Translations under genes and position numbers: made by a program
From: Pseudooceanicola nanhaiensis
GTDB taxonomy: Bacteria > Pseudomonadota > Alphaproteobacteria > Rhodobacterales > Rhodobacteraceae
Assembly: GCF_020171315.1 (NCBI RefSeq)
Contig: NZ_JAIUZP010000006.1
Coordinates: 434,001-498,000, forward strand
Length of the DNA stretch: 64,000 bases
Direction of reading: 5' to 3'
In this document: one piece after another, positions 1 to 64,000 of the stretch
How positions within the stretch are numbered: the stretch's first letter is position 1
Layout of the letters: each line of letters starts with the position of its first letter
The notes under the pieces: generated by a model
The model's input: the letters and a program-made list of their open reading frames with translations, nothing else
Database searches by the model: none
Told to the model about the DNA's origin: nothing

Positions 1-1
1 C

Positions 2-94
2 ACGACCGAGATGCAGGAGATGGGCCAGCAGCTTCTGCTCGACAATTTCGACGCCGCCGCGGGCGTGGCCCCGCCACCTGCCAGCGGAAGCTGA
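2..94 (+). CDS. 3' end of an unrecognised protein (partial)
   Basis: An open frame enters from the left edge and ends at a TGA at 92-94, giving about 30 residues (contains QEMGQQLLLDNFDAAAG and ends PPPASGS). The composition fits a coding C-terminus with a Pro/Ala/Ser tail. The family cannot be recognised from this fragment and the start lies outside the window. The next gene is on the opposite strand, so this would be the end of a transcription unit converging on the DUF3422 gene. Confidence 0.45.
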   Translation, partial: TTEMQEMGQQLLLDNFDAAAGVAPPPASGS

Positions 95-294
95 CGCGCG
101 GCGGCCGTCTGGCGGCCCCGCGCTCCCCCGAACAGTACCCAAGCAAACGCCGCAGCGCATCGCGGGGGCCCCGTGCCCCGGCCTGCCGGACCCGCCGTTC
201 ACCGTATCACCGGATCACAGGTTCACCCGATCACCGGGGCCATGTCCCACCCGCCCCGGTGTGCCCTCAGGCCGTCTCCCCGCGGCCCGGGCCG

Positions 295-1584
295 TCAGCC
301 GCCATGCGCGTCACCCCCGCCATGGCGGCTGCGAATGCCCCGCACGACCAGCCACACCGCCAGCACCACCGGTGGCACGGCAAGCGCGGTCAGCATGCCC
401 TTGGAGAGGCCGATCACCTCCGCCAGCGGATAGGCGAGGTAGCCCACCAGCGAGACGGCGTAGTAGCTGATTGCGACAACGGACAGCCCCTCGACCGTGC
501 GCTGCAACTGCAGCTGCAGGTCGGCGCGCCGGTCCATCGAGGCCAGCAGCGCCTGGTTCTGGGCCTGCCGCTCCACGTCCACCCGGGTGCGCAGCAGCTC
601 TCCCGCGCGCATCGCCCGGTCCGCCATGCCTGCCAGCCGCCGCTCCGAGGCCGCCACCGTGCGCATCGCCGGATCGAACCTGCGGCGCATGAACTCGCCC
701 AGCGTCTGCCGGCCCTCGTAGCGTTCCTCGCGCAGCATGGCGATCCGCTCGGTCACGATGGCCTCGTAGGCGCGGGTCGCGGCAAAGCGGAAGGCGGCGC
801 GGGCGGCCATGTCCTCCAGCTCGGCCGAGATCTCCAGCAGCCCCCCCAGCGTGGCCTCGGCACCGCGCTCGGTGCTGCGCATGTCGGCCATCAGCTCGGT
901 CAGCTTGCGGTCCAGCTCGTCAAGTCGCGGCCCCATCTCGCGGGCGCAGGCCAGCCCCAGCATCGACATGCTCTTGTAGGTCTCCAGCTCGCAGAGCCGC
1001 TGCAGGATGCGGCCCACCCGCTGCGGCCCGGTCTCCGGCGAGACCTGGATCAGGAACCGCATGTGCCCGGCCGGGTCGATACGGAAATCGCCCGCCACCA
1101 CGGCCGCGCCTTCCATGACACGGGCCGAGGCGAGGCTCTCGGGCACGAAATGCGCCGCCAGCGCCGCGCCCAGAACGGCGTCCTCCGCCAGAGGCTCGAT
1201 CCGGATCACGGCCGAGGTCGCCCGCACCCCCGGTGCCGCCTCCAGCCAGTCGGCCGGGAAGACCTCGAACTCCGCCGGATCGAAGGCGCGCGCGGTCAGG
1301 CCGGGCGCGAAGGCAGTGAAGGTAACGAACTCGGTATGGCTCTCCCACTTCAGCACGTGGCGTCCGACCTGCCCCGACCAATGGGTCGCATCGGGTGCGG
1401 GATGATCCGCGCCGTGGCGGTCCAGCAGCGCCAGCAGATGGGCCCGCTCTGCCGCGCGATCGCGCGACTGGCCGGGCTTGGGCGCAATGGCCAGGTAGAC
1501 GGCCGAGGACGGCACGTCGAGGGCCGGAAACGGCCGGGCGTGCAATTCGTTGGCCAGCGGATAGCGCAGCGGGTGATCCTGCAT
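295..1584 (-). CDS. DUF3422 family membrane-anchored protein
   Basis: A 429-residue protein matching the DUF3422 family as I know it: the N-terminus opens with HPLRYPLANELHARPFP and a long, mostly helical soluble region follows. Two hydrophobic helices near residues 367-387 and 397-417 lie close to the C-terminus, with a short Gly/His-rich tail, so the bulk probably faces the cytoplasm from a C-terminal hairpin anchor. Function is unknown. I use the ATG at 1584, which has AGAGGAG just upstream, rather than the longer frame beginning at 1635, which has no such site. It reads toward the partial gene at the left edge and away from pntB. Confidence 0.88.
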   Translation of the reverse strand: MQDHPLRYPLANELHARPFPALDVPSSAVYLAIAPKPGQSRDRAAERAHLLALLDRHGADHPAPDATHWSGQVGRHVLKWESHTEFVTFTAFAPGLTARAFDPAEFEVFPADWLEAAPGVRATSAVIRIEPLAEDAVLGAALAAHFVPESLASARVMEGAAVVAGDFRIDPAGHMRFLIQVSPETGPQRVGRILQRLCELETYKSMSMLGLACAREMGPRLDELDRKLTELMADMRSTERGAEATLGGLLEISAELEDMAARAAFRFAATRAYEAIVTERIAMLREERYEGRQTLGEFMRRRFDPAMRTVAASERRLAGMADRAMRAGELLRTRVDVERQAQNQALLASMDRRADLQLQLQRTVEGLSVVAISYYAVSLVGYLAYPLAEVIGLSKGMLTALAVPPVVLAVWLVVRGIRSRHGGGDAHGG

Positions 1585-1789
1585 CGGGAACTCCTCTTTA
1601 AGGTCAGGCCAGCTAGCCCGGGGACACCCTAGCACAGAAGGCGGTGAAATGTCGCAATATCAGCCATTTAACGGAATACCATCGCATACGCGGCTGCTGC
1701 GTTCGAGAAACGCCAGCGGCGGAAAGCGCCGCCCGGCCCCGCTCTCCTCCTCGCACCGCCCGGCCCGGCACCGGACCGCGCCCCTCTGC

Positions 1790-1921
1790 CCGGATTTTTC
1801 GAAAAATCCGGTCCGGAAAATGCGCATTTTCCGGACACCGCCCGAGAGGACATCCCAAACCTCTCCCCGCGCACCGAAAATTCTTCGAAGAATTTTCCCA
1901 AGAATTTTCGAAAATTCTTGG
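1790..1921. repeat. Palindrome cluster A (four perfect palindromes)
   Basis: Four perfect palindromes: 1790-1811 (half-site CCGGATTTTTC), 1811-1836 (half-site GTCCGGAAAATGC), 1876-1897 (half-site GAAAATTCTTC) and 1898-1921 (half-site CCAAGAATTTTC). The first two abut and the last two abut, with about 40 GC-rich bases between the pairs. Three of the four are centred on TTCGAA. Bases 1876-1921 are identical to 15119-15164. Related units lie at about 10.6 and 57.4 kb. Nothing here encodes a transposase. Confidence 0.9.
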
Positions 1922-1939
1922 CCCCGCCCGTCGCATGCG

Positions 1940-1974
1940 AAACGCAAAGGGCCCCGCCGTTGCCGGCGGGGCCC
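1940..1974 (-). terminator. Rho-independent terminator of pntB
   Basis: Read on the minus strand, a perfect 10-bp stem (GGGCCCCGCC paired with GGCGGGGCCC, arms 1949-1958 and 1965-1974, 6-base loop) is followed by TTTGCGTTT. It lies about 20 bases past the pntB stop. Confidence 0.8.
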
Positions 1975-1995
1975 CTCGATACACTGTCGCACGGA

Positions 1996-3417
1996 TCAGC
2001 TGATCTTGTTCAGCAGATCGCCCACGGACTGTTTCGCGTCACCGTAGTACATCCGCGTGTTGTCCTTGTAGAACAGCGGGTTCTCGATGCCGGAATAGCC
2101 CGTGCCCTGCCCCCGCTTGGAGACGAAGACCTGCTTCGCCTTCCAGACCTCCAGCACCGGCATGCCGGCAATGGGGGAGTTCGGGTCATCCTGAGCGGCC
2201 GGGTTCACGATGTCGTTCGAGCCGATGACGATGACGACGTCCGTATCCGGGAAGTCCTCGTTGATCTCGTCCATCTCGAGCACGATGTCGTAAGGCACCT
2301 TGGCCTCGGCCAGCAGCACGTTCATGTGCCCCGGCAGACGGCCCGCCACGGGGTGGATCGCGAAACGCACTTCCTTGCCCTTGGCGCGCAGGCGGCGGGT
2401 CAGCTCGGCCACGTTCTGCTGGGCCTGTGCCACCGCCATGCCATAGCCCGGAACGATGATCACGCTGTCGGCCTCTTCCAGCGCCGAGGCCACGCCATCG
2501 ACGTCGATGGCGACCTGTTCGCCTTCCACTTCCATCGCCGGGCCCGCGGTGCCGCCGAAGCCGCCGAGGATCACCGAAACGAAGGACCGGTTCATCGCCT
2601 TGCACATGATGTACGACAGGATGGCACCGGAGGAGCCCACCAGCGCACCCACCACGATCAGCAGGTCATTGGAGAGCGAGAAGCCGATCGCCGCTGCCGC
2701 CCAGCCCGAGTAGCTGTTCAGCATCGAGACCACCACCGGCATGTCCGCGCCGCCGATGCCCATGATCAGGTGATACCCGATGAAGAGCGCGCAGAGCGTC
2801 ATGATGATCAGCGGGAAGAACCCGCCGGTCGAGCAGTACCAGAACAGGCAGATCACCGAGAGACCGGCCGCACTTGCGTTCAGCAGGTGCCCGCCGGGCA
2901 GTTTCTCGGCCTTGGAGGTCACCTTGCCGGCCAGCTTGCCATAGGCGATCACCGAGCCGGTGAAGGTCACCGCGCCGATGAAGATGCCGAGGTACAGCTC
3001 GACCTGCAGGATGCCCAGTTCGACCGGGCTCTTGTGGGCCACCAGCTCCGCGAAGGTGCCGACCGCTTCCTTGCCCTTGGCCAGCGCGCGCATGGTGAAA
3101 TGCGCGTTGAAGCCCACGAAGACCGCGGCGAGACCCACCAGCGAGTGCATGGCGGCGACCAGCTGCGGCATCTCGGTCATCTCGACCTTCTTGGCCACGT
3201 ACCAGCCGATGATGCCACCGCCCGCGATCAGGATGACCGAGAGCAGCCACAGGCCCGAGCCGGGCCCGATGAGCGTGGCGAAGACCGCCAGTGCCATGCC
3301 GACGATGCCGTACCAGACGGCCCGTTTGGCGCTTTCCTGCCCCGACAGACCGCCGAGGGAGAGGATGAAGAGAACAGCCGCGACCACATAGGCCGCCGTC
3401 GTGAATCCGAAATCCAT
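1996..3417 (-). CDS. pntB: NAD(P) transhydrogenase subunit beta
   Basis: Membrane and NADP(H)-binding subunit of the proton-translocating transhydrogenase, which uses the proton gradient to reduce NADP+ with NADH. The 473-residue length is normal. The N-terminal two-thirds is a run of hydrophobic helices. The C-terminal domain III has the [10 protein letters not shown] nucleotide loop near residue 325, the [19 protein letters not shown] block and the [12 protein letters not shown] block. It starts 13 bases downstream of the pntA stop, so the two are co-transcribed, and it ends in a strong terminator. No anomaly is visible. Confidence 0.97.
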
Positions 3418-3430
3418 GATCCCCTACCCC

Positions 3431-5005
3431 TTACGATTTCTGGAACATGGCGAGCATGCGCCGGGTGACGAGGAAACCGCCGAAGATGTTGATCCCGGCC
3501 ATGAAGACCGAGAGCGCCGCCAGCAGGATCACGATGAACGACCCCGAGCCGATCTGCATCAGCGCGCCGAGGATGATGATCGAGGAGATCGCGTTGGTGA
3601 CCGCCATCAGCGGCGTGTGCAGCGAATGCGAGACGTTCCAGATCACCTGGAAGCCCACGAAGACCGACAGCACGAAGACGATGAAGTGCTGCATGAAGCT
3701 GGCAGGCGCGATCAGGCCCACCCCCAGCAGCAGCACGGCACCGACGGCCAGCAGGGTGACCTGCTGCTTGGTCTGCGCCTTGAAGGCCGCCGTTTCTGCC
3801 GCGCGCTTCTCTTCCGGCGTCAGTTCCTTGACCTTCTCCTTCGGCTTCTGCGCCGCGATCGCGGCCACCTTGGGGGGCGGCGGCGGGAAGGTCACCGCGC
3901 CCTCGTGGGTCACGGTGGCGCCACGGATCACGTCGTCTTCCATGTTGTGATTGACCACACCGTCCTTCTCGGGCGTGAGGTCGGTCATCATGTGACGGAT
4001 GTTGGTGGCGTAAAGCGTCGAGGACTGGGTCGCCATACGGCTGGGGAAGTCCGTGTAACCGACGATGGTCACACCGTTTTCCGTGATCAGCTTCTCGTCG
4101 GGCTGGGTCAGCTCGCAGTTGCCGCCGCGCTCGGCCGCAAGGTCGACGATGACCGAGCCGGGCTTCATCATGTCGACCATGTCCTTGGTCCAGAGCACCG
4201 GCGCGGGCCGGTTCGGGATCAGGGCGGTGGTGATGACGATGTCGATGTCGGGCGCCAGTTCGCGGAACTTCTTCAGCTGCGCTTCGCGGAACTCGGGCGA
4301 GGACGGGGCAGCATAGCCGCCGGTGGCCGCGCCATCGGTCTGCGCTTCCTCGAAGTCGAGGTAGACGAATTCCGCGCCCATGGATTCGATCTGCTCGGCC
4401 ACTTCGGGCCGCACGTCGAAGGCCAGCGTGATCGCGCCGAGCGAGGTCGAGGTGCCGATGGCGGCCAGACCTGCCACACCGGCGCCGACGATCAGCACCT
4501 TCGCCGGGGGCACCTTGCCCGCCGCCGTCACCTGACCGGTGAAGAAGCGGCCGAAGTTGTTGCCAGCCTCGATCACAGCGCGGTAGCCCGCGATGTTCGC
4601 CATGGAGGAGAGGGCATCCATCTTCTGGGCGCGCGAAATCCGCGGCACCATGTCCATGGCAATGACCGTGGCCCCGGTCTCCTTGCAGCTTTCCAGCAGC
4701 GCCTCGTTGCTCCCCGGGTAGAAGAAGCTGATCAGCGTCTTCTCGGGGGTCAGCAGGGCGACCTCCTCCTCACTGGGCGGACGCACCTTGGCGATCACGT
4801 CCGCTGCCGCGTACAGCGCCTGCGCGTCGGGCACGAGGGTCACCCCGGCCGCTTCATAGGCGGAGTCTAGGAAGCCGGCTTTCTCGCCAGCCCCACTCTC
4901 AAGGACGCATTCGTGGCCCAGCTTCTGAAGCTGGAGGGCGGAGTCCGGGGTCATGGCGACCCGGTTCTCACCCGCGAACACTTCCTTTGGCGTTCCGATT
5001 TTCAC
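3431..5005 (-). CDS. pntA: NAD(P) transhydrogenase subunit alpha
   Basis: NAD(H)-binding partner of PntB. I place the start at the GTG at 5005 (KIGTPKEVFAGENRVAMTP follows), preceded by AAGGGAGA at good spacing; the longer frame to 5065 adds an unrelated basic segment. The result is 524 residues. Domain I carries the NAD-binding GAGVAGLAAIG near residue 172. An acidic/Pro/Lys linker follows at about 390-425, then about four membrane helices. It is the fused one-piece form, whereas many alphaproteobacteria split it into PntAA and PntAB. It is first in the pntAB operon. Confidence 0.96.
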   Translation of the reverse strand: MKIGTPKEVFAGENRVAMTPDSALQLQKLGHECVLESGAGEKAGFLDSAYEAAGVTLVPDAQALYAAADVIAKVRPPSEEEVALLTPEKTLISFFYPGSNEALLESCKETGATVIAMDMVPRISRAQKMDALSSMANIAGYRAVIEAGNNFGRFFTGQVTAAGKVPPAKVLIVGAGVAGLAAIGTSTSLGAITLAFDVRPEVAEQIESMGAEFVYLDFEEAQTDGAATGGYAAPSSPEFREAQLKKFRELAPDIDIVITTALIPNRPAPVLWTKDMVDMMKPGSVIVDLAAERGGNCELTQPDEKLITENGVTIVGYTDFPSRMATQSSTLYATNIRHMMTDLTPEKDGVVNHNMEDDVIRGATVTHEGAVTFPPPPPKVAAIAAQKPKEKVKELTPEEKRAAETAAFKAQTKQQVTLLAVGAVLLLGVGLIAPASFMQHFIVFVLSVFVGFQVIWNVSHSLHTPLMAVTNAISSIIILGALMQIGSGSFIVILLAALSVFMAGINIFGGFLVTRRMLAMFQKS

Positions 5006-5075
5006 GGCAGAAATCTCCCTTCTGAACACCTTCTGTCGTCGCCCGGACTTTTTCCGGACGCTCATTTGAACGACT

Positions 5076-5092
5076 GCGCAATAAAATTGCGC
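5076..5092. promoter_or_regulatory. Short hairpin in the pntA leader
   Basis: A perfect inverted repeat GCGCAAT-AAA-ATTGCGC lies 70 bases upstream of the pntA GTG and just past the end of the methyltransferase gene. It has no T-run on the minus strand, so it looks more like a leader hairpin or protein site than a terminator. The function is inferred only. Confidence 0.4.
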
Positions 5093-5130
5093 GCATCAGG
5101 AAACGGGGATGCCTGTTCTCATCCTCGCTG

Positions 5131-5583
5131 TCAAACCCAACGACGAGTCTTTTGGCAGTAGCGTGCATAATCAACACGGAATTGCCTGCGGAGGCGATTT
5201 TCTTCGGGGATGATATAGCGACGCTCCAATATCCACATCAGGACGGGGATCAGGGGCAGTGAAAGCACTGCTTCCCATCGCAGGATCAGACCGGCCAGAA
5301 TCATGACATCGCCGAGGTAGATGGGATTGCGCGTGCGGGAGAAGATGCCACTGGTGACCAGCTGGGAGGCGGTGCCATGGGGCATCGGCGTGGTCCGCTG
5401 GCGCCGCATCTCGTAGAGCGCGAGCGCCATCAGCAGCACCCCGCCGCCCACCAGCAGCCCGCCGAGGAAATCGGCAAAGAGACCGCCAAGGCGCAACCCG
5501 GCGGAGAAATGGCGGGCCTGAAGCCAGGCGATCACCGCGAAGGCCAGCACCCAGAGTTGGGGCAGATCGAATGTCTTGCGCAT
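5131..5583 (-). CDS. Isoprenylcysteine carboxyl methyltransferase-like membrane protein
   Basis: A 150-residue integral membrane protein of the ICMT/PEMT-like methyltransferase family. Hydrophobic helices fill the N-terminal half. The C-terminal half has the family signature GIFSRTRNPIYLGD followed by two helices and then EENRLRRQF, the segments that bind S-adenosylmethionine in ICMT. The bacterial substrate is unknown; these are probably lipid or small-molecule methyltransferases. It lies upstream of pntAB in the same direction with 125 bases between, so operon membership is uncertain. Confidence 0.85.
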   Translation of the reverse strand: MRKTFDLPQLWVLAFAVIAWLQARHFSAGLRLGGLFADFLGGLLVGGGVLLMALALYEMRRQRTTPMPHGTASQLVTSGIFSRTRNPIYLGDVMILAGLILRWEAVLSLPLIPVLMWILERRYIIPEENRLRRQFRVDYARYCQKTRRWV

Positions 5584-5781
5584 GGCAGCCTCCCTTGTCC
5601 ACCGCCAAGGGCTAGCGCATCGGCCCCCTGTCCCGCCAGAGGGCAGAGCACACCCGCGTCAATCCGCCATGTCCGGGCCACCAAGGTAAGCGCGCTGCCA
5701 TGGCGCGACGGAGGACATATGTTCGGTCCGGGGCCATCGGCCTGCCCCGGTTCCCCCCTCAGACGCCTAGCGCCCGCAGGC

Positions 5782-7026
5782 TCACTCCGCGAGGGCCGGT
5801 GCGGGGGCCAGTTTCTCCATCGCCTGCCGGATCAGGCGGCCAAGGCGCGCGATGCCCTCGTCCATCTTCTCCTTCTCGTGCAGGGTGAAGCACAGGCGCA
5901 GCGTGTTGGCGTGGCCGCCATCGGCATAGAAGGCGCCGCCCGGCACGAAGGCCACGCGCTCGCTCTCCAGCGAGGTCGCCAGCAGGGCCGCGGCATCCAG
6001 CCCCTTGGGCAGCTCCATCCAGACGAACATGCCGCCCTCAGGCCGGGTGTAGGTCACGCCCTCGGGCATCTCGCGGTCCAGCGCCTCCAGCATCAGGCGG
6101 CGGCGGCGGCCATAGACCTCGCGCAGCCCGGCCACATGGGCGTCGAAATCCTGCTCCGCCACGCGCAGCGTCGCGATCTGGTTCAGGGTGGCGCTGTGCA
6201 GGTCGGCGGCCTGCTTCAGCAGCACCATCCGGTCGATCACGTCGCGCGCGGCCACGACCCAGGCCACCCGCAGCCCCGGCGCCAGCACCTTGGAGAAGGA
6301 GCCGGAATAGATCGTGCGGCAGGCGTTCACGTCGCCCTTCCGGGCGATCTCCATGGCCATCAGCGTCGGGATCACCTCGCCCTCGTAGCGCAGCGCCTGA
6401 TAGGCACCGTCCTCGATGATCGCGCAGTCCAGCTCCTCGGCGAGCGCCAGCAGGTGCTCGCGCCCCTTCAGGTCCAGGGTCTCGCCGGTGGGGTTGGCGA
6501 AATCGGGCGAGAGATAGGCGAATTTCACCGTGCCGCCTGCCGCCTCCGCCGCCGCGCGGTATTCCTCCGCCCCGCGGTTGCCGTTCAGGGACAGCTGGTC
6601 ATAGGTCGGTTCGTAGGCGTTGAAGGCCCCGAGCGCGCCGAGATAGGTGGGCCAGGTCACCAGCGCGGTGTCGCCCGGGTTGATCAGCAGCTTGCCGAGG
6701 TAGTCGAGCGCCTGCTGCGAGCCCGAGGTGATCATCACGTTCTCTTCGGTGCAGGTGATGCCGATCCGGCCCATCTCCTTGGCGATCCAGCGCCGCAGCG
6801 GGCGATAGCCCTCGGAGACCGAGTATTGCAGCGCGACCGAGGCCTCGGGCCCGCCGAGGATATCCGACATTGCCTTGCCGAACTTCTCGGCTGGGAAAAG
6901 CGTGGGATCGGGGATGCCGCCGGCAAAGGAAATGATGTCGGGCTGGTCCAGCAGCTTCAGCAGTTCCCGGATCTCGGAAGCCTTCATGCGGCCCGTACGG
7001 CCGGCCAGAACGTGGGTCCAGTCCAT
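5782..7026 (-). CDS. PLP-dependent aminotransferase, fold type I
   Basis: A 414-residue class I/II aminotransferase of the MocR-related, 2-aminoadipate aminotransferase-like branch, but without an N-terminal GntR helix-turn-helix. Visible features are FAGGIPDPTLFP near residue 35, SGSQQALDYLGKLL, the NPTGETLDLKGREHLL segment and the PLP lysine in SGSFSKVLAPGLRVAW. Substrate cannot be assigned; kynurenine, 2-aminoadipate and branched-chain amino acids are all used by relatives. It is transcribed behind the amidotransferase-like gene, but a hairpin terminator (7146-7175) lies between them. Confidence 0.88.
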   Translation of the reverse strand: MDWTHVLAGRTGRMKASEIRELLKLLDQPDIISFAGGIPDPTLFPAEKFGKAMSDILGGPEASVALQYSVSEGYRPLRRWIAKEMGRIGITCTEENVMITSGSQQALDYLGKLLINPGDTALVTWPTYLGALGAFNAYEPTYDQLSLNGNRGAEEYRAAAEAAGGTVKFAYLSPDFANPTGETLDLKGREHLLALAEELDCAIIEDGAYQALRYEGEVIPTLMAMEIARKGDVNACRTIYSGSFSKVLAPGLRVAWVVAARDVIDRMVLLKQAADLHSATLNQIATLRVAEQDFDAHVAGLREVYGRRRRLMLEALDREMPEGVTYTRPEGGMFVWMELPKGLDAAALLATSLESERVAFVPGGAFYADGGHANTLRLCFTLHEKEKMDEGIARLGRLIRQAMEKLAPAPALAE

Positions 7027-7145
7027 CCTCTATTCCTTCTCGTGCAGCGATGTCCTTGCAGGTCGACGCGCCCTGTTGCGCGCAGACCCCGACTTCATTT
7101 CCGAATATTACCGGAAGAAGCCATCCCTCGCACATAAATGTCGCC

Positions 7146-7175
7146 AAAAGAAAGGTCAAGAGCACAGACCTTTCT
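7146..7175 (-). terminator. Terminator after the amidotransferase-like gene
   Basis: On the minus strand a perfect 9-bp stem AGAAAGGTC/GACCTTTCT (arms 7049+100 and onward: 7149-7157 and 7167-7175, 9-base loop) runs directly into TTTT. A second larger hairpin (7199-7226, 13 bp with one mismatch) precedes it. Confidence 0.65.
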
Positions 7176-7250
7176 CAATTCTGCATGCCCGCAATGCGAC
7201 AGGCGCCCACCGGGGTGGACGCCTGTTCGAAATCCTTGGCGATGTGCGGA

Positions 7251-8030
7251 TCAGGCGGAGCGCAGGACGCCCCGGCCCGACTTCTGCGCCGACCATTCGG
7301 TGACGGCGCGCCCGAAGGCCTCGAAGAGCGGGCGCGAGACGGGATCGTTAGCGGCGTCGTATTCCGGATGCCACTGCACCGCGAGGGTGAAGCCGGTGGC
7401 GCCGTCCACATAGGCCGCCTCGGGCGTGCCGTCAGGCGCCGTGCCTTCGACCTTGAAGCGGCGGCCGGGCTTGGTGACGCCCTGCCCGTGCAGCGTGTTG
7501 GTCATCACCTCCGGTGCGCCCATCAGGCGGTGGAAGACGCCGCCCTCCTTGAAGGTCACCTTGTGGCGCAGGGCGAATTTCTCCTCGATGGTGCCATCCG
7601 GGGGCATCCGGTGGTTCATACGGCCGGGCAGGTCGCGGATCTCGGGGTGCAGGGTCGAGCCCATGGCCACCGCCACCTCCTGAAACCCGCGGCAGATGCC
7701 GAGGAAAGGCTGACCGCGTTCCACGCAGGCCCGCACCAGCGGCAGGGTGATCGCATCGCGCGCCCGGTCGAAGGTGCCGTGGGCCTCGGTCTCGTCCTCG
7801 CCGTATTCCGAGGGGTGAACGTTGGGCCGCCCGCCGGTCAGGACGAAGCCGTCGAAGGTGTTGAGCAGTTCCTCGACCGAGACATACCGCGGATCGGCGG
7901 GGATCAGCAGCGGCATGCAGCGCGAGACGTTGGCGACCGCCTCGGTGTTCATGATGCCGCCGGAATGGGTCCGGTAGGAATTGTCGATGACGTTCTTGTT
8001 GGTGATGATGCCGACGATGGGTCGCGTCAT
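7251..8030 (-). CDS. Gamma-glutamyl-gamma-aminobutyrate hydrolase family protein (peptidase C26)
   Basis: A 259-residue class-I glutamine-amidotransferase-like hydrolase. The nucleophile cysteine is in FLGICRGFQEVAVAMG (about residue 113) and the catalytic His-Glu in VQWHPEYD near residue 224. The family includes PuuD, which cleaves gamma-glutamyl-GABA in putrescine catabolism, but no other puu gene is nearby, so I do not assign the symbol. It is alone or first in its unit, upstream of the aminotransferase and separated from it by hairpins. Confidence 0.9.
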   Translation of the reverse strand: MTRPIVGIITNKNVIDNSYRTHSGGIMNTEAVANVSRCMPLLIPADPRYVSVEELLNTFDGFVLTGGRPNVHPSEYGEDETEAHGTFDRARDAITLPLVRACVERGQPFLGICRGFQEVAVAMGSTLHPEIRDLPGRMNHRMPPDGTIEEKFALRHKVTFKEGGVFHRLMGAPEVMTNTLHGQGVTKPGRRFKVEGTAPDGTPEAAYVDGATGFTLAVQWHPEYDAANDPVSRPLFEAFGRAVTEWSAQKSGRGVLRSA

Positions 8031-8200
8031 GAGGGTCTCCGCGTTCTGCGGGCCAGACTACGCCCGCTGCGCCGCGGAATAAACCGCCCAGCCTGTGCAA
8101 TGATGCAGGATCGGACATGTTGCCCGCGCATTGGGCACTCCCCGAAATCCGCAGCCTCTGCCCAATCCTTACGCAGCCCCCGGAAGGTCGGGCGGCGCCC

Positions 8201-8225
8201 CCGCTTCATCTTTCCCCAAATACTC
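8201..8225 (-). repeat. GATATTTGGG-family intergenic repeat, short copy
   Basis: The core CTTCATCTTTCCCCAAATAC matches bases just after 14965 with one substitution, and is the reverse complement of the GTATTTGGGG-type core seen at 58911-58920. It lacks the flanking G-run/C-run hairpin of the longer copies. Confidence 0.6.
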
Positions 8226-8301
8226 ACCGCGCGGTCCACACCCCGCGCGTGGCCCGACACGGCACGCTTCGGCATTCCCCTTCGCCAAAGCCCCCATGGA
8301 A

Positions 8302-8327
8302 AAGGGCGGACCCTCTGGCCCGCCCTT
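8302..8327 (-). terminator. Terminator of glcB
   Basis: On the minus strand an 11-bp stem with one mismatch (AAGGGCGGGCC/GGTCCGCCCTT) ends in TTTT. It sits 20 bases past the glcB stop. Confidence 0.75.
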
Positions 8328-8345
8328 CCCTGTGTCACCCGGTGC

Positions 8346-10499
8346 TCAGCCCTTGCGCTGCAGCCGCCGCCGGTGCAGCACCGGCTCGGTATAGCCCGAG
8401 GGCTGGATGCGCCCGCGGAAGACCAGATCGCAGGCCGCCTGGAAGGCGACGCCGTCGTAGTCCGGCGCCATGGGCGCATAGAGCGGATCGCCCGCGTTCT
8501 GCCGGTCCACCACGGCGGCCATCTTGCGCATCGCGGCCATGACCTGCTCCTCGCTCACCACGCCGTGGTGAAGCCAGTTGGCCAGCGCCTGCGACGAGAT
8601 CCGGCAGGTCGCCCGGTCTTCCATCAGGCCGATGTCGTGAATGTCGGGCACCTTGGAACAGCCGACACCCTGGTCGATCCAGCGCACCACATAGCCGAGG
8701 ATACCCTGCGCGTTGTTCTCGATCTCGCGGGTCAGTTCCTCTTCGCTGAGGTTGCGGCCGCGCATGACAGGCACGGTCAGCAGCGCCTCCAGCGTGCCGC
8801 GCGGGCCGCCACGGGCGATCTCCTCCTGCCGGGCCAGCACGTCGATGACATGATAATGCGTCGCGTGCAGCGTGGCGGCGGTGGGCGACGGCACCCAGGC
8901 GCAGTTGGCCCCCGCCTTGGGGTGGCCCACCTTGGCCTCCAGCATCTGCGCCATCAGGTCCGGCATGGCCCACATGCCCTTGCCGATCTGCGCCCGGCCC
9001 CGCAGACCGCAGGCCAGGCCGATGTCGACGTTGCGATCCTCGTAGGAGGTGATCCATGCGGTGGACTTCATCTCGCCCTTGGGCAGGAAGGGCCCGGCCT
9101 CCATGCCGGTGTGGATCTCGTCCCCCGTCCGGTCGAGGAAGCCAGTGTTGATGAAGGCGACCCGGTCCTTGGCGGCGCGGATGCATTCCTTGAGGTTGAC
9201 CGAGGTGCGGCGCTCCTCGTCCATGATGCCCAGCTTCACGGTGTTCGCGGGCAGGCCCAGCAGGCCCTCCACCTTGGTGAAGACCGCATCGGCAAAGGCC
9301 ACTTCCTCGGGCCCGTGCATCTTGGGCTTCACCACGTAGACCGAGCCCTCGACCGAGTTCCGCGCCCCGCCCGACTTGGCAAGATCGTGGATCGCGATCG
9401 TCGTGGTGACCATGGCATCCATCAGGCCTTCGAAGACCTCCGCGCCGTCGGCGTCCAGCACCGCGGGGTTGGTCATCAGGTGGCCGACGTTGCGCACCAG
9501 CATGAGGGCCCGGCCCTTCACGCGCAGTTCCTCGCCGTCGGGACGGGTGAAGAGCATGTCGGGCGCCAGCTTGCGGGTGAAGGTACTGCCCGCCTTTTCC
9601 ACGCTCTCGGTCAGGTCGCCCTTCATCAGGCCCAGCCAGTTGCCATAGGCCTGCACCTTGTCCGCCGCATCCACGCAGGCCACGCTGTCCTCGCAATCCA
9701 TGATGGCCGAGACGGCGCTTTCCAGACGCACGTCCGAGATGCCGGCCGGGTCCTGACGGCCCACGTCGGTGGAGCTGTCGACCCGCACCTCGACCAGCAG
9801 GCCATTGGCGCGCAGCAGCACCTGCAAGGGCACACGTCCGCCTTCAAGGTAGCCCACGAAGGCCGCCGGATCGGCCAGCCCGGTCTCGTCGCCATTGCGC
9901 ACCAGCACCAGCTGCCCGTCGCGCACCGCGAGCCCCGTCACATCCGCCCAGCTGCCCTGCGCCAGCGGCACCGCGCGATCCAGATGCGCCTTGGCCCATG
10001 CGATGACACGGGCGCCGCGCTCGGGGTCATAGCCGCCGCCACGGGGCAGATCGCCAAGCGCGTCGGTCCCGTAAAGCGCATCATAGAGAGAGCCCCACCG
10101 CGCATTGGCCGCGTTCAGCGCGTAGCGCGCATTGGTGATCGGCACAACGAGCTGCGGGCCGGGGATATGGGCGATCTCGGGATCGGTGTTGGTGGTGCCG
10201 ATGGTGAAATCGGGCCCCTCCTCCACGAGGTAGCCGATCTCGCGCAGGAAGGCCTCGTCCGCCGCCGGGTCCATCGCCTGACCGGCGCGGGCCATATAAT
10301 AGGCGTCGATCTTCTGCTGCAGCGCCTCGCGCTTTTGCAGCAGTGCCCGGTTCTGGCCGGTGAACTCTGCAAGCAGGCCTGCAAAGCCCTCCCAGAAGGC
10401 CGCGGCCTCCACCCCGGTTCCGGGCAGCGCCCGCTCACCGATGAAGTCGTAAAGCTCGCGCGCGACCTGAAGGCCTGCCACCGACACCCGTTCCGCCAT
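8346..10499 (-). CDS. glcB: Malate synthase G
   Basis: Condenses glyoxylate with acetyl-CoA to malate in the glyoxylate bypass and glycolate use. The 717 residues match the single-chain G form (about 720) rather than the shorter A form. Recognisable blocks include [21 protein letters not shown] near the N-terminus, [11 protein letters not shown] around residue 270 and [20 protein letters not shown] around 575 in the barrel. Isocitrate lyase and glycolate oxidase genes are not in the window. It is divergent from pepN, with palindrome cluster B in the shared 349-base upstream region. Confidence 0.96.
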
Positions 10500-10848
10500 G
10501 ATCCCTCCTCACAGGTCAAATCCGCCGCATGGTAGACCGCCGTGCCGCTCCGCCGCAATTGCCGATCCGCATGGCCTTGGGGCAGCCGGTGCCGCGCTGC
10601 CCGGAATTTTCGAAAATTCCGGTCCGTTTTCTTCGAAGAAAACGGGTATCGCCGCCGCCCGTGCGTCCCTCGCCGTCAGAGCGCGACGCCCCGGCCCGCG
10701 GCGAAGATTTTTAAGGGAAAAATCTTCCCAAAAGTCTTTGCAAGACTTTTGCCCGCCCGGGGTCCGGCCTTGCAATTCCCCGCCCCGTGGCACAGCTATC
10801 TGGGAAAGACGCATTCCCGCGTGACTTCCCCCGAGACGGAGCAGACAG
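10500..10848. other. Divergent glcB/pepN upstream region with palindrome cluster B
   Basis: A 349-base region between two divergent starts that must hold both promoters. About 150 bases of it are the AT-rich palindromes of cluster B. I could not confidently place -35/-10 boxes. The small frames here are composed of repeat sequence. Confidence 0.75.
10601..10751. repeat. Palindrome cluster B (two perfect palindromes plus two loop hairpins)
   Basis: Perfect palindromes at 10601-10622 (half-site CCGGAATTTTC) and 10624-10645 (half-site CCGTTTTCTTC), both centred on TTCGAA. They are followed by an inverted repeat with arms GAAGATTTTT and AAAAATCTTC (10703-10727) and another with arms CAAAAGTCTT and AAGACTTTTG (10729-10751, 3-base loop). 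The first pair is nearly identical to 57441-57484. This copy lies between divergent promoters, so it cannot act only as an end-of-operon terminator. Confidence 0.9.
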
Positions 10849-13401
10849 ATGAAAGACATGGCAGGCCCCACCATCTACCTCTCGGATTACGCCCCGCCCG
10901 CCTACCTCGTGGACGAGGTGCATCTGACCTTCCGCCTCGCCCCCGAAGCGACCCGCGTCCTCTCGCGCGTCCGCTTCCGCCCGAACCCCGAGGCCACGGA
11001 CAAGACCTTCTTCCTGCACGGCGAACAGCTGACCCTGATCTCGGCGGCCATCGACGGCCAGCCGGTCACGCCGGAGGTCAGCGACACGGGCCTCACCTGC
11101 GCCGTCCCCGACGCCCCCTTCACATGGGAGGCCGAGGTCGAGATCGCGCCCGCGCGCAACTTCGCGCTCGAAGGGCTCTACATGTCGAACGGCATGTACT
11201 GCACCCAGTGCGAGGCCGAGGGCTTCCGCAAGATCACCTATTATCCCGACCGTCCCGACGTGATGGCCACCTTCACCGTGCGGATCGAGGGCGAGGAGCC
11301 GGTGAAACTCTCCAACGGCAATCCCGGCGCCAGCGATGAAGGCTTTGCCGAATGGCACGATCCCTGGCCCAAGCCCGCCTATCTCTTCGCCCTCGTGGCC
11401 GGCGACCTGGTGAACCACCCCGACCGCTTCACCACCGCCTCCGGCAAGGATGTGGAGTTGAACATCTGGGTCCGCCCCGGGGACGAGAGCAAATGCGCCT
11501 TCGGCATGGAGGCGCTGAAGAAGTCGATGACCTGGGACGAAGAGGTCTATGGCCGGGAATACGACCTCGACATCTTCAACATCGTCGCCGTGGACGATTT
11601 CAACATGGGCGCGATGGAGAACAAGGGGCTGAACATCTTCAACTCCTCCTGTGTCCTCGCCTCGCCGGAAACCTCGACCGATGGCAACTTCGAACGGATC
11701 GAGGCGATCATCGCGCATGAGTATTTCCACAACTGGACCGGCAACCGGATCACCTGCCGCGACTGGTTCCAGCTCTGCCTCAAGGAAGGGCTGACCGTCT
11801 ACCGCGACAGCCAGTTCACCGCCGACATGCGCTCTGCCCCGGTGAAGCGGATCTCCGACGTGATCACCCTGCGCGCACGCCAGTTCCGCGAGGACAACGG
11901 CCCGCTGGCCCATAACGTGCGCCCCGAGAGCTTCCAGGAGATCAACAACTTCTACACCGCCACGGTCTACGAAAAGGGCGCCGAGGTCATCGGCATGCTC
12001 AAGGAGCTTGTCGGTGACGAGGCCTATGACAAGGCGCTCGACCTCTACTTTACCCGTCACGACGGGCAGGCCTGCACCATCGAAGACTGGCTGACGGTCT
12101 TCGAGGAGACCACGGGCCGCGACCTGAGCCAGTTCAAACGCTGGTATTCGCAGGCGGGCACCCCGCGCCTGAAGGTGCGCGAGGCCTGGGAGGACGGCAC
12201 CTATACGCTCCACTTCAGCCAGATGACCCCGCCGACGCCCGGCCAGCCCGAGAAGCTGCCGCAGGTGCTGCCGATCGCCGTAGGCCTCTTGGGCCCGAAC
12301 GGCGATGAGGTGCAGGAGACGACGCTGCTGGAGATGACCGAGGCCGAGCAGAGCTTCACCTTCCCCGGTCTTGCCGCGAAGCCCGTGCCCTCGATCCTGC
12401 GTGGCTTCTCCGCGCCGGTGATCCTCGAACGCGAGACGACGAACGCCGAACGCGCCTTCCTGCTGGCCCATGACACCGATCCCTTCAACAAGTGGGAAGC
12501 GGGCCGGATGCTGGCCAAGGACGGGCTCATCCGCATGATCACCGATGGCGCGGCGCCCGATGCCGCCTACCTCGGCGCACTGCAGGCGACGCTCGCCGAC
12601 GACAGCCTCGACCCCGCTTTCCGCGCCCTCGTGCTGGCCCTGCCCTCGGAGGAGGACCTCGCCCAGACCCTCTTCGACGCGGGCGTGACGCCGGACCCGG
12701 AGGCGATCCACACCGCGCGCGAACGGCTCCTCGAGGCCATGGCGGCAGAGCTGGAGCCGCTGCTGACCCGGCTCTACCACGACCATCAGGTGCCCGGGGC
12801 CTATTCGCCCGACGCAGGGCCCTCCGCCGCCCGCGCGCTTGCCAATGGTGCGCTCGCCCTGCTGTCGCGCCGGGACGGGGGCGCCCTTGCGGCGCAGCAA
12901 TATGCCGGGGCCGACAACATGACCCAGCAACTCGCTGCGCTGACCTGCCTGCTGATCGCAGGCAAGGGGACGTCAGAGGTGCAGGCCTTCTACGACCAGT
13001 GGCAGGCCGACCGGCTGGTGATCGACAAGTGGTTCGCGCTCCAGATCGCCTATGCAGCCCCCGCCAAGGCCGCCGCGGTGACCGAGGCGCTGACCCAGCA
13101 CCCCGACTTCACGATGAAGAACCCGAACCGCTTCCGTGCCACGCTCGGCGCGCTTGCGGGCAACCCGGCGGGCTTCCACGCCAACGATGGCGCGGGCTAC
13201 CGGCTGCTGGCGGACTGGCTGATCCAGCTCGACCCGCTGAACCCGCAGACCACCGCGCGGATGTGTTCCGCCTTCGAGACGTGGAAGCGTTACGACGCCG
13301 ATCGGCAGGACCTGATCCGCGCCGAGCTTGAGCGGATTGCCGCCCAACCCGGGCTTTCCCGTGACACATCGGAGATGGTTGGCCGCATTCTTGCCGCTTG
13401 A
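10849..13401 (+). CDS. pepN: Aminopeptidase N
   Basis: Zinc M1-family aminopeptidase of 850 residues, normal for the proteobacterial PepN type, removing N-terminal residues from cytosolic peptides. The substrate-recognition GAMENKG is near residue 255. The zinc site HEYFHNW near residue 290 is followed by ECLKEG-type residues (CLKEGLTVYRD) that supply the third ligand. The large helical C-terminal domain is complete. A GGAG lies before the ATG; a second ATG three codons on is also possible. It is divergent from glcB and ends in a strong terminator. Confidence 0.96.
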   Translation: MKDMAGPTIYLSDYAPPAYLVDEVHLTFRLAPEATRVLSRVRFRPNPEATDKTFFLHGEQLTLISAAIDGQPVTPEVSDTGLTCAVPDAPFTWEAEVEIAPARNFALEGLYMSNGMYCTQCEAEGFRKITYYPDRPDVMATFTVRIEGEEPVKLSNGNPGASDEGFAEWHDPWPKPAYLFALVAGDLVNHPDRFTTASGKDVELNIWVRPGDESKCAFGMEALKKSMTWDEEVYGREYDLDIFNIVAVDDFNMGAMENKGLNIFNSSCVLASPETSTDGNFERIEAIIAHEYFHNWTGNRITCRDWFQLCLKEGLTVYRDSQFTADMRSAPVKRISDVITLRARQFREDNGPLAHNVRPESFQEINNFYTATVYEKGAEVIGMLKELVGDEAYDKALDLYFTRHDGQACTIEDWLTVFEETTGRDLSQFKRWYSQAGTPRLKVREAWEDGTYTLHFSQMTPPTPGQPEKLPQVLPIAVGLLGPNGDEVQETTLLEMTEAEQSFTFPGLAAKPVPSILRGFSAPVILERETTNAERAFLLAHDTDPFNKWEAGRMLAKDGLIRMITDGAAPDAAYLGALQATLADDSLDPAFRALVLALPSEEDLAQTLFDAGVTPDPEAIHTARERLLEAMAAELEPLLTRLYHDHQVPGAYSPDAGPSAARALANGALALLSRRDGGALAAQQYAGADNMTQQLAALTCLLIAGKGTSEVQAFYDQWQADRLVIDKWFALQIAYAAPAKAAAVTEALTQHPDFTMKNPNRFRATLGALAGNPAGFHANDGAGYRLLADWLIQLDPLNPQTTARMCSAFETWKRYDADRQDLIRAELERIAAQPGLSRDTSEMVGRILAA

Positions 13402-13432
13402 GCGTAAAACGCGCGTTAACCCCCGCCCCCAT

Positions 13433-13469
13433 TGCCCCCGTTCGGAGCCGATCCGAGCGGGGGCATTTT
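13433..13469 (+). terminator. Terminator of pepN
   Basis: A 13-bp stem with one G-T pair (TGCCCCCGTTCGG/CCGAGCGGGGGCA, arms 13433-13445 and 13453-13465, 7-base loop) is followed by TTTT. Confidence 0.85.
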
Positions 13470-13652
13470 CGTTATATGACAATGCTTTACCGGAAACGCG
13501 GTGGACAAATCACCCGATCAACCCCGGGCTGTTTCCGCGCCGGAAACCGCCCCGAAGGCCCCGGTAAATCCCCTCAATCGGCCACAAGTCGTCACGTTTC
13601 GGCCCGAAACCGGCATCACAGATATGGCACCCAACAGCCGGAGCCCCACAAG

Positions 13653-14960
13653 ATGCACAAGTTCACGCGCCTGAGCACCTTCCTGTCCTCGGCCTTCCGT
13701 CGCGACGCCGTCGCGCCCGAGGCCCTCGCGGATATCGCTCTGCCACCGCTGGCGCGTGTTGCGGGCGAAACGCTGACCGGCGACACCTGCGAACAGCTGG
13801 AACTGCCGAGCTGCGACGAGACCGAGGAAGAGCGCCTGCGCGCGGAATACACCGCAAAGGGCCAGTTCCTCGCCCGTCAGGACTGCTGGGCCGACCTCGA
13901 CGTGCAGATCCGCAATGCCGATGCCTCGCGCCGGGCCACGCCGGGGGGCACCAGCCTCGCCGGGCTGCTGGCCCGCGGTGCGCGCAAGGACGCGGTGCAA
14001 TCGGCGCTGACCGACATTGCAAACGGCCGGCCCCTGCGCCGCGGCGGGATCGACGCGCTGGAGGACCTCGTGGCGGAACATCCGGGCTGCTGGGGTGTGG
14101 CCCTCGTGGTGGCGCGGGCCCACATGGACATCGGCTGGGGCTACCTCGGCCGTCCCATGGGCGGGCGTGCACAGGACGCCCGCGAGGTCGACAGCGCGGA
14201 ATTCCAGCACCACGTGGCCCGGGCCGCCGCCCTGCTGGAGCCCTACTGCGGCCTCGAACTCGACAGCCCCGAACTGGCCGCCGCCGCCTGCGACCTCGCC
14301 CTCGCCGAGGCCGCGCCCGGCGTGCAGAGCGCCGACATGCTGATGGACACCTACGAGGATCTCATCGACCTCGACCCGCACAACCCGGCGCATCCCCGCG
14401 CCATGGGCCCCCTGCTGCTGCCGCGCTGGTTCGGCAGCTACGAGCGCCTCGACCGGCAGGCCCGCGACACCGCCAAGCGCACCGCGGACATCTGGGAAGA
14501 CGGCGGCTATGCCGCGGTCTGGACCGAGGCGCTGGCCACCGACCCCGAGGCCGCGGCCCACGTGGACGTGGCGCTCTTCATCGAGGGGTTGCACGACATC
14601 CTCGACCAGCGCCCGGACCAGCACACCGCCAACCGCTTTGCCGCCTTCGCGGCCCTGACCATGGCACCCGGTGCCGCCCCCGGCGACATTTCCCGCGCGG
14701 CCCGCGACAACCGCGCCGCGATCCACGCCGCCGCCGGCTGGATCCTGCGCCATCACCTGCGCGAGCTGCACCCGATCGTCTGGGCGGATGCCGCGCTGCC
14801 GCTGAGCGACACCCGGCCCACGCCCTCGCGCTCGGCCCGGATCACGCAAGGCACCCTGCTCGCCCGCCGCGCCATCTCGGCCCAGTTCGCCCGCGAGATC
14901 GCCGCCGGCCAGCGGATCACCTTCTCGCCCCTCGGGCTGAACCTGCAGCCGATGGCCTGA
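13653..14960 (+). CDS. Conserved hypothetical protein, 435 aa, helical repeat-like
   Basis: I do not recognise the family. The start is the ATG at 13653 (MHKFTRLSTFLSSAFRRD) with GGAG nine bases upstream; the longer open frame to 13398 crosses the pepN terminator and looks non-coding. The product is rich in Ala, Leu, Asp and Arg with regularly spaced helices (for example LMDTYEDLIDLDPHNPAHPR and LATDPEAAAHVDVALFI), reminiscent of TPR-like scaffolds, with no signal peptide or membrane helix. It is followed by a repeat-filled gap before gatB. It is probably a Rhodobacterales-restricted cytosolic protein. Confidence 0.75.
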   Translation: MHKFTRLSTFLSSAFRRDAVAPEALADIALPPLARVAGETLTGDTCEQLELPSCDETEEERLRAEYTAKGQFLARQDCWADLDVQIRNADASRRATPGGTSLAGLLARGARKDAVQSALTDIANGRPLRRGGIDALEDLVAEHPGCWGVALVVARAHMDIGWGYLGRPMGGRAQDAREVDSAEFQHHVARAAALLEPYCGLELDSPELAAAACDLALAEAAPGVQSADMLMDTYEDLIDLDPHNPAHPRAMGPLLLPRWFGSYERLDRQARDTAKRTADIWEDGGYAAVWTEALATDPEAAAHVDVALFIEGLHDILDQRPDQHTANRFAAFAALTMAPGAAPGDISRAARDNRAAIHAAAGWILRHHLRELHPIVWADAALPLSDTRPTPSRSARITQGTLLARRAISAQFAREIAAGQRITFSPLGLNLQPMA

Positions 14961-15030
14961 CCCCGCTTCATCTTTCCCCCAATACTCCGGGGGAATTGGC
15001 CCCCAAGGGGCCAAGGGGGCAGAGCCCCCC
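14961..15030 (-). repeat. GATATTTGGG-family repeat, reverse copy
   Basis: Begins CCCCGCTTCATCTTTCCCCC and continues through AATACTCCGGGGGAATT into G-run/C-run stretches that can pair (AGGGGGCAGAGCCCCCC). It is the opposite orientation of the copy at 15221-15280. Confidence 0.65.
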
Positions 15031-15164
15031 GGACTTTTCGAAAAGTCCGGTCCGGAAAATATACATTTTCCGGTCAGCGCGCGGTTCGACCGGAGCGCGC
15101 CCCTCACCGGTGGGCACGGAAAATTCTTCGAAGAATTTTCCCAAGAATTTTCGAAAATTCTTGG
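15029..15164. repeat. Palindrome cluster C (four palindromes)
   Basis: Palindromes at 15029-15050 (half-site CCGGACTTTTC), 15052-15073 (arms CCGGAAAAT/ATTTTCCGG around ATAC), 15119-15140 (half-site GAAAATTCTTC) and 15141-15164 (half-site CCAAGAATTTTC). The architecture matches cluster A, and the last 46 bases are identical to 1876-1921. The variable base of the first palindrome is C here, with G as its partner on the other arm. Confidence 0.9.
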
Positions 15165-15220
15165 CCGCGGGAGGCGGCGGGCTGCGTACCTTCGCCGTCT
15201 GTGCGGGCCGCGTCCGCGGA

Positions 15221-15280
15221 GGGGGCTGTCTGCCCCCCGGGCGCAGGGCGCCCGTCCCCCGAGGATATTTGGGAACAAGA
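15221..15280 (+). repeat. GATATTTGGG-family repeat, forward copy
   Basis: A GGGGGCTGTCTGCCCCCC hairpin, then GGGCGCAGGGCGCCC, then the core CCCCCGAGGATATTTGGGAA. The same order recurs at 28176-28230, and weaker versions at 25484-25541 and 58880-58930. Confidence 0.7.
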
Positions 15281-15365
15281 GATGACCATGGGCCGGAGCC
15301 CTTGCCCCGGGGCGGGGAGCGGCGTAGAACCCGAGCCGACGAATTTTCAGCCCGAGAGGACGCCC

Positions 15366-16877
15366 ATGCTGGATCTGACCTATGAGACGCCCAAGCCCAA
15401 GGTGATCGCCGGGGCCAAGGATGACTGGGAACTGGTCATCGGGATGGAGGTCCATGCGCAGGTCGCCTCCAACGCCAAGCTCTTCTCCGGCGCCTCGACC
15501 AAATTCGGCGCCGAGCCCAACTCCAACGTGGCCTTCGTGGACGCGGCCATGCCCGGCATGCTGCCCGTGATCAACGAGTTCTGCGTGGCACAGGCGGTGC
15601 GCACCGGTCTGGGCCTCAAGGCGGAGATCAACCTGCGCTCGGCCTTCGACCGCAAGAACTACTTCTACCCCGACCTGCCGCAGGGCTACCAGATTTCGCA
15701 GCTCTACCACCCGATCGTGGGCGAGGGCGAGATCCTCGTGGACATGGGCCCGGGCGTCGCGCGGCTCGTGCGGATCGAGCGCATCCACCTGGAGCAGGAC
15801 GCGGGCAAGTCGATCCACGACATGGATCCCAACATGTCCTTCGTGGACCTGAATCGCACCGGCGTGGCGCTGATGGAGATCGTCAGCCGCCCCGACATCC
15901 GTGGCCCCGAGGAGGCCGCCGCCTATATCGCCAAGCTGCGCCAGATCCTGCGCTACCTCGGCACCTGCGACGGCAACATGCAGAACGGCAACCTGCGGGC
16001 GGACGTGAACGTCTCGGTCTGCCGTCCCGGCCAATATGAGAAGTACCAGGCGACGCAGGACTTCTCGCACCTCGGCACGCGATGCGAGATCAAGAACATG
16101 AACTCCATGCGCTTCATCCAGCAGGCCATCGACTACGAGGCGCGGCGCCAGATCCAGATCCTCGAATCCGGGGGCGAGATCGTGCAGGAGACCCGGCTCT
16201 ACGATCCGGACAAGGGCGAGACGCGCTCCATGCGGTCGAAGGAAGAGGCGCATGACTACCGCTACTTCCCCGATCCCGACCTGCTGCCGCTGGAGATCGA
16301 ACAGGGCTGGGTGGATGATATCGCCGCCTCCCTGCCCGAACTGCCCGACGCCAAGAAGGCCCGTTTCGTCAAGGACTTCGGCCTGAGCGAATATGACGCC
16401 TCCGTGCTGACCGCCGAGGCCGAGAACGCCGCCTTCTTCGAGAAGGTCGCCGAGGGGCGTGACGGCAAGCTGGCCGCCAACTGGGTGATCAACGAACTCT
16501 TCGGCCGCCTGAAGAAGGACGACAAGGACATCGGCGACAGCCCGATCGGCCCCGAGCGCCTCGGCCAGATCGTGGGCCTGATCACCAAGGGCGACATCTC
16601 GGGCAAGATCGCCAAGGATGTCTTCGAGATCGCCTATACCTCGGACCGCGACCCGGAAGAGATCGTGGAGACCGAGGGCATGAAGCAGGTCACCGACACC
16701 GGCGCCATCGAGGCCGCCGTGGACGAGGTGATCGCCGCCAACCCGGCGCAGGTCGAGAAGGCCAAGGCCAACCCGAAACTGGCGGGCTGGTTCGTGGGCC
16801 AGGTCATGAAGGCCACCGGCGGCAAGGCGAACCCCAAGGCCGTGAACGACCTCGTGGCGGCCAAGCTGGGGCTCTGA
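15366..16877 (+). CDS. gatB: Asp-tRNA(Asn)/Glu-tRNA(Gln) amidotransferase subunit B
   Basis: The tRNA-binding and kinase subunit of GatCAB, which converts misacylated Glu-tRNA(Gln) or Asp-tRNA(Asn) to the cognate amide form. The length is 503 residues. Blocks include [20 protein letters not shown] near the N-terminus, [27 protein letters not shown] and [11 protein letters not shown], with the YqeY-like tail domain over the last 150 residues. The ATG at 15366 has GAGAGGA upstream; longer frames read through repeat DNA. gatA and gatC are not adjacent, which is common in this group. Confidence 0.97.
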
Positions 16878-16899
16878 GCCCGGTACGGATGAGACAGGC

Positions 16900-16925
16900 A
16901 AAGGGCGGGGATTTCCCCGCCCTTT
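16900..16925 (+). terminator. Hairpin after gatB
   Basis: A perfect 11-bp stem AAAGGGCGGGG/CCCCGCCCTTT with loop ATTT lies 22 bases past the gatB stop. The T-run lies within the 3' arm and the following bases are mixed, so termination may be moderate. Confidence 0.65.
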
Positions 16926-17128
16926 CGCGTTTGTGGGGGCCCGCCGTGCGAAGGGCGGCGTAGGCCGCTGTGTGGGCTCTTCCTGCGGCTATAGCTGTGG
17001 CCGTGGCAGGGAAGATGGCCGGTCCGGTCGCCTGCAACCACGCAGTCACTCGAGCCTCGCACCCGCCCCCGGCCCTGCCCTTGCCCTGTGCCGCCCCTCT
17101 GCTAGGCTCCGGCGCGAAAGGAGACCTC

Positions 17129-17599
17129 ATGGCGCATACCTTCACCTCTGGCCCGATGACCCTCAAACCGGAGTGGATCGACTACAACGGCCACCTGAAC
17201 ATGGCCTATTACGGTCGGCTCTTCGATGACGGCGTGGAGGAATACTTCACCCAGATGGGCATCGGCGAGGCCTACGCCCGCAGCAGCGGCCACACCACCT
17301 ATTCTGCCGAGTTCCGGATCAGGTACCTGCGGGAGCTGCCGCCGGACGCGGTGGTGCGCGTGACCTTCCGCATCCTCGACCTCGGCCCGAAGAGCCTGCA
17401 CTACGCGCAGGAGATCCTCCACGAGGATGGCTGGGTCAGCGCCACCGGCGAGGGCATCAGCCTGCACATCGACCAGTCCGGCCCCCGTGTCGCCGCCTAC
17501 CCCGCGGAGATTGCCGCGCGGCTCGCCGCCGAGGCCAAGGCCCATGCGGCGGAGCCGGTGCCCGAGTGGGTCGGCGCGCCGATGAAAATCCGGAAGTGA
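17129..17599 (+). CDS. Acyl-CoA thioesterase family protein (hotdog fold)
   Basis: A 156-residue single hotdog-domain thioesterase of the 4-hydroxybenzoyl-CoA thioesterase superfamily. The N-terminal helix motif reads KPEWIDYNGHLNMAYYGRLF, where the Asp and the NGHLN loop correspond to the active-site region, and the long strand set follows (YSAEFRIRYLRELPPDAVVR). The ATG at 17129 has AAAGGAGA upstream; the 53-residue upstream extension is discarded. The substrate is unknown; close relatives are annotated near carnitine and betaine catabolism genes, but none are here. It is monocistronic and converges on the J-domain gene. Confidence 0.88.
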   Translation: MAHTFTSGPMTLKPEWIDYNGHLNMAYYGRLFDDGVEEYFTQMGIGEAYARSSGHTTYSAEFRIRYLRELPPDAVVRVTFRILDLGPKSLHYAQEILHEDGWVSATGEGISLHIDQSGPRVAAYPAEIAARLAAEAKAHAAEPVPEWVGAPMKIRK

Positions 17600-17747
17600 C
17601 GGGGACCAAGGCGGCGTCGTCTGGATGCACGGGCCGTTTCCCGCCGGTCTCCTCCATGCGCGCTACAGAGCCGCAACATGGGCAGGAGGCGCCCGGCGGG
17701 CCTGCCTGCGGGCGGACCGCCTGAGAAAGAGAAAACCCGAGACAGAG

Positions 17748-17781
17748 AAAAAGGGCAGAGGATCGCTCCTCTGCCCTTTTT
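17748..17781. terminator. Bidirectional terminator between thioesterase and J-domain gene
   Basis: A perfect 15-bp stem, AAAAAGGGCAGAGGA with TCCTCTGCCCTTTTT, loop TCGC. A-run and T-run flanks allow termination in both directions, fitting its place between convergent genes. Confidence 0.9.
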
Positions 17782-17844
17782 CCTACCCAATTGTCCTGCC
17801 GGCGCCCGGGCCGACGCAGGGCCGGCCCGCAGGCCGGGGCTGCC

Positions 17845-18477
17845 TCACTTGAAGTTGCGGCTGTCCTTGATCTGGTCCCAGGCCCACATGACCTCCTGCA
17901 GTTGCTCTTCCTGAGAGCGGTCGCCGCCGTTCATGTCAGGGTGCAGCACCTTAATTAGCGACTTGTAGGCCTTGCGGACCTCGGCCTTGGTCCAATGGTC
18001 CTTGCCTTCGAGGATCTCCAGCGCGCGCCGCTCTGTCGGCGGCAGGCGGCGACCCTGGGTCGCGCCCGCGTTGCGGCCCGGGTTGCGGGTCGCGTTGTCC
18101 CCCAGCACCTGGTGCGGGTCCTCGATCCCCAGCCGGGCCCAGGCCCGCGCCTCGGGATCACCCAGCGGCTTGGTGGTGCGTTCCCAGACCTTGTCCTTGG
18201 ACATCTGGGCGTTCATCTCCGCTTCGGTCGTGCCGTCGAAGAAGTTCCACTTCAGGTTGTACTCGCGGATATGCTCCTTGCAGAACCAGAAGTAGTCATC
18301 CAGCACGTCGGGGGCCTTGGGCGCCCGGTAGACACCCGGTTCCTCGCACCCCTCATGTTCGCAGACGCGCGTCGAGGTCTCCGAGGCACCGGACATCCCG
18401 CGCCGACCGCGCGTGTTCTTTTTCTTCTTTGCCGACGAGACGGACATGTCGAACCCAAAGGGGTCATTCTTGGCCAT
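17845..18477 (-). CDS. J-domain protein with N-terminal Cys/His segment
   Basis: A 210-residue protein whose C-terminal 60 residues form a J domain: KAEVRKAYKSLIKVLHPDMN carries the essential HPD tripeptide, so it should stimulate an Hsp70 ATPase. The middle segment has VCEHEGCEEPGVYR and, about 30 residues later, WFCKEHIREYN, a spacing of Cys and His that could hold a metal. The N-terminus is Lys/Arg-rich (SAKKKKNTRGRRG). There is no DnaJ G/F or CXXCXGXG zinc domain, so it is a class-III type co-chaperone, client unknown. It is divergent from bolA. Confidence 0.9.
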   Translation of the reverse strand: MAKNDPFGFDMSVSSAKKKKNTRGRRGMSGASETSTRVCEHEGCEEPGVYRAPKAPDVLDDYFWFCKEHIREYNLKWNFFDGTTEAEMNAQMSKDKVWERTTKPLGDPEARAWARLGIEDPHQVLGDNATRNPGRNAGATQGRRLPPTERRALEILEGKDHWTKAEVRKAYKSLIKVLHPDMNGGDRSQEEQLQEVMWAWDQIKDSRNFK

Positions 18478-18550
18478 GCGATCACCTTTCCGAGTCAGGC
18501 GATGCAGTTTAGACTGATCGCCAGCAGATTGAAGAGGCTGGAGAGAAAAA

Positions 18551-18808
18551 TTGAGCGTGACGGCAGAGATCCGCGAAAAACTCGAACAGGCGTTTTCGCC
18601 GGAAATGCTGGAGGTTGTCGATGACAGCGAACGGCACCGGGGACACGCCGGATATCAGGATGGCGGCGAGAGCCACTTCATCGTGACCATGCGGTCGCCG
18701 GCCTTTGAAGGCCAGTCCCGCATCGCCCGCCACAGGGCCGTACACAGCGCCTTGGGCGAGGATCTGATCAGCCGCATCCACGCGCTGAACCTGCATCTGG
18801 AAACCTGA
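18551..18808 (+). CDS. BolA family protein
   Basis: An 85-residue BolA-like protein; relatives pair with monothiol glutaredoxins through a shared Fe-S cluster and influence iron and envelope homeostasis. The family core is complete: HAGYQDGGESHFIVTMRSPAF followed by SRIARHRAVHSALGEDL and HALNLHL. The conserved histidines are present. The start is a TTG at 18551 (then SVTAEIREKLEQAF) with GGAGAG five bases upstream; no ATG is in frame at the right place. It is divergent from the J-domain gene with 73 bases between. Confidence 0.92.
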   Translation: MSVTAEIREKLEQAFSPEMLEVVDDSERHRGHAGYQDGGESHFIVTMRSPAFEGQSRIARHRAVHSALGEDLISRIHALNLHLET

Positions 18809-18819
18809 AGCCCGGTGCG

Positions 18820-18842
18820 GCGGCGCGATGGAATCGCGCCGC
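18820..18842. terminator. Hairpin between convergent bolA and DUF4177-like gene
   Basis: A perfect 10-bp stem GCGGCGCGAT/ATCGCGCCGC in the 42-base gap between the two stops. It has no T-run; it probably serves both genes. Confidence 0.5.
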
Positions 18843-18850
18843 TGGCCCCC

Positions 18851-19573
18851 TTACTCCTCGACGGGCTTGGGGGTGTCGGTGCGTCCCATCACCTGCGCGG
18901 CGCGCCGGCGCAGCATCTCCGAGAACCCGGTGTCGAGGGTCTGGGTATCCTCGACGCCATTGTCCTTCTCGATGTCCTGCGCACTTTCCTTCGCACCGCC
19001 CTGATGACTGGCCTGAGCATTGGCCGCAGGCCCACCGCGCGAGGCCCCACCAAGCGCGGGCGACGGGCCGCCTGCCCCGGTGGCCGGGCCAAGCCGCCCC
19101 GACCCGCCGGGGGCGGGGGGCGTATCATCGCCGGTCTCGTCCGGGTCTTCGGCCTCGATCTCGGGGCGGTCGACCCCGGCCTGCTCCGGCACCTTGGGCG
19201 TCTCCGGCTCGGCCGCCGCGCCCGCGTCATTCGCAGGCGTGTCCGGCGCGCTCAGGTCCGTGCTCGGGGCCGCGGGCGGCACGAGGATCGCCTTGGGCGC
19301 CCCGGCCTCCAGCAGTTCCGGCTGGAACGGCGCCGGGTCCGAGGGCCGCGGGCGGCGGAAGACCAGCACATGGCGGTAGGTTGTCGTGGTCGAGGTCAGG
19401 CCCGAGCGTTCCTCGCTCGGCAGGGTCTCGGCCCGCAGGTATTCCCAGCCCTCGGCGGCCATGTCGTTCATGACCTGCTCAAGCGCATGGGCGAAACGGC
19501 TCTCGGGGGTCTTGACCCCTTTCGCCTTCTGGCCGCGCGACGGAGCCGGCACCACCTTGTATTCGAAACGCAT
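18851..19573 (-). CDS. DUF4177-like protein with long disordered tail
   Basis: About 240 residues. The first 80 look like a DUF4177-type small alpha/beta domain (MRFEYKVVPAP, then HALEQVMNDMAAEGWEYLRA and YRHVLVFRR). The remainder is low-complexity Pro/Ala/Gly/Asp/Glu sequence and probably disordered, ending in a short charged helix (FSEMLRRRAAQVMGR). Two adjacent ATGs exist; I prefer the second (19573) because AGGAG is seven bases upstream of it rather than four. The function is unknown. Confidence 0.75.
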   Translation of the reverse strand: MRFEYKVVPAPSRGQKAKGVKTPESRFAHALEQVMNDMAAEGWEYLRAETLPSEERSGLTSTTTTYRHVLVFRRPRPSDPAPFQPELLEAGAPKAILVPPAAPSTDLSAPDTPANDAGAAAEPETPKVPEQAGVDRPEIEAEDPDETGDDTPPAPGGSGRLGPATGAGGPSPALGGASRGGPAANAQASHQGGAKESAQDIEKDNGVEDTQTLDTGFSEMLRRRAAQVMGRTDTPKPVEE

Positions 19574-19690
19574 CATGTGACTCCTATGCGCCGGATGGGC
19601 GGGCTGATCAAGTCCGGGGCGCGCGGGACAGGGCCATGGGCGATCACGGCGCCGTCAGCGCCTGCACAACGGCCCGCGGGACCGCCGGTT

Positions 19691-19855
19691 TCAGCGCTGA
19701 AAGTTCTGGTGCACGGTGGCAAGCGGGGCGGTTCCGATCCGCGTGCCCCCGGCGGTCGCCTGACCGTCCTGAAGCCAGCTGCCGACAATGGCAACGACCG
19801 TCATGGTGAGCACGAGGCCCGCGGTCAGGTAGCGTCTGTTCGAATTGGTGAACAT
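19691..19855 (-). CDS. Small single-pass membrane protein, 54 aa
   Basis: A short frame: MFTNSNRRYLTAGLVLTMTV, then VAIVGSWLQDGQAT and a Gly/Thr-rich tail ending HQNFQR. One hydrophobic helix (about residues 9-28) follows a positively charged start, the layout of a single-pass inner-membrane protein. A second ATG two codons upstream (19861) is possible. No strong ribosome site is visible. Reasons to believe it are the gene-sized gap on the right strand, clean hydrophobic periodicity and the absence of a better frame. The family is unknown. Confidence 0.5.
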   Translation of the reverse strand: MFTNSNRRYLTAGLVLTMTVVAIVGSWLQDGQATAGGTRIGTAPLATVHQNFQR

Positions 19856-20007
19856 GAACATAGTGAGTCTTTATTCCAGTTGCCTCGGCGCGCGAACACG
19901 AGTTTCGCGGCACTGCAGCATCAACTAGGTCGGTGATACTCCCAAGGCCAGTGTCGGACAAGAAAAAACGCGGCTCGGCAGAAATGTGCCGCGGCGAGGC
20001 AACCCGG

Positions 20008-20706
20008 TCAGAGGGTTTCCGCCACCCCGGTTGCCAGCACGGCGCCGGTGGGCGCCCCGGTGGGCGAGCCGCCCGCCGGTTCGTCCGAGATCGCCAGCGT
20101 CGCCCCCGACAGCACCCTCGCCAGTTCCGGCGGCAGGCGCAATTCCACGCTCTCCGCCCCGTCGGGCCAGACCATGACAGAGACTGGCGCGGCCGTCCCG
20201 GCGATCAGCCAGACCTCCAGCGCGCGTCCCGGCTGCGGCCCGCCGTTCAGGCGCACCAGACGCAGTTCGCTGGCCGCGCTGTCGTATTCGGCGCGGAAAT
20301 GCACCGGGGTGTCGACGCGGCCGATCTCGGCCACCACGTCGGTGCGCAGCGGCATCGCCGGGCGCAGCAGGTCAAAGCTGATCGCGCCCCAGAGGACCAC
20401 GGCCGCAAGCGCCGCCCCCACCGCGATCTGCGGCAGGCCGAGACGGCGCCAGAAGGGCACGGTGTCATCGGGGAAGATCCGCCCGGTGATGGCATGCCAG
20501 ACGCGGGCCGGCGGGGTGACCTCGGGCATGTCGTCCGTCAGCCGCCCGAAGCGGTCGGACCAATCGGCGACCTCGGCGCGCAGCGTGGCATTGGTGGCAA
20601 GGCTGCTCTCCACCGCGGCCACCTGCGCAGGCGCCAGCAGGCCCAGCACGTATTCCGCCGCGAGGATGTGGTCCTCGTCCCTGGTCTTGTCCGCCGCGCT
20701 GCTCAT
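20008..20706 (-). CDS. RskA-like anti-sigma factor
   Basis: A 232-residue membrane anti-sigma factor that should hold the neighbouring ECF sigma factor inactive. The cytoplasmic N-terminal segment (ILAAEYVLGLLAPAQVAAVE, then VADWSDRFGRL) resembles the sigma-binding helices of the RskA/ChrR-like group. One membrane helix lies near residues 90-110 (LPQIAVGAALAAVVLWGAIS). The C-terminal half is the extracytoplasmic RskA domain (GRALEVWLIAGTAAPVSVMV). It starts at an ATGA overlap with the sigma gene stop, so the two are translationally coupled. Confidence 0.9.
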   Translation of the reverse strand: MSSAADKTRDEDHILAAEYVLGLLAPAQVAAVESSLATNATLRAEVADWSDRFGRLTDDMPEVTPPARVWHAITGRIFPDDTVPFWRRLGLPQIAVGAALAAVVLWGAISFDLLRPAMPLRTDVVAEIGRVDTPVHFRAEYDSAASELRLVRLNGGPQPGRALEVWLIAGTAAPVSVMVWPDGAESVELRLPPELARVLSGATLAISDEPAGGSPTGAPTGAVLATGVAETL

Positions 20707-21269
20707 CGCGTGAGGCACTCCCGCAGTTTGATCAGGCTCCGCCGGAGCCACGTCCGCATCGTGTTGACCGGCACGTCGAAGCGCTTGGCCAGTTCGGCAT
20801 AGGTTTCGCCCAGAAGATAGGCACGCTGCACCGCGTCGGAGCGATCCCGTTCAAGCTCGCCGAAACAGCGCAGAAGCTGCGCCCGGTCCGAGGAGGCGAT
20901 GGCCGAGGCCTCCGGGTTTGGTGTCCCGTCGGGCACGTCCTCCGCCTGATCGAGGGACGTGCCCGCGGCCCGCCTCTTGCGCAACCGGTCGATGGCGTGG
21001 TTGCGCGCGATCGTGATCAGCCATGTCATCGGGCTGTATCCGACCACCCTGTACCTGTCCGCGTTGCACCAGATCTTGACGTAGATTTCCTGCAAGGCGT
21101 CCTCGGCTTCCTGCTCTCGTGACAAGATACGTAAGCAGACGCCAAAAAGTTTCGCAGAGGTGAGCTGATAAAGTCGTCCGAAGGCCGCGCGATCTCCCAT
21201 GGCCGTGCGGGCGAGGAGATCTTCCAGCTCCTCCAGCGCCGCGGTGCCTGCCCGTTCCATCGTTGCCAT
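20703..21269 (-). CDS. ECF-type sigma-70 family RNA polymerase sigma factor
   Basis: A 188-residue ECF sigma factor of the SigK-like type that pairs with RskA-like anti-sigma factors. Region 2 runs through [18 protein letters not shown] and [20 protein letters not shown]. Region 4 is [17 protein letters not shown] followed by [16 protein letters not shown]. The ATG at 21269 has a GGGGGA site; the very long upstream frame is only the antisense of cobS. It heads a two-gene unit with its anti-sigma and is divergent from cobS. The inducing signal is unknown; relatives respond to redox or envelope stress. Confidence 0.93.
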
Positions 21270-21440
21270 GCATTCCCCCGGCTGACCCACCTGCCCGCCG
21301 TTTCGGCGGCGCCCTTCACCGACCCGGGATCGGGCACGTCCATTTTGCCCTTTCCCTTGTCTAGCTCTTCGATATGTTGCAAGGCGGACGGGCCCCGCGG
21401 GCCCCAAGCCCCCATTTTCGAACAGAAGGACAGCCACACC

Positions 21441-22424
21441 ATGGCCGACGGAACCATCGATATCAATGCAAAGCCGACCGAAGAGATCTCGGTCCGCGAA
21501 GTTTTCGGCATCGATACGGACATGGTCGTGAAAGGCTTCGAAGAGCGCACCGACCGCGTCCCCGAAATCGACCCGACCTACAAGTTTGACCCCGATACCA
21601 CCCTCGCCATCCTCGCCGGTTTCTCGCACAACCGCCGCGTCATGGTGCAGGGCTACCACGGTACGGGCAAATCGACCCATATCGAACAGGTGGCTGCACG
21701 GCTGAACTGGCCCTGCGTCCGCGTCAACCTCGACAGCCACATCTCCCGGATCGACCTGATCGGCAAGGATGCCATCAAGCTGAAGGATGGCGTGCAGGTT
21801 ACCGAATTCCACGAGGGCATCCTGCCCTGGGCCCTGCGCAACCCCACTGCCATCGTCTTCGACGAATACGATGCGGGCCGCGCGGACGTGATGTTCGTGA
21901 TCCAGCGGGTTCTGGAAACCGACGGCAAGCTGACCCTTCTGGACCAGAACGAGGTCATCACGCCGAACAAGTACTTCCGCCTGTTCGCCACCTCGAACAC
22001 CGTGGGCCTCGGCGATACCACCGGCCTCTACCACGGCACCCAGCAGATCAACCAGGCCCAGATGGACCGCTGGTCGCTCGTCGCCACGCTGAACTACCTC
22101 AGCCATGACGCCGAGGCCGCCATCGTCCTGTCCAAGGCGCCGCATTACAACAACGAGAAGGGCCGCAAGACCGTCGCGCAGATGGTGACGCTCGCCGGCC
22201 TGACCCGGACCGCCTTCATGAACGGCGATCTCTCGACCGTGATGTCGCCCCGGACCGTGATCACCTGGGCCCAGAACGCCGAGATCTTCCGCAACGTGGG
22301 CTATGCCTTCCGCCTGACCTTCCTCAACAAGTGCGACGAGCTTGAACGCCAGACCGTGGCCGAGTTCTTCCAGCGCTGCTTCGACGAGGAACTGCCGGAA
22401 AGCGCCGCCTCGATCGCAAGCTGA
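21441..22424 (+). CDS. cobS: Cobaltochelatase subunit CobS
   Basis: AAA+ ATPase subunit of the aerobic cobaltochelatase, which with CobT drives cobalt insertion by CobN into hydrogenobyrinic acid diamide for B12. The 327 residues match the family. Walker A is [10 protein letters not shown] near residue 72 and Walker B is IVFDEYDAG near residue 140. The C-terminal helices ([20 protein letters not shown]) are typical. It is the first gene of a plus-strand cluster reaching cobT. cobN is not in the window. Confidence 0.95.
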
Positions 22425-22447
22425 TCCAGGAGGGGGAGGACCGCGCC

Positions 22448-23128
22448 ATGCATATCGGCCTGATTGGCGGTATCGGTGTCGCGGCCTCCCTCGTCTACTA
22501 CGACAAGCTCGCGCGGCGCGTGGCCGAAACCGGCCAGCCGCTCGAGATGACCCTCGTTCACGCGGATGTCCGCCAACTGATCGAGAACAACCTCGCATGG
22601 CGCCCCGAGGCGCAGGCCGAGATCTTCCGCATCCTCATCGACCGTCTACAGGCCGCGGGCGCCGACTGCGCCACGCTGACCTCGCTCGGGGCGCATTTCT
22701 GCTATCCCGAGACCGCCGCCCTCTCCTCCCTGCCCCTCGTCAGCGCCATCGCGCCGCTGGACGATCACTTCGCCGGGCTGGGGTTGAAGAAGGTCGGCCT
22801 GCTCGGCACCGCGAATACGATGCGCACCCGTCTCTTCGGCCAGATGACGCGGGTTCAGGCGGTGGCGCCCACCGGTGATCTGGACGCGCTCGGCGCGCTC
22901 TACCAGTCCGTCGCCGTCGCCGGCACCTGCAGCGAGACACAGCGGCAGGCCTTCTTCGACGCGGGCCGCGCGATGGTCGAGGAACAGGGCGCCGAGGCGG
23001 TGATCCTCGCAGGCACCGACCTGAACCTCGCCTTCGACGGGCGCGACCCCGGCTATCCTGTCCATGATGCGCTCGACGTTCACGTGGCGCTGCTGGCCGA
23101 TCTGGCGACCGGGCGGGCCCAGCTGTGA
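22448..23128 (+). CDS. Aspartate/glutamate racemase family protein lacking both catalytic cysteines
   Basis: A 226-residue Asp/Glu racemase superfamily protein with the usual GLIGGIG start and two-domain repeat. Active members use two cysteines, in CNTAH-like and GCTE-like motifs. Here the first site reads LTSLGAHF (Ser near residue 79) and the second LAGTDLNL (Gly in place of Cys). Cys74 and Cys85 flank the first site but are out of register. It is therefore either inactive, repurposed as a binding protein, or a different chemistry. It lies between cobS and cobT, 23 bases after cobS, and overlaps the next gene by four bases. Confidence 0.85.
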   Translation: MHIGLIGGIGVAASLVYYDKLARRVAETGQPLEMTLVHADVRQLIENNLAWRPEAQAEIFRILIDRLQAAGADCATLTSLGAHFCYPETAALSSLPLVSAIAPLDDHFAGLGLKKVGLLGTANTMRTRLFGQMTRVQAVAPTGDLDALGALYQSVAVAGTCSETQRQAFFDAGRAMVEEQGAEAVILAGTDLNLAFDGRDPGYPVHDALDVHVALLADLATGRAQL

Positions 23129-23472
23129 TCCGCCGTCTCGCGTGTCTCATGCTCCTGCAGGCCGGTCTCCTGCCGGTCCCTGTGCAGGCCCTGCCGATCC
23201 TCGCGGACCCGAACGCGAAATGCACCGCCTTCTACCGGGCGCTGACCCGCTTCGACGGTGCCACGCCCGCCTTTGCCCTGCCCGGGGAGGAGGCCGAGCG
23301 ACTCGCCCGCCTCTTTGCCACCCGCACGCAGGCCCCCGAACGCAGCATCACGCAGCGCCGCCTGTCGATCGAACGCGACCTGCGCCGGCTCTCCGGCGCG
23401 ACCGAGGGCCCCGTCTTCGAACGCCTCGCGCGCATCGCCGAGGACTGCGCCGCGCGGCTGGCGCAGGAGTGA
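23125..23472 (+). CDS. Small secreted hypothetical protein, 115 aa
   Basis: Starts at a GTG overlapping the racemase-like stop (GTGA). The N-terminus [21 protein letters not shown] is a standard signal peptide, probably cleaved after VQA. The mature part is about 95 residues, helical and Arg/Ala-rich, with two cysteines (AKCTAFYR and EDCAARL) far enough apart to form a disulfide in the periplasm. I do not recognise the family. Its tight linkage to the cob cluster suggests co-expression, not necessarily shared function. Confidence 0.75.
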
Positions 23473-23560
23473 GCGCCCCGCCCCGGGGAGGCCTGCGAAA
23501 ATTCCGCCCCCTGCGCGCATCCTCTTGCCGCCGCCCCGGCGGAGTGCTTTACCTCTCCCC

Positions 23561-25441
23561 ATGAGCAAGCCCACCGACAACCCCGCAGATCCGTTCAAGA
23601 AGGCGCTCGCCGAGGCCACCAAGGTCATGGCCAACGATCCGGAGCTGACGGTGAATTATTCGGTCGACCCCTCGGGCAAGACCGCCGACACGATCCGCCT
23701 GCCGCAGGTCAGCCGCCGCATGACCAAGGACGAGGTCCTGCAGGCTCGTGGTGCCGCCGATGCGCTCGCGCTGCACCACCGCTACCACGATGCGGCGACG
23801 CATACGAAATACGCCCCCCCGGGCCAGATGGCGCGCGACCTCTACGAGGCGATGGAAACCGCCCGCTGCGAGGCCATGGGCGCCCGCGACATGCCCGGCA
23901 CCGCCAAGAACATCGACGCCAAGATCGGCGCCGAGGCCCGGCGCATGGGCTATGACCAGATCAAGCAGGCCGCCGATGCGCCCCTGCCGGTGGCCGCGGG
24001 CTACCTGATCCGCCACCTCGCCACCGGGCGCGAGATGCCCGAGGGCGCGCAGAACGTCATGGAACTGTGGCGGCCCTTCATCGAGGAACAGGCCGGCGCG
24101 ACGCTGGAAGACCTGCAGGAGATGCTCTCGGACCAGCAGGCCTTCGCCCGCTTCGCCCGCCGCATCATCGAGGACCTCGGCTATGGCGACCAGCTGGGCG
24201 AGGACCCGGACGGCACCGATGACGAGGCCGCGGACGAGGCCGAGGACCAGGGCGGCAACGACGACGAGGAGCCGGATAGCACCGGGCAGGACGAGGATCA
24301 GGATCCCGAAAGCGACGCCTCCCCGGAGCAGAGCCAGGAGGAGCAGCAGGACAGCTCCGAGGCGCAGGTCTCCATGGACGACATGGCCGACGAGGAGATG
24401 TCCGAAGAGGCCGAGATGCCCGAGGGCGAGGCCCCGCTGGAGCCCCCCGCCCCGCAGCCCGTCTCCGACGCCGATCCGAATTACACGGTCTACGATGCCT
24501 CCTTCGACGAGGAAGTCCTCGCCGAGGAACTGGCCGACCCCGATGAGCTGGAGCGCCTGCGCGCCTACCTCGACCAGCAGCTCGACCCGCTGAAAGGCGC
24601 GGTGTCGCGGCTGGCGAACAAGCTGCAGCGCCGTCTTCAGGCACAGCAGAACCGCTCGTGGGAATTCGACCGCGAGGAAGGCATCCTCGACGCGGGTCGC
24701 CTCGCGCGCGTGGTGGCCAACCCGACCACGCCGCTCTCCTTCAAGATCGAGAAGGACACCGAGTTCCGCGACACCGTGGTGACGCTGCTGCTCGACAACT
24801 CCGGCTCGATGCGCGGCCGCCCGATCTCGATCGCGGCGATCTGTGCCGACGTGCTGGCCCGGACGCTGGAGCGCTGCAACGTGAAGGTCGAGATCCTCGG
24901 CTTCACCACCCGCGCGTGGAAAGGCGGGCAGAGCCGCGAGAAGTGGCTGCAGGACGGCCGTCCGCAGCAGCCCGGCCGCCTGAACGACCTGCGCCACATC
25001 GTCTACAAGAGCGCCGATGCGCCCTGGCGCCGCGCGCGCCCGAACCTCGGGCTGATGATGAAGGAAGGCCTCCTGAAGGAGAACATCGACGGCGAGGCGC
25101 TGGAATGGGCGCACCGCCGGATGGTGAACCGCCGCGAGGTCCGCAAAATCCTCATGGTGATCTCCGACGGGGCTCCGGTGGACGATTCGACGCTCTCGGT
25201 GAACCCGGCCAACTTCCTCGAAAAGCACCTGCGCGACGTGATCGCCATGATCGAGAAGCGCAAGGCGGTGGAACTGCTGGCCATCGGCATCGGCCACGAC
25301 GTGACCCGCTACTACGACCGCGCCGTGACGATCACCGACGTGGACCAGCTGGCGGGTGCCATGACCGAACAGCTCGCAGGGCTCTTCGACACCGATCCGC
25401 GCGCCCGCGCCCGGGTGCTGGGGATGCGCAAGGTCAGCTGA
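23561..25441 (+). CDS. cobT: Cobaltochelatase subunit CobT
   Basis: The 626-residue partner of CobS in the CobNST complex. The N-terminal domain begins [21 protein letters not shown] strongly acidic Asp/Glu/Gln linker spans about residues 205-310. The C-terminal von Willebrand A domain has the MIDAS sequence [13 protein letters not shown] near residue 410 and the later [13 protein letters not shown]. The ATG at 23561 is chosen over the long upstream frame, which overlaps the secreted protein gene. Cobalt insertion requires CobN, encoded elsewhere. Confidence 0.95.
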
Positions 25442-25483
25442 CGGCCCGCCCGGCCGAGGCCCCGGGGCGCTGCCCCGGACCCC

Positions 25484-25541
25484 GGGATATTTCCGGCAAG
25501 AAAATGAGGGCACCCCGCATTTTCTTGCCCTCAAATATCCC
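25484..25541. repeat. Inverted pair of GATATTTGGG-family cores (hairpin after cobT)
   Basis: The left arm contains GGGATATTT then CAAGAAAATG, and the right arm is its near reverse complement, GCATTTTCTTG then AAATATCCC. It can fold into a long interrupted hairpin about 40 bases past the cobT stop and probably acts as its terminator. It looks like two oppositely oriented cores of the repeat found singly at 58911-58930. Confidence 0.75.
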
Positions 25542-25622
25542 CGCCGGAGGCCCGTCCCCGTGCCCCGCACGGGGACCAACAAGGACGTGCGCCGCAGGCG
25601 CGCAATTCGGAAAGGCACCGCC

Positions 25623-27440
25623 ATGGCCCGCGACATGTTCCAGAGCTTCGACAGCCCCTCCTCGCCCGAACAGGGGCCGCCCCGGCTGACGGCGCTGCGG
25701 GCCGAGCTGGCGCGCCAGGGGCTCACCGGGTTCATCGTGCCGCGCGCCGATGCCCACCAGGGCGAATACGTGGCGCCCCATGACGAGCGGCTGGCCTGGC
25801 TGACGGGCTTCACCGGATCGGCCGGGTTCTGCATCGTGCTGCCCGAGGTGGCGGGCGTCTTCATCGACGGGCGCTACCGGGTTCAGGTGAAGGAGCAGGT
25901 GGCGGCCGGCGTCTTTACCCCCGTGCATTGGCCCGAGACCCGCCCCGCCGACTGGCTGCGCGAAAACGCGACTGGCGCGGCCGTGATCGGCTTCGACCCC
26001 TGGCTCCATGCGGTGGACGAGATCGCCCGGCTGGAAGCCGGCCTTGCGGGCAGCGGGATCACCTTGAGGCCCGTGGCGAACCCGGTGGATGCGATCTGGG
26101 ACGACCAGCCCGCCCCGCCGATGGCGCCGATCACCCCCTATCCGCTGGAGTTCGCGGGCGAGCCTGCGGCCGACAAGGCTGCGCGCCTTGGCCGCCAGAT
26201 CGCCGCGCAGGGGGCCAGGGCTGCCGTGCTGACCCTGCCCGACTCGATCGCCTGGCTGCTCAACATCCGGGGCACGGATATCGCCCGCAACCCGGTGCCG
26301 CATTGCTTTGCCGTGCTCCATGCAGAGGGCCAGGTGGACCTGATCGCCGCGCCCGGAAAATGCGACGCCGCGCTGCGTGAGCATCTGGGCGCCACGGTGA
26401 CGCTGCTCGACACCGGTGCCTTCGGGGCGCGGCTCGACAGCCTTGATGGCCCGGTGCTCCTCGACCGGGGCAGTGCGCCGGTCTGGGTGCAGGACCGGTT
26501 GCAGGCGGCGGGCGCCTCCGTGCTGCTGGGGGAAGACCCCTGCAAGCTGCCCAAGGCCTGCAAGAACGCCACCGAGATCGCGGGCACCCGCGAGGCGCAT
26601 CTGCGGGACGCCGCCGCCATGTGCCGCTTCCTCGCGTGGTTCGAGGCCGCCGAGCAGCCCGCCCTCACCGAGATCGACCTCGTCACCGCGCTGGAGGGCT
26701 TCCGGCGCGACACCAACATGCTGCTGGAGATCTCCTTCGACACGATCGCGGGCGCCGGGCCCCATGGCGCCCTGCCCCATTACCGGGTCAGCGTGGAGAG
26801 CAACCGCCAGCTCCGCGAAGGCGACCTGATCGTCGTGGACAGCGGCGGCCAGTACCTCGACGGCACCACGGACATCACCCGCACCCTCGTGGTGGGCGCC
26901 GCAGGCGCCGAGGAGAAGGCCTGCTTCACCCGTGTCCTCAAGGGCATGATCGCCATGAGCCGGGCGCGCTTCCCGCGCGGCATCGCGGGGCAGCATCTCG
27001 ATGCGCTTGCCCGCTACCCGCTGTGGCTGGCCGGGCTGGATTACGACCACGGCACCGGCCATGGCGTCGGCACCTATCTCTGCGTGCACGAGGGGCCGCA
27101 GCGGCTGTCTCGGATCAGCGACGTGGCGCTGCGCGAGGGGATGATCCTCTCCAACGAGCCGGGCTATTACCGTGAGGGCGCCTTCGGCATCCGGATCGAG
27201 AACCTTCTGGTGGTGCGCAAGGCCGGAGACCTGGCCGGGGCGGACGATCGCGACATGCTCGATTTCGAGACCATCACCTGGGTGCCGATCGAGCGGCGGC
27301 TGATCGACCTTGCCCTGCTCGACGCGGAGGAGCGGGCCTGGGTCGATGGCTACCACCGGCTCTGCCGCGACAAACTGGCTCCCCGGGTGGACGCGGAGAC
27401 CGCTTTGTGGTTGTCTGCCGCCACGGCCCCGCTCGGGTGA
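25623..27440 (+). CDS. M24 family Xaa-Pro aminopeptidase
   Basis: A 605-residue dinuclear-metal aminopeptidase removing N-terminal residues before proline. Two N-terminal creatinase-like domains (for example GFIVPRADAHQGEY and FIDGRYRVQVKEQ) precede the pita-bread catalytic domain. The metal ligands are visible: Asp in VVDSGGQYLDGTTDITRT, His in DHGTGHGVGTY, Glu in SNEPGYY and Glu in IRIENLL. The three-domain architecture matches XPNPEP1-type rather than short PepP/PepQ enzymes. The ATG at 25623 follows a GGAAAGG; the frame upstream is repeat DNA. Confidence 0.94.
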   Translation: MARDMFQSFDSPSSPEQGPPRLTALRAELARQGLTGFIVPRADAHQGEYVAPHDERLAWLTGFTGSAGFCIVLPEVAGVFIDGRYRVQVKEQVAAGVFTPVHWPETRPADWLRENATGAAVIGFDPWLHAVDEIARLEAGLAGSGITLRPVANPVDAIWDDQPAPPMAPITPYPLEFAGEPAADKAARLGRQIAAQGARAAVLTLPDSIAWLLNIRGTDIARNPVPHCFAVLHAEGQVDLIAAPGKCDAALREHLGATVTLLDTGAFGARLDSLDGPVLLDRGSAPVWVQDRLQAAGASVLLGEDPCKLPKACKNATEIAGTREAHLRDAAAMCRFLAWFEAAEQPALTEIDLVTALEGFRRDTNMLLEISFDTIAGAGPHGALPHYRVSVESNRQLREGDLIVVDSGGQYLDGTTDITRTLVVGAAGAEEKACFTRVLKGMIAMSRARFPRGIAGQHLDALARYPLWLAGLDYDHGTGHGVGTYLCVHEGPQRLSRISDVALREGMILSNEPGYYREGAFGIRIENLLVVRKAGDLAGADDRDMLDFETITWVPIERRLIDLALLDAEERAWVDGYHRLCRDKLAPRVDAETALWLSAATAPLG

Positions 27441-27546
27441 TCCGGGCGCGCCGTCAGGCCGCCTGACCGCATCCGCGCCGTGCCACCGTCAAGACACTGT
27501 TACGTTGAGGGGTCACCACGGGACCAGCCGCGGAGGATTTGAAGAC

Positions 27547-27888
27547 ATGAGCGATATCACCATCATCAAGGCGGACGGCATCTGGTCCGTGCGCGCGGGC
27601 GGCGCCGTCCTGGCCGAAAGCCGCGAAGCCCTGGCGCTTTACGAAGGCGAACTGCCCATGGTCGTCTACTTCCCGCGGGAGGACATCGCCATGGCCTTCC
27701 TCGAGGCGACGGATCACGTCACCACCTGCGCCAAGAAGGGCGCGGCGGTGCATTACACGATCCACACCAAGAGCGGCGAGATCGAGAATGCGGCCTGGTC
27801 TTACGAGGCGCCGCTGGACGACGTGGCGCGGATCGCCGGGCACGTGGCCTTCTACGGGTCGGAGTTTGTGACGGTCGAGCAGATCTGA
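27547..27888 (+). CDS. DUF427 domain-containing protein
   Basis: A 113-residue complete DUF427 protein. The core VVYFPREDIAMAFLEATDH and the YTIHTKSGEIENAAWSYEAP segment are characteristic. The family has a small beta-rich fold of unknown function. The start ATG has GGAGG nine bases upstream. It is a single gene after the peptidase with a clear terminator behind it. Confidence 0.92.
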   Translation: MSDITIIKADGIWSVRAGGAVLAESREALALYEGELPMVVYFPREDIAMAFLEATDHVTTCAKKGAAVHYTIHTKSGEIENAAWSYEAPLDDVARIAGHVAFYGSEFVTVEQI

Positions 27889-27920
27889 TCTGGTCTGACA
27901 GGCACGCCGTCGGGCGGTGG

Positions 27921-27948
27921 AGGGGCCTTGCGGGGCCCCTTTTGTTTT
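27921..27948 (+). terminator. Terminator of the DUF427 gene
   Basis: Stem AGGGGCC/GGCCCCT (7 bp, loop TTGCGG) directly followed by TTTGTTTT. Confidence 0.85.
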
Positions 27949-28175
27949 GAGGCGTTCTGAGATGCCCCATGACGGGCGCGTTTCTATTCCGGCATTGAGA
28001 TGACCGAGAAGGGCAGCGCCGTTCCGCAGGGTGGCGCGAACGCGCCGCCCCATGGGAGCGGGACGACGCTGCCCGGCCAGAGGCCGGGCGGGGCATCCCT
28101 TGGAAGTTACGTCCAAGCCCTTGGTGCGATCGTGCATCAAGAGCCTGCCCCATAGCGCAATGCGGCAAGGTCGTA

Positions 28176-28230
28176 GGGGGCTGTCTGCCCCCCGGCCCTG
28201 CGGGCCGTCCCCCGAGGATATTTCGGAACA
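28176..28230 (+). repeat. GATATTTGGG-family repeat, forward copy
   Basis: Same order as 15221-15280: GGGGGCTGTCTGCCCCCC hairpin, a short CCTGCGGG stem, then CCCCCGAGGATATTTCGGAA. Confidence 0.7.
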
Positions 28231-28240
28231 GTGGATGGGA

Positions 28241-29917
28241 TCAGCTGTGCTCTTCCGCCGCCGTGGCGGCGAGGGCGCGGTTGTAGGCCTTGAGCGCGTC
28301 GACGTGGAAGAGCGCCCCGATCAGCTCGGGCGGCTGGTCCGCGCCGCGCAGCTGCACCACCGGCAGGAAGGCGGCCCCGGTGCGGTCGAAGACCGGCAGG
28401 GCGGTTTCAAGCGTGGCAGTTGCGTCGAGGTAGGTGCCGGCCTCGATCATCTTCCAGCAGGGCTCGGCCGGAGCGGCGCCGGGCGTGCCGTCCGGGCGCA
28501 TCACGCCCTGTGCGCGGAACATGGCGAGCAGATAGGCCTGCGGCCCGGCGGCGAGGTGGATGTTGCGCCGCTCCAGCTGGGTCAGGAAGAAGGAGCGATC
28601 CACCATCCGCGTGCCGAGCGCGGTGGAAATCGAGACCGTGACCATCACCGCGAGGCCGGTGGCCCAGTCTCCCGTCAGCTCGAAGATGATCAGCGTGGTG
28701 GAGATCGGCGCGCCGAGCACCGCCGCCGCCACCCCGCCCATGCCGGCGAGGGCATAGAGCGTGGCGGAGCCCGAGTTCTCGGGGAAGATGCCGGTGGCGA
28801 TGATGCCGAAGGCCAGCCCCGTCAACCCGCCCACCATGAGCGAGGGCGAGAAGACCCCGCCCCCCATGCGCCCGCCCAGCGTGATCGCCACGGCGATCAC
28901 CTTGAGCACGGCAAAGAGCATCGCCTCCCCCAGCAGCAGCTTGCCGGTGATTGCCGCCGCCGTGGTGCCATAGCCCACGCCGATGATGTGCGGGAAATAG
29001 ATCGCCAGCGCCCCCAGCAGCAGCCCGGCACAGGCCGGGCGCAGCCAGCGGGGCATCCGGGTGGCGCGCTGCACGAAGTTGGCGAAATCCTCGGCCCAGA
29101 AGATCGAGAGCATCAGCACGCCTGCCACCACGCCGCAGACCGCGCCGAGCAGCAGGAAGGCGGGCAGTTCCTCGTAGAACTGAAGGATCGATTCCGGCGG
29201 CAGCGAGAATTCCGCCACGCCGCCATATTCCAGCCGGTTGATCACCGTGCCCGCGACCGAGGCGATGACGATCGGCGCGAAGGCATGGATGGCGAAGTGG
29301 CGCAGCACCACCTCCAGCGCGAAGAGCGCCCCCGCGATCGGCGCGTTGAACGAGGCCGAGACCGCCGCCGCCACGGCGCAGCCCAGCATGTCGCGCGCGG
29401 TGATGCCCGAGAAATGCATCCGGTCGTTGACCCAAGTGGCCATGGTCGCGGCAAGGTGCACCACCGGCCCCTCCCGCCCCGAGGAGCCGCCCGAACCCAG
29501 CGTCAGCAGCGAGGCCACGGCGGAGGCAAGCCCGGCCTTCACCTCGACCCGGCCGTCGTTCATGGCGGTGCCCTGGATCACGTCGGCGACCGAGCGGGCG
29601 CGCCCGTCAGGCGTGAACCGGTCGAGGATGACGCCGACCACCAGGCCGCCCGCCACCGGCAGCAGCAGCACCCAGTACCACGGCAGCTGCGAGGCGGCGC
29701 GGTAGATCATCTCGTGCTCTTCGGCGTGGTAGAGCCAGTGCTGAAGCTCTTCGATCCCCTTGCGGAAGCCAAGCGCCGCGAGGCCCGAGGCGATCCCGAT
29801 GCAGAGCGCGATCAGCCAGAACAGGAACTGCCCCGGGCCCCGCATCCGCACCACGGACCAGCCGCTGCGACAGGTCGCATAGGCCTGATCCATCACCCGC
29901 GTGAGAGGCTCGCGCAT
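28241..29917 (-). CDS. ClC family chloride channel/transporter
   Basis: A 558-residue ClC protein with a full membrane core and a CBS-like C-terminal region (about 430-558). The gating glutamate is present (E149 in GREGP). Two points differ from the E. coli Cl/H exchanger: the first pore motif GSGIP is not recognisable (the region reads GRARSVADVIQG), and the inner proton-glutamate position is valine (E202-V203 in LFALEVVLRHF), a feature known from channel-type members. I start at the ATG at 29917, which has GGGAAGAG upstream; an upstream frame to 30001 would run into the divergent promoter. Confidence 0.92.
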   Translation of the reverse strand: MREPLTRVMDQAYATCRSGWSVVRMRGPGQFLFWLIALCIGIASGLAALGFRKGIEELQHWLYHAEEHEMIYRAASQLPWYWVLLLPVAGGLVVGVILDRFTPDGRARSVADVIQGTAMNDGRVEVKAGLASAVASLLTLGSGGSSGREGPVVHLAATMATWVNDRMHFSGITARDMLGCAVAAAVSASFNAPIAGALFALEVVLRHFAIHAFAPIVIASVAGTVINRLEYGGVAEFSLPPESILQFYEELPAFLLLGAVCGVVAGVLMLSIFWAEDFANFVQRATRMPRWLRPACAGLLLGALAIYFPHIIGVGYGTTAAAITGKLLLGEAMLFAVLKVIAVAITLGGRMGGGVFSPSLMVGGLTGLAFGIIATGIFPENSGSATLYALAGMGGVAAAVLGAPISTTLIIFELTGDWATGLAVMVTVSISTALGTRMVDRSFFLTQLERRNIHLAAGPQAYLLAMFRAQGVMRPDGTPGAAPAEPCWKMIEAGTYLDATATLETALPVFDRTGAAFLPVVQLRGADQPPELIGALFHVDALKAYNRALAATAAEEHS

Positions 29918-30023
29918 TCTCTTCCCGTATCTCTTCCGTTTCCGTACCGTCTGCGGCCCCCCGGCCTTCCGGTTTGCCGCGCCATGGAATAGGGTCCGCA
30001 CGCTGACCGATCAGGGGACCCCG

Positions 30024-31406
30024 ATGGCAATTGAAGATGCATTGACCGAACTCTCTGGCTTTCTAGGCCAAGCCCTCAGCCGCTCCAAGTCCGATCTGGA
30101 CAATCACGGGCGCTCAGAGAGCCATTTCCCGGAAACGCCTCCCGATGCGGTCGCCTACCCCGAGACGGTCGAGCAGGTGCAGGAAATCATGCGGATTTGT
30201 TCGCGCCACCGCTGCCCCGTGGTGGGCTTCGGCGCGGGCACCTCGCTGGAGGCGCAGGCACAGGCCACGCAGGGCGGCCTCGTGGTGGACTTCAGCCGGA
30301 TGAACCGCATCCTCGAGGTGAACGACGCCGACATGGACGTGCGCGTCCAGCCCGGCGTGACCCGCGAGGCCCTGAACGAGGAGCTGCGCGCCACCGGCCT
30401 CTTCTTCCCGATCGACCCGGGCGCGAATGCGTCCCTCGGCGGCATGGCCGCGACACGCGCCAGCGGCACCACCGCCGTGCGCTACGGCACGATGCGCACA
30501 AACGTGCTGGGGATGCAGGTCGTCCTTGCGGACGGCCGGGTGATCCGCACCGGCAGCCGGGCGCGGAAGTCCTCTGCCGGCTATGACATGACAGGCCTCT
30601 TCGTGGGCTCCGAAGGCACGCTGGGCCTGATCTCCGAGCTGACGCTGCGGCTCTATGGCCAGCCCGAGGCGACCACCGCAGCCGTCTGCGCCTTCCCCCG
30701 GATCGAGGACGCGGTGGAGACGGTGATCGACACCATCCAGCTGGGCCTGCCGATGGCCCGGATCGAGTTCATCGACACCGAGACCGTGCAGGCCGTGAAC
30801 GCCTATTCCGGCACCACCCTGCCGCCGATGCCGCACCTGATGGTGGAATTCCACGGCTCCGACGCCGGTGCCAAGGAACAGGCCGAAACCTTCGGCGAGA
30901 TCGTCGCGGATCACGGCGGCACCGGCTTCGAATGGGCCACCCGCCCCGAGGACCGCAAGGCGCTCTGGCACATGCGGCACACCGCCTACTGGGCGATCCT
31001 CGCGGCACGGCCCGGCGCACGGGCCATCGTGACCGACATCTGCGTGCCGATCTCGCGTCTGGCCGAGGCCGTGAACGCCACCCGCAGCGACCTTGAGGCG
31101 GCGGGCGTCGACGGGCCGATCCTCGGCCACGTGGGCGACGGCAACTTCCACGCCATCCTGCTGCACGATCCCGCGGACGCCGAGGAAACCGCCAAGGTCA
31201 AGGCCGCCTCGGAGCGGCTGGTGGAACTGGCGCTGAGCTTTGGCGGCACGATCTCGGGCGAACATGGCGTGGGCGTGGGCAAACTGGGCTACATGGACCG
31301 CGAGCACGGCGAGACATGGGCGGCCATGGGCGCGATCAAGACCGCGCTCGACCCGCTCAACATCCTGAACCCCGGCAAGCTGGTGCCCCAGCCCGCCGCG
31401 GACTGA
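30024..31406 (+). CDS. FAD-linked oxidase, D-lactate dehydrogenase (cytochrome)-like
   Basis: A 460-residue flavoprotein of the vanillyl-alcohol-oxidase fold. The FAD-binding PCMH domain runs over about residues 35-215, with GFGAGTSLEAQAQATQGG, DPGANASLGGMAATRASG and YDMTGLFVGSEGTLGLI. The C-terminal FAD-linked oxidase domain ends with HVGDGNFHAILLHDP and GTISGEHGVGVGKLGYM, the active-site His and metal-associated residues of the D-lactate/2-hydroxyacid dehydrogenase group. It likely oxidises D-lactate or another 2-hydroxyacid, passing electrons to cytochrome c or quinone. It is divergent from the ClC gene. Confidence 0.9.
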   Translation: MAIEDALTELSGFLGQALSRSKSDLDNHGRSESHFPETPPDAVAYPETVEQVQEIMRICSRHRCPVVGFGAGTSLEAQAQATQGGLVVDFSRMNRILEVNDADMDVRVQPGVTREALNEELRATGLFFPIDPGANASLGGMAATRASGTTAVRYGTMRTNVLGMQVVLADGRVIRTGSRARKSSAGYDMTGLFVGSEGTLGLISELTLRLYGQPEATTAAVCAFPRIEDAVETVIDTIQLGLPMARIEFIDTETVQAVNAYSGTTLPPMPHLMVEFHGSDAGAKEQAETFGEIVADHGGTGFEWATRPEDRKALWHMRHTAYWAILAARPGARAIVTDICVPISRLAEAVNATRSDLEAAGVDGPILGHVGDGNFHAILLHDPADAEETAKVKAASERLVELALSFGGTISGEHGVGVGKLGYMDREHGETWAAMGAIKTALDPLNILNPGKLVPQPAAD

Positions 31407-31613
31407 GCGACGCGGCCGCCCACAGCCGCGCCTTCGGTACACCCGCCCGTACCGCCTCAAAAACAGGCAGCCGCGCGGAATCGTTCCCCGGAGGCGCGCA
31501 TGTGGGCTATGCTGCACCGTGGCACCCGGGGAGGGGGTGCCGCCCCGGACCGTCCGCGCCACCGCGCGGACGCCCGGAGCACGACCGAAAGGTCCCTTGG
31601 GAGGCTGTCACCG

Positions 31614-33416
31614 ATGCCATGCACACCGATGACGTTCATGACGATGGAGGCCGAGGACGCTCCGTCGTACCGGCTACAGGACGAGATCCTGGATCGACTC
31701 TATGCCGTCGCCGAAGACCCGGCGCTCTATGACGGGGTGCTGGATGCGTGGAACCGGCTGGTGGCGCCCTTGCAGGCGCAGGCCCCGGGCTGGAGCCATG
31801 TCCACGTCCCCGGCCCGGACTTTGCCGCGCATTTTGCCCGGCTGACCCGCCTGCTCGGCAGTGACCGGGTGCAGCGCCGCCCGCGCGAGGATCACCTCGC
31901 CCTGTCGCGGATCACCGTCTCCATCGCCTTCACGCTGGACGCCGCCCTGCGGATCAGCGCCATGAATGCCGCCGCCGACGGCGTGCTGTCCCTGCCGCTG
32001 GGAACCGCGCTGCGGGATTTCCCGCTGCTGCCCGAGGATTGCCGCGCCCTTGCCGCCGAGGTCCGCCTGCTGCTGGCCAGCCCCGATGCACAGGCCCGGA
32101 CGCTGCGCATCCGCCATCCGCGGACCTTCGGCACGATCCTTCTGAACCTGCGCCCCGTCTTCCCCGACCCGGAGCGCCAGCCCCCCGGCACCCAGCCGCG
32201 CCCCGACTACGTGATGGTCGTCACCTCGCTGCTTCGCTGGCCCGAGAGCCACGCCGACATGATGCAGACCGCCTTTGGCCTGACGCCCGCGGAATACGCG
32301 GTGCTGCGCTCGCTCGCGGCGGGGCAATCGGTCAACGAGATCGCCACCCAGCGGGGCCGGTCGGTCCAGACCGTGCGGGCGCAGGTGAAGGCGCTGCAAC
32401 AGAAGACAGAGACCCGCAGCCAGCCCGAGCTGGTCCGCCTCACGCTCTCCACCGTCGAGACCGCCCCGCCGGAGGCGCGGCTCGACCATCAGCCGCGCGT
32501 CAGCCGCGGCATCCACCTGCTGGAGGACCGCCTGTTCCGGGTGCTGCGCCTGCCCGACGGGCGGCGGATGGAATACCTCGAATTCGGCGACCCGGCCGGG
32601 CGGCCCGTGCTCTACAGCCCGGGGCTGATCACGCTCTGCCGCTGGCCCGCCGAGGCCGAGGCTGCCGCCGCCGCGCAGGGCCTGCGGGTGATCGTGCCCC
32701 TGCGCGCGGGCTTCGGCGGCTCCTGCCCCCTGCCCCCGGAGGCGCCCCGGGGCGAAACCGTGGCCCAGGACCTCGCCGCCCTGATCGACGCCCTCGAGCT
32801 CGACCGCGTGTCGGTGCTGTGCCAGCACAACGATCTCTACTTCATCGCCCTGCTGCACGGCCTGCGGCCCGGGTGCCTCGATCAGGTCGTGGGGCTGGCC
32901 GCGCTGCTGCCGCTGTGCTGTGCCGAACAATATACCCGCATGGCCCGCTGGCCGCGCTTTATCCAGAGCAGCGCACGCTACACGCCGGACCTGCTGCCCG
33001 ACATGGTCCGCGGCACCTTCGCCATGTCGCGCTGCATCGGCAAGCTGCCGGCGATGCGGCTCTTCTTCGGGGCCTCTGCCGATGACCTCGGCGTCCTGCA
33101 GGCGCCGGAGACGCAGGAGGCCATCACCGTGGGCACCGAGGCCACCATGTCGCGCGAGCGGGCGTCCATCGAGGCGTTCATCGACGATGTGATCGCAACC
33201 CACGGCTGCGACTGGAGCGCCGAGCTGCGCAGCCTCCTCTCCACGGTGCCCGTCACGGTGATGTATGGCGATCAGGATTCGATGATGCCGCCCGAGACGG
33301 TGGCAAACCGCGCCGCCGCTTTCCCCGGCGCGCGCTACATCACGGTCGCAGGCACCGGTCAGCTGCTCTTTTTCTCCCGCTGGAGGGATATTCTGCCGCT
33401 CTTCGGCAACGCTTGA
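31614..33416 (+). CDS. LuxR-type helix-turn-helix fused to a degenerate alpha/beta-hydrolase
   Basis: A 600-residue fusion. The N-terminal 200 residues form a sensory-like region. The LuxR helix-turn-helix follows at about 221-275 (LTPAEYAVLRSLAAGQSVNE then RSVQTVRAQVKALQQKT). The C-terminal alpha/beta-hydrolase domain spans about 300-600. The nucleophile elbow, normally GxSxG, reads CQHND (403-407) with His instead of Ser. The acid loop is kept (GDQDSMMPPE, 552-561), but the usual GH near the end reads AGTGQLLFF. It therefore looks like a ligand-binding pseudo-hydrolase driving a transcription factor. The ATG at 31614 has GGGAGG nine bases upstream. Confidence 0.88.
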   Translation: MPCTPMTFMTMEAEDAPSYRLQDEILDRLYAVAEDPALYDGVLDAWNRLVAPLQAQAPGWSHVHVPGPDFAAHFARLTRLLGSDRVQRRPREDHLALSRITVSIAFTLDAALRISAMNAAADGVLSLPLGTALRDFPLLPEDCRALAAEVRLLLASPDAQARTLRIRHPRTFGTILLNLRPVFPDPERQPPGTQPRPDYVMVVTSLLRWPESHADMMQTAFGLTPAEYAVLRSLAAGQSVNEIATQRGRSVQTVRAQVKALQQKTETRSQPELVRLTLSTVETAPPEARLDHQPRVSRGIHLLEDRLFRVLRLPDGRRMEYLEFGDPAGRPVLYSPGLITLCRWPAEAEAAAAAQGLRVIVPLRAGFGGSCPLPPEAPRGETVAQDLAALIDALELDRVSVLCQHNDLYFIALLHGLRPGCLDQVVGLAALLPLCCAEQYTRMARWPRFIQSSARYTPDLLPDMVRGTFAMSRCIGKLPAMRLFFGASADDLGVLQAPETQEAITVGTEATMSRERASIEAFIDDVIATHGCDWSAELRSLLSTVPVTVMYGDQDSMMPPETVANRAAAFPGARYITVAGTGQLLFFSRWRDILPLFGNA

Positions 33417-33623
33417 GCGAGATTTGACGCGAAAAGGCGTCGTTTACCCTGTTTGGGGTATGATTCCCAAACTGAGAATATTTATAATGGAATCGTTAAG
33501 TGGTGCTGTGGTTGTGTGGGTTCGGGTCCGGGCCGCCTCCCACGGGGCGCTCCTTGGCCCGAACCGATCGTGATCGCTCCGGGCGCTTCGAAACTCCCCA
33601 AGATATCAGACAATTGCGCGGCG

Positions 33624-35270
33624 TCAGGCCAGCAGACTCTGCGCGGCCGCGCGGGCTTCCTCGGTGATCCGGTCGCCGGAAATCATCCGCGCGATCTCGT
33701 CGACGCGCTCGCCCCGGTCCAGAGGCACGACAGAGGACAGGGTCTGCCCCTCGGTCACCTTCTTCTCCACCCGCCAGTGATGCGCGCCAAGGGCCGCGAC
33801 CTGCGGCGAATGGGTGACGACCAGAACCTGCCCGCTGGTGGCGAGCGCCGCCAGACGACGCCCCACCGCATCCGCGGTGGCGCCGCCGACGCCGCGGTCG
33901 ATCTCGTCAAAGATCATCGTGGCGGAGCGGTCAGGCGCGGCAAGGCAGACCTTCAGCGCCAGCAGGAAGCGCGACAGTTCCCCGCCAGAGGCGATCTTGG
34001 CGATCGGGCCCGCAGGGGCACCGGGGTTCGTCGCCACCATGAAGGCGGCCTCGTCCCGCCCCTCGGGGCCTGCGGGGGCCTCGGTCAGTTCAGTCACGAA
34101 GCGGGCGCGTTCCATCTTGAGCGGCGCAAGCTCACCCTCGACGGCGGCGTCCAGCTTGCCCGCAGCCTCGGCCCGCGCCTTTGACAGCGCTGCCGCGGCC
34201 GTGTCGTAGACGGCCTCTGCCCCGGCCAGATCCCGGCGCAGCCCCTCGATGTCGTCGGCCCCGCGATCCAGCGCCGAGAGCTTGCCGCGCAGGTCGTCGG
34301 CGAAGGCCGCCAGCTCGTCCGGGGCCACGCCATGCTTGCGCGCCAGCCCGCGGATCTCGAAGAGCCGCTCCTCGGTGCGCTCTAGGTCGATGGGGTCGAA
34401 GTCGAGCGCCTCGAGGCAGCGTTCCACACCGTCGGCGGCATCGGCCAGTTCGGCCATCGCCCGGCCAAGGGCGGCCAGCGGTTCGTCCAGACGGCCCTCG
34501 ACCCGGTCGGAGGCCCCTTCCAGCCACCGCAGCGCATCGCCCATGGCGCCCTCGGCCCCGTCGTTGCTGAGCGCCTGATGTGCCCGGGCGACGTCCTCGC
34601 GGACCCGTTCGGCGCCCTGCATGATCCGGCGGCGGGCGTCGAGCTCTGCCTCCTCGCCCGGCTGCGGGTCGAGCTTGTCCAGCTCCCCCACCGCATGGCG
34701 CAGGAAGTCTTCCTCGGCCTTCACCTCGTCCAGCGCCAGCTGCGCGGCCTCCAGCGCGCGGCGCGCCTGCGACAGCCCGCGCCACGCCCCCCGCACGTCC
34801 GAGCGCAGCACGCCGGTGGCGGCGAATTCGTCGAGCAGGGCAAGGTGGCCGCGCGGGTTCAGAAGCCCCCGGTCATCGTGCTGGCCGTGCAGTTCGACCA
34901 GCGTCTCGGACAGGGCGCGCAGCACCTCGCCGCTGGCGCGCCGGTCGTTGATCCACGCGGTCTTGCGTCCGTCGGAGCGGTTCACCCGGCGCAGGATCAG
35001 CTCTTCGCCCGCGGGCAGGCCTGCCTCTTCCAGCACGGCGCGGCCGGGGTGATCGGCAGGCAGGTCGAAGACCGCGGTCACCTCCCCCTGCTCGGCGCCC
35101 TGCCGCACGAGGTCTGCGCGGCCGCGCCAGCCGAGGACAAAGCCGAGACTGTCGAGAAGAATGGATTTGCCGGCCCCGGTCTCGCCGGTCAGCACGTTCA
35201 GACCGGGCTGGAAGTCAAGCTCCAGCCGGTCGATGATCAGCATGTCACGGATCTCAAGACCGCGCAGCAT
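33624..35270 (-). CDS. recN: DNA repair protein RecN
   Basis: A 548-residue SMC-like ATPase acting in double-strand break repair. Walker A is GETGAGKSILLDSLGF near residue 29. A central coiled-coil-rich Ala/Glu/Arg region follows. The ABC signature SGGELSRFLLALK and Walker B MIFDEIDRGVGG lie near residues 435-470. It comes after bamD in the same direction with 58 bases between. I found no clear GTTC-N7-GTTC LexA box in that short leader. Confidence 0.96.
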   Translation of the reverse strand: MLRGLEIRDMLIIDRLELDFQPGLNVLTGETGAGKSILLDSLGFVLGWRGRADLVRQGAEQGEVTAVFDLPADHPGRAVLEEAGLPAGEELILRRVNRSDGRKTAWINDRRASGEVLRALSETLVELHGQHDDRGLLNPRGHLALLDEFAATGVLRSDVRGAWRGLSQARRALEAAQLALDEVKAEEDFLRHAVGELDKLDPQPGEEAELDARRRIMQGAERVREDVARAHQALSNDGAEGAMGDALRWLEGASDRVEGRLDEPLAALGRAMAELADAADGVERCLEALDFDPIDLERTEERLFEIRGLARKHGVAPDELAAFADDLRGKLSALDRGADDIEGLRRDLAGAEAVYDTAAAALSKARAEAAGKLDAAVEGELAPLKMERARFVTELTEAPAGPEGRDEAAFMVATNPGAPAGPIAKIASGGELSRFLLALKVCLAAPDRSATMIFDEIDRGVGGATADAVGRRLAALATSGQVLVVTHSPQVAALGAHHWRVEKKVTEGQTLSSVVPLDRGERVDEIARMISGDRITEEARAAAQSLLA

Positions 35271-35328
35271 CCGTGGTCTTACTCCCTAAAGGCCAGCGGC
35301 AGCGCCATGCGGCGCCGCGCCCCGTTCG

Positions 35329-36186
35329 TTACAGCCATTCGCCGCGCAGCATCTGGCGATAGACCTGTGCCAGCCAGCTGTCACCGATCACCTCGGGCTT
35401 CAGACCCTTGCCGGTCAGCAGGTTGTAGCTCGCCTCGTACCATTCCGTGGACTGGAAGTTGTAGCCGAGGATCGCGCCCGCGGTCTGTGCCTCTGCCACG
35501 AGGCCCAGCGACAGGTAGGCTTCCACCAGACGGTGCAGGGCTTCGGCGGTGTGGGTGGTGGTCTGGAAGTCCTCCACCACAACGCGGAAGCGGTTCACCG
35601 CGGCGGTGTAATGCTGCTTCTTCAGATAGTAGCGGCCGATCTCCATTTCCTTCGACGCGAGGTGGTCGAAGGCGAGGTCGAATTTCAGGATCGCCGAGCG
35701 GGCATAGTCGCTGTCGGGATACTTCTCGATCACCGCGCGCAGTGCCTGAAGCGCCTGGAAGGTCAGGCCCTGGTCGCGGCCGACTTCGTCGATCTGGTCA
35801 TAATAGGACAGCGCCAGCAGGTACTGGGCATAGGCGGCGTCTTCTTCGGTCGGGTAGAAATCGAGGTAGCGCTGCGCAGCGGAGCGGCTTTCCTCGTAGT
35901 TCTTGCCCTGATGCTGGGCAAAGGCCTGCATGATCAGCGCGCGCTTGGCCCATTCCGAATAGGGATAGAGCCGCTCGACCTCGCCGAAGAAATCGGCGGC
36001 ATCGCCATAGCGGTTGCGGTCCATTTCGAACTCGCCGCGCTCGTAGATCTGTTCGGCGGTGTAGGTCTCCAGCGGCAGCGAGTCGACGGTGCCGCCGCCA
36101 TTGCCACAGCCTGCCAGGAATGCCGCGAGGAGGAGCGGCCCTGCCAGCTTCATCACGCCGCGGCCTTTGGAACCGACGCCTGTCAT
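35329..36186 (-). CDS. bamD: Outer membrane protein assembly factor BamD
   Basis: A 285-residue TPR lipoprotein of the BAM complex. The signal reads KLAGPLLLAAFLAGC with a lipobox LAGC, so the mature N-terminal Cys is lipidated. TPR helices follow (YGDAADFFGEVERLYPYSEW, then AQYLLALSYYDQ). I choose the ATG at 36186, which has GAGGGTGAG upstream; the ATG at 36153 right before the signal core is an alternative. It sits between lpxC and recN, linking LPS synthesis with outer-membrane protein insertion, an order common in Rhodobacterales. Confidence 0.94.
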   Translation of the reverse strand: MTGVGSKGRGVMKLAGPLLLAAFLAGCGNGGGTVDSLPLETYTAEQIYERGEFEMDRNRYGDAADFFGEVERLYPYSEWAKRALIMQAFAQHQGKNYEESRSAAQRYLDFYPTEEDAAYAQYLLALSYYDQIDEVGRDQGLTFQALQALRAVIEKYPDSDYARSAILKFDLAFDHLASKEMEIGRYYLKKQHYTAAVNRFRVVVEDFQTTTHTAEALHRLVEAYLSLGLVAEAQTAGAILGYNFQSTEWYEASYNLLTGKGLKPEVIGDSWLAQVYRQMLRGEWL

Positions 36187-36391
36187 GCTTGCTCTCACCC
36201 TCTTGCCGTCCTTGTCATCGAGCGGGGCCGTGGCTTGGCCCTGCCGTTCATTCGGGTCTAGCACAGAAAAATTCCGGTGCAAAACGCCTATGGAGTATCC
36301 TGCACCGCCGGTCTCGGCAAGGCGGAAAGGGCGTCCGGGGGCACAGGCGGCGCGATCGGTCAAATCCCCGCATCTGTCCGCCCTGAATGCA

Positions 36392-36419
36392 GAAAACCGG
36401 CCCCTGAAGGCCGGTTTTC
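36392..36419 (-). terminator. Terminator of lpxC
   Basis: A perfect 11-bp stem GAAAACCGGCC/GGCCGGTTTTC with a 6-base loop, about 40 bases past the lpxC stop. The T-run is in the 3' arm on the minus strand. Confidence 0.75.
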
Positions 36420-36457
36420 CTGTCGTCTTTTGCCGTCCGGGCCCTGTCACGAATGCG

Positions 36458-37378
36458 TCAGGCGACAGCGGGAATTTCGTCCATGTGCACACCGGCACCG
36501 GGCAGCTGTGCCATCTGGTCGGCCGAGCAGGTGACCATCCGCAGGGCGCCCGGTTCCGCAAAGGCGGCGCGCAGCAGCGTGTTGGTCAGGCTGTGGCCCG
36601 CGCGGTAGCCGGTGTAGCGGCCCAGCAGGGGCGCGCCGGCCATGAAGAGATCGCCAAGCGCGTCGAGCATCTTGTGGCGCACGGCCTCGTCCGTGTGGCG
36701 CAGGCCACCGGGGCTGAGGATACGGTCACCATCCACCACCACGGCGTTGTCCAGCGTGCCGCCGAGGGCAAGGCCCTGCGCGCGCATCGCGTCCACGTCC
36801 GACTGGCGGCAGAAGGTGCGGGCATCGCAAAGCTCGCGCACGAAGGTGCCGTTCGACATGGTCAGGACCTTGTCCTGCACGCCGATGGCCGCATCGGGGA
36901 AATCGATGTGGAAGGAAATCTCCAGTGCCTTGCCCGGCTCCAGACGGGCCCAGGCCTCGCCATTGCGAACCTCGACCGTCTTCAGCACTTCGAAGGCGCG
37001 CACCGGGGCGGCCTGACGCTGAAGCCCACGGGCGAGGATCCCACGCACGAAGGGCGCGGAGGAGCCGTCGAGGATCGGAACCTCGGGGCCGTCAACTTCC
37101 ACGAGGGCGTTGGTCACGCCGCAGCCTGCGAGCGCCGCCATCACGTGTTCCACGGTGGAGAGCGAGGCCCCTGCCCCGTTCACGACCTTGGTGCAGAGCG
37201 GGGTCCGCTCCACCACGTCCCAGCGGGCGGGGATCAGCGCGTCGCCCACGGCAATGTCGGTCCGGCGGAACCAGATGCCATGATGCGCGGCCGCGGGGCG
37301 GATGGTCAGCCGGACAGGAGCGCCGGAATGCAGACCGACACCCGTGAAGCGGACCGGAGCTTTGATCGTCGTTTGCAA
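36458..37378 (-). CDS. lpxC: UDP-3-O-acyl-N-acetylglucosamine deacetylase
   Basis: The committed zinc deacetylase of lipid A synthesis. I start at TTG 37378 (QTTIKAPVRFTGVGLHSG follows), giving 306 residues, the usual size; the open frame to 37495 adds an unrelated Arg/Pro-rich stretch. The zinc ligands fit STVEHVMAAL (His78) and VRHKMLDALGDL (His and Asp near 235-240). The DGSSAPFV loop is present. It lies downstream of ftsZ but behind the ftsZ terminator, with its own 335-base upstream region containing a 10-bp-spaced direct repeat. Confidence 0.95.
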   Translation of the reverse strand: MQTTIKAPVRFTGVGLHSGAPVRLTIRPAAAHHGIWFRRTDIAVGDALIPARWDVVERTPLCTKVVNGAGASLSTVEHVMAALAGCGVTNALVEVDGPEVPILDGSSAPFVRGILARGLQRQAAPVRAFEVLKTVEVRNGEAWARLEPGKALEISFHIDFPDAAIGVQDKVLTMSNGTFVRELCDARTFCRQSDVDAMRAQGLALGGTLDNAVVVDGDRILSPGGLRHTDEAVRHKMLDALGDLFMAGAPLLGRYTGYRAGHSLTNTLLRAAFAEPGALRMVTCSADQMAQLPGAGVHMDEIPAVA

Positions 37379-37544
37379 GGGTCTACCCTTTCGGTTCGGG
37401 ACCGGCGGGGCATCCTGCCCGGGCCGGGGCCGCAAACCTGTGGCTTTCTCACGTTCTGGACGGATAAAGCGCGCTGAAGGTAACGGCCTGTTCATATTCG
37501 CTGATCACTAGGTAAGACGTGGGGGGCAGACCCTCAACTCACTC

Positions 37545-37562
37545 TTTGCAACGGTTTGCAAC
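37545..37562. promoter_or_regulatory. Direct repeat TTTGCAAC x2 upstream of lpxC
   Basis: TTTGCAAC at 37545-37552 and again at 37555-37562, exactly 10 bases apart, one helical turn. It lies 167 bases upstream of the lpxC TTG, between it and the ftsZ terminator. It is a candidate operator; no regulator can be named. Confidence 0.45.
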
Positions 37563-37624
37563 ATACGGGCCCGTCCGTGGCGGAACCCTGCGCATCCCCG
37601 GGCGCACCCCATGCAACCCCTTGA

Positions 37625-37655
37625 TACAAAAGAAAAGACCGCCCTCGAAGGGCGG
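37625..37655 (-). terminator. Terminator of ftsZ
   Basis: Stem CCGCCCT/AGGGCGG (arms 37639-37645 and 37649-37655, 3-base loop). The minus-strand continuation is rich in T (TCTTTTCTTTTGT). Confidence 0.85.
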
Positions 37656-37713
37656 CCTTTTGATCGCGTGTGACGCTACGTCCGGGGCCATTTGTGACCC
37701 CGGAGTGTAACAC

Positions 37714-39378
37714 TCAGTTGGCCTGACGGCGCAGGAATGCGGGGATTTCGATCCGCTCCTGATCGGGGTCGTGACGCTCTTCCGGCTCGGCTTCGTGGGC
37801 GCGCAGGCTGGGCTGTGCGCGGGTCTGGGCCTGCGGCTTGGGCGCCGGCTGACGGACGGGAGCAGCGGGCTGCTCGTTGTGGCCGGTCATCCGGTTGATC
37901 AGGTTGTTGAGGCCGAACCCACCCCGGCGTTCGCCCTGCGGTGCCGCCGGAGCGGCTGCGCGGGGCTGGGGTGCCGGAACCTGCGCGGGACGCGCGGGTG
38001 CCTTGGCGACCGCGTGCTGCAGACGGGCAAGCGCCTCGGGAGAGGGCTGGCCTGCGGGACGCGGACGGGGCGCGACGAAGTTCTCCGCCTCGGGCTCTTC
38101 GTAGTGGACCGGCGCCTGCTGCACGGGCTGCGGGCGATAGGCAGGCTCGGGCAGGTGATCCTGTGCGGCAGCGCGGGGCGCCGGACGGGGCTCTTCTGCC
38201 TGACGCTCGAAGCTGTCGAAGAACGAGGGCTCTTCATCCGCTTCGGGCTCGTATTCTTCCTCGACGCGGGCCACCGGGGCGGCTGCCTGTGCGACGGGCT
38301 GCGGTGCGGGGGCCGGTGCGGCCTCCTGAACGACCTCGGCCTCGATAGCCTCGGGCTGGCGCAGCGGTTCTGCCAGTTTGCGGCGCGGGACGGGGATGTC
38401 CTGCACGCTCTCGGAGGCGTCGATGCCGGTGGCCACGACCGAGACGCGCATCCGCCCGTCCATGGTGGTGTCCAGCGTCGAGCCGACGATGATGTTGGCG
38501 TCCGGGTCCACTTCCTCGCGGATGCGGTTCGCGGCTTCGTCCAGTTCGAACAGCGTCAGGTCGTTGCCGCCCGTGATGTTGATGAGAACGCCCTTCGCAC
38601 CGCGCAGGCTGATCTCGTCCAGCAGCGGGTTCGCTATGGCTTGTTCGGCCGCCTTGGTCGCGCGTTCGTCGCCCTCGCCCTCGCCGGTGCCCATCATGGC
38701 CTTGCCCATCTCGTCCATGACCGAGCGGACGTCGGCGAAGTCGAGGTTGATCAGGCCGGGGCGAACCATCAGGTCCGAGATGCCCTTGACGCCCTGGTAG
38801 AGGACGTTGTCTGCCATCGAGAAGGCCTCGGTGAAGGTCGTCTTCTCGTTGGCGAGGCGGAACAGGTTCTGGTTCGGAATGATGATGAGCGTGTCGACGA
38901 CCTTCTGCAGGACCTCGACGCCCTCTTCCGCCTGGCGCATCCGCTTGGCGCCTTCGAACTGGAAGGGCTTGGTCACGACGCCGACGGTCAGAACACCCAG
39001 TTCACGGGCAGCCTGCGCGATGATCGGGGCTGCACCGGTGCCGGTGCCACCGCCCATACCGGCGGTGATGAAGCACATGTGCGCGCCGGCCAGGTGATCG
39101 ACGATCTGTTCGATGCTCTCTTCGGCGGCGGCTGCGCCGACCGCGGCACGGGCGCCTGCGCCCAGACCTTCGGTGATCTTCACGCCCAGCTGAACGCGGG
39201 CTTCCGCGCGGCTCTGCTGAAGAGCCTGTGCGTCGGTATTGGCCACCACGAAGTCGACACCGTCGAGCGCCTTCTCGATCATGTTGTTGACCGCGTTGCC
39301 GCCTGCGCCACCGACACCGAACACGGTAATCCGGGGCTTCAGTTCTTCGTGACCGGGCATCGTAAGATTGAGTGTCAT
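37714..39378 (-). CDS. ftsZ: Cell division protein FtsZ
   Basis: Tubulin-like GTPase forming the Z ring. At 554 residues it is longer than the about 383 of E. coli because of a long Pro/Ala/Gln/Glu linker (about 325-540), as known in alphaproteobacteria. The GTP loop is [10 protein letters not shown] at 109-118. The conserved C-terminal peptide that binds FtsA is kept ([11 protein letters not shown]). It is last in the ftsQ-A-Z run, separated from ftsA by a 174-base region that holds a hairpin and three GANTC sites, so it probably has its own promoter. Confidence 0.97.
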
Positions 39379-39403
39379 TGCTCTGTCCGCCTGATGTTGC
39401 CCC

Positions 39404-39523
39404 CAGATTCCCGGGGATTGTTCTGCCTAATCAGGAATAATCTTAACAACCTGTTGCAGTGACGTCACGCGAAAAAGAGGAAATCCCTACAAAATATGGC
39501 CGCGAGTCCGGGCGGACTCGCGG
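39404..39523. promoter_or_regulatory. GANTC sites in the ftsZ upstream region
   Basis: Three GANTC sites (GATTC 39406-39410, GAGTC 39504-39508, GACTC 39515-39519) lie within 150 bases upstream of the ftsZ ATG. GANTC is the CcrM methylation sequence, and in Caulobacter GcrA/CcrM acts at the ftsZ promoter through such sites. Whether it does so here is inference. Confidence 0.4.
39500..39523 (-). terminator. Hairpin after ftsA
   Basis: A perfect 11-bp stem CCGCGAGTCCG/CGGACTCGCGG around GG, followed on the minus strand by CCATATTTTGT. It lies 29 bases past the ftsA stop and may attenuate readthrough into ftsZ. Both arms contain a GANTC site. Confidence 0.6.
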
Positions 39524-39552
39524 GATTTTGCCGATTATTCCAGATATGGGGT

Positions 39553-40887
39553 TTACCAGTTCTCTTTGAACCAGCGGACGGCCCGCTTCAGCGACCGCGC
39601 GGGATAGCGATCGTGGGGCAGATCGAAGTCCCACCACTCGTCCTGCGGGTGCGCCGCAAAGAGACACATCCCCACGGCAGAGGCAAAGCCCGGCCCGGTG
39701 GCGGCCTGCGGCAGGCCGTGGACGCGCAGCGGACGGCCAAGGCGGACCTGCTGGCCGAGGATTCGGCTGGCCAACCCGTCGAGGCCGGGGATCTGGCTGG
39801 CGCCGCCGGTCAGCACGATCTGCTGGCTCGGCAGGTGGTCGAAGCCCGCCGCGTCGAGACGGTAGCGCACCTCTTCGAGGATCTCCTCGACCCGCGGGCG
39901 CATGACGCCGATCAGCTCGGCCCGGGTGACGGTGCGGCGGTCGTGTTCCCAATCGCCGGTCTCGCCGCCGATCTCGATCTGCTCACGGTCGTCCATGCCG
40001 GTGGCGATGACGCCGCCGTAGAAGGTTTTCAGCCGTTCGGCATTGGCATGCGGGATTTGCAGCGCCATCGAGATGTCGCCGGTCACGTGATCGCCGCCCA
40101 TGCGCACCGCATCGGCATAGATCATGTGCTTCTTCATGAAGATCGAGATGCCGGTGGCCCCGCCCCCCATGTCGATGCAGGCCGCGCCCAGTTCCTGTTC
40201 GTCCTCCACCAGCGAGGCGATGCCGGTGACATAGGCCGAGGAGGCGATGCCCGCGAGTTCGAGGTCGCAGCGGTGGATGCAATGCACGAGGTTCTGCACC
40301 GCCGCCGCATCCACGGTCAGCATGTGCATGTCGGTCGCCAGACGGTTGCCCATCTGGCCCCGCGGATCAGAGAGGCCCGAGCGGTGGTCGAGGGCGAAGT
40401 TCACCGGCTGCGCGTGGATCACCTCGCGCCCGCCGCCGAAGTCCGGCACGTCGCAGGCGGCCAGCACGCGGCTCACGTCCTGTTCGGTGACCATCTGGCC
40501 CGAAAGCTCGACCTCACCTGCCAGACCATAGCTGCGCGGACCGGCGCCCGAAAAACAGGCAATCACGTGGTCGACACGGACCTTGGCCATCTTCTGCGCC
40601 GCCTGGATCGCGGTGCGGATCGCCTTTTCGGCCTCCTGCATCGCCTCCACCTCGCCGAAGCGCACCCCGCGCGAGCGGGTCGTGGCGGCACCGATCACCC
40701 GAAAGCCCGCCTGCCCTGCCAGCGAGCCGACCCCGTCCCCGGTGGTCACACGCTCGGCATTGTCGAAGCGCAGGACGAGACAGGCGATCTTGGAGCTGCC
40801 CACGTCGAGGATCGCAACCACCCCGCGCTGCATGGCAGCCCGCCGCATGTTGCGCATCGCGCGCTGACTCTCGTACAGATCCATCAT
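39553..40887 (-). CDS. ftsA: Cell division protein FtsA
   Basis: An actin-like ATPase tethering FtsZ to the membrane; 444 residues. The phosphate loop is VVAILDVGSSKIACLVL near residue 22. The second nucleotide motif is CIDMGGGATGISIF and the third VLTGGASQIPGL. The C-terminal amphipathic helix (PARSLKRAVRWFKENW) is the membrane-targeting sequence. The ATG at 40887 overlaps the ftsQ stop by one base (TAATG), so the two are coupled. Confidence 0.96.
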   Translation of the reverse strand: MMDLYESQRAMRNMRRAAMQRGVVAILDVGSSKIACLVLRFDNAERVTTGDGVGSLAGQAGFRVIGAATTRSRGVRFGEVEAMQEAEKAIRTAIQAAQKMAKVRVDHVIACFSGAGPRSYGLAGEVELSGQMVTEQDVSRVLAACDVPDFGGGREVIHAQPVNFALDHRSGLSDPRGQMGNRLATDMHMLTVDAAAVQNLVHCIHRCDLELAGIASSAYVTGIASLVEDEQELGAACIDMGGGATGISIFMKKHMIYADAVRMGGDHVTGDISMALQIPHANAERLKTFYGGVIATGMDDREQIEIGGETGDWEHDRRTVTRAELIGVMRPRVEEILEEVRYRLDAAGFDHLPSQQIVLTGGASQIPGLDGLASRILGQQVRLGRPLRVHGLPQAATGPGFASAVGMCLFAAHPQDEWWDFDLPHDRYPARSLKRAVRWFKENW

Positions 40888-41765
40888 TACTGTCCGGCCT
40901 CCACCAACATGTCCTTGCTCAGCCACCAATGGGCAACGGCGTCCTGGTTCATTCGGATCGTCGGGCGCGCGGCAAGCCGCATGTCCACCGACGACAAATC
41001 TCTTGCGAAAAGCTGCTGCGCCTCGTCGAGCGCGATCACCCGCTCCAGCGCCTGCACCGGCTTGGCCACCGGCAGCAGCACCCGCTGCCCGCGGTCCAGC
41101 ACCAGGTCCCAGCGGCGTTCGCCCACCCGGACGAGACCCCGCACGCGGTCCTTGAGCGGCGCGGCGGCCGACAGGATGCGCAGCGCCTCGGGCACCGCAT
41201 CGCGGGCACCGTCGCCGGCGATCAGCGGCAGGTCCTCGCGGGTGGCGCGGGTCGAGACACCGCCCACCACCACGCCTTCGCGGTCCACGAGGTCGAGCCC
41301 GTCGCGCGAGCGCCACAGCACCACCGGCTGCCGCTCGATCACGTTGATCTGCAGGATGTTGCCCGCGCGGATGAAAAGGCTCACGTCCTTGACCGCCGGC
41401 AGCTCGAGGATCGTCTGCTGCAGCGTGTCGAGGTCGATGTCGAAGGAGGTCATCGGGAAGTCGAGCTGTGCGACTTCGCGGATGTCGGATTCCACGTTGG
41501 CGGACGCGCCCTCGACGGCCATCAGCTTGACCATGAATTCGGGCCGCATCTCGAACTTGTCGCGCAGCTCGTGGATCGTCAGCAGGACCTGGTCGCGGCG
41601 GTCCTGATCGCCCAGATAGGCCGAGGTCGCGCCAAGCGTGATCAGGAAGGGCACCCCCGCGCGCAGGAAGAAGCGCACCGCCGGGGTCAGCATCAGCCGT
41701 TCAAGGCGATAGGCCCAGAGGGAGGGCGCGGGATCGTGACGGACGGGGCGGGTCAGCTGAGCCAT
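40887..41765 (-). CDS. ftsQ: Cell division protein FtsQ
   Basis: A 292-residue bitopic divisome protein. A cytoplasmic N-terminus of about 30 residues precedes one membrane helix (VPFLITLGATSAYL) and the periplasmic POTRA domain (EFMVKLMAVEGASANVESDI) with a beta domain that binds FtsB/FtsL (QINVIERQPVVLWRSRDG). GGAGGG precedes the ATG. In related genomes ddl usually lies between murB and ftsQ; here the 249 bases upstream hold no such gene. Confidence 0.94.
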   Translation of the reverse strand: MAQLTRPVRHDPAPSLWAYRLERLMLTPAVRFFLRAGVPFLITLGATSAYLGDQDRRDQVLLTIHELRDKFEMRPEFMVKLMAVEGASANVESDIREVAQLDFPMTSFDIDLDTLQQTILELPAVKDVSLFIRAGNILQINVIERQPVVLWRSRDGLDLVDREGVVVGGVSTRATREDLPLIAGDGARDAVPEALRILSAAAPLKDRVRGLVRVGERRWDLVLDRGQRVLLPVAKPVQALERVIALDEAQQLFARDLSSVDMRLAARPTIRMNQDAVAHWWLSKDMLVEAGQ

Positions 41766-42014
41766 GGGGCCCTCCGCGCATCAGGGGCAGACCCTTGGGC
41801 GCGGACGGACAGGATGCAGGCCGCTGCGCGGTGCATCCCCTCTTCCCGATTGGCGTCGTTCACGCGAGCCGCGCCGCGCCACGCAAAGCGTGCGCCGGAC
41901 TCTGTCACTGCCGCCACGTCGGGGTTTGTCCTGCTCGACGAACCCAATTCCGTGCCTCAAGTCTTCGGGCCATTTTCGGCCCTTGTTGGTTTTTCTTTAG
42001 CTTACTGCCTGCGG

Positions 42015-42959
42015 TCAGTCGCCGGGTCTGTCGCCCTTGGCTTCACCTATCCGCATGATTTCCCACTCTAGCTGCAAACCGCTGGTTTGGAAAACCCTTT
42101 TTCGCACTTCCTCGCCCAGCTGTTCCAGATCCGCGGCCGTGGCTGCCCCCGTATTGATCAGGAAGTTGGAGTGTTTTTCGCTCATCTGCGCGCCGCCGAT
42201 CATGGCCCCCCGCATCCCCGCGTCGTCGATCAGTTTCCACGCCTTAAGGTCATGTACGTCATCCGCCCGCCCGGTCGAGGAAAAGCCCGCCGGATTGCGG
42301 AAGGTGGAGCCCGCGGTGCGGTCCTTCGTGGGCTGGGTCGCGTCGCGCTTGGCCAGCTGATCTTCCATCCGCGCGGCCAGTTCGGCCGGGTCGCCCGCCG
42401 GGCCTTCCAGCACCACCTCGGTCAGCACCCAGCCCTCGGGCAGCGCGCTCTGCCGGTACTGGAAGGCAAGGTCCTCGCCGCTCAGCGTCACGATTTCCCC
42501 CGCCCGCGTCACGGCGCGGGCCGAGACGAAGGCGTCCTTCGTGTAGGTGCCATAGCAGCCCGCGTTCATCCGCACCGCGCCGCCGATGGCGCCGGGGATC
42601 GTGCGCAGGAAGGTCAGGTCCACGCCCGCCTCTGCCGCGCGCCGGGCCACGTGGGCATCCAGCGCCGCCGCCCCGGCCGTCACCCGCGACCCTTCGGCCA
42701 CGATCCCGTTGAAACCGCGCCCCAGACGGATCACCACGCCGCGCAGCCCCCCGTCGCGCACGATCAGGTTGCTGCCCACGCCCATGGGGAAGACAGGCAC
42801 TTCCGGGTCGAGCTGGCGCAGGAAATCGGCAAGGTCATCCTCGTCCGCGGGCTGGAACAGCCAGTCCGCCGGGCCGCCCACCCGCAGCCACGTCAGGTCG
42901 GCCATGGCGCGGTCGGCACTCAGCCGGCCTCGGGTCTCGATCTGGTCTGGACGGGCCAT
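42015..42959 (-). CDS. murB: UDP-N-acetylenolpyruvoylglucosamine reductase
   Basis: An FAD enzyme making UDP-MurNAc from the enolpyruvyl precursor; 314 residues, type IIb size. Blocks: [27 protein letters not shown], the catalytic-site stretch [17 protein letters not shown], and [10 protein letters not shown] with the essential Ser, then [14 protein letters not shown]. It lies downstream of the two DUF2484 genes in the dcw cluster, 67 bases from the nearer. Confidence 0.96.
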
Positions 42960-43026
42960 GGTCTCTCCTGCGGCTTCGGGATCGCAGGGCTAGGTAGCGC
43001 CCTGCCCCCGCCAAGGCAAGCCGGGG

Positions 43027-43266
43027 CTAACGCGCCTTCAGCCAGCGGAGGAGATAGATCACCGGCCAGCGGAAGACCGAGAGGCCGCAAGCGAGGACCA
43101 CCAGCGCCCAGACCCAGCCATCCCGCAGCAGCACCCACAGCAGCACCGGCACGAAGGCCGCCATCAGCGCGTAGGCCCACGTCCAGTGGTTGTCACGCGA
43201 GGGGATCATCCCCGCCACCGCCGCCGCCAGCACCCAGAGGCAGGCCGCCACCAGAGCCGGGCTCAC
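43027..43266 (-). CDS. DUF2484 family protein, second copy
   Basis: A 79-residue protein with three hydrophobic helices (ALVAACLWVLAAAVAGMIPS, then AYALMAAFVPVLLWVLL and ALVVLACGLSVF) and a basic end (YLLRWLKAR). The start is a GTG overlapping the stop of the first copy (GTGA). It shares the ACLWVLAAA and LSVFR landmarks with its neighbour, so the two are tandem paralogues. DUF2484 is a Rhodobacterales family typically found beside murB/murC; a cell-envelope role is inferred from position only. Confidence 0.88.
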   Translation of the reverse strand: MSPALVAACLWVLAAAVAGMIPSRDNHWTWAYALMAAFVPVLLWVLLRDGWVWALVVLACGLSVFRWPVIYLLRWLKAR

Positions 43267-43502
43267 TCGACCCGGCCCTTGCGGTTCACGAGGTGGAAGA
43301 GCGGCCGCCGGAAGACCGAAAGGACAGCGATCAGCGCCACCAGCGCCATGCCCGCCCCATGGGCCTGCCCGATGAGGACAAGGATCGCCACCGCGCCAAG
43401 GATTAGCGCCAGCCCGGGCCAGAGTTGCAGCCGCATCGGCAGCAGCGCCACAAGGGCCGCGGCCAGCACCCAGAGGCAGGCCAGTATCCACGGAAGGCTC
43501 AT
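43263..43502 (-). CDS. DUF2484 family protein, first copy
   Basis: 79 residues, MSLPWILACLWVLAAALVAL then two more hydrophobic helices (LALILGAVAILVLIG and ALVALIAVLSVFRRP) and HLVNRKGRVE. The ATG at 43502 is preferred to the upstream frame because it begins exactly at the conserved part. It is translationally coupled to the second copy, with the same length and the same helix layout. Confidence 0.88.
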   Translation of the reverse strand: MSLPWILACLWVLAAALVALLPMRLQLWPGLALILGAVAILVLIGQAHGAGMALVALIAVLSVFRRPLFHLVNRKGRVE

Positions 43503-43701
43503 GCGGGACCTCATTTTCGCTCGCCGGAGTTTTGATCCCGCGGGCCGGGCTGACAAGCCTGCGCCCCTGTCGCGCCGGGCTTTTCAGCACTCTGGGGCAC
43601 AAAAGCCCCACTCCCGCGCCCTGCTGCTCAGTCCGTGGCGGGTTTCATGCTAGGCTGCGTCGATTGCCGGCCCTACCCGATTTCATGAAAGAGGTTTCCC
43701 G

Positions 43702-43989
43702 ATGCGCGTTCTTCAGACCCTTGCCGCCGCCCTTCTCCTGGCCACGCCGGTGCAGGCCTATGCCCCCGATGTCTTTGCCGTCTGCCACCTCAATCCGAAC
43801 GGGGACAACTTCCTTGCCCTGCGCAGCGGTCCGGGCTCCAGCCATCCGATGCGGGCCAAGCTGGGCCCCGGCACCAAGGTCTGGGACTGGGAGCGGCGCG
43901 GCAAGTGGTACAGGGTCTCGGTCGGCGGGGTGAATGGACCCGAGGGTTGGGTCTATGCCGACTATCTCTGCCTGATCGAGGACCATTGA
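43702..43989 (+). CDS. Secreted bacterial SH3 domain protein
   Basis: A 95-residue exported protein. The signal peptide RVLQTLAAALLLATPVQAYA is followed by one SH3b domain (NFLALRSGPGSSHPMRAKLG, then WDWERRGKWYRVSVG and GWVYADYLC). SH3b domains often bind peptidoglycan. It is the only gene on the plus strand within the dcw cluster, sitting between DUF2484 and murC. A terminator follows immediately. Confidence 0.88.
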   Translation: MRVLQTLAAALLLATPVQAYAPDVFAVCHLNPNGDNFLALRSGPGSSHPMRAKLGPGTKVWDWERRGKWYRVSVGGVNGPEGWVYADYLCLIEDH

Positions 43990-43991
43990 AA

Positions 43992-44012
43992 AAGGGGCCG
44001 CACGGGCCCCTT
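43992..44012. terminator. Terminator between the SH3 gene and murC
   Basis: Stem AAGGGGCC/GGCCCCTT with a 5-base loop, three bases after the SH3 gene stop, then TTCTTC. It converges with murC and can serve both strands (A-run on the other side). Confidence 0.75.
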
Positions 44013-44041
44013 CTTCGCGGTCTCGCTCTCGCCCTCGGGTG

Positions 44042-45447
<1,406 letters not shown>

Positions 45448-45451
<4 letters not shown>

Positions 45452-46566
45452 ATCTTGTCCTTTTCCGTCAGTTCGCCCGCCGCGAGGGCCGCGACCATGT
45501 CGGCCAGCGTCTCTGCCGCCTCGGGCTTGCCGAGGGACAGCGCGGCCCGCGCCATCTGAAGCGCGCCCTCGGGGCTTTCCAGTACCAATGCGATCTGGTC
45601 CGCAAGGGTGGCTGCGTCAAGTTTGCTTTCAGGCAAAAGGATCGCGGCACCCGCCTCGACCATGCCTTTGGCGTTGGCGGTCTGCTCGTCCCGGATGGCG
45701 GCGGCCAGCGGCACGAGGATCGCCGGGCGGCCGATCACCGTCAGATCCGCCACCGTCGAGGCGCCCGCGCGGGTCACCACCAGCTGTGCCTCGCTCATGC
45801 GGCGCGGCACGTCGTCGAAGAAGGGTTTCACCTCGGCGCTGATCCCGGCCTCGGCATAGAAGGCGGCGACGCGCTCCATGTCCTCGGGGCGGGCCTGATG
45901 GGCCACGCGCACATGCTGGCGCAGGTGGTCGGGCAGCAGGGCAATCGCCTCCGGCACCCGGTCCGAAAGGATCCGCGCGCCCTGCGAGCCGCCCATGACG
46001 AGCAGCGAGAGCGGGTAATCCCCCGGCGGAATGTAACCGGCGCCGGCGCGTTCGCGGATCGCCGCGCGCACCGGGTTGCCGACGTGGTAGCCCTGCACGC
46101 CCTCGGGCAGCTCGGTCGGCCATGTGCCGCAGGCCACCGCCGCCACGCGCTTGGCGAAGAGCTGGTTCACGCGCCCCAGCACGCCGTTCTGTTCATGGAT
46201 CATCCGCGGCAGGCCGAGGATCGTGGCCGCCGCCACTGCCGGGATTGCCGGGTAGCCGCCAAAGCCCACCACGGCGGCCGGTTTCTCGCGCTGCATCCGC
46301 AGCACGGCCGAGGAGATGCCCCCCGCGATCCGGAAGGGCACCAGCGCCTTGGCCGCCACGCCGCCGCGCGCGAAGGTGGCCGAGGCCACCTCCTCCACCG
46401 CGACCGCCTCGGGGAAGCCGCCGGTGTAGCGTGCGCCGCGGGCGTCGGTCGACAGCCGGACCCGCCAGCCGCGCGTCAGCATTTCCTCCGCGAGGGCCTG
46501 CGCCGGGAACATGTGCCCGCCCGTGCCCCCCGCCGCGATGATCAGCAGCGGTGCCGTCTCACTCAT
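45448..46566 (-). CDS. murG: UDP-GlcNAc:undecaprenyl-PP-MurNAc-pentapeptide transferase
   Basis: The glycosyltransferase that makes lipid II; 372 residues. The N-terminal loop is [20 protein letters not shown]. The middle has [12 protein letters not shown] and [11 protein letters not shown]. The donor-binding domain has [15 protein letters not shown] and [12 protein letters not shown]. The ATG overlaps the ftsW stop (ATGA). Confidence 0.97.
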
Positions 46567-47729
46567 CGCGCACGCCCCGCGAGGATATCGCCGATCTCGC
46601 CCTGCGGGCGCGACCGGGTGAAGGCCAGCAGCATGCCGACCGCCACGCCGCTCGCGATAACGGAGGAACCGCCGTAGCTCACGAAGGGCAGCGTCATGCC
46701 CTTGGCGGGCAGCAGCCGCACGGCGACGCCCATGTTGATCATCGCCTGCACGGCGAACATGGCGGCGAGGCCAGTGCCCGCCAGCCGGATGAAGGGATCG
46801 CGTTCCCGCATCAGCCGCAGGAGCGAGCGCACCACGATCGAGGTATAGAGCGCGATGATCACCAGCACGAGGATCAGCCCGTATTCCTCGGCCGCCACGG
46901 CGATGATGAAGTCGGTATGGGCGTCCGGCAGCGACCATTTGACCGAGCCTTCGCCCACGCCCACGCCGAAGAACCCGCCCTCGCGGATCGCGTCGGTGGC
47001 ATAGCCCAGCTGGGTGCGCGGATCGACATCGGGGCTCAGGAAGCCGTCGATCCGGCGCGCGAAGTGTTCCGAGTTGTGATAGGCGAAGGTGCCCGCGGCG
47101 ACCACGGCGCCCGCCATGCCCACCAGCAGGGTCAGCGGCGCACCGGCCACGAAATACATCACGCCCCAGCCGAAGAGGATCAGCGCCGACTGGCCGAAGT
47201 CCGGCTGCATCGCCAGCATGAACACGATGACCACGGTCAGCCCGAAGGACCAGAGCCGTCCGGGCGGGCCGTTGATCTCCTGCGCGGCTGCCATCATCCA
47301 GGCGCAGGTCACCACGAAGACGGGCTTCAGGAATTCCGAGGGCTGCACCGAGGCAAAGCCCAGCGAGTACCACCGCACCGCGCCCTTGCCGAAGTCGGTC
47401 CCGAAGACCGGCAGGAAGAGCAGCGCGAGGAAACAGCCCGCGAAGCCCAGCACCGCGAGGCGGCGCACCAGTTGCGGCGGCATCATCGAGGTGACCATCA
47501 TCGCCACCATCGCCATCGCGCCGAAAAGCGCCTGCCGCTGCACGTAGTGGAACGGCTGGAAGCCGTTCTTCTCTGCCAGCGGGGGCGAGGCGGCGAAGCC
47601 CAGCAAGAGCCCCACGCCAAAGAGCATGAGGATGCAGGACATGGTCCACTTGTCGACCGTCCGCCACCATTTAGGGAGTATCGGTTCGCCTTCCCGCACG
47701 GGGAGCGCGCCATAGACCATTTCCGTCAT
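46563..47729 (-). CDS. ftsW: Peptidoglycan polymerase FtsW (SEDS family)
   Basis: The septal glycan polymerase with about ten membrane helices; 388 residues. Typical stretches are [20 protein letters not shown] and [19 protein letters not shown] followed by [15 protein letters not shown], and the late [16 protein letters not shown]. The ATG at 47729 begins [15 protein letters not shown]; the very long upstream frame is antisense to the flavoprotein gene. It is the first dcw gene in the window and is coupled to murG. Confidence 0.96.
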
Positions 47730-47924
47730 GGGTAAATCTGCCGCTTCTGCCTCTGATCCGCCCCTTTTCGGGGTCTGATAGGCAAGTCTAGCCTTTTTCC
47801 CCCTGTCGCGCCAGACAGAATGCCACGGCCCGGCACGCCTCCGCCCGCCCCTGCGCACATCCCGCCGGCCTGCCTCTCCCGTCCCCCCTTGCCAAAGCCG
47901 GGCCAAGGCGGCATCCCCGCGGCC

Positions 47925-49136
47925 ATGGACTATGACGTGATCATCCTTGGCGCCGGGGCGGCCGGCCTGATGTGCGCGGCCCACTGCGGGGGCCGGGTGC
48001 TGGTGGTGGACCATGCCCGCAAGGCGGGCGAGAAGATCCGCATCTCCGGCGGCGGGCGCTGCAACTTCACCAACACCGGGACGGAGCCTGCCAACTTCCT
48101 CTCCGCCAACCCGCATTTCGCCAAATCCGCGCTGAAGCGCTACACGCCATGGGATTTCGTCTCCCTCGTCTCGGAGCACGGCATCGCCTGGCACGAGAAG
48201 ACCCTCGGCCAGCTCTTCTGCGACGAGAGCGCACGCCAGATCGTCTCGCTGCTGACCGGCATGGTCGAGGCGGCGGGCGGCACGCTGGCGCTCGACACGC
48301 GGATCGAGGGTGTCACCGCGCAGGACGGAGAAGGGGACGGGGCCTTCGCCGTCACGCTCAACCGCGACACCCGGCCCTGGACGGTGCGGGCACCGCGCCT
48401 CGTGGTGGCCACGGGCGGCAAGTCGATCCCCAAGATGGGCGCCACCGGCCTTGCCTATGACATCGCGCGCCAGTTCGGCCACGCCATCGTCGAGACGCAC
48501 CCCGGCCTCGTGCCCTTCACCTTCCCGCCCGAGACCTTCAGCGCCCTTGCCGGCCTCTCCCTGCCGGTGCGCGCCACCGCCGGGGGCACCAGCTTCGACG
48601 AGGCGCTGCTTTTCACGCATCGCGGCCTCTCGGGCCCGGCGATCCTTCAGGTCTCCTCCTACTGGACGCCCGGCGCGGAGATCGAGATCAACCTGCTGCC
48701 CGGCACAGACCCGCTGGAGCGGCTGCGCGCCGCGCGCCAGCAGGCGGGCCGCCGCGCCATCACCACCGTGCTGGGGGAGATGATGCCCGCGCGCCTTGCG
48801 CAGGCGGTGCCGACCCTGATCGCGCCGGACCTCGACCTGGGCGGCAACCTTGCCGATCACAACGACGCCAGCCTCGGCGCGCTCTGTGACCGGCTGACCC
48901 ACTGGAGGGTGAAGCCCACGGGCACCGAGGGCTACCGCACCGCCGAGGTGACGCTGGGGGGCGTGGACACTGCGGGCCTCTCCTCCAAGACGATGGAATC
49001 CACCCTGCGCCCGGGGCTGCATTTCATCGGCGAATGCGTGGATGTGACCGGCTGGCTGGGGGGCTACAACTTCCAGTGGGCCTGGGCCTCGGCCATGGCC
49101 TGCGCCACGGCGATCAGGGCCGCGCAGCAGGCCTAG
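47925..49136 (+). CDS. BaiN/HI0933 family NAD(P)/FAD-dependent oxidoreductase
   Basis: A 403-residue flavoprotein of the HI0933/BaiN/YhiN family. The FAD loop is VIILGAGAAGLMCAAHCGG at the N-terminus, then GEKIRISGGGRCNFTNTG, RLVVATGGKSIPKMGATGLA and, at the end, DVTGWLGGYNFQWAWASAMA. Physiological substrate is not established for most members. It is divergent from ftsW with 195 bases between. The stop overlaps the end of the convergent sulfotransferase gene by four bases. Confidence 0.93.
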   Translation: MDYDVIILGAGAAGLMCAAHCGGRVLVVDHARKAGEKIRISGGGRCNFTNTGTEPANFLSANPHFAKSALKRYTPWDFVSLVSEHGIAWHEKTLGQLFCDESARQIVSLLTGMVEAAGGTLALDTRIEGVTAQDGEGDGAFAVTLNRDTRPWTVRAPRLVVATGGKSIPKMGATGLAYDIARQFGHAIVETHPGLVPFTFPPETFSALAGLSLPVRATAGGTSFDEALLFTHRGLSGPAILQVSSYWTPGAEIEINLLPGTDPLERLRAARQQAGRRAITTVLGEMMPARLAQAVPTLIAPDLDLGGNLADHNDASLGALCDRLTHWRVKPTGTEGYRTAEVTLGGVDTAGLSSKTMESTLRPGLHFIGECVDVTGWLGGYNFQWAWASAMACATAIRAAQQA

Positions 49137-49915
49137 AGCGCCTTCGGCCCGCCGCCATCGTTGCCCACGCCGCCGGTCTCGACAGGGCTGTCCCCGGCCA
49201 GCAGCGCGTCATACCAGCTGCGGTCCGTCTCGTATCCCAGCCCGATGAGCACATCGTGCAGGACGGGAAACTTGGTGAACTGGTCGATGATCCGCGCCCG
49301 ATGCTCGGGCCGTGCCCATTTCCGCGCAGGCCCCGCCTCCAGCGCGCGCACGCCGTTCAGCGGGCCCTGCAGGTGGGCCGGGATCTCGGCCGTGTGGAAC
49401 TCGGCAAAGCTGCCCTCGAAGCGCAGACCCAGCTGCGCGGCCAGGGCCTGCTGCATGCTGTCGGGATCGGCCACGAGGTCCTCGTACTTCAGGTAGAAGA
49501 TGCCCTGCGGAAAGGCCCCCGACCGCGCCACCTGCATGATCCCGCGCTGGATCTGCAAGAGCCCCGGCGCGGTGAAGGTCGGCACTTTGCCCGGCTGGAT
49601 GAAATAGCACAGGTCGGCGGCCATGAAGTAATCGTCCGGCACGGCCCGGTGGCGGCTGATCAGGATATCGCGCGGATCGCGCAGCATGACGATCAGGTCC
49701 AGCTGCTTGCCGCGCGTATTGGCTTGCAGGATCTTGGCCATGTCGAAGATATCGTAGGGCCGCTTGCTGCATTGGTTGCCCGGCAGGTGCAACACCTGCG
49801 CCGTCGGCATCTCGGAGTCGAAGAGACCGAAGTCCTTAAGGCAGTGCCGCATCATGGTGTAGAACAGCGTGCTGCCCGCCCGGCCATGCCCGGAAATGAT
49901 CAGGTGACGTTCCAA
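49133..49915 (-). CDS. Sulfotransferase-like protein
   Basis: A PAPS-dependent sulfotransferase-fold protein. The 5'-phosphosulfate loop is HLIISGHGRAGSTLFYTMMR and the 3'-phosphate segment LIVMLRDPRDILISRHR. The acceptor is unknown. The open frame extends to a GTG at 49993, but that start would lie inside the gshA terminator hairpin. I therefore favour a TTG at 49915 (then ERHLIISG) with AAGGGG upstream, giving 260 residues; this start is uncertain. It is convergent with the BaiN-like gene. Confidence 0.78.
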   Translation of the reverse strand: MERHLIISGHGRAGSTLFYTMMRHCLKDFGLFDSEMPTAQVLHLPGNQCSKRPYDIFDMAKILQANTRGKQLDLIVMLRDPRDILISRHRAVPDDYFMAADLCYFIQPGKVPTFTAPGLLQIQRGIMQVARSGAFPQGIFYLKYEDLVADPDSMQQALAAQLGLRFEGSFAEFHTAEIPAHLQGPLNGVRALEAGPARKWARPEHRARIIDQFTKFPVLHDVLIGLGYETDRSWYDALLAGDSPVETGGVGNDGGGPKAL

Positions 49916-49973
49916 ACGCAGCCCCTTGGTTCCCCATGTCGGGGGAGTGTCCCGCCGTCGCGCAGCGCGATCA

Positions 49974-50011
49974 AGAGGCACCTCCCGAAACACCCGTCGG
50001 GAGATGCCTCT
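49974..50011 (-). terminator. Terminator hairpin of gshA
   Basis: A 15-bp stem with one mismatch (AGAGGCATCTCCCGA/TCGGGAGGTGCCTCT on the minus strand) 14 bases past the gshA stop. There is little T after it; strength is uncertain. Confidence 0.7.
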
Positions 50012-50025
50012 GGCTCAGCATTGGC

Positions 50026-51396
50026 TCAGTAGGAATACTCGGCGTAGATCCGATCCAGATCGCCGTTCCACTCGCCCTTGTACTTGGCCAGCAGTTCGTC
50101 TGCAGGGGTCTGGCCCGAGGCGATGCTTTCCTTCAGCGCGTTGAGGAAATGGGTCTCGTCGGGGATCAGCCCGCCCGCGCCCTCTGCCGCGCGCGCCTTC
50201 AGGCCCGCCTCGGCGATGTCCAGCACCTCGCGGGCGAGGTCATGCATCTTGATGCCGTTGACCGTGCCGCCGAGGGCCTGATCGCCGGCGGCCACGCGCA
50301 TCGCCTCGCGGGTCGGGGCGTCCCAGCCCTTCACGAGATCCCATGCCGCATCCAGCGCGCCCTGATCGTACATCAGCCCGACCCAGAAGGCCGGCAGCGC
50401 GCAAAGACGCCGCCACGGGCCGCCATCGGCGCCGCGCATCTCGATGAACTTCTTCACCCGCGCCTCGGGGAAGAGCGTGGTCAGGTGATCGGCCCAGTCC
50501 GACAGCGTCGGCTTCTCGCCCGGCAGCGCGGGCAGTTCGCCCTTGAGGAAGTCGCGGAACGACTGGCCGAGCGCGTCGATGTACTTGCCGTCGCGGTAGA
50601 CGAAGTACATCGGCACATCGAGGGCGTATTGCACGTAGGCCTCGAAGCCGAAGCCCTCGTCAAAGACGAAGGGCAGCATCCCCGTCCGGGCCGCATCCAT
50701 GTTGCGCCAGACCCACGACCGGTAGGAGCGCATGCCGTTGGGCTTGCCCTCGAAGAAGGGCGAATTGGCAAAGAGCGCGGTGGCGACCGGCTGCAGCGCA
50801 AGGGCCACGCGCATCTTCTGCACCATGTCCGCCTCGGTCGCGAAGTCGAGGTTCACCTGCACGGTGCAGGTGCGGCGCATCATCGTGGTGCCGGTGGTGC
50901 CGACGCGGCCCTGATAGGCATCCATGAGCTTGTAACGGCCCTTGGGCATCAGGGGCATTTCGTCATGGGTCCACTGGGGTGCGGCGCCCAGACCGATGAA
51001 GCCTACGCCGATCTCGTCCGCGATGCTTTTCACCTCGCGCAGGTGTTCGTTCACCTCGTCGCAGGTCTGGTGGATGTTGCACAGCGGAGCGCCCGACAGC
51101 TCCAGCGCCCCGCCGGGCTCGAGGCTGACGTTGGCGCCGTCCTTGGTCAGGCCGATGAGGTAGCCGCTTTCGCGAACCTCGTTCCAGCCATAGCGGTCGC
51201 GCAGGCCTTCCAGCACGGCCTTGATGGAGCGTTCGCCATCATAGGGGATGGGTTTCAGGCTGTCCTTGCAGTAGCCGAACTTCTCGTGCTCGGTGCCGAT
51301 CCGCCAGTCTTCCTTGGGCTTGCAGCCCTCGGCCATGTATTCTGCCAGCTGTTCATGACGCTCGATCGGGCCGCCGCCGGATTGGGGGATGGACAT
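50026..51396 (-). CDS. gshA: Glutamate--cysteine ligase
   Basis: First enzyme of glutathione synthesis. It is the plant/alphaproteobacterial type rather than the E. coli type: 456 residues with WRIGTEHEKFGY near residue 31, SLEPGGALELSGAP, MMRRTCTVQVNLDF and SPFFEGKPNGMRSYRSWVW. The ATG at 51396 (SIPQSGGGPIERHEQL) is preferred to the 21-residue upstream extension. It is separated by 59 bases from the preceding unit and ends at a hairpin. Confidence 0.95.
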   Translation of the reverse strand: MSIPQSGGGPIERHEQLAEYMAEGCKPKEDWRIGTEHEKFGYCKDSLKPIPYDGERSIKAVLEGLRDRYGWNEVRESGYLIGLTKDGANVSLEPGGALELSGAPLCNIHQTCDEVNEHLREVKSIADEIGVGFIGLGAAPQWTHDEMPLMPKGRYKLMDAYQGRVGTTGTTMMRRTCTVQVNLDFATEADMVQKMRVALALQPVATALFANSPFFEGKPNGMRSYRSWVWRNMDAARTGMLPFVFDEGFGFEAYVQYALDVPMYFVYRDGKYIDALGQSFRDFLKGELPALPGEKPTLSDWADHLTTLFPEARVKKFIEMRGADGGPWRRLCALPAFWVGLMYDQGALDAAWDLVKGWDAPTREAMRVAAGDQALGGTVNGIKMHDLAREVLDIAEAGLKARAAEGAGGLIPDETHFLNALKESIASGQTPADELLAKYKGEWNGDLDRIYAEYSY

Positions 51397-51455
51397 GGAA
51401 TACTCCGGTCTGTCGCTTTCTTGGAGGTCAGGAGTGAGCGCAAACGCGGGCAGTG

Positions 51456-52076
51456 TCAATGCAACCGGCGGAGCGGTTTCTCCCAGATCACCTCCCCCTT
51501 GGCCGGGCCGCCCGATGCCGCGCCACCCTGCACAAGGGTCAGGCCCCCACGGGACGGGCCGGGGGAAGTGCCCTGCGAAGACCCTTGCCCTTGCGTCGCA
51601 TCCGGCGCCGCGTCATGGGCCCGCATCTTCGCCAGCAGCTCCCGCGTGGGCAGGCCGGGCAGTGCGGCGAAGACATCGAAAAGCGCCTCGGCCCCTTCCG
51701 CCCCCAGCGGGATATAGAGGTCCTCCGCGCCGGGCTGGCTCAGCACCCAGTGGGCCGAGGGCCCCTGCCCGGTCAGCGCCAGCCGCTCCAGCTCCGACAG
51801 GGCCACGATGCCGCCGGTGAGCGGGCCGAAATAGGCGATCTGCCCCTCGTCCACCTGCACCACGCCGGGTCCCTGCCGGGCAGAGCGGAACCGCGCCCGC
51901 TGCACGCCCGCGGCGGCAAAGCCGAGGCCCGCCAGCACCAGCACCACGCCCACCCACTTAAGCACGCCGAAGGTGGTCAGCGCCCACCACAGGCCGAGCG
52001 CCGCCACGGCAAGGCCCATGGCCACCTCGCGCCAGCGGCTGAGCGCCGCGCGCGCCTCGGGTCGGATGAAACTCAC
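51456..52076 (-). CDS. Hypothetical membrane protein, 206 aa
   Basis: Begins at a GTG overlapping the acetyltransferase stop (GTGA). Two close hydrophobic helices (VAMGLAVAALGLWWALTTF and VGVVLVLAGLGFAAAGV) lie in the first 65 residues. A compact soluble domain follows (VDEGQIAYFGPLTGGIVALS, then LYIPLGAEGAEALFDVFAAL), with a disordered Gly/Ser/Gln tail. It resembles a short PH-like or YcxB-type membrane protein, but I cannot name a family. It is third in the rsmE-GNAT-this unit. Confidence 0.75.
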   Translation of the reverse strand: MSFIRPEARAALSRWREVAMGLAVAALGLWWALTTFGVLKWVGVVLVLAGLGFAAAGVQRARFRSARQGPGVVQVDEGQIAYFGPLTGGIVALSELERLALTGQGPSAHWVLSQPGAEDLYIPLGAEGAEALFDVFAALPGLPTRELLAKMRAHDAAPDATQGQGSSQGTSPGPSRGGLTLVQGGAASGGPAKGEVIWEKPLRRLH

Positions 52077-52927
52077 GTGGGCCTCGCCAGACGGCACATC
52101 GTATAAGTGCCGATCCGGCTGAACCCGATGGCGCGATAGGCAGCGGCCGCGGTGTCGCTGGCGGCGAAGAGCACCGCCTCCTCGGCGCCGGTCTCGTCGC
52201 GCAGGGCGGCGAGGTGCAGCGCCACCGCGGCCCGGGCATGGCCCTCGCCGCGCCGCGCGGGCGGGGTGAAGACCCCGCCGACCTGCACCGTGGTCCCGGC
52301 CCTTGCGTTGATCCCCGTCACCGCCAGCGGCGTGTCGTCCTGCATCAGCAGAACGTGGCTCTGCGCCTCCAGCATCGCATCCACGTCGATGACCGCCCGC
52401 TCTGCCGCGACGGTCGGAGATGTGCCGTGGACATAGGTGTTGTACTGGCTGCGCCAGTCGATCAGCAGATCGAGGCGGCTGGCATCGGCGGGCACGAGGT
52501 GCAGCCCCGCGACTTCGGGCATGACCAGATCAGAAAGCGGCAGGACGAAATGCGGCTCGTCGCGCAGAAGGCCCATGGGATGGTGCCGCAGGTCGAGCGT
52601 GTCGAGCACGGAATGCACCGCCCCCGCCTCACCGAGAATCCACTCGTAGGACCGCATGGAGAGCGGCGCGGTCACGGCATCCAGCAGCGGATCGCCCGCC
52701 GCCAGCACCGGCAGCATCCAGCCATCGCGCGTCATGCCGAGGAAGGCCACGACCTCGCCGTCCTCGTAGCGGACCCAGGCCGACATGGCGCGGCTGTGGC
52801 CCGACTGGGTGGCCAGCCCGTGGGTTTCGAGGTTCGCCAGCGGGAACATGGCGCAGGCGGTCTGGCCGCGCAGATAGTCGAGGACCGCGGGCAGATCGTC
52901 GGCCCGGACCGGGGTCATGTCGCTCAT
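52073..52927 (-). CDS. GNAT family N-acetyltransferase
   Basis: A 284-residue protein with the acetyl-CoA-binding GNAT core in the C-terminal third: VQVGGVFTPPARRGEGHARA (motif A, RRGEGHA) followed by AVLFAASDTAAAAYRAIGFS. The N-terminal half is an extra domain seen in larger GNAT proteins. The target is unknown. It overlaps rsmE at its start and the 206-aa membrane protein at its end, so the three are one unit. Confidence 0.88.
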   Translation of the reverse strand: MSDMTPVRADDLPAVLDYLRGQTACAMFPLANLETHGLATQSGHSRAMSAWVRYEDGEVVAFLGMTRDGWMLPVLAAGDPLLDAVTAPLSMRSYEWILGEAGAVHSVLDTLDLRHHPMGLLRDEPHFVLPLSDLVMPEVAGLHLVPADASRLDLLIDWRSQYNTYVHGTSPTVAAERAVIDVDAMLEAQSHVLLMQDDTPLAVTGINARAGTTVQVGGVFTPPARRGEGHARAAVALHLAALRDETGAEEAVLFAASDTAAAAYRAIGFSRIGTYTMCRLARPT

Positions 52928-53679
52928 GCGCCCTCCCCGCCCCGATCATCGCCCCAGTCGCCAAGCGCCTGCTGCCAGAGCGTCAGCGCGGCCACCGCCG
53001 CGGTATCCGCCCGCAGGATGCGCGGGCCAAGGGCGACACGATGCGCAAAGGGCAAGGCCCGCAGCCGGCTGCGCTCCGCCTCGGAGAAGCCGCCCTCCGG
53101 CCCGATCAGGATCGCCCATGGGCCGGGCGTGAGGGTCGAGAGCGGCGCGCCGCCCGGTTCCCCGGCCAGCACCTCGTCGCAGAACATCAGCTGTCGCCCC
53201 TCGGGCCAGTCGGCCAGCAGACGGTCAAGCTTGTGCAGATCCGCGACCTCGGGCACGTAGGTGCCGCCGCATTGCTCTGCCGCTTCCACCGCATGGGCCT
53301 GCAACCGGTCCTGCCGGATCCGCTCGGAATTGGTGAAATCGGTCTGCACCGGGACGATCCGCGCCGCGCCCATCTCTGCCGCCTTCTCGACGATGAAGTC
53401 GGTGCGCGCCTTCTTGATCGGCGCAAAGAGCAGCCAGAGGTCGGGCGGCATCTGCAACGGTTTCGAGCGGGTCCGGCAGGTGAGTTCACCGCCCCGCTTG
53501 CCCGCCTGCGTCACCTGCGCCTGCCATTCGCCGTCGCGCCCGTTGAAGAGCGCGACCGCATCGCCATCGCCCATGCGCATGACCCCGAAGAGGTAATGTG
53601 CCTGGTCCCGTTCCAAAGGAACGGTTTGCCCCGCCCCCAGCGGGTGCTCTACATAGAGCCTGACTTTCGCCGTATCCAT
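52924..53679 (-). CDS. rsmE: 16S rRNA (uracil(1498)-N(3))-methyltransferase
   Basis: A SPOUT-class methyltransferase of 251 residues. The N-terminal PUA-like part contains HYLFGVMRMGDGDAVALFNG. The trefoil-knot SAM site is AILIGPEGGFSEAE followed by ALGPRILRADTAAVAAL. It heads the rsmE-GNAT-membrane protein unit. Its ATG is only 11 bases from the ATG of divergent ubiA, so its promoter must lie inside the ubiA coding region. Confidence 0.96.
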   Translation of the reverse strand: MDTAKVRLYVEHPLGAGQTVPLERDQAHYLFGVMRMGDGDAVALFNGRDGEWQAQVTQAGKRGGELTCRTRSKPLQMPPDLWLLFAPIKKARTDFIVEKAAEMGAARIVPVQTDFTNSERIRQDRLQAHAVEAAEQCGGTYVPEVADLHKLDRLLADWPEGRQLMFCDEVLAGEPGGAPLSTLTPGPWAILIGPEGGFSEAERSRLRALPFAHRVALGPRILRADTAAVAALTLWQQALGDWGDDRGGEGA

Positions 53680-53690
53680 GGACCCTTCTT

Positions 53691-54668
53691 ATGACCCAGA
53701 ATGCCCAAGCGCCAGAGCAACACGCCCCCGACGGACAGGTGGCCGACGCGGTCAAGGGCAACTGGGTCGACCGCCTCGCCCCGGCGGCCACGCGGCCCTA
53801 CCTGCGGCTGTCGCGCGCCGACCGCCCGGTGGGCACATGGCTGCTGCTGATCCCCTGCTGGTGGGGCCTGGGCCTTGCCATGCTGGCGGACGGCCGTGCG
53901 GGCTGGCACGACCTGTGGATCTTCATCGGCTGTGCCATCGGCGCCTTCCTGATGCGCGGCGCGGGCTGCACATGGAACGACATCACCGATCGCAAGTTCG
54001 ATGCCGCCGTGGCACGGACGAAATCACGTCCGATCCCCTCGGGGCAGGTCACGGTGAAGGGCGCGGTGGTCTGGATGGTAGCGCAGGCGCTGATCGCCTT
54101 CTGCATCCTGCTGACCTTCGGCCCGCTGGCCATCGTGCTGGGGGTCCTCTCGCTGGGGCCGGTCTGCATCTACCCCTTCGCCAAGCGCTTCACCTGGTGG
54201 CCGCAGGTCTTCCTCGGCCTTGCGTTCAACTGGGGTGCCATCCTCGCCTGGGCGGCGCACAGCAACACGCTCTCCTGGCCGCCCTTCGCGCTCTATCTCT
54301 GCGGCATCGCCTGGACGATCTTCTACGACACGATCTATGCCCACCAGGACAAGGAGGACGACGCGTTGATCGGCGTGAAGTCCACGGCACGGCTCTTTGC
54401 CGGCAACACGGCCCGCGTGCTGCGTCAATTCCTTGTGATTTCGGTCTCGCTGATGGCCTTGGCCGTGATCGGGGCGATGATCGACGGGGCCAATCCGCTG
54501 GCCCTGATCGTGGCGCTTGCAGGGCCCTGGGCCCTTGGCTGGCATATGGTTTGGCAGCTGCGCCAACTGGATATCGACGATGGCGACAAATGCCTCGCGC
54601 TCTTCCGGTCGAACAGGAACGCGGGCCTTCTGGTCCTGCCGTTTTTCGCCGTCGCCTTCCTGCTCTGA
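53691..54668 (+). CDS. ubiA: 4-hydroxybenzoate octaprenyltransferase
   Basis: The membrane prenyltransferase of ubiquinone synthesis; 325 residues with about nine helices. The two Mg-diphosphate motifs are intact: NDITDRKFD near residue 100 and DTIYAHQDKEDD near residue 215. The N-terminal 40 residues are hydrophilic. No good ribosome site precedes the ATG at 53691; a GTG at 53739 is a possible alternative start. It is divergent from rsmE with an 11-base gap. Confidence 0.94.
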   Translation: MTQNAQAPEQHAPDGQVADAVKGNWVDRLAPAATRPYLRLSRADRPVGTWLLLIPCWWGLGLAMLADGRAGWHDLWIFIGCAIGAFLMRGAGCTWNDITDRKFDAAVARTKSRPIPSGQVTVKGAVVWMVAQALIAFCILLTFGPLAIVLGVLSLGPVCIYPFAKRFTWWPQVFLGLAFNWGAILAWAAHSNTLSWPPFALYLCGIAWTIFYDTIYAHQDKEDDALIGVKSTARLFAGNTARVLRQFLVISVSLMALAVIGAMIDGANPLALIVALAGPWALGWHMVWQLRQLDIDDGDKCLALFRSNRNAGLLVLPFFAVAFLL

Positions 54669-54731
54669 TTTACAGCAGCACCTGCGCGGCTTAAAACTCG
54701 CCCACTGCCACTATCGGGATACCCGCCAGAC

Positions 54732-56903
54732 ATGCGCCTGTCCTCGCTTGCGATCGTCAGCTCGGCCTTCACCTCGGCCGCCGTCCTCAGCCTCGTCGCC
54801 GCCGCCTTCTCGGCCGGAGCGGTGGAGGACCGTACGGAAATCGACGTCCGCCAGACGCTCGACACGCACAACATGTACTGGGCCGAGGTGCAGGCCGACG
54901 GCCTGCGGGTGAACCTCTCGGGCACCGCCCCCAGCGAGGCGGCCCGCTTCAACGCGATCACCGTCACCGGGCAGGTGGTGGACGCGGCCCGGGTCATCGA
55001 CCTGATGCAGGTGCAGGCCGCCGAGGCCATCAAGGCGCCCGACTTCTCGGTCGAGATCCTGCGCAACGAGGACACGCTGTCGCTCATCGGGCTGATCCCC
55101 GCCGCCACCAACCGCGACCGGCTGACCGAGACGCTGGGGGATATCGACGGCGTCGGCACGATCACCGACCTGATGGAGACCGCGCGCTACCCCGTCCCCG
55201 GCGGCTGGATCGAGGCGCTGACCTTCGCCATCGAAGCGCTGAACGAGCTGCCGCGGTCCAAGATCTCGGTCGCGCCGAACCACGTCCGCATCGACGCGGC
55301 CGTCGAAAGCACCGCCGCCAAGACCGACCTGCAGCGCCGGCTGGAACGGGCCCTGCCCGACGGCGTGGACCTGTCGCTGACCCTGACCGCGCCGCGCCCG
55401 GTCATCGCGCCCTTCACCGTGCGTTTCCTGATCGACGACAACGGCGCCCGCTTCGATGCCTGCTCTGCCGACAACGCCGAGGACATCGAGGTGATCGAAA
55501 AGGCCGCCCGCACGGCTGGCCTCGAGGGCGCCATGCGCTGCCGGATCGGCCTCGGCCTGCCCTCGCCCGACTGGGCACAGGCGGTCTCCACCGGGATCGC
55601 CGGGCTGGCCCAACTGGGCGGCGGGTCGATCACCTTCACCGATGCCGACATCTCCCTCGTCGCGGCCGAGGGCACGGCGCAGGGGCTCTTCGACCGGGTC
55701 GTGGGCGAGCTGGAGAACAGCCTGCCCGACCTCTACGCCCTGCACGCCACCCTGCCCGTCACGCCGAGCGAGGACGAGGAGGAAGGCCCGCCTGAATTCG
55801 TCGCCACGCTGAGCCCCGAGGGCATGGTGCAGCTACGCGGCCGCATTGCCGACGAGCTGTCCCGAAATGCGACCCAGAGCTATGCCCAGTCCCGCTTCGG
55901 GGCGAGCGCGGTCTACACCGCCGCGCGGCTCGACGAGGACCTGCCCGATGGCTGGACGATCCGCGTGCTGGCCGCGCTGGAGGCGCTCTCCAAGCTCTCC
56001 AACGGCGTTGTCACCGTGACGCCCGATGACGTGGTGATCGCGGGCGACACCGGCAACGAGAACGCCCAGGCCGAGATCGCGCAGCTGCTGGCCACCCAGC
56101 TGGGCGACGGCGCCAGCTATGACATCTCCGTCGTCTACCAGGAGAAGCTGGACCCGGTCGCCTCCCTGCCCACGCCCGGGGAATGCGTGCGGGAACTGCG
56201 CGAGATCCAGAAGGTCGCCAAGATCAACTTCGAACCCGGCTCGGCCACGATCTCGGCCGAGTCCATGGGCGCCATGGATGACATTGCCGAGGTGCTGAAG
56301 ACCTGCGGCGACATCCCGCTGGAAATCAGCGGCCACACCGACAGCCAGGGCCGCGAAGAGATGAACCAGGCGCTCAGCCAGGAACGCGCCACTGCCGTTC
56401 TGAACGAGCTGCGCCTGCGCCGGGTGCTGACCTCGGGCTACACCGCCGTGGGCTATGGCGAGACCCAGCCCATCGCCCCCAACGACAGCGAGGAGGGCCG
56501 CGAGGAGAACCGCCGGATCGAGTTCCGCCTGCTGGCCCCCGAGGTGCCCGAGGCGATCACCGACGCCGCGCTGGAGACCACGGGCGAAGTCGCCGAAAGC
56601 GCGGCCGAGGCCCTGGCCGAGGACGGCAGCGGCGATGCGATGCTGGAAGAAAGCACCGACGACGCCCCGATGCACGACCTGACCGACGCGGTGGATATCG
56701 AGGGATCGGGCGACGAAATCGACGACGCCTCCGGCGACGAGATCAGCGATGCGGCGCTCGAGACCACGGACGAGGCTGCGTCCCAAAGCGGCGATGACGC
56801 GGAGGTGAACGGGGCTGACGCCGAATCCGGCCTTGATCCCGAGGGGGAAACGGGCGCAGAAGAGGCCACGGAAGAACCGAACGGGACCGGCGCCACCCAA
56901 TGA
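54732..56903 (+). CDS. Large OmpA family protein with acidic tail
   Basis: 723 residues with a long signal or anchor segment (SSAFTSAAVLSLVAAAFSAG). Repeated BON-like alpha/beta units span roughly 35-490 (for example NLSGTAPSEAARFNAITVTG and VQLRGRIADELSRNATQSYA). An OmpA C-terminal peptidoglycan-binding domain lies near 505-620 with ISGHTDSQGREEMNQALSQ. The last 110 residues are very acidic and repetitive, including DAALETTGE and DAALETTDE, and SGDEIDDASGDEISD. An envelope anchoring role is inferred. It overlaps the next gene by four bases. Confidence 0.9.
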   Translation: MRLSSLAIVSSAFTSAAVLSLVAAAFSAGAVEDRTEIDVRQTLDTHNMYWAEVQADGLRVNLSGTAPSEAARFNAITVTGQVVDAARVIDLMQVQAAEAIKAPDFSVEILRNEDTLSLIGLIPAATNRDRLTETLGDIDGVGTITDLMETARYPVPGGWIEALTFAIEALNELPRSKISVAPNHVRIDAAVESTAAKTDLQRRLERALPDGVDLSLTLTAPRPVIAPFTVRFLIDDNGARFDACSADNAEDIEVIEKAARTAGLEGAMRCRIGLGLPSPDWAQAVSTGIAGLAQLGGGSITFTDADISLVAAEGTAQGLFDRVVGELENSLPDLYALHATLPVTPSEDEEEGPPEFVATLSPEGMVQLRGRIADELSRNATQSYAQSRFGASAVYTAARLDEDLPDGWTIRVLAALEALSKLSNGVVTVTPDDVVIAGDTGNENAQAEIAQLLATQLGDGASYDISVVYQEKLDPVASLPTPGECVRELREIQKVAKINFEPGSATISAESMGAMDDIAEVLKTCGDIPLEISGHTDSQGREEMNQALSQERATAVLNELRLRRVLTSGYTAVGYGETQPIAPNDSEEGREENRRIEFRLLAPEVPEAITDAALETTGEVAESAAEALAEDGSGDAMLEESTDDAPMHDLTDAVDIEGSGDEIDDASGDEISDAALETTDEAASQSGDDAEVNGADAESGLDPEGETGAEEATEEPNGTGATQ

Positions 56904-57229
56904 ACAAGACCGAATTCGTCATTGCCCTTGCGATCATCCTCTTCGTCGCTTTCTGCTTCGGATGGTTTGCCTACTGGTTGATCCACCGCTTCACCCGGGT
57001 GTCCAAGTCGGACATGGGCGAGCTGGAGAAGATGGCGCAGGAGTTGCACGAAGCGGAAGAGACCCGCGATCAGGCGATCACCTACCTGCAGCAGCGCGAG
57101 GCCGAGCTGACCAACCAGCTGAGCCAGACCGAGGCAGAACTCTCCGCCGCCATGGACGGGCTGCGCGAAGCCCGGCACGAGGCCGAGGAACTGCGCAGCT
57201 ACATCGAGAAGCACCACGCCGCCCAGTGA
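56900..57229 (+). CDS. Membrane-anchored coiled-coil protein, 109 aa
   Basis: One N-terminal membrane helix (EFVIALAIILFVAFCFGWFA) and then a continuous heptad-patterned coiled coil to the end (ELEKMAQELHEAEETRDQAI, then QQREAELTNQLSQTEAELSA). It resembles small Rhodobacterales coiled-coil membrane proteins; no function is known to me. It is translationally coupled (ATGA) to the OmpA-like gene, which makes a shared envelope complex plausible. Confidence 0.85.
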   Translation: MNKTEFVIALAIILFVAFCFGWFAYWLIHRFTRVSKSDMGELEKMAQELHEAEETRDQAITYLQQREAELTNQLSQTEAELSAAMDGLREARHEAEELRSYIEKHHAAQ

Positions 57230-57294
57230 TGGGGACGCGGGGTGATCTGGACCGGTGGTCTGGAGCTGACCCGACAGAGAGACCCGGATGAGAG

Positions 57295-57315
57295 CGGCCC
57301 CGCGGGGCCGTTTTT
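57295..57315 (+). terminator. Terminator of the OmpA-like operon
   Basis: Palindromic stem CGGCCC/GGGCCG with loop CGCG, immediately followed by TTTTT. Confidence 0.88.
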
Positions 57316-57440
57316 CGTTTGCGACTGAGAGCGAAGAGCCGCGGCGGCCTGTGGGTTCCCCCACACGGGCGGCACGCGGGGCAGCGGACGCACCCAAGGA
57401 TACCGCAACGCAAAGGCGAGCGCCGCCTCACCGGCGCTGC

Positions 57441-57484
57441 CCGGAATTTTCAAAAATTCCGGTTCGTTTTCTTCGAAGAAAACG
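57441..57484. repeat. Palindrome cluster D (two palindromes)
   Basis: 57441-57462 (arms CCGGAATTTT/AAAATTCCGG; centre CA rather than CG) and 57465-57484 (half-site CGTTTTCTTC). It is nearly identical to the first half of cluster B, including the GCGCTGC lead-in and the GGG after it. It lies 18 bases past the moaE stop, between convergent genes. Confidence 0.9.
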
Positions 57485-57501
57485 GGCAGGACCTCGCCCG
57501 C

Positions 57502-57945
57502 TCACCAGCGGTCGAGGTCGGCCTCGTCCTGCGCCTTGGCCGCGACCCAATCCGCGCCCGCGGCGGTGATTTCCTTCTTCCAGAAGGGGGCGCGGGATTT
57601 CAGGTAGTCCATCAGGTAATCCGCCGCCTCGAAGGCCGCGCGGCGGTGCGGGGCGGCGGTGGCCACCATCATGATCTGCGCCCCCGGCGCGAGCGCCCCA
57701 AAGCGGTGGATCACCAGCACGTCCGACAGCGCCCACCGCTCCATCGCCTGCGCGGCGAAGTCGGTCAGCGCCTTCTCGGTCATGCCGGGGTAATGCTCGA
57801 TCTCCATGGCTCTCAGCCCGCCGCCGGGCAGGTCGCGCACCACGCCGGTGAAGCTGACCACGCCGCCTGCCCCCTCGGCCCCTGCAGAGAAGCGGTTCAG
57901 CTCGGCACCGGCATCGAAGGCCTCGGCCTGCACGCGGATCTCCAT
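57502..57945 (-). CDS. moaE: Molybdopterin synthase catalytic subunit
   Basis: The large subunit that uses MoaD thiocarboxylate to dithiolate precursor Z. 147 residues. Landmarks are GAVVSFTGVVRD-like (GGVVSFTGVVRDLPGG), LEIEHYPGMTEKAL-like (MEIEHYPGMTEKAL), VIHRFGALAPGAQIMMVATA and the catalytic-lysine region KSRAPFWKKEIT. It is four bases downstream of moaD. Confidence 0.96.
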   Translation of the reverse strand: MEIRVQAEAFDAGAELNRFSAGAEGAGGVVSFTGVVRDLPGGGLRAMEIEHYPGMTEKALTDFAAQAMERWALSDVLVIHRFGALAPGAQIMMVATAAPHRRAAFEAADYLMDYLKSRAPFWKKEITAAGADWVAAKAQDEADLDRW

Positions 57946-57949
57946 GGGC

Positions 57950-58195
57950 TCAGCCCCCGGTCATCGGCGGGAAGAAGGCCACTTCGCGCACGCCGGCGAG
58001 AGGTGCATCGAACTCCGAGAGTTCCTGATCGAGGGCCACCCGCAGGGCCGACAGATCGGCAAAGGCCGCCGCATAGCCCTCATCCCGGGCGCTGAGTTCG
58101 GCCACCAGATCGCGCACGGTCTCGGCCCCGGTCTCGACCCGCTCACGCGGGACGCCGATCCGCTCGCGCAGCCAGGCGAAATAGAGGATGTCCAT
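57950..58195 (-). CDS. moaD: Molybdopterin synthase sulfur carrier subunit
   Basis: An 81-residue ubiquitin-like protein ending in Gly-Gly (FFPPMTGG), the tail that is adenylated and thiocarboxylated. The N-terminal strand ILYFAWLRERIG is typical. It sits between pgsA (2 bases) and moaE (4 bases) in one operon. Confidence 0.95.
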   Translation of the reverse strand: MDILYFAWLRERIGVPRERVETGAETVRDLVAELSARDEGYAAAFADLSALRVALDQELSEFDAPLAGVREVAFFPPMTGG

Positions 58196-58197
58196 GC

Positions 58198-58794
58198 TCA
58201 GCCCTCCAGGTAGGGTTTGGCCTTGGCGAAGTAATCCCAGCCGGTGATCGCGGTCAGCGCGGCCGCGACCCAGATCAGGATGCCGCCGCCCACTGCCGTC
58301 AGTTCGTTCGGCGCATCGGCCCAGATCGAGCCGGTCCGCTCAGTCAGCGCCCAGAAGGCGCCGTTGGCCAGCAGCAGCGCGATGGCGATCATCTGGCTTG
58401 CAGTCTTCCACTTCGCCAGCGGCGTGACCTTCAGCACGCCCGCCACGTCGCCGAGGTATTCCCGGAGGCCCGAGACGAAGACCTCGCGGAAGAGGATCAC
58501 CGCCGCGGGCAGGATGATCCAGGGCGCGATCGGCGAGTAACGCGCCAGCACCATCAGCGCGACCACGACCATCGCCTTGTCGGCGATCGGGTCGAGCATG
58601 GTGCCCAGCTTGCTGACCTGCTTCCACTTGCGCGCGAGGTGCCCGTCGAACCAATCCGTGGCCGAGGCGGCCCCGAAGACCACGAGGGCGACGATATCCG
58701 CAGCCGGACGGGGCACCGCCAGGTAGATGATGGCGATGGCCGGCGCCGCGATCAGGCGCAGGATGGTGAGGATATTGGGAACGGTCAGGGTCAT
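58198..58794 (-). CDS. pgsA: CDP-diacylglycerol--glycerol-3-phosphate 3-phosphatidyltransferase
   Basis: The membrane enzyme committing CDP-diacylglycerol to phosphatidylglycerol; 198 residues. The CDP-alcohol phosphotransferase signature is complete: Asp47, Asp50, Gly51, Ala54, Arg55, Gly64, Asp68 and Asp72 (DWFDGHLAR then LGTMLDPIADK). It precedes moaD and follows uvrC across a repeat-bearing gap of 166 bases. Confidence 0.95.
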   Translation of the reverse strand: MTLTVPNILTILRLIAAPAIAIIYLAVPRPAADIVALVVFGAASATDWFDGHLARKWKQVSKLGTMLDPIADKAMVVVALMVLARYSPIAPWIILPAAVILFREVFVSGLREYLGDVAGVLKVTPLAKWKTASQMIAIALLLANGAFWALTERTGSIWADAPNELTAVGGGILIWVAAALTAITGWDYFAKAKPYLEG

Positions 58795-58879
58795 GAGGAC
58801 TATCTAGGGCTTTCGGGGCGGGTTGGAAAGCGGGGTTGATGCGGGAACATCGCGGAGGGGGCGGGCCTGCTGTGGGGAC

Positions 58880-58930
58880 GGGACCGGGGGCCAGCCCCCG
58901 GACCCCCGGGATACTTGGGGCAAGAAAATG
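58880..58930 (+). repeat. GATATTTGGG-family repeat with CAAGAAAATG
   Basis: GGGGGCCAGCCCCC hairpin, then CCCCCGGGATACTTGGGGCA, then AGAAAATG. It lies just past the uvrC stop. Confidence 0.7.
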
Positions 58931-58960
58931 CACACCAGCCCGTTAGGACCGCGGGACCGG

Positions 58961-60862
58961 TCAGCCGGTGCCGTGGAAGTGATCGTAGATGGTTTCGGCC
59001 AGCGTGTCGGAGATGCCTTCGACGGCCTTGAGGTCGGCGAGGTTCGCGCGGGTAACGGCCTTGGCGGAGCCGAAATGCGCCAGCAGGGCGCGCTTGCGGG
59101 TGGCGCCGACGCCGGGCACCTCGTCCAGCGGGTTGGCGAGTTGCGACTTGGCGCGCTTGGCCCGGTGGGTGCCGATGGCGAAACGGTGCGCCTCGTCCCG
59201 CAGGCGCTGGATGAAGTAGAGCACCGGATCGTTCATCTGCAGCGCGAAGGGGCGCGTGCCGGGGCGGTGGAATTCCTCCTTGCCGTGGTCCCGGTCGACG
59301 CCCTTGGCGACGCCGACCATGGGGATGTCGGGCAGGCCCAGCTGGTCTAGGATTTCCTGCACCGCGGAGACCTGCCCTGCCCCGCCGTCGATCAGCAGGA
59401 GGTCGGGCCAGGTGCCCTTGCTGCGGTCGGGATCGTCCTTCAGCAGGCGCGAGAGGCGGCGGGTCAGCACCTCCTTCATCATGCCGAAGTCATCGCCGGG
59501 CGTCAGGTCATCGCCGCGGATGTTGAACTTGCGGTACTGGTTCTTCATCAGCCCCTCGGGACCGGCCACGATCATCGCCCCCACGGCATTGGTGCCCTGG
59601 ATGTGCGAGTTGTCGTAGACCTCGATCCGCTCGGGCGGGGCGTCGAGGGCGAAGGCCTCGGCCACGCCACGCAGGAGCTTCGCCTGCGTCGCGCTTTCGG
59701 CCATCCGGCGGGCGAGGCTTTCGCGGGCATTGCGGGCGGCGCTTTCGACCAGTTCCGCCTTCTCGCCCCGCTGCGGCACCGAGAGCTCGACCTTGCGGCC
59801 CGCCTTTTCCGAGAGCGCCTCGGCCAGCAGGTCACTGTCCTCCACCGGGTGCGACAGCAGGATCAGCCGCGGCGGCTCCTTGCCGTCGTAGAACTGGCCG
59901 AGGAAGGCCTGCAGCACCTCTGCCGCCTCGATGTCGGGGCCGACGCGGGGGTAGAAATCGCGGTTGCCCCAGTTCTGGTTCGCCCGGATGAAGAAGACCT
60001 GCACGCAGGCCTGCCCGCCCTCCATGTGCAGCGCCACCACGTCGGCCTCTGTCGTGGCACGCGGGTTGATGCCCTGCGCCGACTGGACCTGCGTCAGCGC
60101 GCGGATACGGTCGCGCAGCGCGGCCGCGCGTTCGAACTCCATCGCCTCGGAGGCTTCGGCCATCTGGGTGGCCAGCTCCTCCTGCACCTTGGTCGAGCGG
60201 CCCGAGAGGAAGCGTTCCGCGTCACGCACCGTGGCGGCGTAGTCCTCTTGCGAGATCAGCCCGACGCAGGGGCCCGAGCAGCGCTTGATCTGGTAGAGCA
60301 GGCAGGGCCGCGTCCGCGAGGAGAACATGCTGTCGGAGCAGTTGCGCAGCAGGAAGACCTTCTGCAGCTGGTTCAGCGTCCGGTTCACCGCATCGGCCGA
60401 GGCGAAGGGCCCGTAGTAGGCCCCCTTCTCCTTCTTCGCCCCGCGGTGCTTGCGGATCTGGGGGAAGTCCGTCTCCTTCGAGACGAGGATATTGGGGAAG
60501 GTTTTGTCGTCGCGCAGCAGCACGTTGTAATGCGGCTTGAGCTGCTTGATGAGGTTCTGCTCCAAGAGCAGGGCCTCGGTCTCGGTCCGCGTGGTCAGGA
60601 ACATCATCGAGGCGGTCTGACGGATCATCCGGGCAATCCGGCCGGAGTGCCCCGAGGGCCGCGCGTAGTTCGAGACCCGCGCCTTGAGGTTGCGCGCCTT
60701 GCCGACGTAGAGCACGCGGCTTTCGGCATCCAGCATCCGGTAGACCCCCGGCGAGCTGTCGAGCGTCTTGAGGTAGGACTGGATCAGCGCATGGCCGGTC
60801 AGTCGCGACTCAGGTGAGTCGCTGGCCTGCTCCACCGGGGTATCTGGATCACCTTGGGTCAT
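58961..60862 (-). CDS. uvrC: Excinuclease ABC subunit C
   Basis: The dual-incision nuclease of nucleotide excision repair; 633 residues. The GIY-YIG domain is at the N-terminus ([20 protein letters not shown]). The UVR domain lies near residues 215-250 ([19 protein letters not shown]). The RNase H-like 5' nuclease has [10 protein letters not shown] and [13 protein letters not shown]. Helix-hairpin-helix motifs end the protein ([18 protein letters not shown]). The leader contains an AT-rich island. Confidence 0.97.
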
Positions 60863-61172
60863 GACTTAGCTGGCTCTGATTCCCGGCCCTGTCTGCAAAT
60901 TCGAGGCGCCCAAGGCAAGGCAGAACAAATCCACGGATCCTGTGGATAAGTCTGCAGACAACTTTCCTGGACGTGCGATATTCCCTTGAAACACTGGCGG
61001 TTCCTTATTTTGCGATCTTTTTAGGCAAGTTTATAACTAGCTGATATTAAAGAGAACTTTTTTGGGCTCACAGCAAGGGACTGATATTATTGAAGATTTA
61101 GTAACGAGTTTGTAACGCCGCCGTGACCAGTGCACAACTTCCCTAGGGTCGCCCGCAACGCCGGTCTTGATC
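60863..61172. other. AT-rich island upstream of uvrC
   Basis: 310 bases without a gene, clearly more AT-rich than the flanks between about 60960 and 61130. It contains a DnaA-box match (TTATCCACA, minus strand, 60941-60949) inside an inverted repeat ATCCAC/GTGGAT, a 9-base direct repeat CTGATATTA at 61041 and 61081, and GTAACG twice at 61101 and 61112. An FNR-type box lies at its far end. It is presumably the uvrC promoter region. Confidence 0.7.
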
Positions 61173-61180
61173 TCAATCAA
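61167..61180. promoter_or_regulatory. FNR/FnrL-type box
   Basis: TTGAT-CTCA-ATCAA, a perfect match to the FNR/FnrL consensus TTGAT-N4-ATCAA. It overlaps the stop codon of the SDR gene and lies about 305 bases upstream of uvrC. If functional, transcription toward uvrC would start near 61132, but no good -10 box is evident there. Confidence 0.5.
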
Positions 61181-61952
61181 ACCCGGTGATGTCGGGCGTC
61201 TTCCAGGCGAGGTGCTGGCCGCCGTCGGTGCAGAGCAACTGGCCCGTCACGCCCGGCGAATCGAGGAAATATCCAAGCGCCCCGGTGATGTCGGAGGGGT
61301 TCGATCCGCGGGTGAGAATCGTGTTCGCCCTCTGCTGGGCATAGCTCTCGTCGCTCTGGCCTGCGGCCTGCAGCGTCGGCCCCGGGCCGATGGCATTCAC
61401 CCGGATGCGGGGCGCCAGCCCCATGGCGGCGGTCTGGGTGAAGGCCCAGAGCCCCATCTTGGCGATCGTGTAGCTGGTGAACTCGGGCGTCAGCTTGCGC
61501 ACCCGCTGGTCCAGCATGTTCACCACGAGGCCCCGGGCGATCGGCTCGCCGCGTTCATCGGGGACGGGATCGGGGCATTGGGCGGCAAAGGCCTGCGTCA
61601 GCAGCACCGGCGCGCGCAGGTTGCTGTCGATGTTGCGGGCCCAGCCCTGCCCCGTCACCTTGCCGATGCGGTCGTATTCGAAGAGCGAGGCATTATTCAC
61701 CAGCACCGTCAGCGCACCGTCCAGCCCCTCGACGGCGCGCGGCACCAGCGCCTCCACGGCCTCCAGCTCCAGCAGGTCGGCCTGCAGGGTGACGGCCTTG
61801 CGGCCCATGGCGCGGATCTCGGCGGCCACCTCTTCGGCGGCCTCCTCCGACCCGGCATAATGGATCGCCACGTCGAACCCGCGCCCGGCCAGATGCAGGG
61901 CCATCGCCCGCCCGAGCCGCTTGGCCCCTCCGGTCACCAGAGCCTTCGTCAT
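61173..61952 (-). CDS. SDR oxidoreductase, pteridine reductase-like
   Basis: A 259-residue short-chain dehydrogenase. The cofactor loop TGGAKRLGRAMA and the NNASLFEYD segment resemble pteridine reductases (PTR1/FolM group, NADPH-preferring Arg after the glycine loop). The catalytic YTIAK is intact. FolM-like enzymes reduce dihydromonapterin or dihydrofolate, but the substrate here is inferred. It is upstream of uvrC on the same strand, with the AT-rich island between. Confidence 0.87.
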   Translation of the reverse strand: MTKALVTGGAKRLGRAMALHLAGRGFDVAIHYAGSEEAAEEVAAEIRAMGRKAVTLQADLLELEAVEALVPRAVEGLDGALTVLVNNASLFEYDRIGKVTGQGWARNIDSNLRAPVLLTQAFAAQCPDPVPDERGEPIARGLVVNMLDQRVRKLTPEFTSYTIAKMGLWAFTQTAAMGLAPRIRVNAIGPGPTLQAAGQSDESYAQQRANTILTRGSNPSDITGALGYFLDSPGVTGQLLCTDGGQHLAWKTPDITGFD

Positions 61953-61972
61953 TCGGTCTTCCCTCGTCTCGT

Positions 61973-62920
61973 TCAGAACAGGATGAGGCTAACGTAGACC
62001 AGATAGAGCGCGGTCAACACCACACCCCACAGTCGGGTGATGTCGACCTTCATCAGCGCGAAGGGCACCAGCAGCAGCGAGGCCCCCAGCATAACCCAGA
62101 GGTCGAAGCTGCGCATGCTCTCTTCCACGGGGATGTTGCCGACCATGGCACCGATGCCCATGATCCCCAGCAGGTTGAACATGTTCGAGCCGATGACGTT
62201 GCCCATGGCCACGTCGGCCTGCTTGCGCAGCGCGGCCATGACGGTGGTCGCCAGTTCCGGCAGCGAGGTGCCCACGGCCACCAGCGTCAGGCCGATCACC
62301 GTCTCGCTGATGCCAAAGCTGCGCGCGATGATCGAGGCATTGTCCACCAGCAGGTTCGCCCCCAGCGGCAGGCCGATCAGGCCCGCCACGAGAAAGACAG
62401 CGATCTTCCAGCCCTTCATGCCCGGGTCGGCCCCTTCGAGGTCTTCCTCATCGGCCGCGGCTTCGGAGGCAGCGCGGGCCTTGCGGCCGGCGATGTACTG
62501 GTCGACCAGCGTGGCGATCAGCGCCAGCAGCATCACCAGCCCGTGCCAGAAGACAAGTTCCCCGGTCAGGCAGAAGACGATAAAGACCACCGTGGCGCCC
62601 AGCATCATGTAATAGCTGCGCCGGGTGTCGAAATGGCTGCTGTGCATGGTGGCCAGCATCGCGGGCACCCCCAGCACCAGCAGGATATTCGCCGTGTTGG
62701 AGCCCACCACGTTGCCAAGCGCGAGGCCCGGCTTGCCGTGGATCACGGCGTCGATCACCACCAGAAGCTCGGGCGCGGAGGTGCCGAAGGCCACCACCGT
62801 CAGCGACACGATGAGCGCAGGGATCCCCAGCCGCAGGGCGAGGTTCACCGCCCCCTTGACCAGTGCATCACCCGCAAAGACGAGCAGGGCCAGTCCGACC
62901 CCGCAGAGAATCCAAGGCAT
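61973..62920 (-). CDS. Calcium/sodium antiporter
   Basis: A 315-residue member of the CaCA family (YrbG-like) with the two inverted five-helix repeats. The alpha motifs are intact: VAFGTSAPELLVVIDAVIHG with GNVVGSNTANILLV, and VAVGTSLPELATTVMAALRK with GNVIGSNMFNLLGI. An acidic loop (AAADEEDLEGADPG) joins the halves. I start at the ATG at 62920 with AGGGG upstream; the frame to 62944 would overlap the mini-protein gene. It is followed by the SDR gene after 20 bases. Confidence 0.94.
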   Translation of the reverse strand: MPWILCGVGLALLVFAGDALVKGAVNLALRLGIPALIVSLTVVAFGTSAPELLVVIDAVIHGKPGLALGNVVGSNTANILLVLGVPAMLATMHSSHFDTRRSYYMMLGATVVFIVFCLTGELVFWHGLVMLLALIATLVDQYIAGRKARAASEAAADEEDLEGADPGMKGWKIAVFLVAGLIGLPLGANLLVDNASIIARSFGISETVIGLTLVAVGTSLPELATTVMAALRKQADVAMGNVIGSNMFNLLGIMGIGAMVGNIPVEESMRSFDLWVMLGASLLLVPFALMKVDITRLWGVVLTALYLVYVSLILF

Positions 62921-62928
62921 GTCAGCCC

Positions 62929-63111
62929 CTATTTCTGGCCGCAATTGCAGGGGCCCTTACCGATCCGGTAGGCCCCGCAGCGCGGACATTTCTTCGTGGA
63001 AAGCCTCGCCTGCCGCCCCTTGCCCGGGCCGATCCCGGGAAAGCGCAGCTTGCCGAACATGGCCATGACACCCATGGCGACGAGAAAGAGGATAACAACC
63101 TTGAGGATCAT
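62929..63111 (-). CDS. Small membrane protein with zinc ribbon, 60 aa
   Basis: An N-terminal membrane helix (ILKVVILFLVAMGVMAMFG), a basic linker and a C-terminal four-cysteine knuckle: KKCPRCGAYRIGKGPCNCGQ, that is CxxC and CxC, fitting a single zinc. The function is unknown. It lies three bases downstream of the S49 peptidase and eight bases before the antiporter, so all are probably one operon. Confidence 0.85.
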   Translation of the reverse strand: MILKVVILFLVAMGVMAMFGKLRFPGIGPGKGRQARLSTKKCPRCGAYRIGKGPCNCGQK

Positions 63112-63114
63112 GGC

Positions 63115-63912
63115 TCAGAGCCCAAAGCGCGCGTAGGCCGCGCGTTCCTCGATGCCCATGACCGCATCGCCCAGCACCGAGGCGCCGACGCGCCGCAGCC
63201 AGGATTTCTTCACCCCGTAGCTGCGGAAGCGGACCTTGTCGCCGAACCGCTCTTTCAGCACCGGCACCATGTGCCCGATGCCGTCGATCAGCCCCAGCTC
63301 CCGCGCACGCGCGCCCAACCAGACCTCGCCGGTGAAGAGGTCCTTGTCCTGCTTCAGCTTGGGCCCGCGCCGTTCGGTCACCTGCGCGATGAAATTGCCG
63401 TGGATCTGCTCCAGCAGGCGCTGCAGCTTCTCGACATCCTCGGGGTTCTCGGGGCGGAACGGGTCCAGCATGGATTTGGATTTGCCCGCCGTGTAGACGC
63501 GCCGCTCGACCCCCTGACGGGCCAGCAGCACATGGGCGCCGAACCCCGCGGAAATCACCCCGATGGAGCCCACGATGGAGGAGCTGTCGGCATAGATCTC
63601 GTCGGCGGCCGTTGCGAGCCAGTAGCCCCCCGAGGCAGCCACATCCTCGACGAAGGCGATGACGGGCACCTCCTTCTCCTGCGCGAGGCGGCGGATGCGG
63701 GCCGCGATCAGCGCGCTTTGCACCGGCGAGCCGCCGGGCGAGGAAATCGCCAATGCCACGGCTTTCGGCTTGCCGCGCCGGAAGGCCTTTTCGATGACGG
63801 GCGCGAGGCCCGCGTCGTTCAGTCCGCCCCGCGGCCCGGCGGCGATGAGGCCCGACAGGCGCACCACGGCGACCGTGGGACGATCCTTGAGAAAGGGAAT
63901 CCAGCTTTTCAT
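63115..63912 (-). CDS. S49 family serine peptidase (SppA-like, short form)
   Basis: A 265-residue short SppA-type peptidase. Signal peptide peptidases of this group use a Ser-Lys dyad: the Ser is in VEDVAASGGYWLATAADEIY (about residue 100) and the Lys is probably in YTAGKSKSMLDPF. The IVGSIGVISAGFG strand is typical. There is no obvious N-terminal membrane helix after the chosen ATG at 63912, so it may be soluble or peripheral. It is first of the operon with the zinc-ribbon protein and the antiporter. Confidence 0.9.
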   Translation of the reverse strand: MKSWIPFLKDRPTVAVVRLSGLIAAGPRGGLNDAGLAPVIEKAFRRGKPKAVALAISSPGGSPVQSALIAARIRRLAQEKEVPVIAFVEDVAASGGYWLATAADEIYADSSSIVGSIGVISAGFGAHVLLARQGVERRVYTAGKSKSMLDPFRPENPEDVEKLQRLLEQIHGNFIAQVTERRGPKLKQDKDLFTGEVWLGARARELGLIDGIGHMVPVLKERFGDKVRFRSYGVKKSWLRRVGASVLGDAVMGIEERAAYARFGL

Positions 63913-64000
63913 GCCCTCGAAATAGAGAGCGCAGGGGGGGCGAACAAGGGGACGGCAGAGGCGGGGTCGCGAAAAACGCAAACCCCGCCCTCCGGCGCCC
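63913..64000. other. Upstream region of the S49 peptidase gene
   Basis: 88 bases to the window edge, GC-rich, with no recognisable promoter boxes or gene. Confidence 0.5.

Follow-up and report, generated by a model that had tools for sequence, protein, structure and literature searches.

Recurrence and covariation of the palindrome

Positions 1790 to 1811 of the window (the 64,000-nucleotide stretch of the Pseudooceanicola nanhaiensis genome that was analysed) hold a palindrome of the frame CCGGA-x-TTTTCGAAAA-x'-TCCGG, which raises the question of whether it belongs to a dispersed repeat family and, if it does, what keeps its two halves complementary. A sequence-only reading had listed four copies in the window with the x/x' letters T/A, A/T, C/G and A/T, the only break of symmetry being the centre CA of the copy at 57441, and had proposed selection on a cruciform, an RNA hairpin or a dimeric protein site. 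When the 64-kb window was searched with the pattern CCGGANTTTTCGAAAANTCCGG, allowing up to three mismatches, matches occurred at exactly 1790, 10601, 15029 and 57441, and 100 shuffles gave none; both the letters at x and x' and the broken centre were as described (Table 1). The four window copies are by themselves weak proof, and the case is carried by wider counts.

Across all 30 contigs of the genome (4.82 Mb), a pattern search yielded 12 exact copies of this unit, hereafter R, and 42 with up to three mismatches, and not four only, which bears out the view that R is a repeat family. The letters at x and x' were complementary in 31 of the 31 copies with at most one mismatch and in 39 of the 42 with at most three, compared with 22 and 29 in the best of 20,000 shuffles, although such copy counts overstate the number of independent events through shared descent. 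Because x and x' were both N in the search pattern, the complementarity count is unbiased there, the remainder of the unit being required. Each of the three copies with a non-complementary pair carries two or three other mismatches. Neither outcome named as counting against the sequence-only reading, four copies in all or an abundance of copies left uncompensated at x, was observed. The letter at x partly tracks the neighbouring unit, being A in six of seven R units beside unit T, and C in three, T in two and A in two beside unit S. The central position was asymmetric in 18 of the 42 copies, mostly with CA or TG replacing CG. Among 373 perfect units (from this genome, from its sister, the congener G297 that is about 93% identical to it, and from the named units), the central dinucleotide was CG in 267 and CA or TG in 77, as if a CG centre were decaying by transition.

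Table 1. Palindromic units and the adjoining module III repeat in the window
Feature	Sequence	Positions	Strand	Remarks
Unit R (feature under study)	CCGGATTTTTCGAAAAATCCGG	1790..1811	.	x/x' = T/A
Unit S, module I	CCGGAAAATGCGCATTTTCCGG	1813..1834	.	1 nt past R
Unit P, module II	GAAAATTCTTCGAAGAATTTTC	1876..1897	.	
Unit Q, module II	CCAAGAATTTTCGAAAATTCTTGG	1898..1921	.	
Unit R		10601..10622	.	x/x' = A/T
Unit T	CCGTTTTCTTCGAAGAAAACGG	10624..10645	.	
Q-like unit, 5-nt loop	GAAGATTTTT-aaggg-AAAAATCTTC	10703..10727	.	sister sequence there non-homologous
P-like unit, 3-nt loop	CAAAAGTCTT-tgc-AAGACTTTTG	10729..10751	.	sister sequence there non-homologous
Module III repeat	CTTCATCTTTCCC ... GGGGGCAGAGCCCC	14966..15028	.	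adjoins module I; also beside other copies
Unit R		15029..15050	.	x/x' = C/G; sister orthologous site A/T
Unit S	CCGGAAAAT-atac-ATTTTCCGG	15052..15073	.	
Unit P	GGAAAATTCTTCGAAGAATTTTCC	15118..15141	.	
Unit Q	CCAAGAATTTTCGAAAATTCTTGG	15141..15164	.	
Unit R, centre CA		57441..57462	.	x/x' = A/T
Unit T	CGTTTTCTTCGAAGAAAACG	57465..57484	.	moaE (minus strand) ends 17 nt further on

Architecture of the arrays

The window R is one of several kinds of unit and has hairpin neighbours, the 22-nt palindromes standing in tandem at a pitch of 23 nt, usually two or three to a run. A motif-free census of 1.264 Mb of the genome found 50 end-to-end AT-rich hairpin pairs, compared with none in a Markov control. 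Five kinds recurred, P and Q forming module II, and R, S and T forming module I. Module I combined two different kinds in all 23 typed cases (7 R-S, 7 R-T and 9 S-T), three more doublets being typed only in part. For 15 of the 35 arrays a single gap contained both modules, in either order and separated by 27 to 101 nt; the module II hairpin was untyped in two of the 15. A further repeat, module III, was often seen near hairpin modules (window 14966-15028, L001, L004, L005, L011 and L012) and also adjoins R in L169 (Maritimibacter alkaliphilus); its elements are CTTCATCTTTCCC..., GGCCCC...GGGGCC and GGGGGC...GCCCCC.

In a unit, each arm contributes about ten paired positions and the dinucleotide between the arms is free, its commonest setting being T-NN-A; units are mostly separated by one nucleotide. 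The 11th pair from the centre was Watson–Crick in 88 and 82%, and the 12th in 28 and 29%; since pairing falls between the two, the unit boundary is sharp at 22 nt. The centre-to-centre distance was 23 in 48 of 68 neighbours in this genome, in 37 of 53 in the sister and in 128 of 151 at 80 loci among the matches listed, counts that admit neighbours with up to two mismatches, some of them by chance. Runs of four or five units made up 8 of 91 at the same 80 loci among the matches listed. The pair closing the centre was complementary in 351 of the 373 units (shuffle maximum, 326), mostly as T·A and sometimes as G·C, and the central dinucleotide showed no symmetry past its composition (273 vs. a mean of 269.6). 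In the census of this genome, loop size varied between a wholly symmetric centre and 8 nt, with the arms still matched.

Perfect palindromes, commonly with TCGA mid-unit, and a 23-nt pitch of about two helical turns would suit operator-like sites for a homodimeric DNA-binding protein, but covariation at x/x' is not to be expected of half-sites that are independent, the arm spacing shifts by several nucleotides among copies and the arm sequence differs among kinds. Because the half-sites covary and loops of up to 8 nt separate matched arms, a dimeric site is disfavoured, and we regard it as highly improbable. This speaks against one of the three targets of selection proposed from the sequence, the others being a cruciform and an RNA hairpin; the constraint on symmetry and the free centre are borne out. 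It is the pairing of the arms, not a dimer site, that is kept.

Copies in other genomes

At least 114 loci outside this genome were found when a single genome from each species was scanned, and the carriers among the matches listed included Tabrizicola, Rhodobacter, Sulfitobacter, Xinfangfangia, Pseudogemmobacter, Roseovarius and several alphaproteobacterial MAGs. An R-H2-H1 array of the Rhodobacteraceae kind was also seen at L238 (CP059262.1), in a MAG titled Exiguobacterium profundum, a record that is probably mislabelled. At the 114 loci among the matches listed, x and x' were complementary in all 116 copies, and all four pairs were used. The first 80 loci listed contributed 81 of 81 complementary copies (A/T 36, G/C 35, C/G 7 and T/A 3), compared with 48 in the best of 10,000 shuffles, and the other 34 listed contributed 35 of 35 (A/T 19, G/C 12, C/G 3 and T/A 1). 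Two exact-frame copies uncompensated at x were found among the matches listed for the Rhodobacteraceae sample, in G239 and G251.

Neighbours taken without choice, at the fixed offsets −23 and +23, were perfect over eight pairs at 36 and 36 of the 81 copies listed, whereas the control mean was 0.04 per offset. Among the matches listed, 73 of 81 copies had a perfectly paired neighbour 22 to 24 nt away, as had 29 of 35 in the further loci. The order R-H2-H1 is the usual run in Tabrizicola and relatives among the matches listed, and was found in 39 of 42 gap-free aligned triplets drawn from these matches, a chosen set in which R and near-palindromic neighbours were demanded. Within the triplets, 97.5% of 1134 cells were paired and 15 of 27 pairs had changed on both sides (64 such cells); none of 500 shuffles matched any of five measures, and slid controls were far lower. 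The Roseovarius locus L195 reads R, S-like, T-like, and a single 23-nt unit, the middle one, was gained or lost between the related loci L183 and L230. In view of these two cases, the doublets of P. nanhaiensis may be read as triplets minus one unit.

Changes in place between related genomes

When the 35 arrays of this genome were compared with the sister, 18 could be aligned, 15 had no flank match in the stretches compared and 2 were not collinear. We kept 47 of 54 hairpins as homologous and dropped five that were gapped and two that were non-homologous. Change then affected 16 of 888 arm sites, 20 of 187 centre sites and 756 of 3123 other alignment columns, the last being mostly intergenic and in part poorly alignable; before cleaning, when mis-paired and non-homologous hairpins were still counted, arm change stood at 53 of 1010. 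Among the arm pairs, 12 had changed on one side and 2 on both. Because one-sided changes outnumber two-sided ones, either the arm letters matter as well or the copies are homogenised. Both two-sided changes were double transversions that restored the pairing; window 15029 shows C·G to A·T, and C5:417261 shows G·C to T·A. Uncompensated decay was seen in the sister R of one orthologous pair (L011 in this genome, L091 in the sister).

Among the matches listed, x/x' had switched between A·T and G·C beside matching neighbours in three comparisons of orthologous arrays (L165/L227, L168/L231, and L172 with L226 and L221), and three further switches stood beside a differing neighbour unit (L180/L188, L185/L192 and L205/L223), where replacement of the unit is possible. 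Larger changes occurred as well. Module II at window 10703 is not homologous in the sister, one module having been replaced. At C6:297721 the sister gap is 117 nt longer and contains modules III and I, which are missing from this genome, a difference of whole modules gained or lost. The array gap at C6:324954 measures 152 nt here and 2675 nt in the sister.

Pairing in DNA or in RNA

The arms could pair in the transcript or in the DNA itself. The first possibility, a structured RNA selected on the sense transcript only, as a 3' UTR stabiliser or an attenuator, agrees with copies lying after stop codons and between cistrons and with the tandem stem-loops predicted for one triplet (−40.8 kcal/mol), but G·U was no commoner than A·C. 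Sense-strand mismatches in same-direction gaps comprised 3 G·U and 4 A·C in units with a single mismatch, which are small numbers, and 6 G·U and 10 A·C when two-mismatch units, and with them chance neighbours, were included. Across the 42 triplets, wobble cells outside the outermost pair of H2 numbered two, and that edge pair had 13 wobble and 14 unpaired cells, of which 5 were G·U and 6 A·C when read by the sense strand. On these few cases G·U is not preferred over A·C, and selection on the sense RNA alone is decidedly unlikely in our judgement. From the P-Q alignment A1, RNAalifold recovered the Q stem alone, the P columns being probably misaligned. Two-base loops suit DNA better than RNA, which rarely closes so short a loop. 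The G·U counts and the covarying closing pair lean towards a DNA hairpin, upkeep by template switching or use of both strands.

The same observations bear on a DNA-level selfish element, in which tandem hairpins or cruciforms would serve copying by an enzyme still to be identified, and the symmetry would persist either through a mobilisation step that requires a flawless DNA hairpin or through template switching during replication, which recopies one arm onto the other. In favour of such an element, G·U is not preferred, the covarying pair sits beside a 2-nt centre and both double changes in the sister are double transversions, which have no wobble intermediate; the three clean switches elsewhere are between A·T and G·C, however, and could have passed through G·T. 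Template switching is able to make and keep perfect stems, as described in sections of PMC8794818. By itself, however, it leaves unexplained the fixed pitch, the contrast between 1.8% change in arms and 24% in the surroundings, and the complete lack of copies in divergent gaps among the matches listed from other genomes; nor was any loop inversion found in the 14 loops that had changed between this genome and the sister.

Position relative to genes

Genes were called with home-made callers, a GC3 caller at first and then a codon model, which replaced it for the counts of place; 7 of 10 window frames tried had Pfam support, one of the seven, a glycosyltransferase, scoring below its cut-off. With the codon-model caller, 17 of the 35 arrays lay in convergent, 14 in same-direction and 4 in divergent gaps, compared with 124, 387 and 174, respectively, for all gaps of at least 50 bp in this genome, arrays included (n = 685). 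The arrays thus lie mostly in gaps with a gene end (31 of 35), and 12 of the 14 in same-direction gaps were nearer the upstream stop. One window array occupies a divergent gap, between the genes for malate synthase G and an M1 aminopeptidase. Among classified copies listed from other genomes, 45 were in convergent, 61 in same-direction and none in divergent gaps (n = 106). The first 80 loci listed supplied 31, 43 and 0 (74 of 81 copies having two flanking genes), compared with 57, 212 and 75 for the gaps around these loci (n = 344), and the further 34 listed supplied 14, 18 and 0 (32 classified out of 35 copies). Of those 43 same-direction copies, 30 were nearer the upstream stop, again among the matches listed.

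Enrichment in convergent gaps is what ordinary intrinsic terminators, acting bidirectionally between convergent genes, would give. A T-run, however, followed the array at 7 of 392 ends, compared with 23 of 392 control stretches, and one array stands between rpoB and rpoC: the hairpin pair of L162 starts right after the rpoB stop and aligns to the same gap in L184. The arrays are no terminators of the usual kind, and we find that explanation scarcely credible. A role at transcript ends would be the likeliest use of the arrays; the place behind genes could also be simply where insertion is tolerated.

Distribution and the mobilising gene

Within the genus, occurrence is patchy. Unit Q, with up to one mismatch, was found at 60 places in this genome and at 49 in G297, and at none in the remaining 20 genomes of the genus (two of them 66 and 77% complete), which gives 2 carriers of the family in 22 genomes. 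As the genus includes twenty members without unit Q, the family is dispensable. The AT-rich hairpin pair at the locus of window 15029 was absent from 20 relatives, one of these loci being cut by a contig end. In 300 kb drawn from three congeners there was no adjacent palindrome pair of any sequence, against an expectation of about 9.5 at the density of this genome (P ~8e-5). Adjacent perfect palindrome pairs reached 31.6 per Mb in this genome, 41.1 in the sister and 50 in G121, the last from only 100 kb. Across the Rhodobacteraceae, exact R occurred in 10 of 295 genomes, including this one. The pattern TTTCTTYRAAGAAA occurred in 45 of 295, the matches numbering 37 in this genome, 23 in G121 and no more than 8 in any other, and a backward-read control pattern matched 10 of 295, so that single matches mean little. 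This pattern of many or few copies points to spread in bursts.

The REP-linked Y1 transposase family, PF01797, had no match in this genome or in 10 of the 11 carriers, and matched 5 of 14 control genomes. G044 is the sole carrier among the 11 with a match (G044:C33:2681-3037, E 3.8e-33). For the DNA-level selfish element set out above, whose place at gene ends would reflect tolerated insertion, this counts against: no mobilising gene was found by a search that covered PF01797. On its side are the steep difference in unit Q between the two carriers and their 20 congeners, the 300 kb of three congeners free of adjacent palindrome pairs, and the gain or loss of whole modules (297721) or single 23-nt units (L183/L230). 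Taken together, we consider that element somewhat unlikely as the full account.

Proposed explanation

The reading we prefer, and to which we give about an even chance, is that the arrays are a dispersed non-coding family that resembles REP/BIME and is separate from it, kept as adjacent stem-loops at transcript ends or between cistrons. The array would have spread non-autonomously, in hosts with no Y1 transposase of their own, and copies would have been retained where transcripts end or between cistrons. There they may form neighbouring stem-loops that impede 3' exonucleases or Rho and, whichever strand is read, would thereby determine where transcripts end and the relative levels of expression. 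Template switching, in which one arm serves to recopy the other, may help to keep the pairing near-perfect.

A combined account, which we hold tentatively and think rather unlikely, sees in the arrays an undescribed non-autonomous DNA element that an enzyme with no relation to RAYTs spread in bursts, its units kept perfect at the DNA level and serving as stem-loops behind genes. The element would consist of a few different perfect 22-bp hairpins in tandem at a 23-nt pitch, perhaps ancestrally a triplet of the form R-middle-end, of which P. nanhaiensis would keep two units. Perfection might come from hairpin recognition or from template-switch repair, and the product might act as stacked stem-loops even inside the rpoB-rpoC gap.

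If this view of the family is correct, the genomes of some Rhodobacteraceae carry perfect palindromes in adjacent pairs, about 30 to 50 per Mb, that are named neither by Rfam (window scan) nor by the literature among the matches listed. They would offer a natural system for how short repeats spread without RAYT, and a natural test of whether compensatory changes in perfect stems need two selected steps or result from a single template switch. The arrays suit the latter question because most of those that could be compared are common to two species about 93% identical. The way transcript ends are annotated in these bacteria would be affected too.

Comparison with known repeat families

Rickettsia palindromic elements, Neisseria NEMIS and pneumococcal RUP are dispersed, non-coding and hairpin-forming, and are longer single elements; to our knowledge, none has tandem 22-nt units. 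With compensatory arm changes and a free centre, the arrays have the marks of a hairpin-forming element, of DNA or RNA. Rfam at gathering score gave no match in the 64-kb window, the four exact unit strings had no literature match, a search by which differently worded papers would be missed, and no such family was described in Rhodobacteraceae among the literature matches listed. In agreement with the sequence-only reading, which had recognised no named family, the searches made found none, and the family is apparently unnamed. The families of a stem-loop survey (PMC2267715) are likewise repeated stem-loops in intergenic DNA; in a table passage of the survey, the alphaproteobacteria named are Brucella and Rickettsia, and Rhodobacter and Silicibacter have 0 occurrences. 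Quasipalindrome correction by template switching likewise yields perfect arms and double changes, as portions of PMC8794818 describe, but it is a process and not a repeat family, and it leaves the pitch, the kinds and the place unexplained.

The closest likeness is to REP/BIME. A REP of the GTAG/CGTC-tagged type was rejected, the tags being not clearly enriched beside arrays: near the ends of 196 arrays we counted GTAG 7, CTAC 2, CGTC 12 and GACG 9 times, compared with 3, 3, 15 and 13 in controls. A RAYT-driven REP is disfavoured by the lack of the Y1 transposase in 10 of the 11 carriers. Strains with rayt genes have about ten times the REPs of strains without, according to a passage of PMC2817692, so that a missing transposase is alone no bar to REP. 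In the broad sense, the arrays share the character of REP/BIME, being many dispersed, grouped, intergenic palindromes with few copies between divergent genes. According to passages of PMC3733652, REP/BIME are short palindromes in many copies, mostly between convergent or same-direction genes and grouped with variable spacers, and the two are alike as many short, mostly intergenic palindromes in dimers and larger groups. The arrays described here differ in being near-perfectly symmetric, in their fixed 23-nt pitch and in the mixture of unit kinds within each run.
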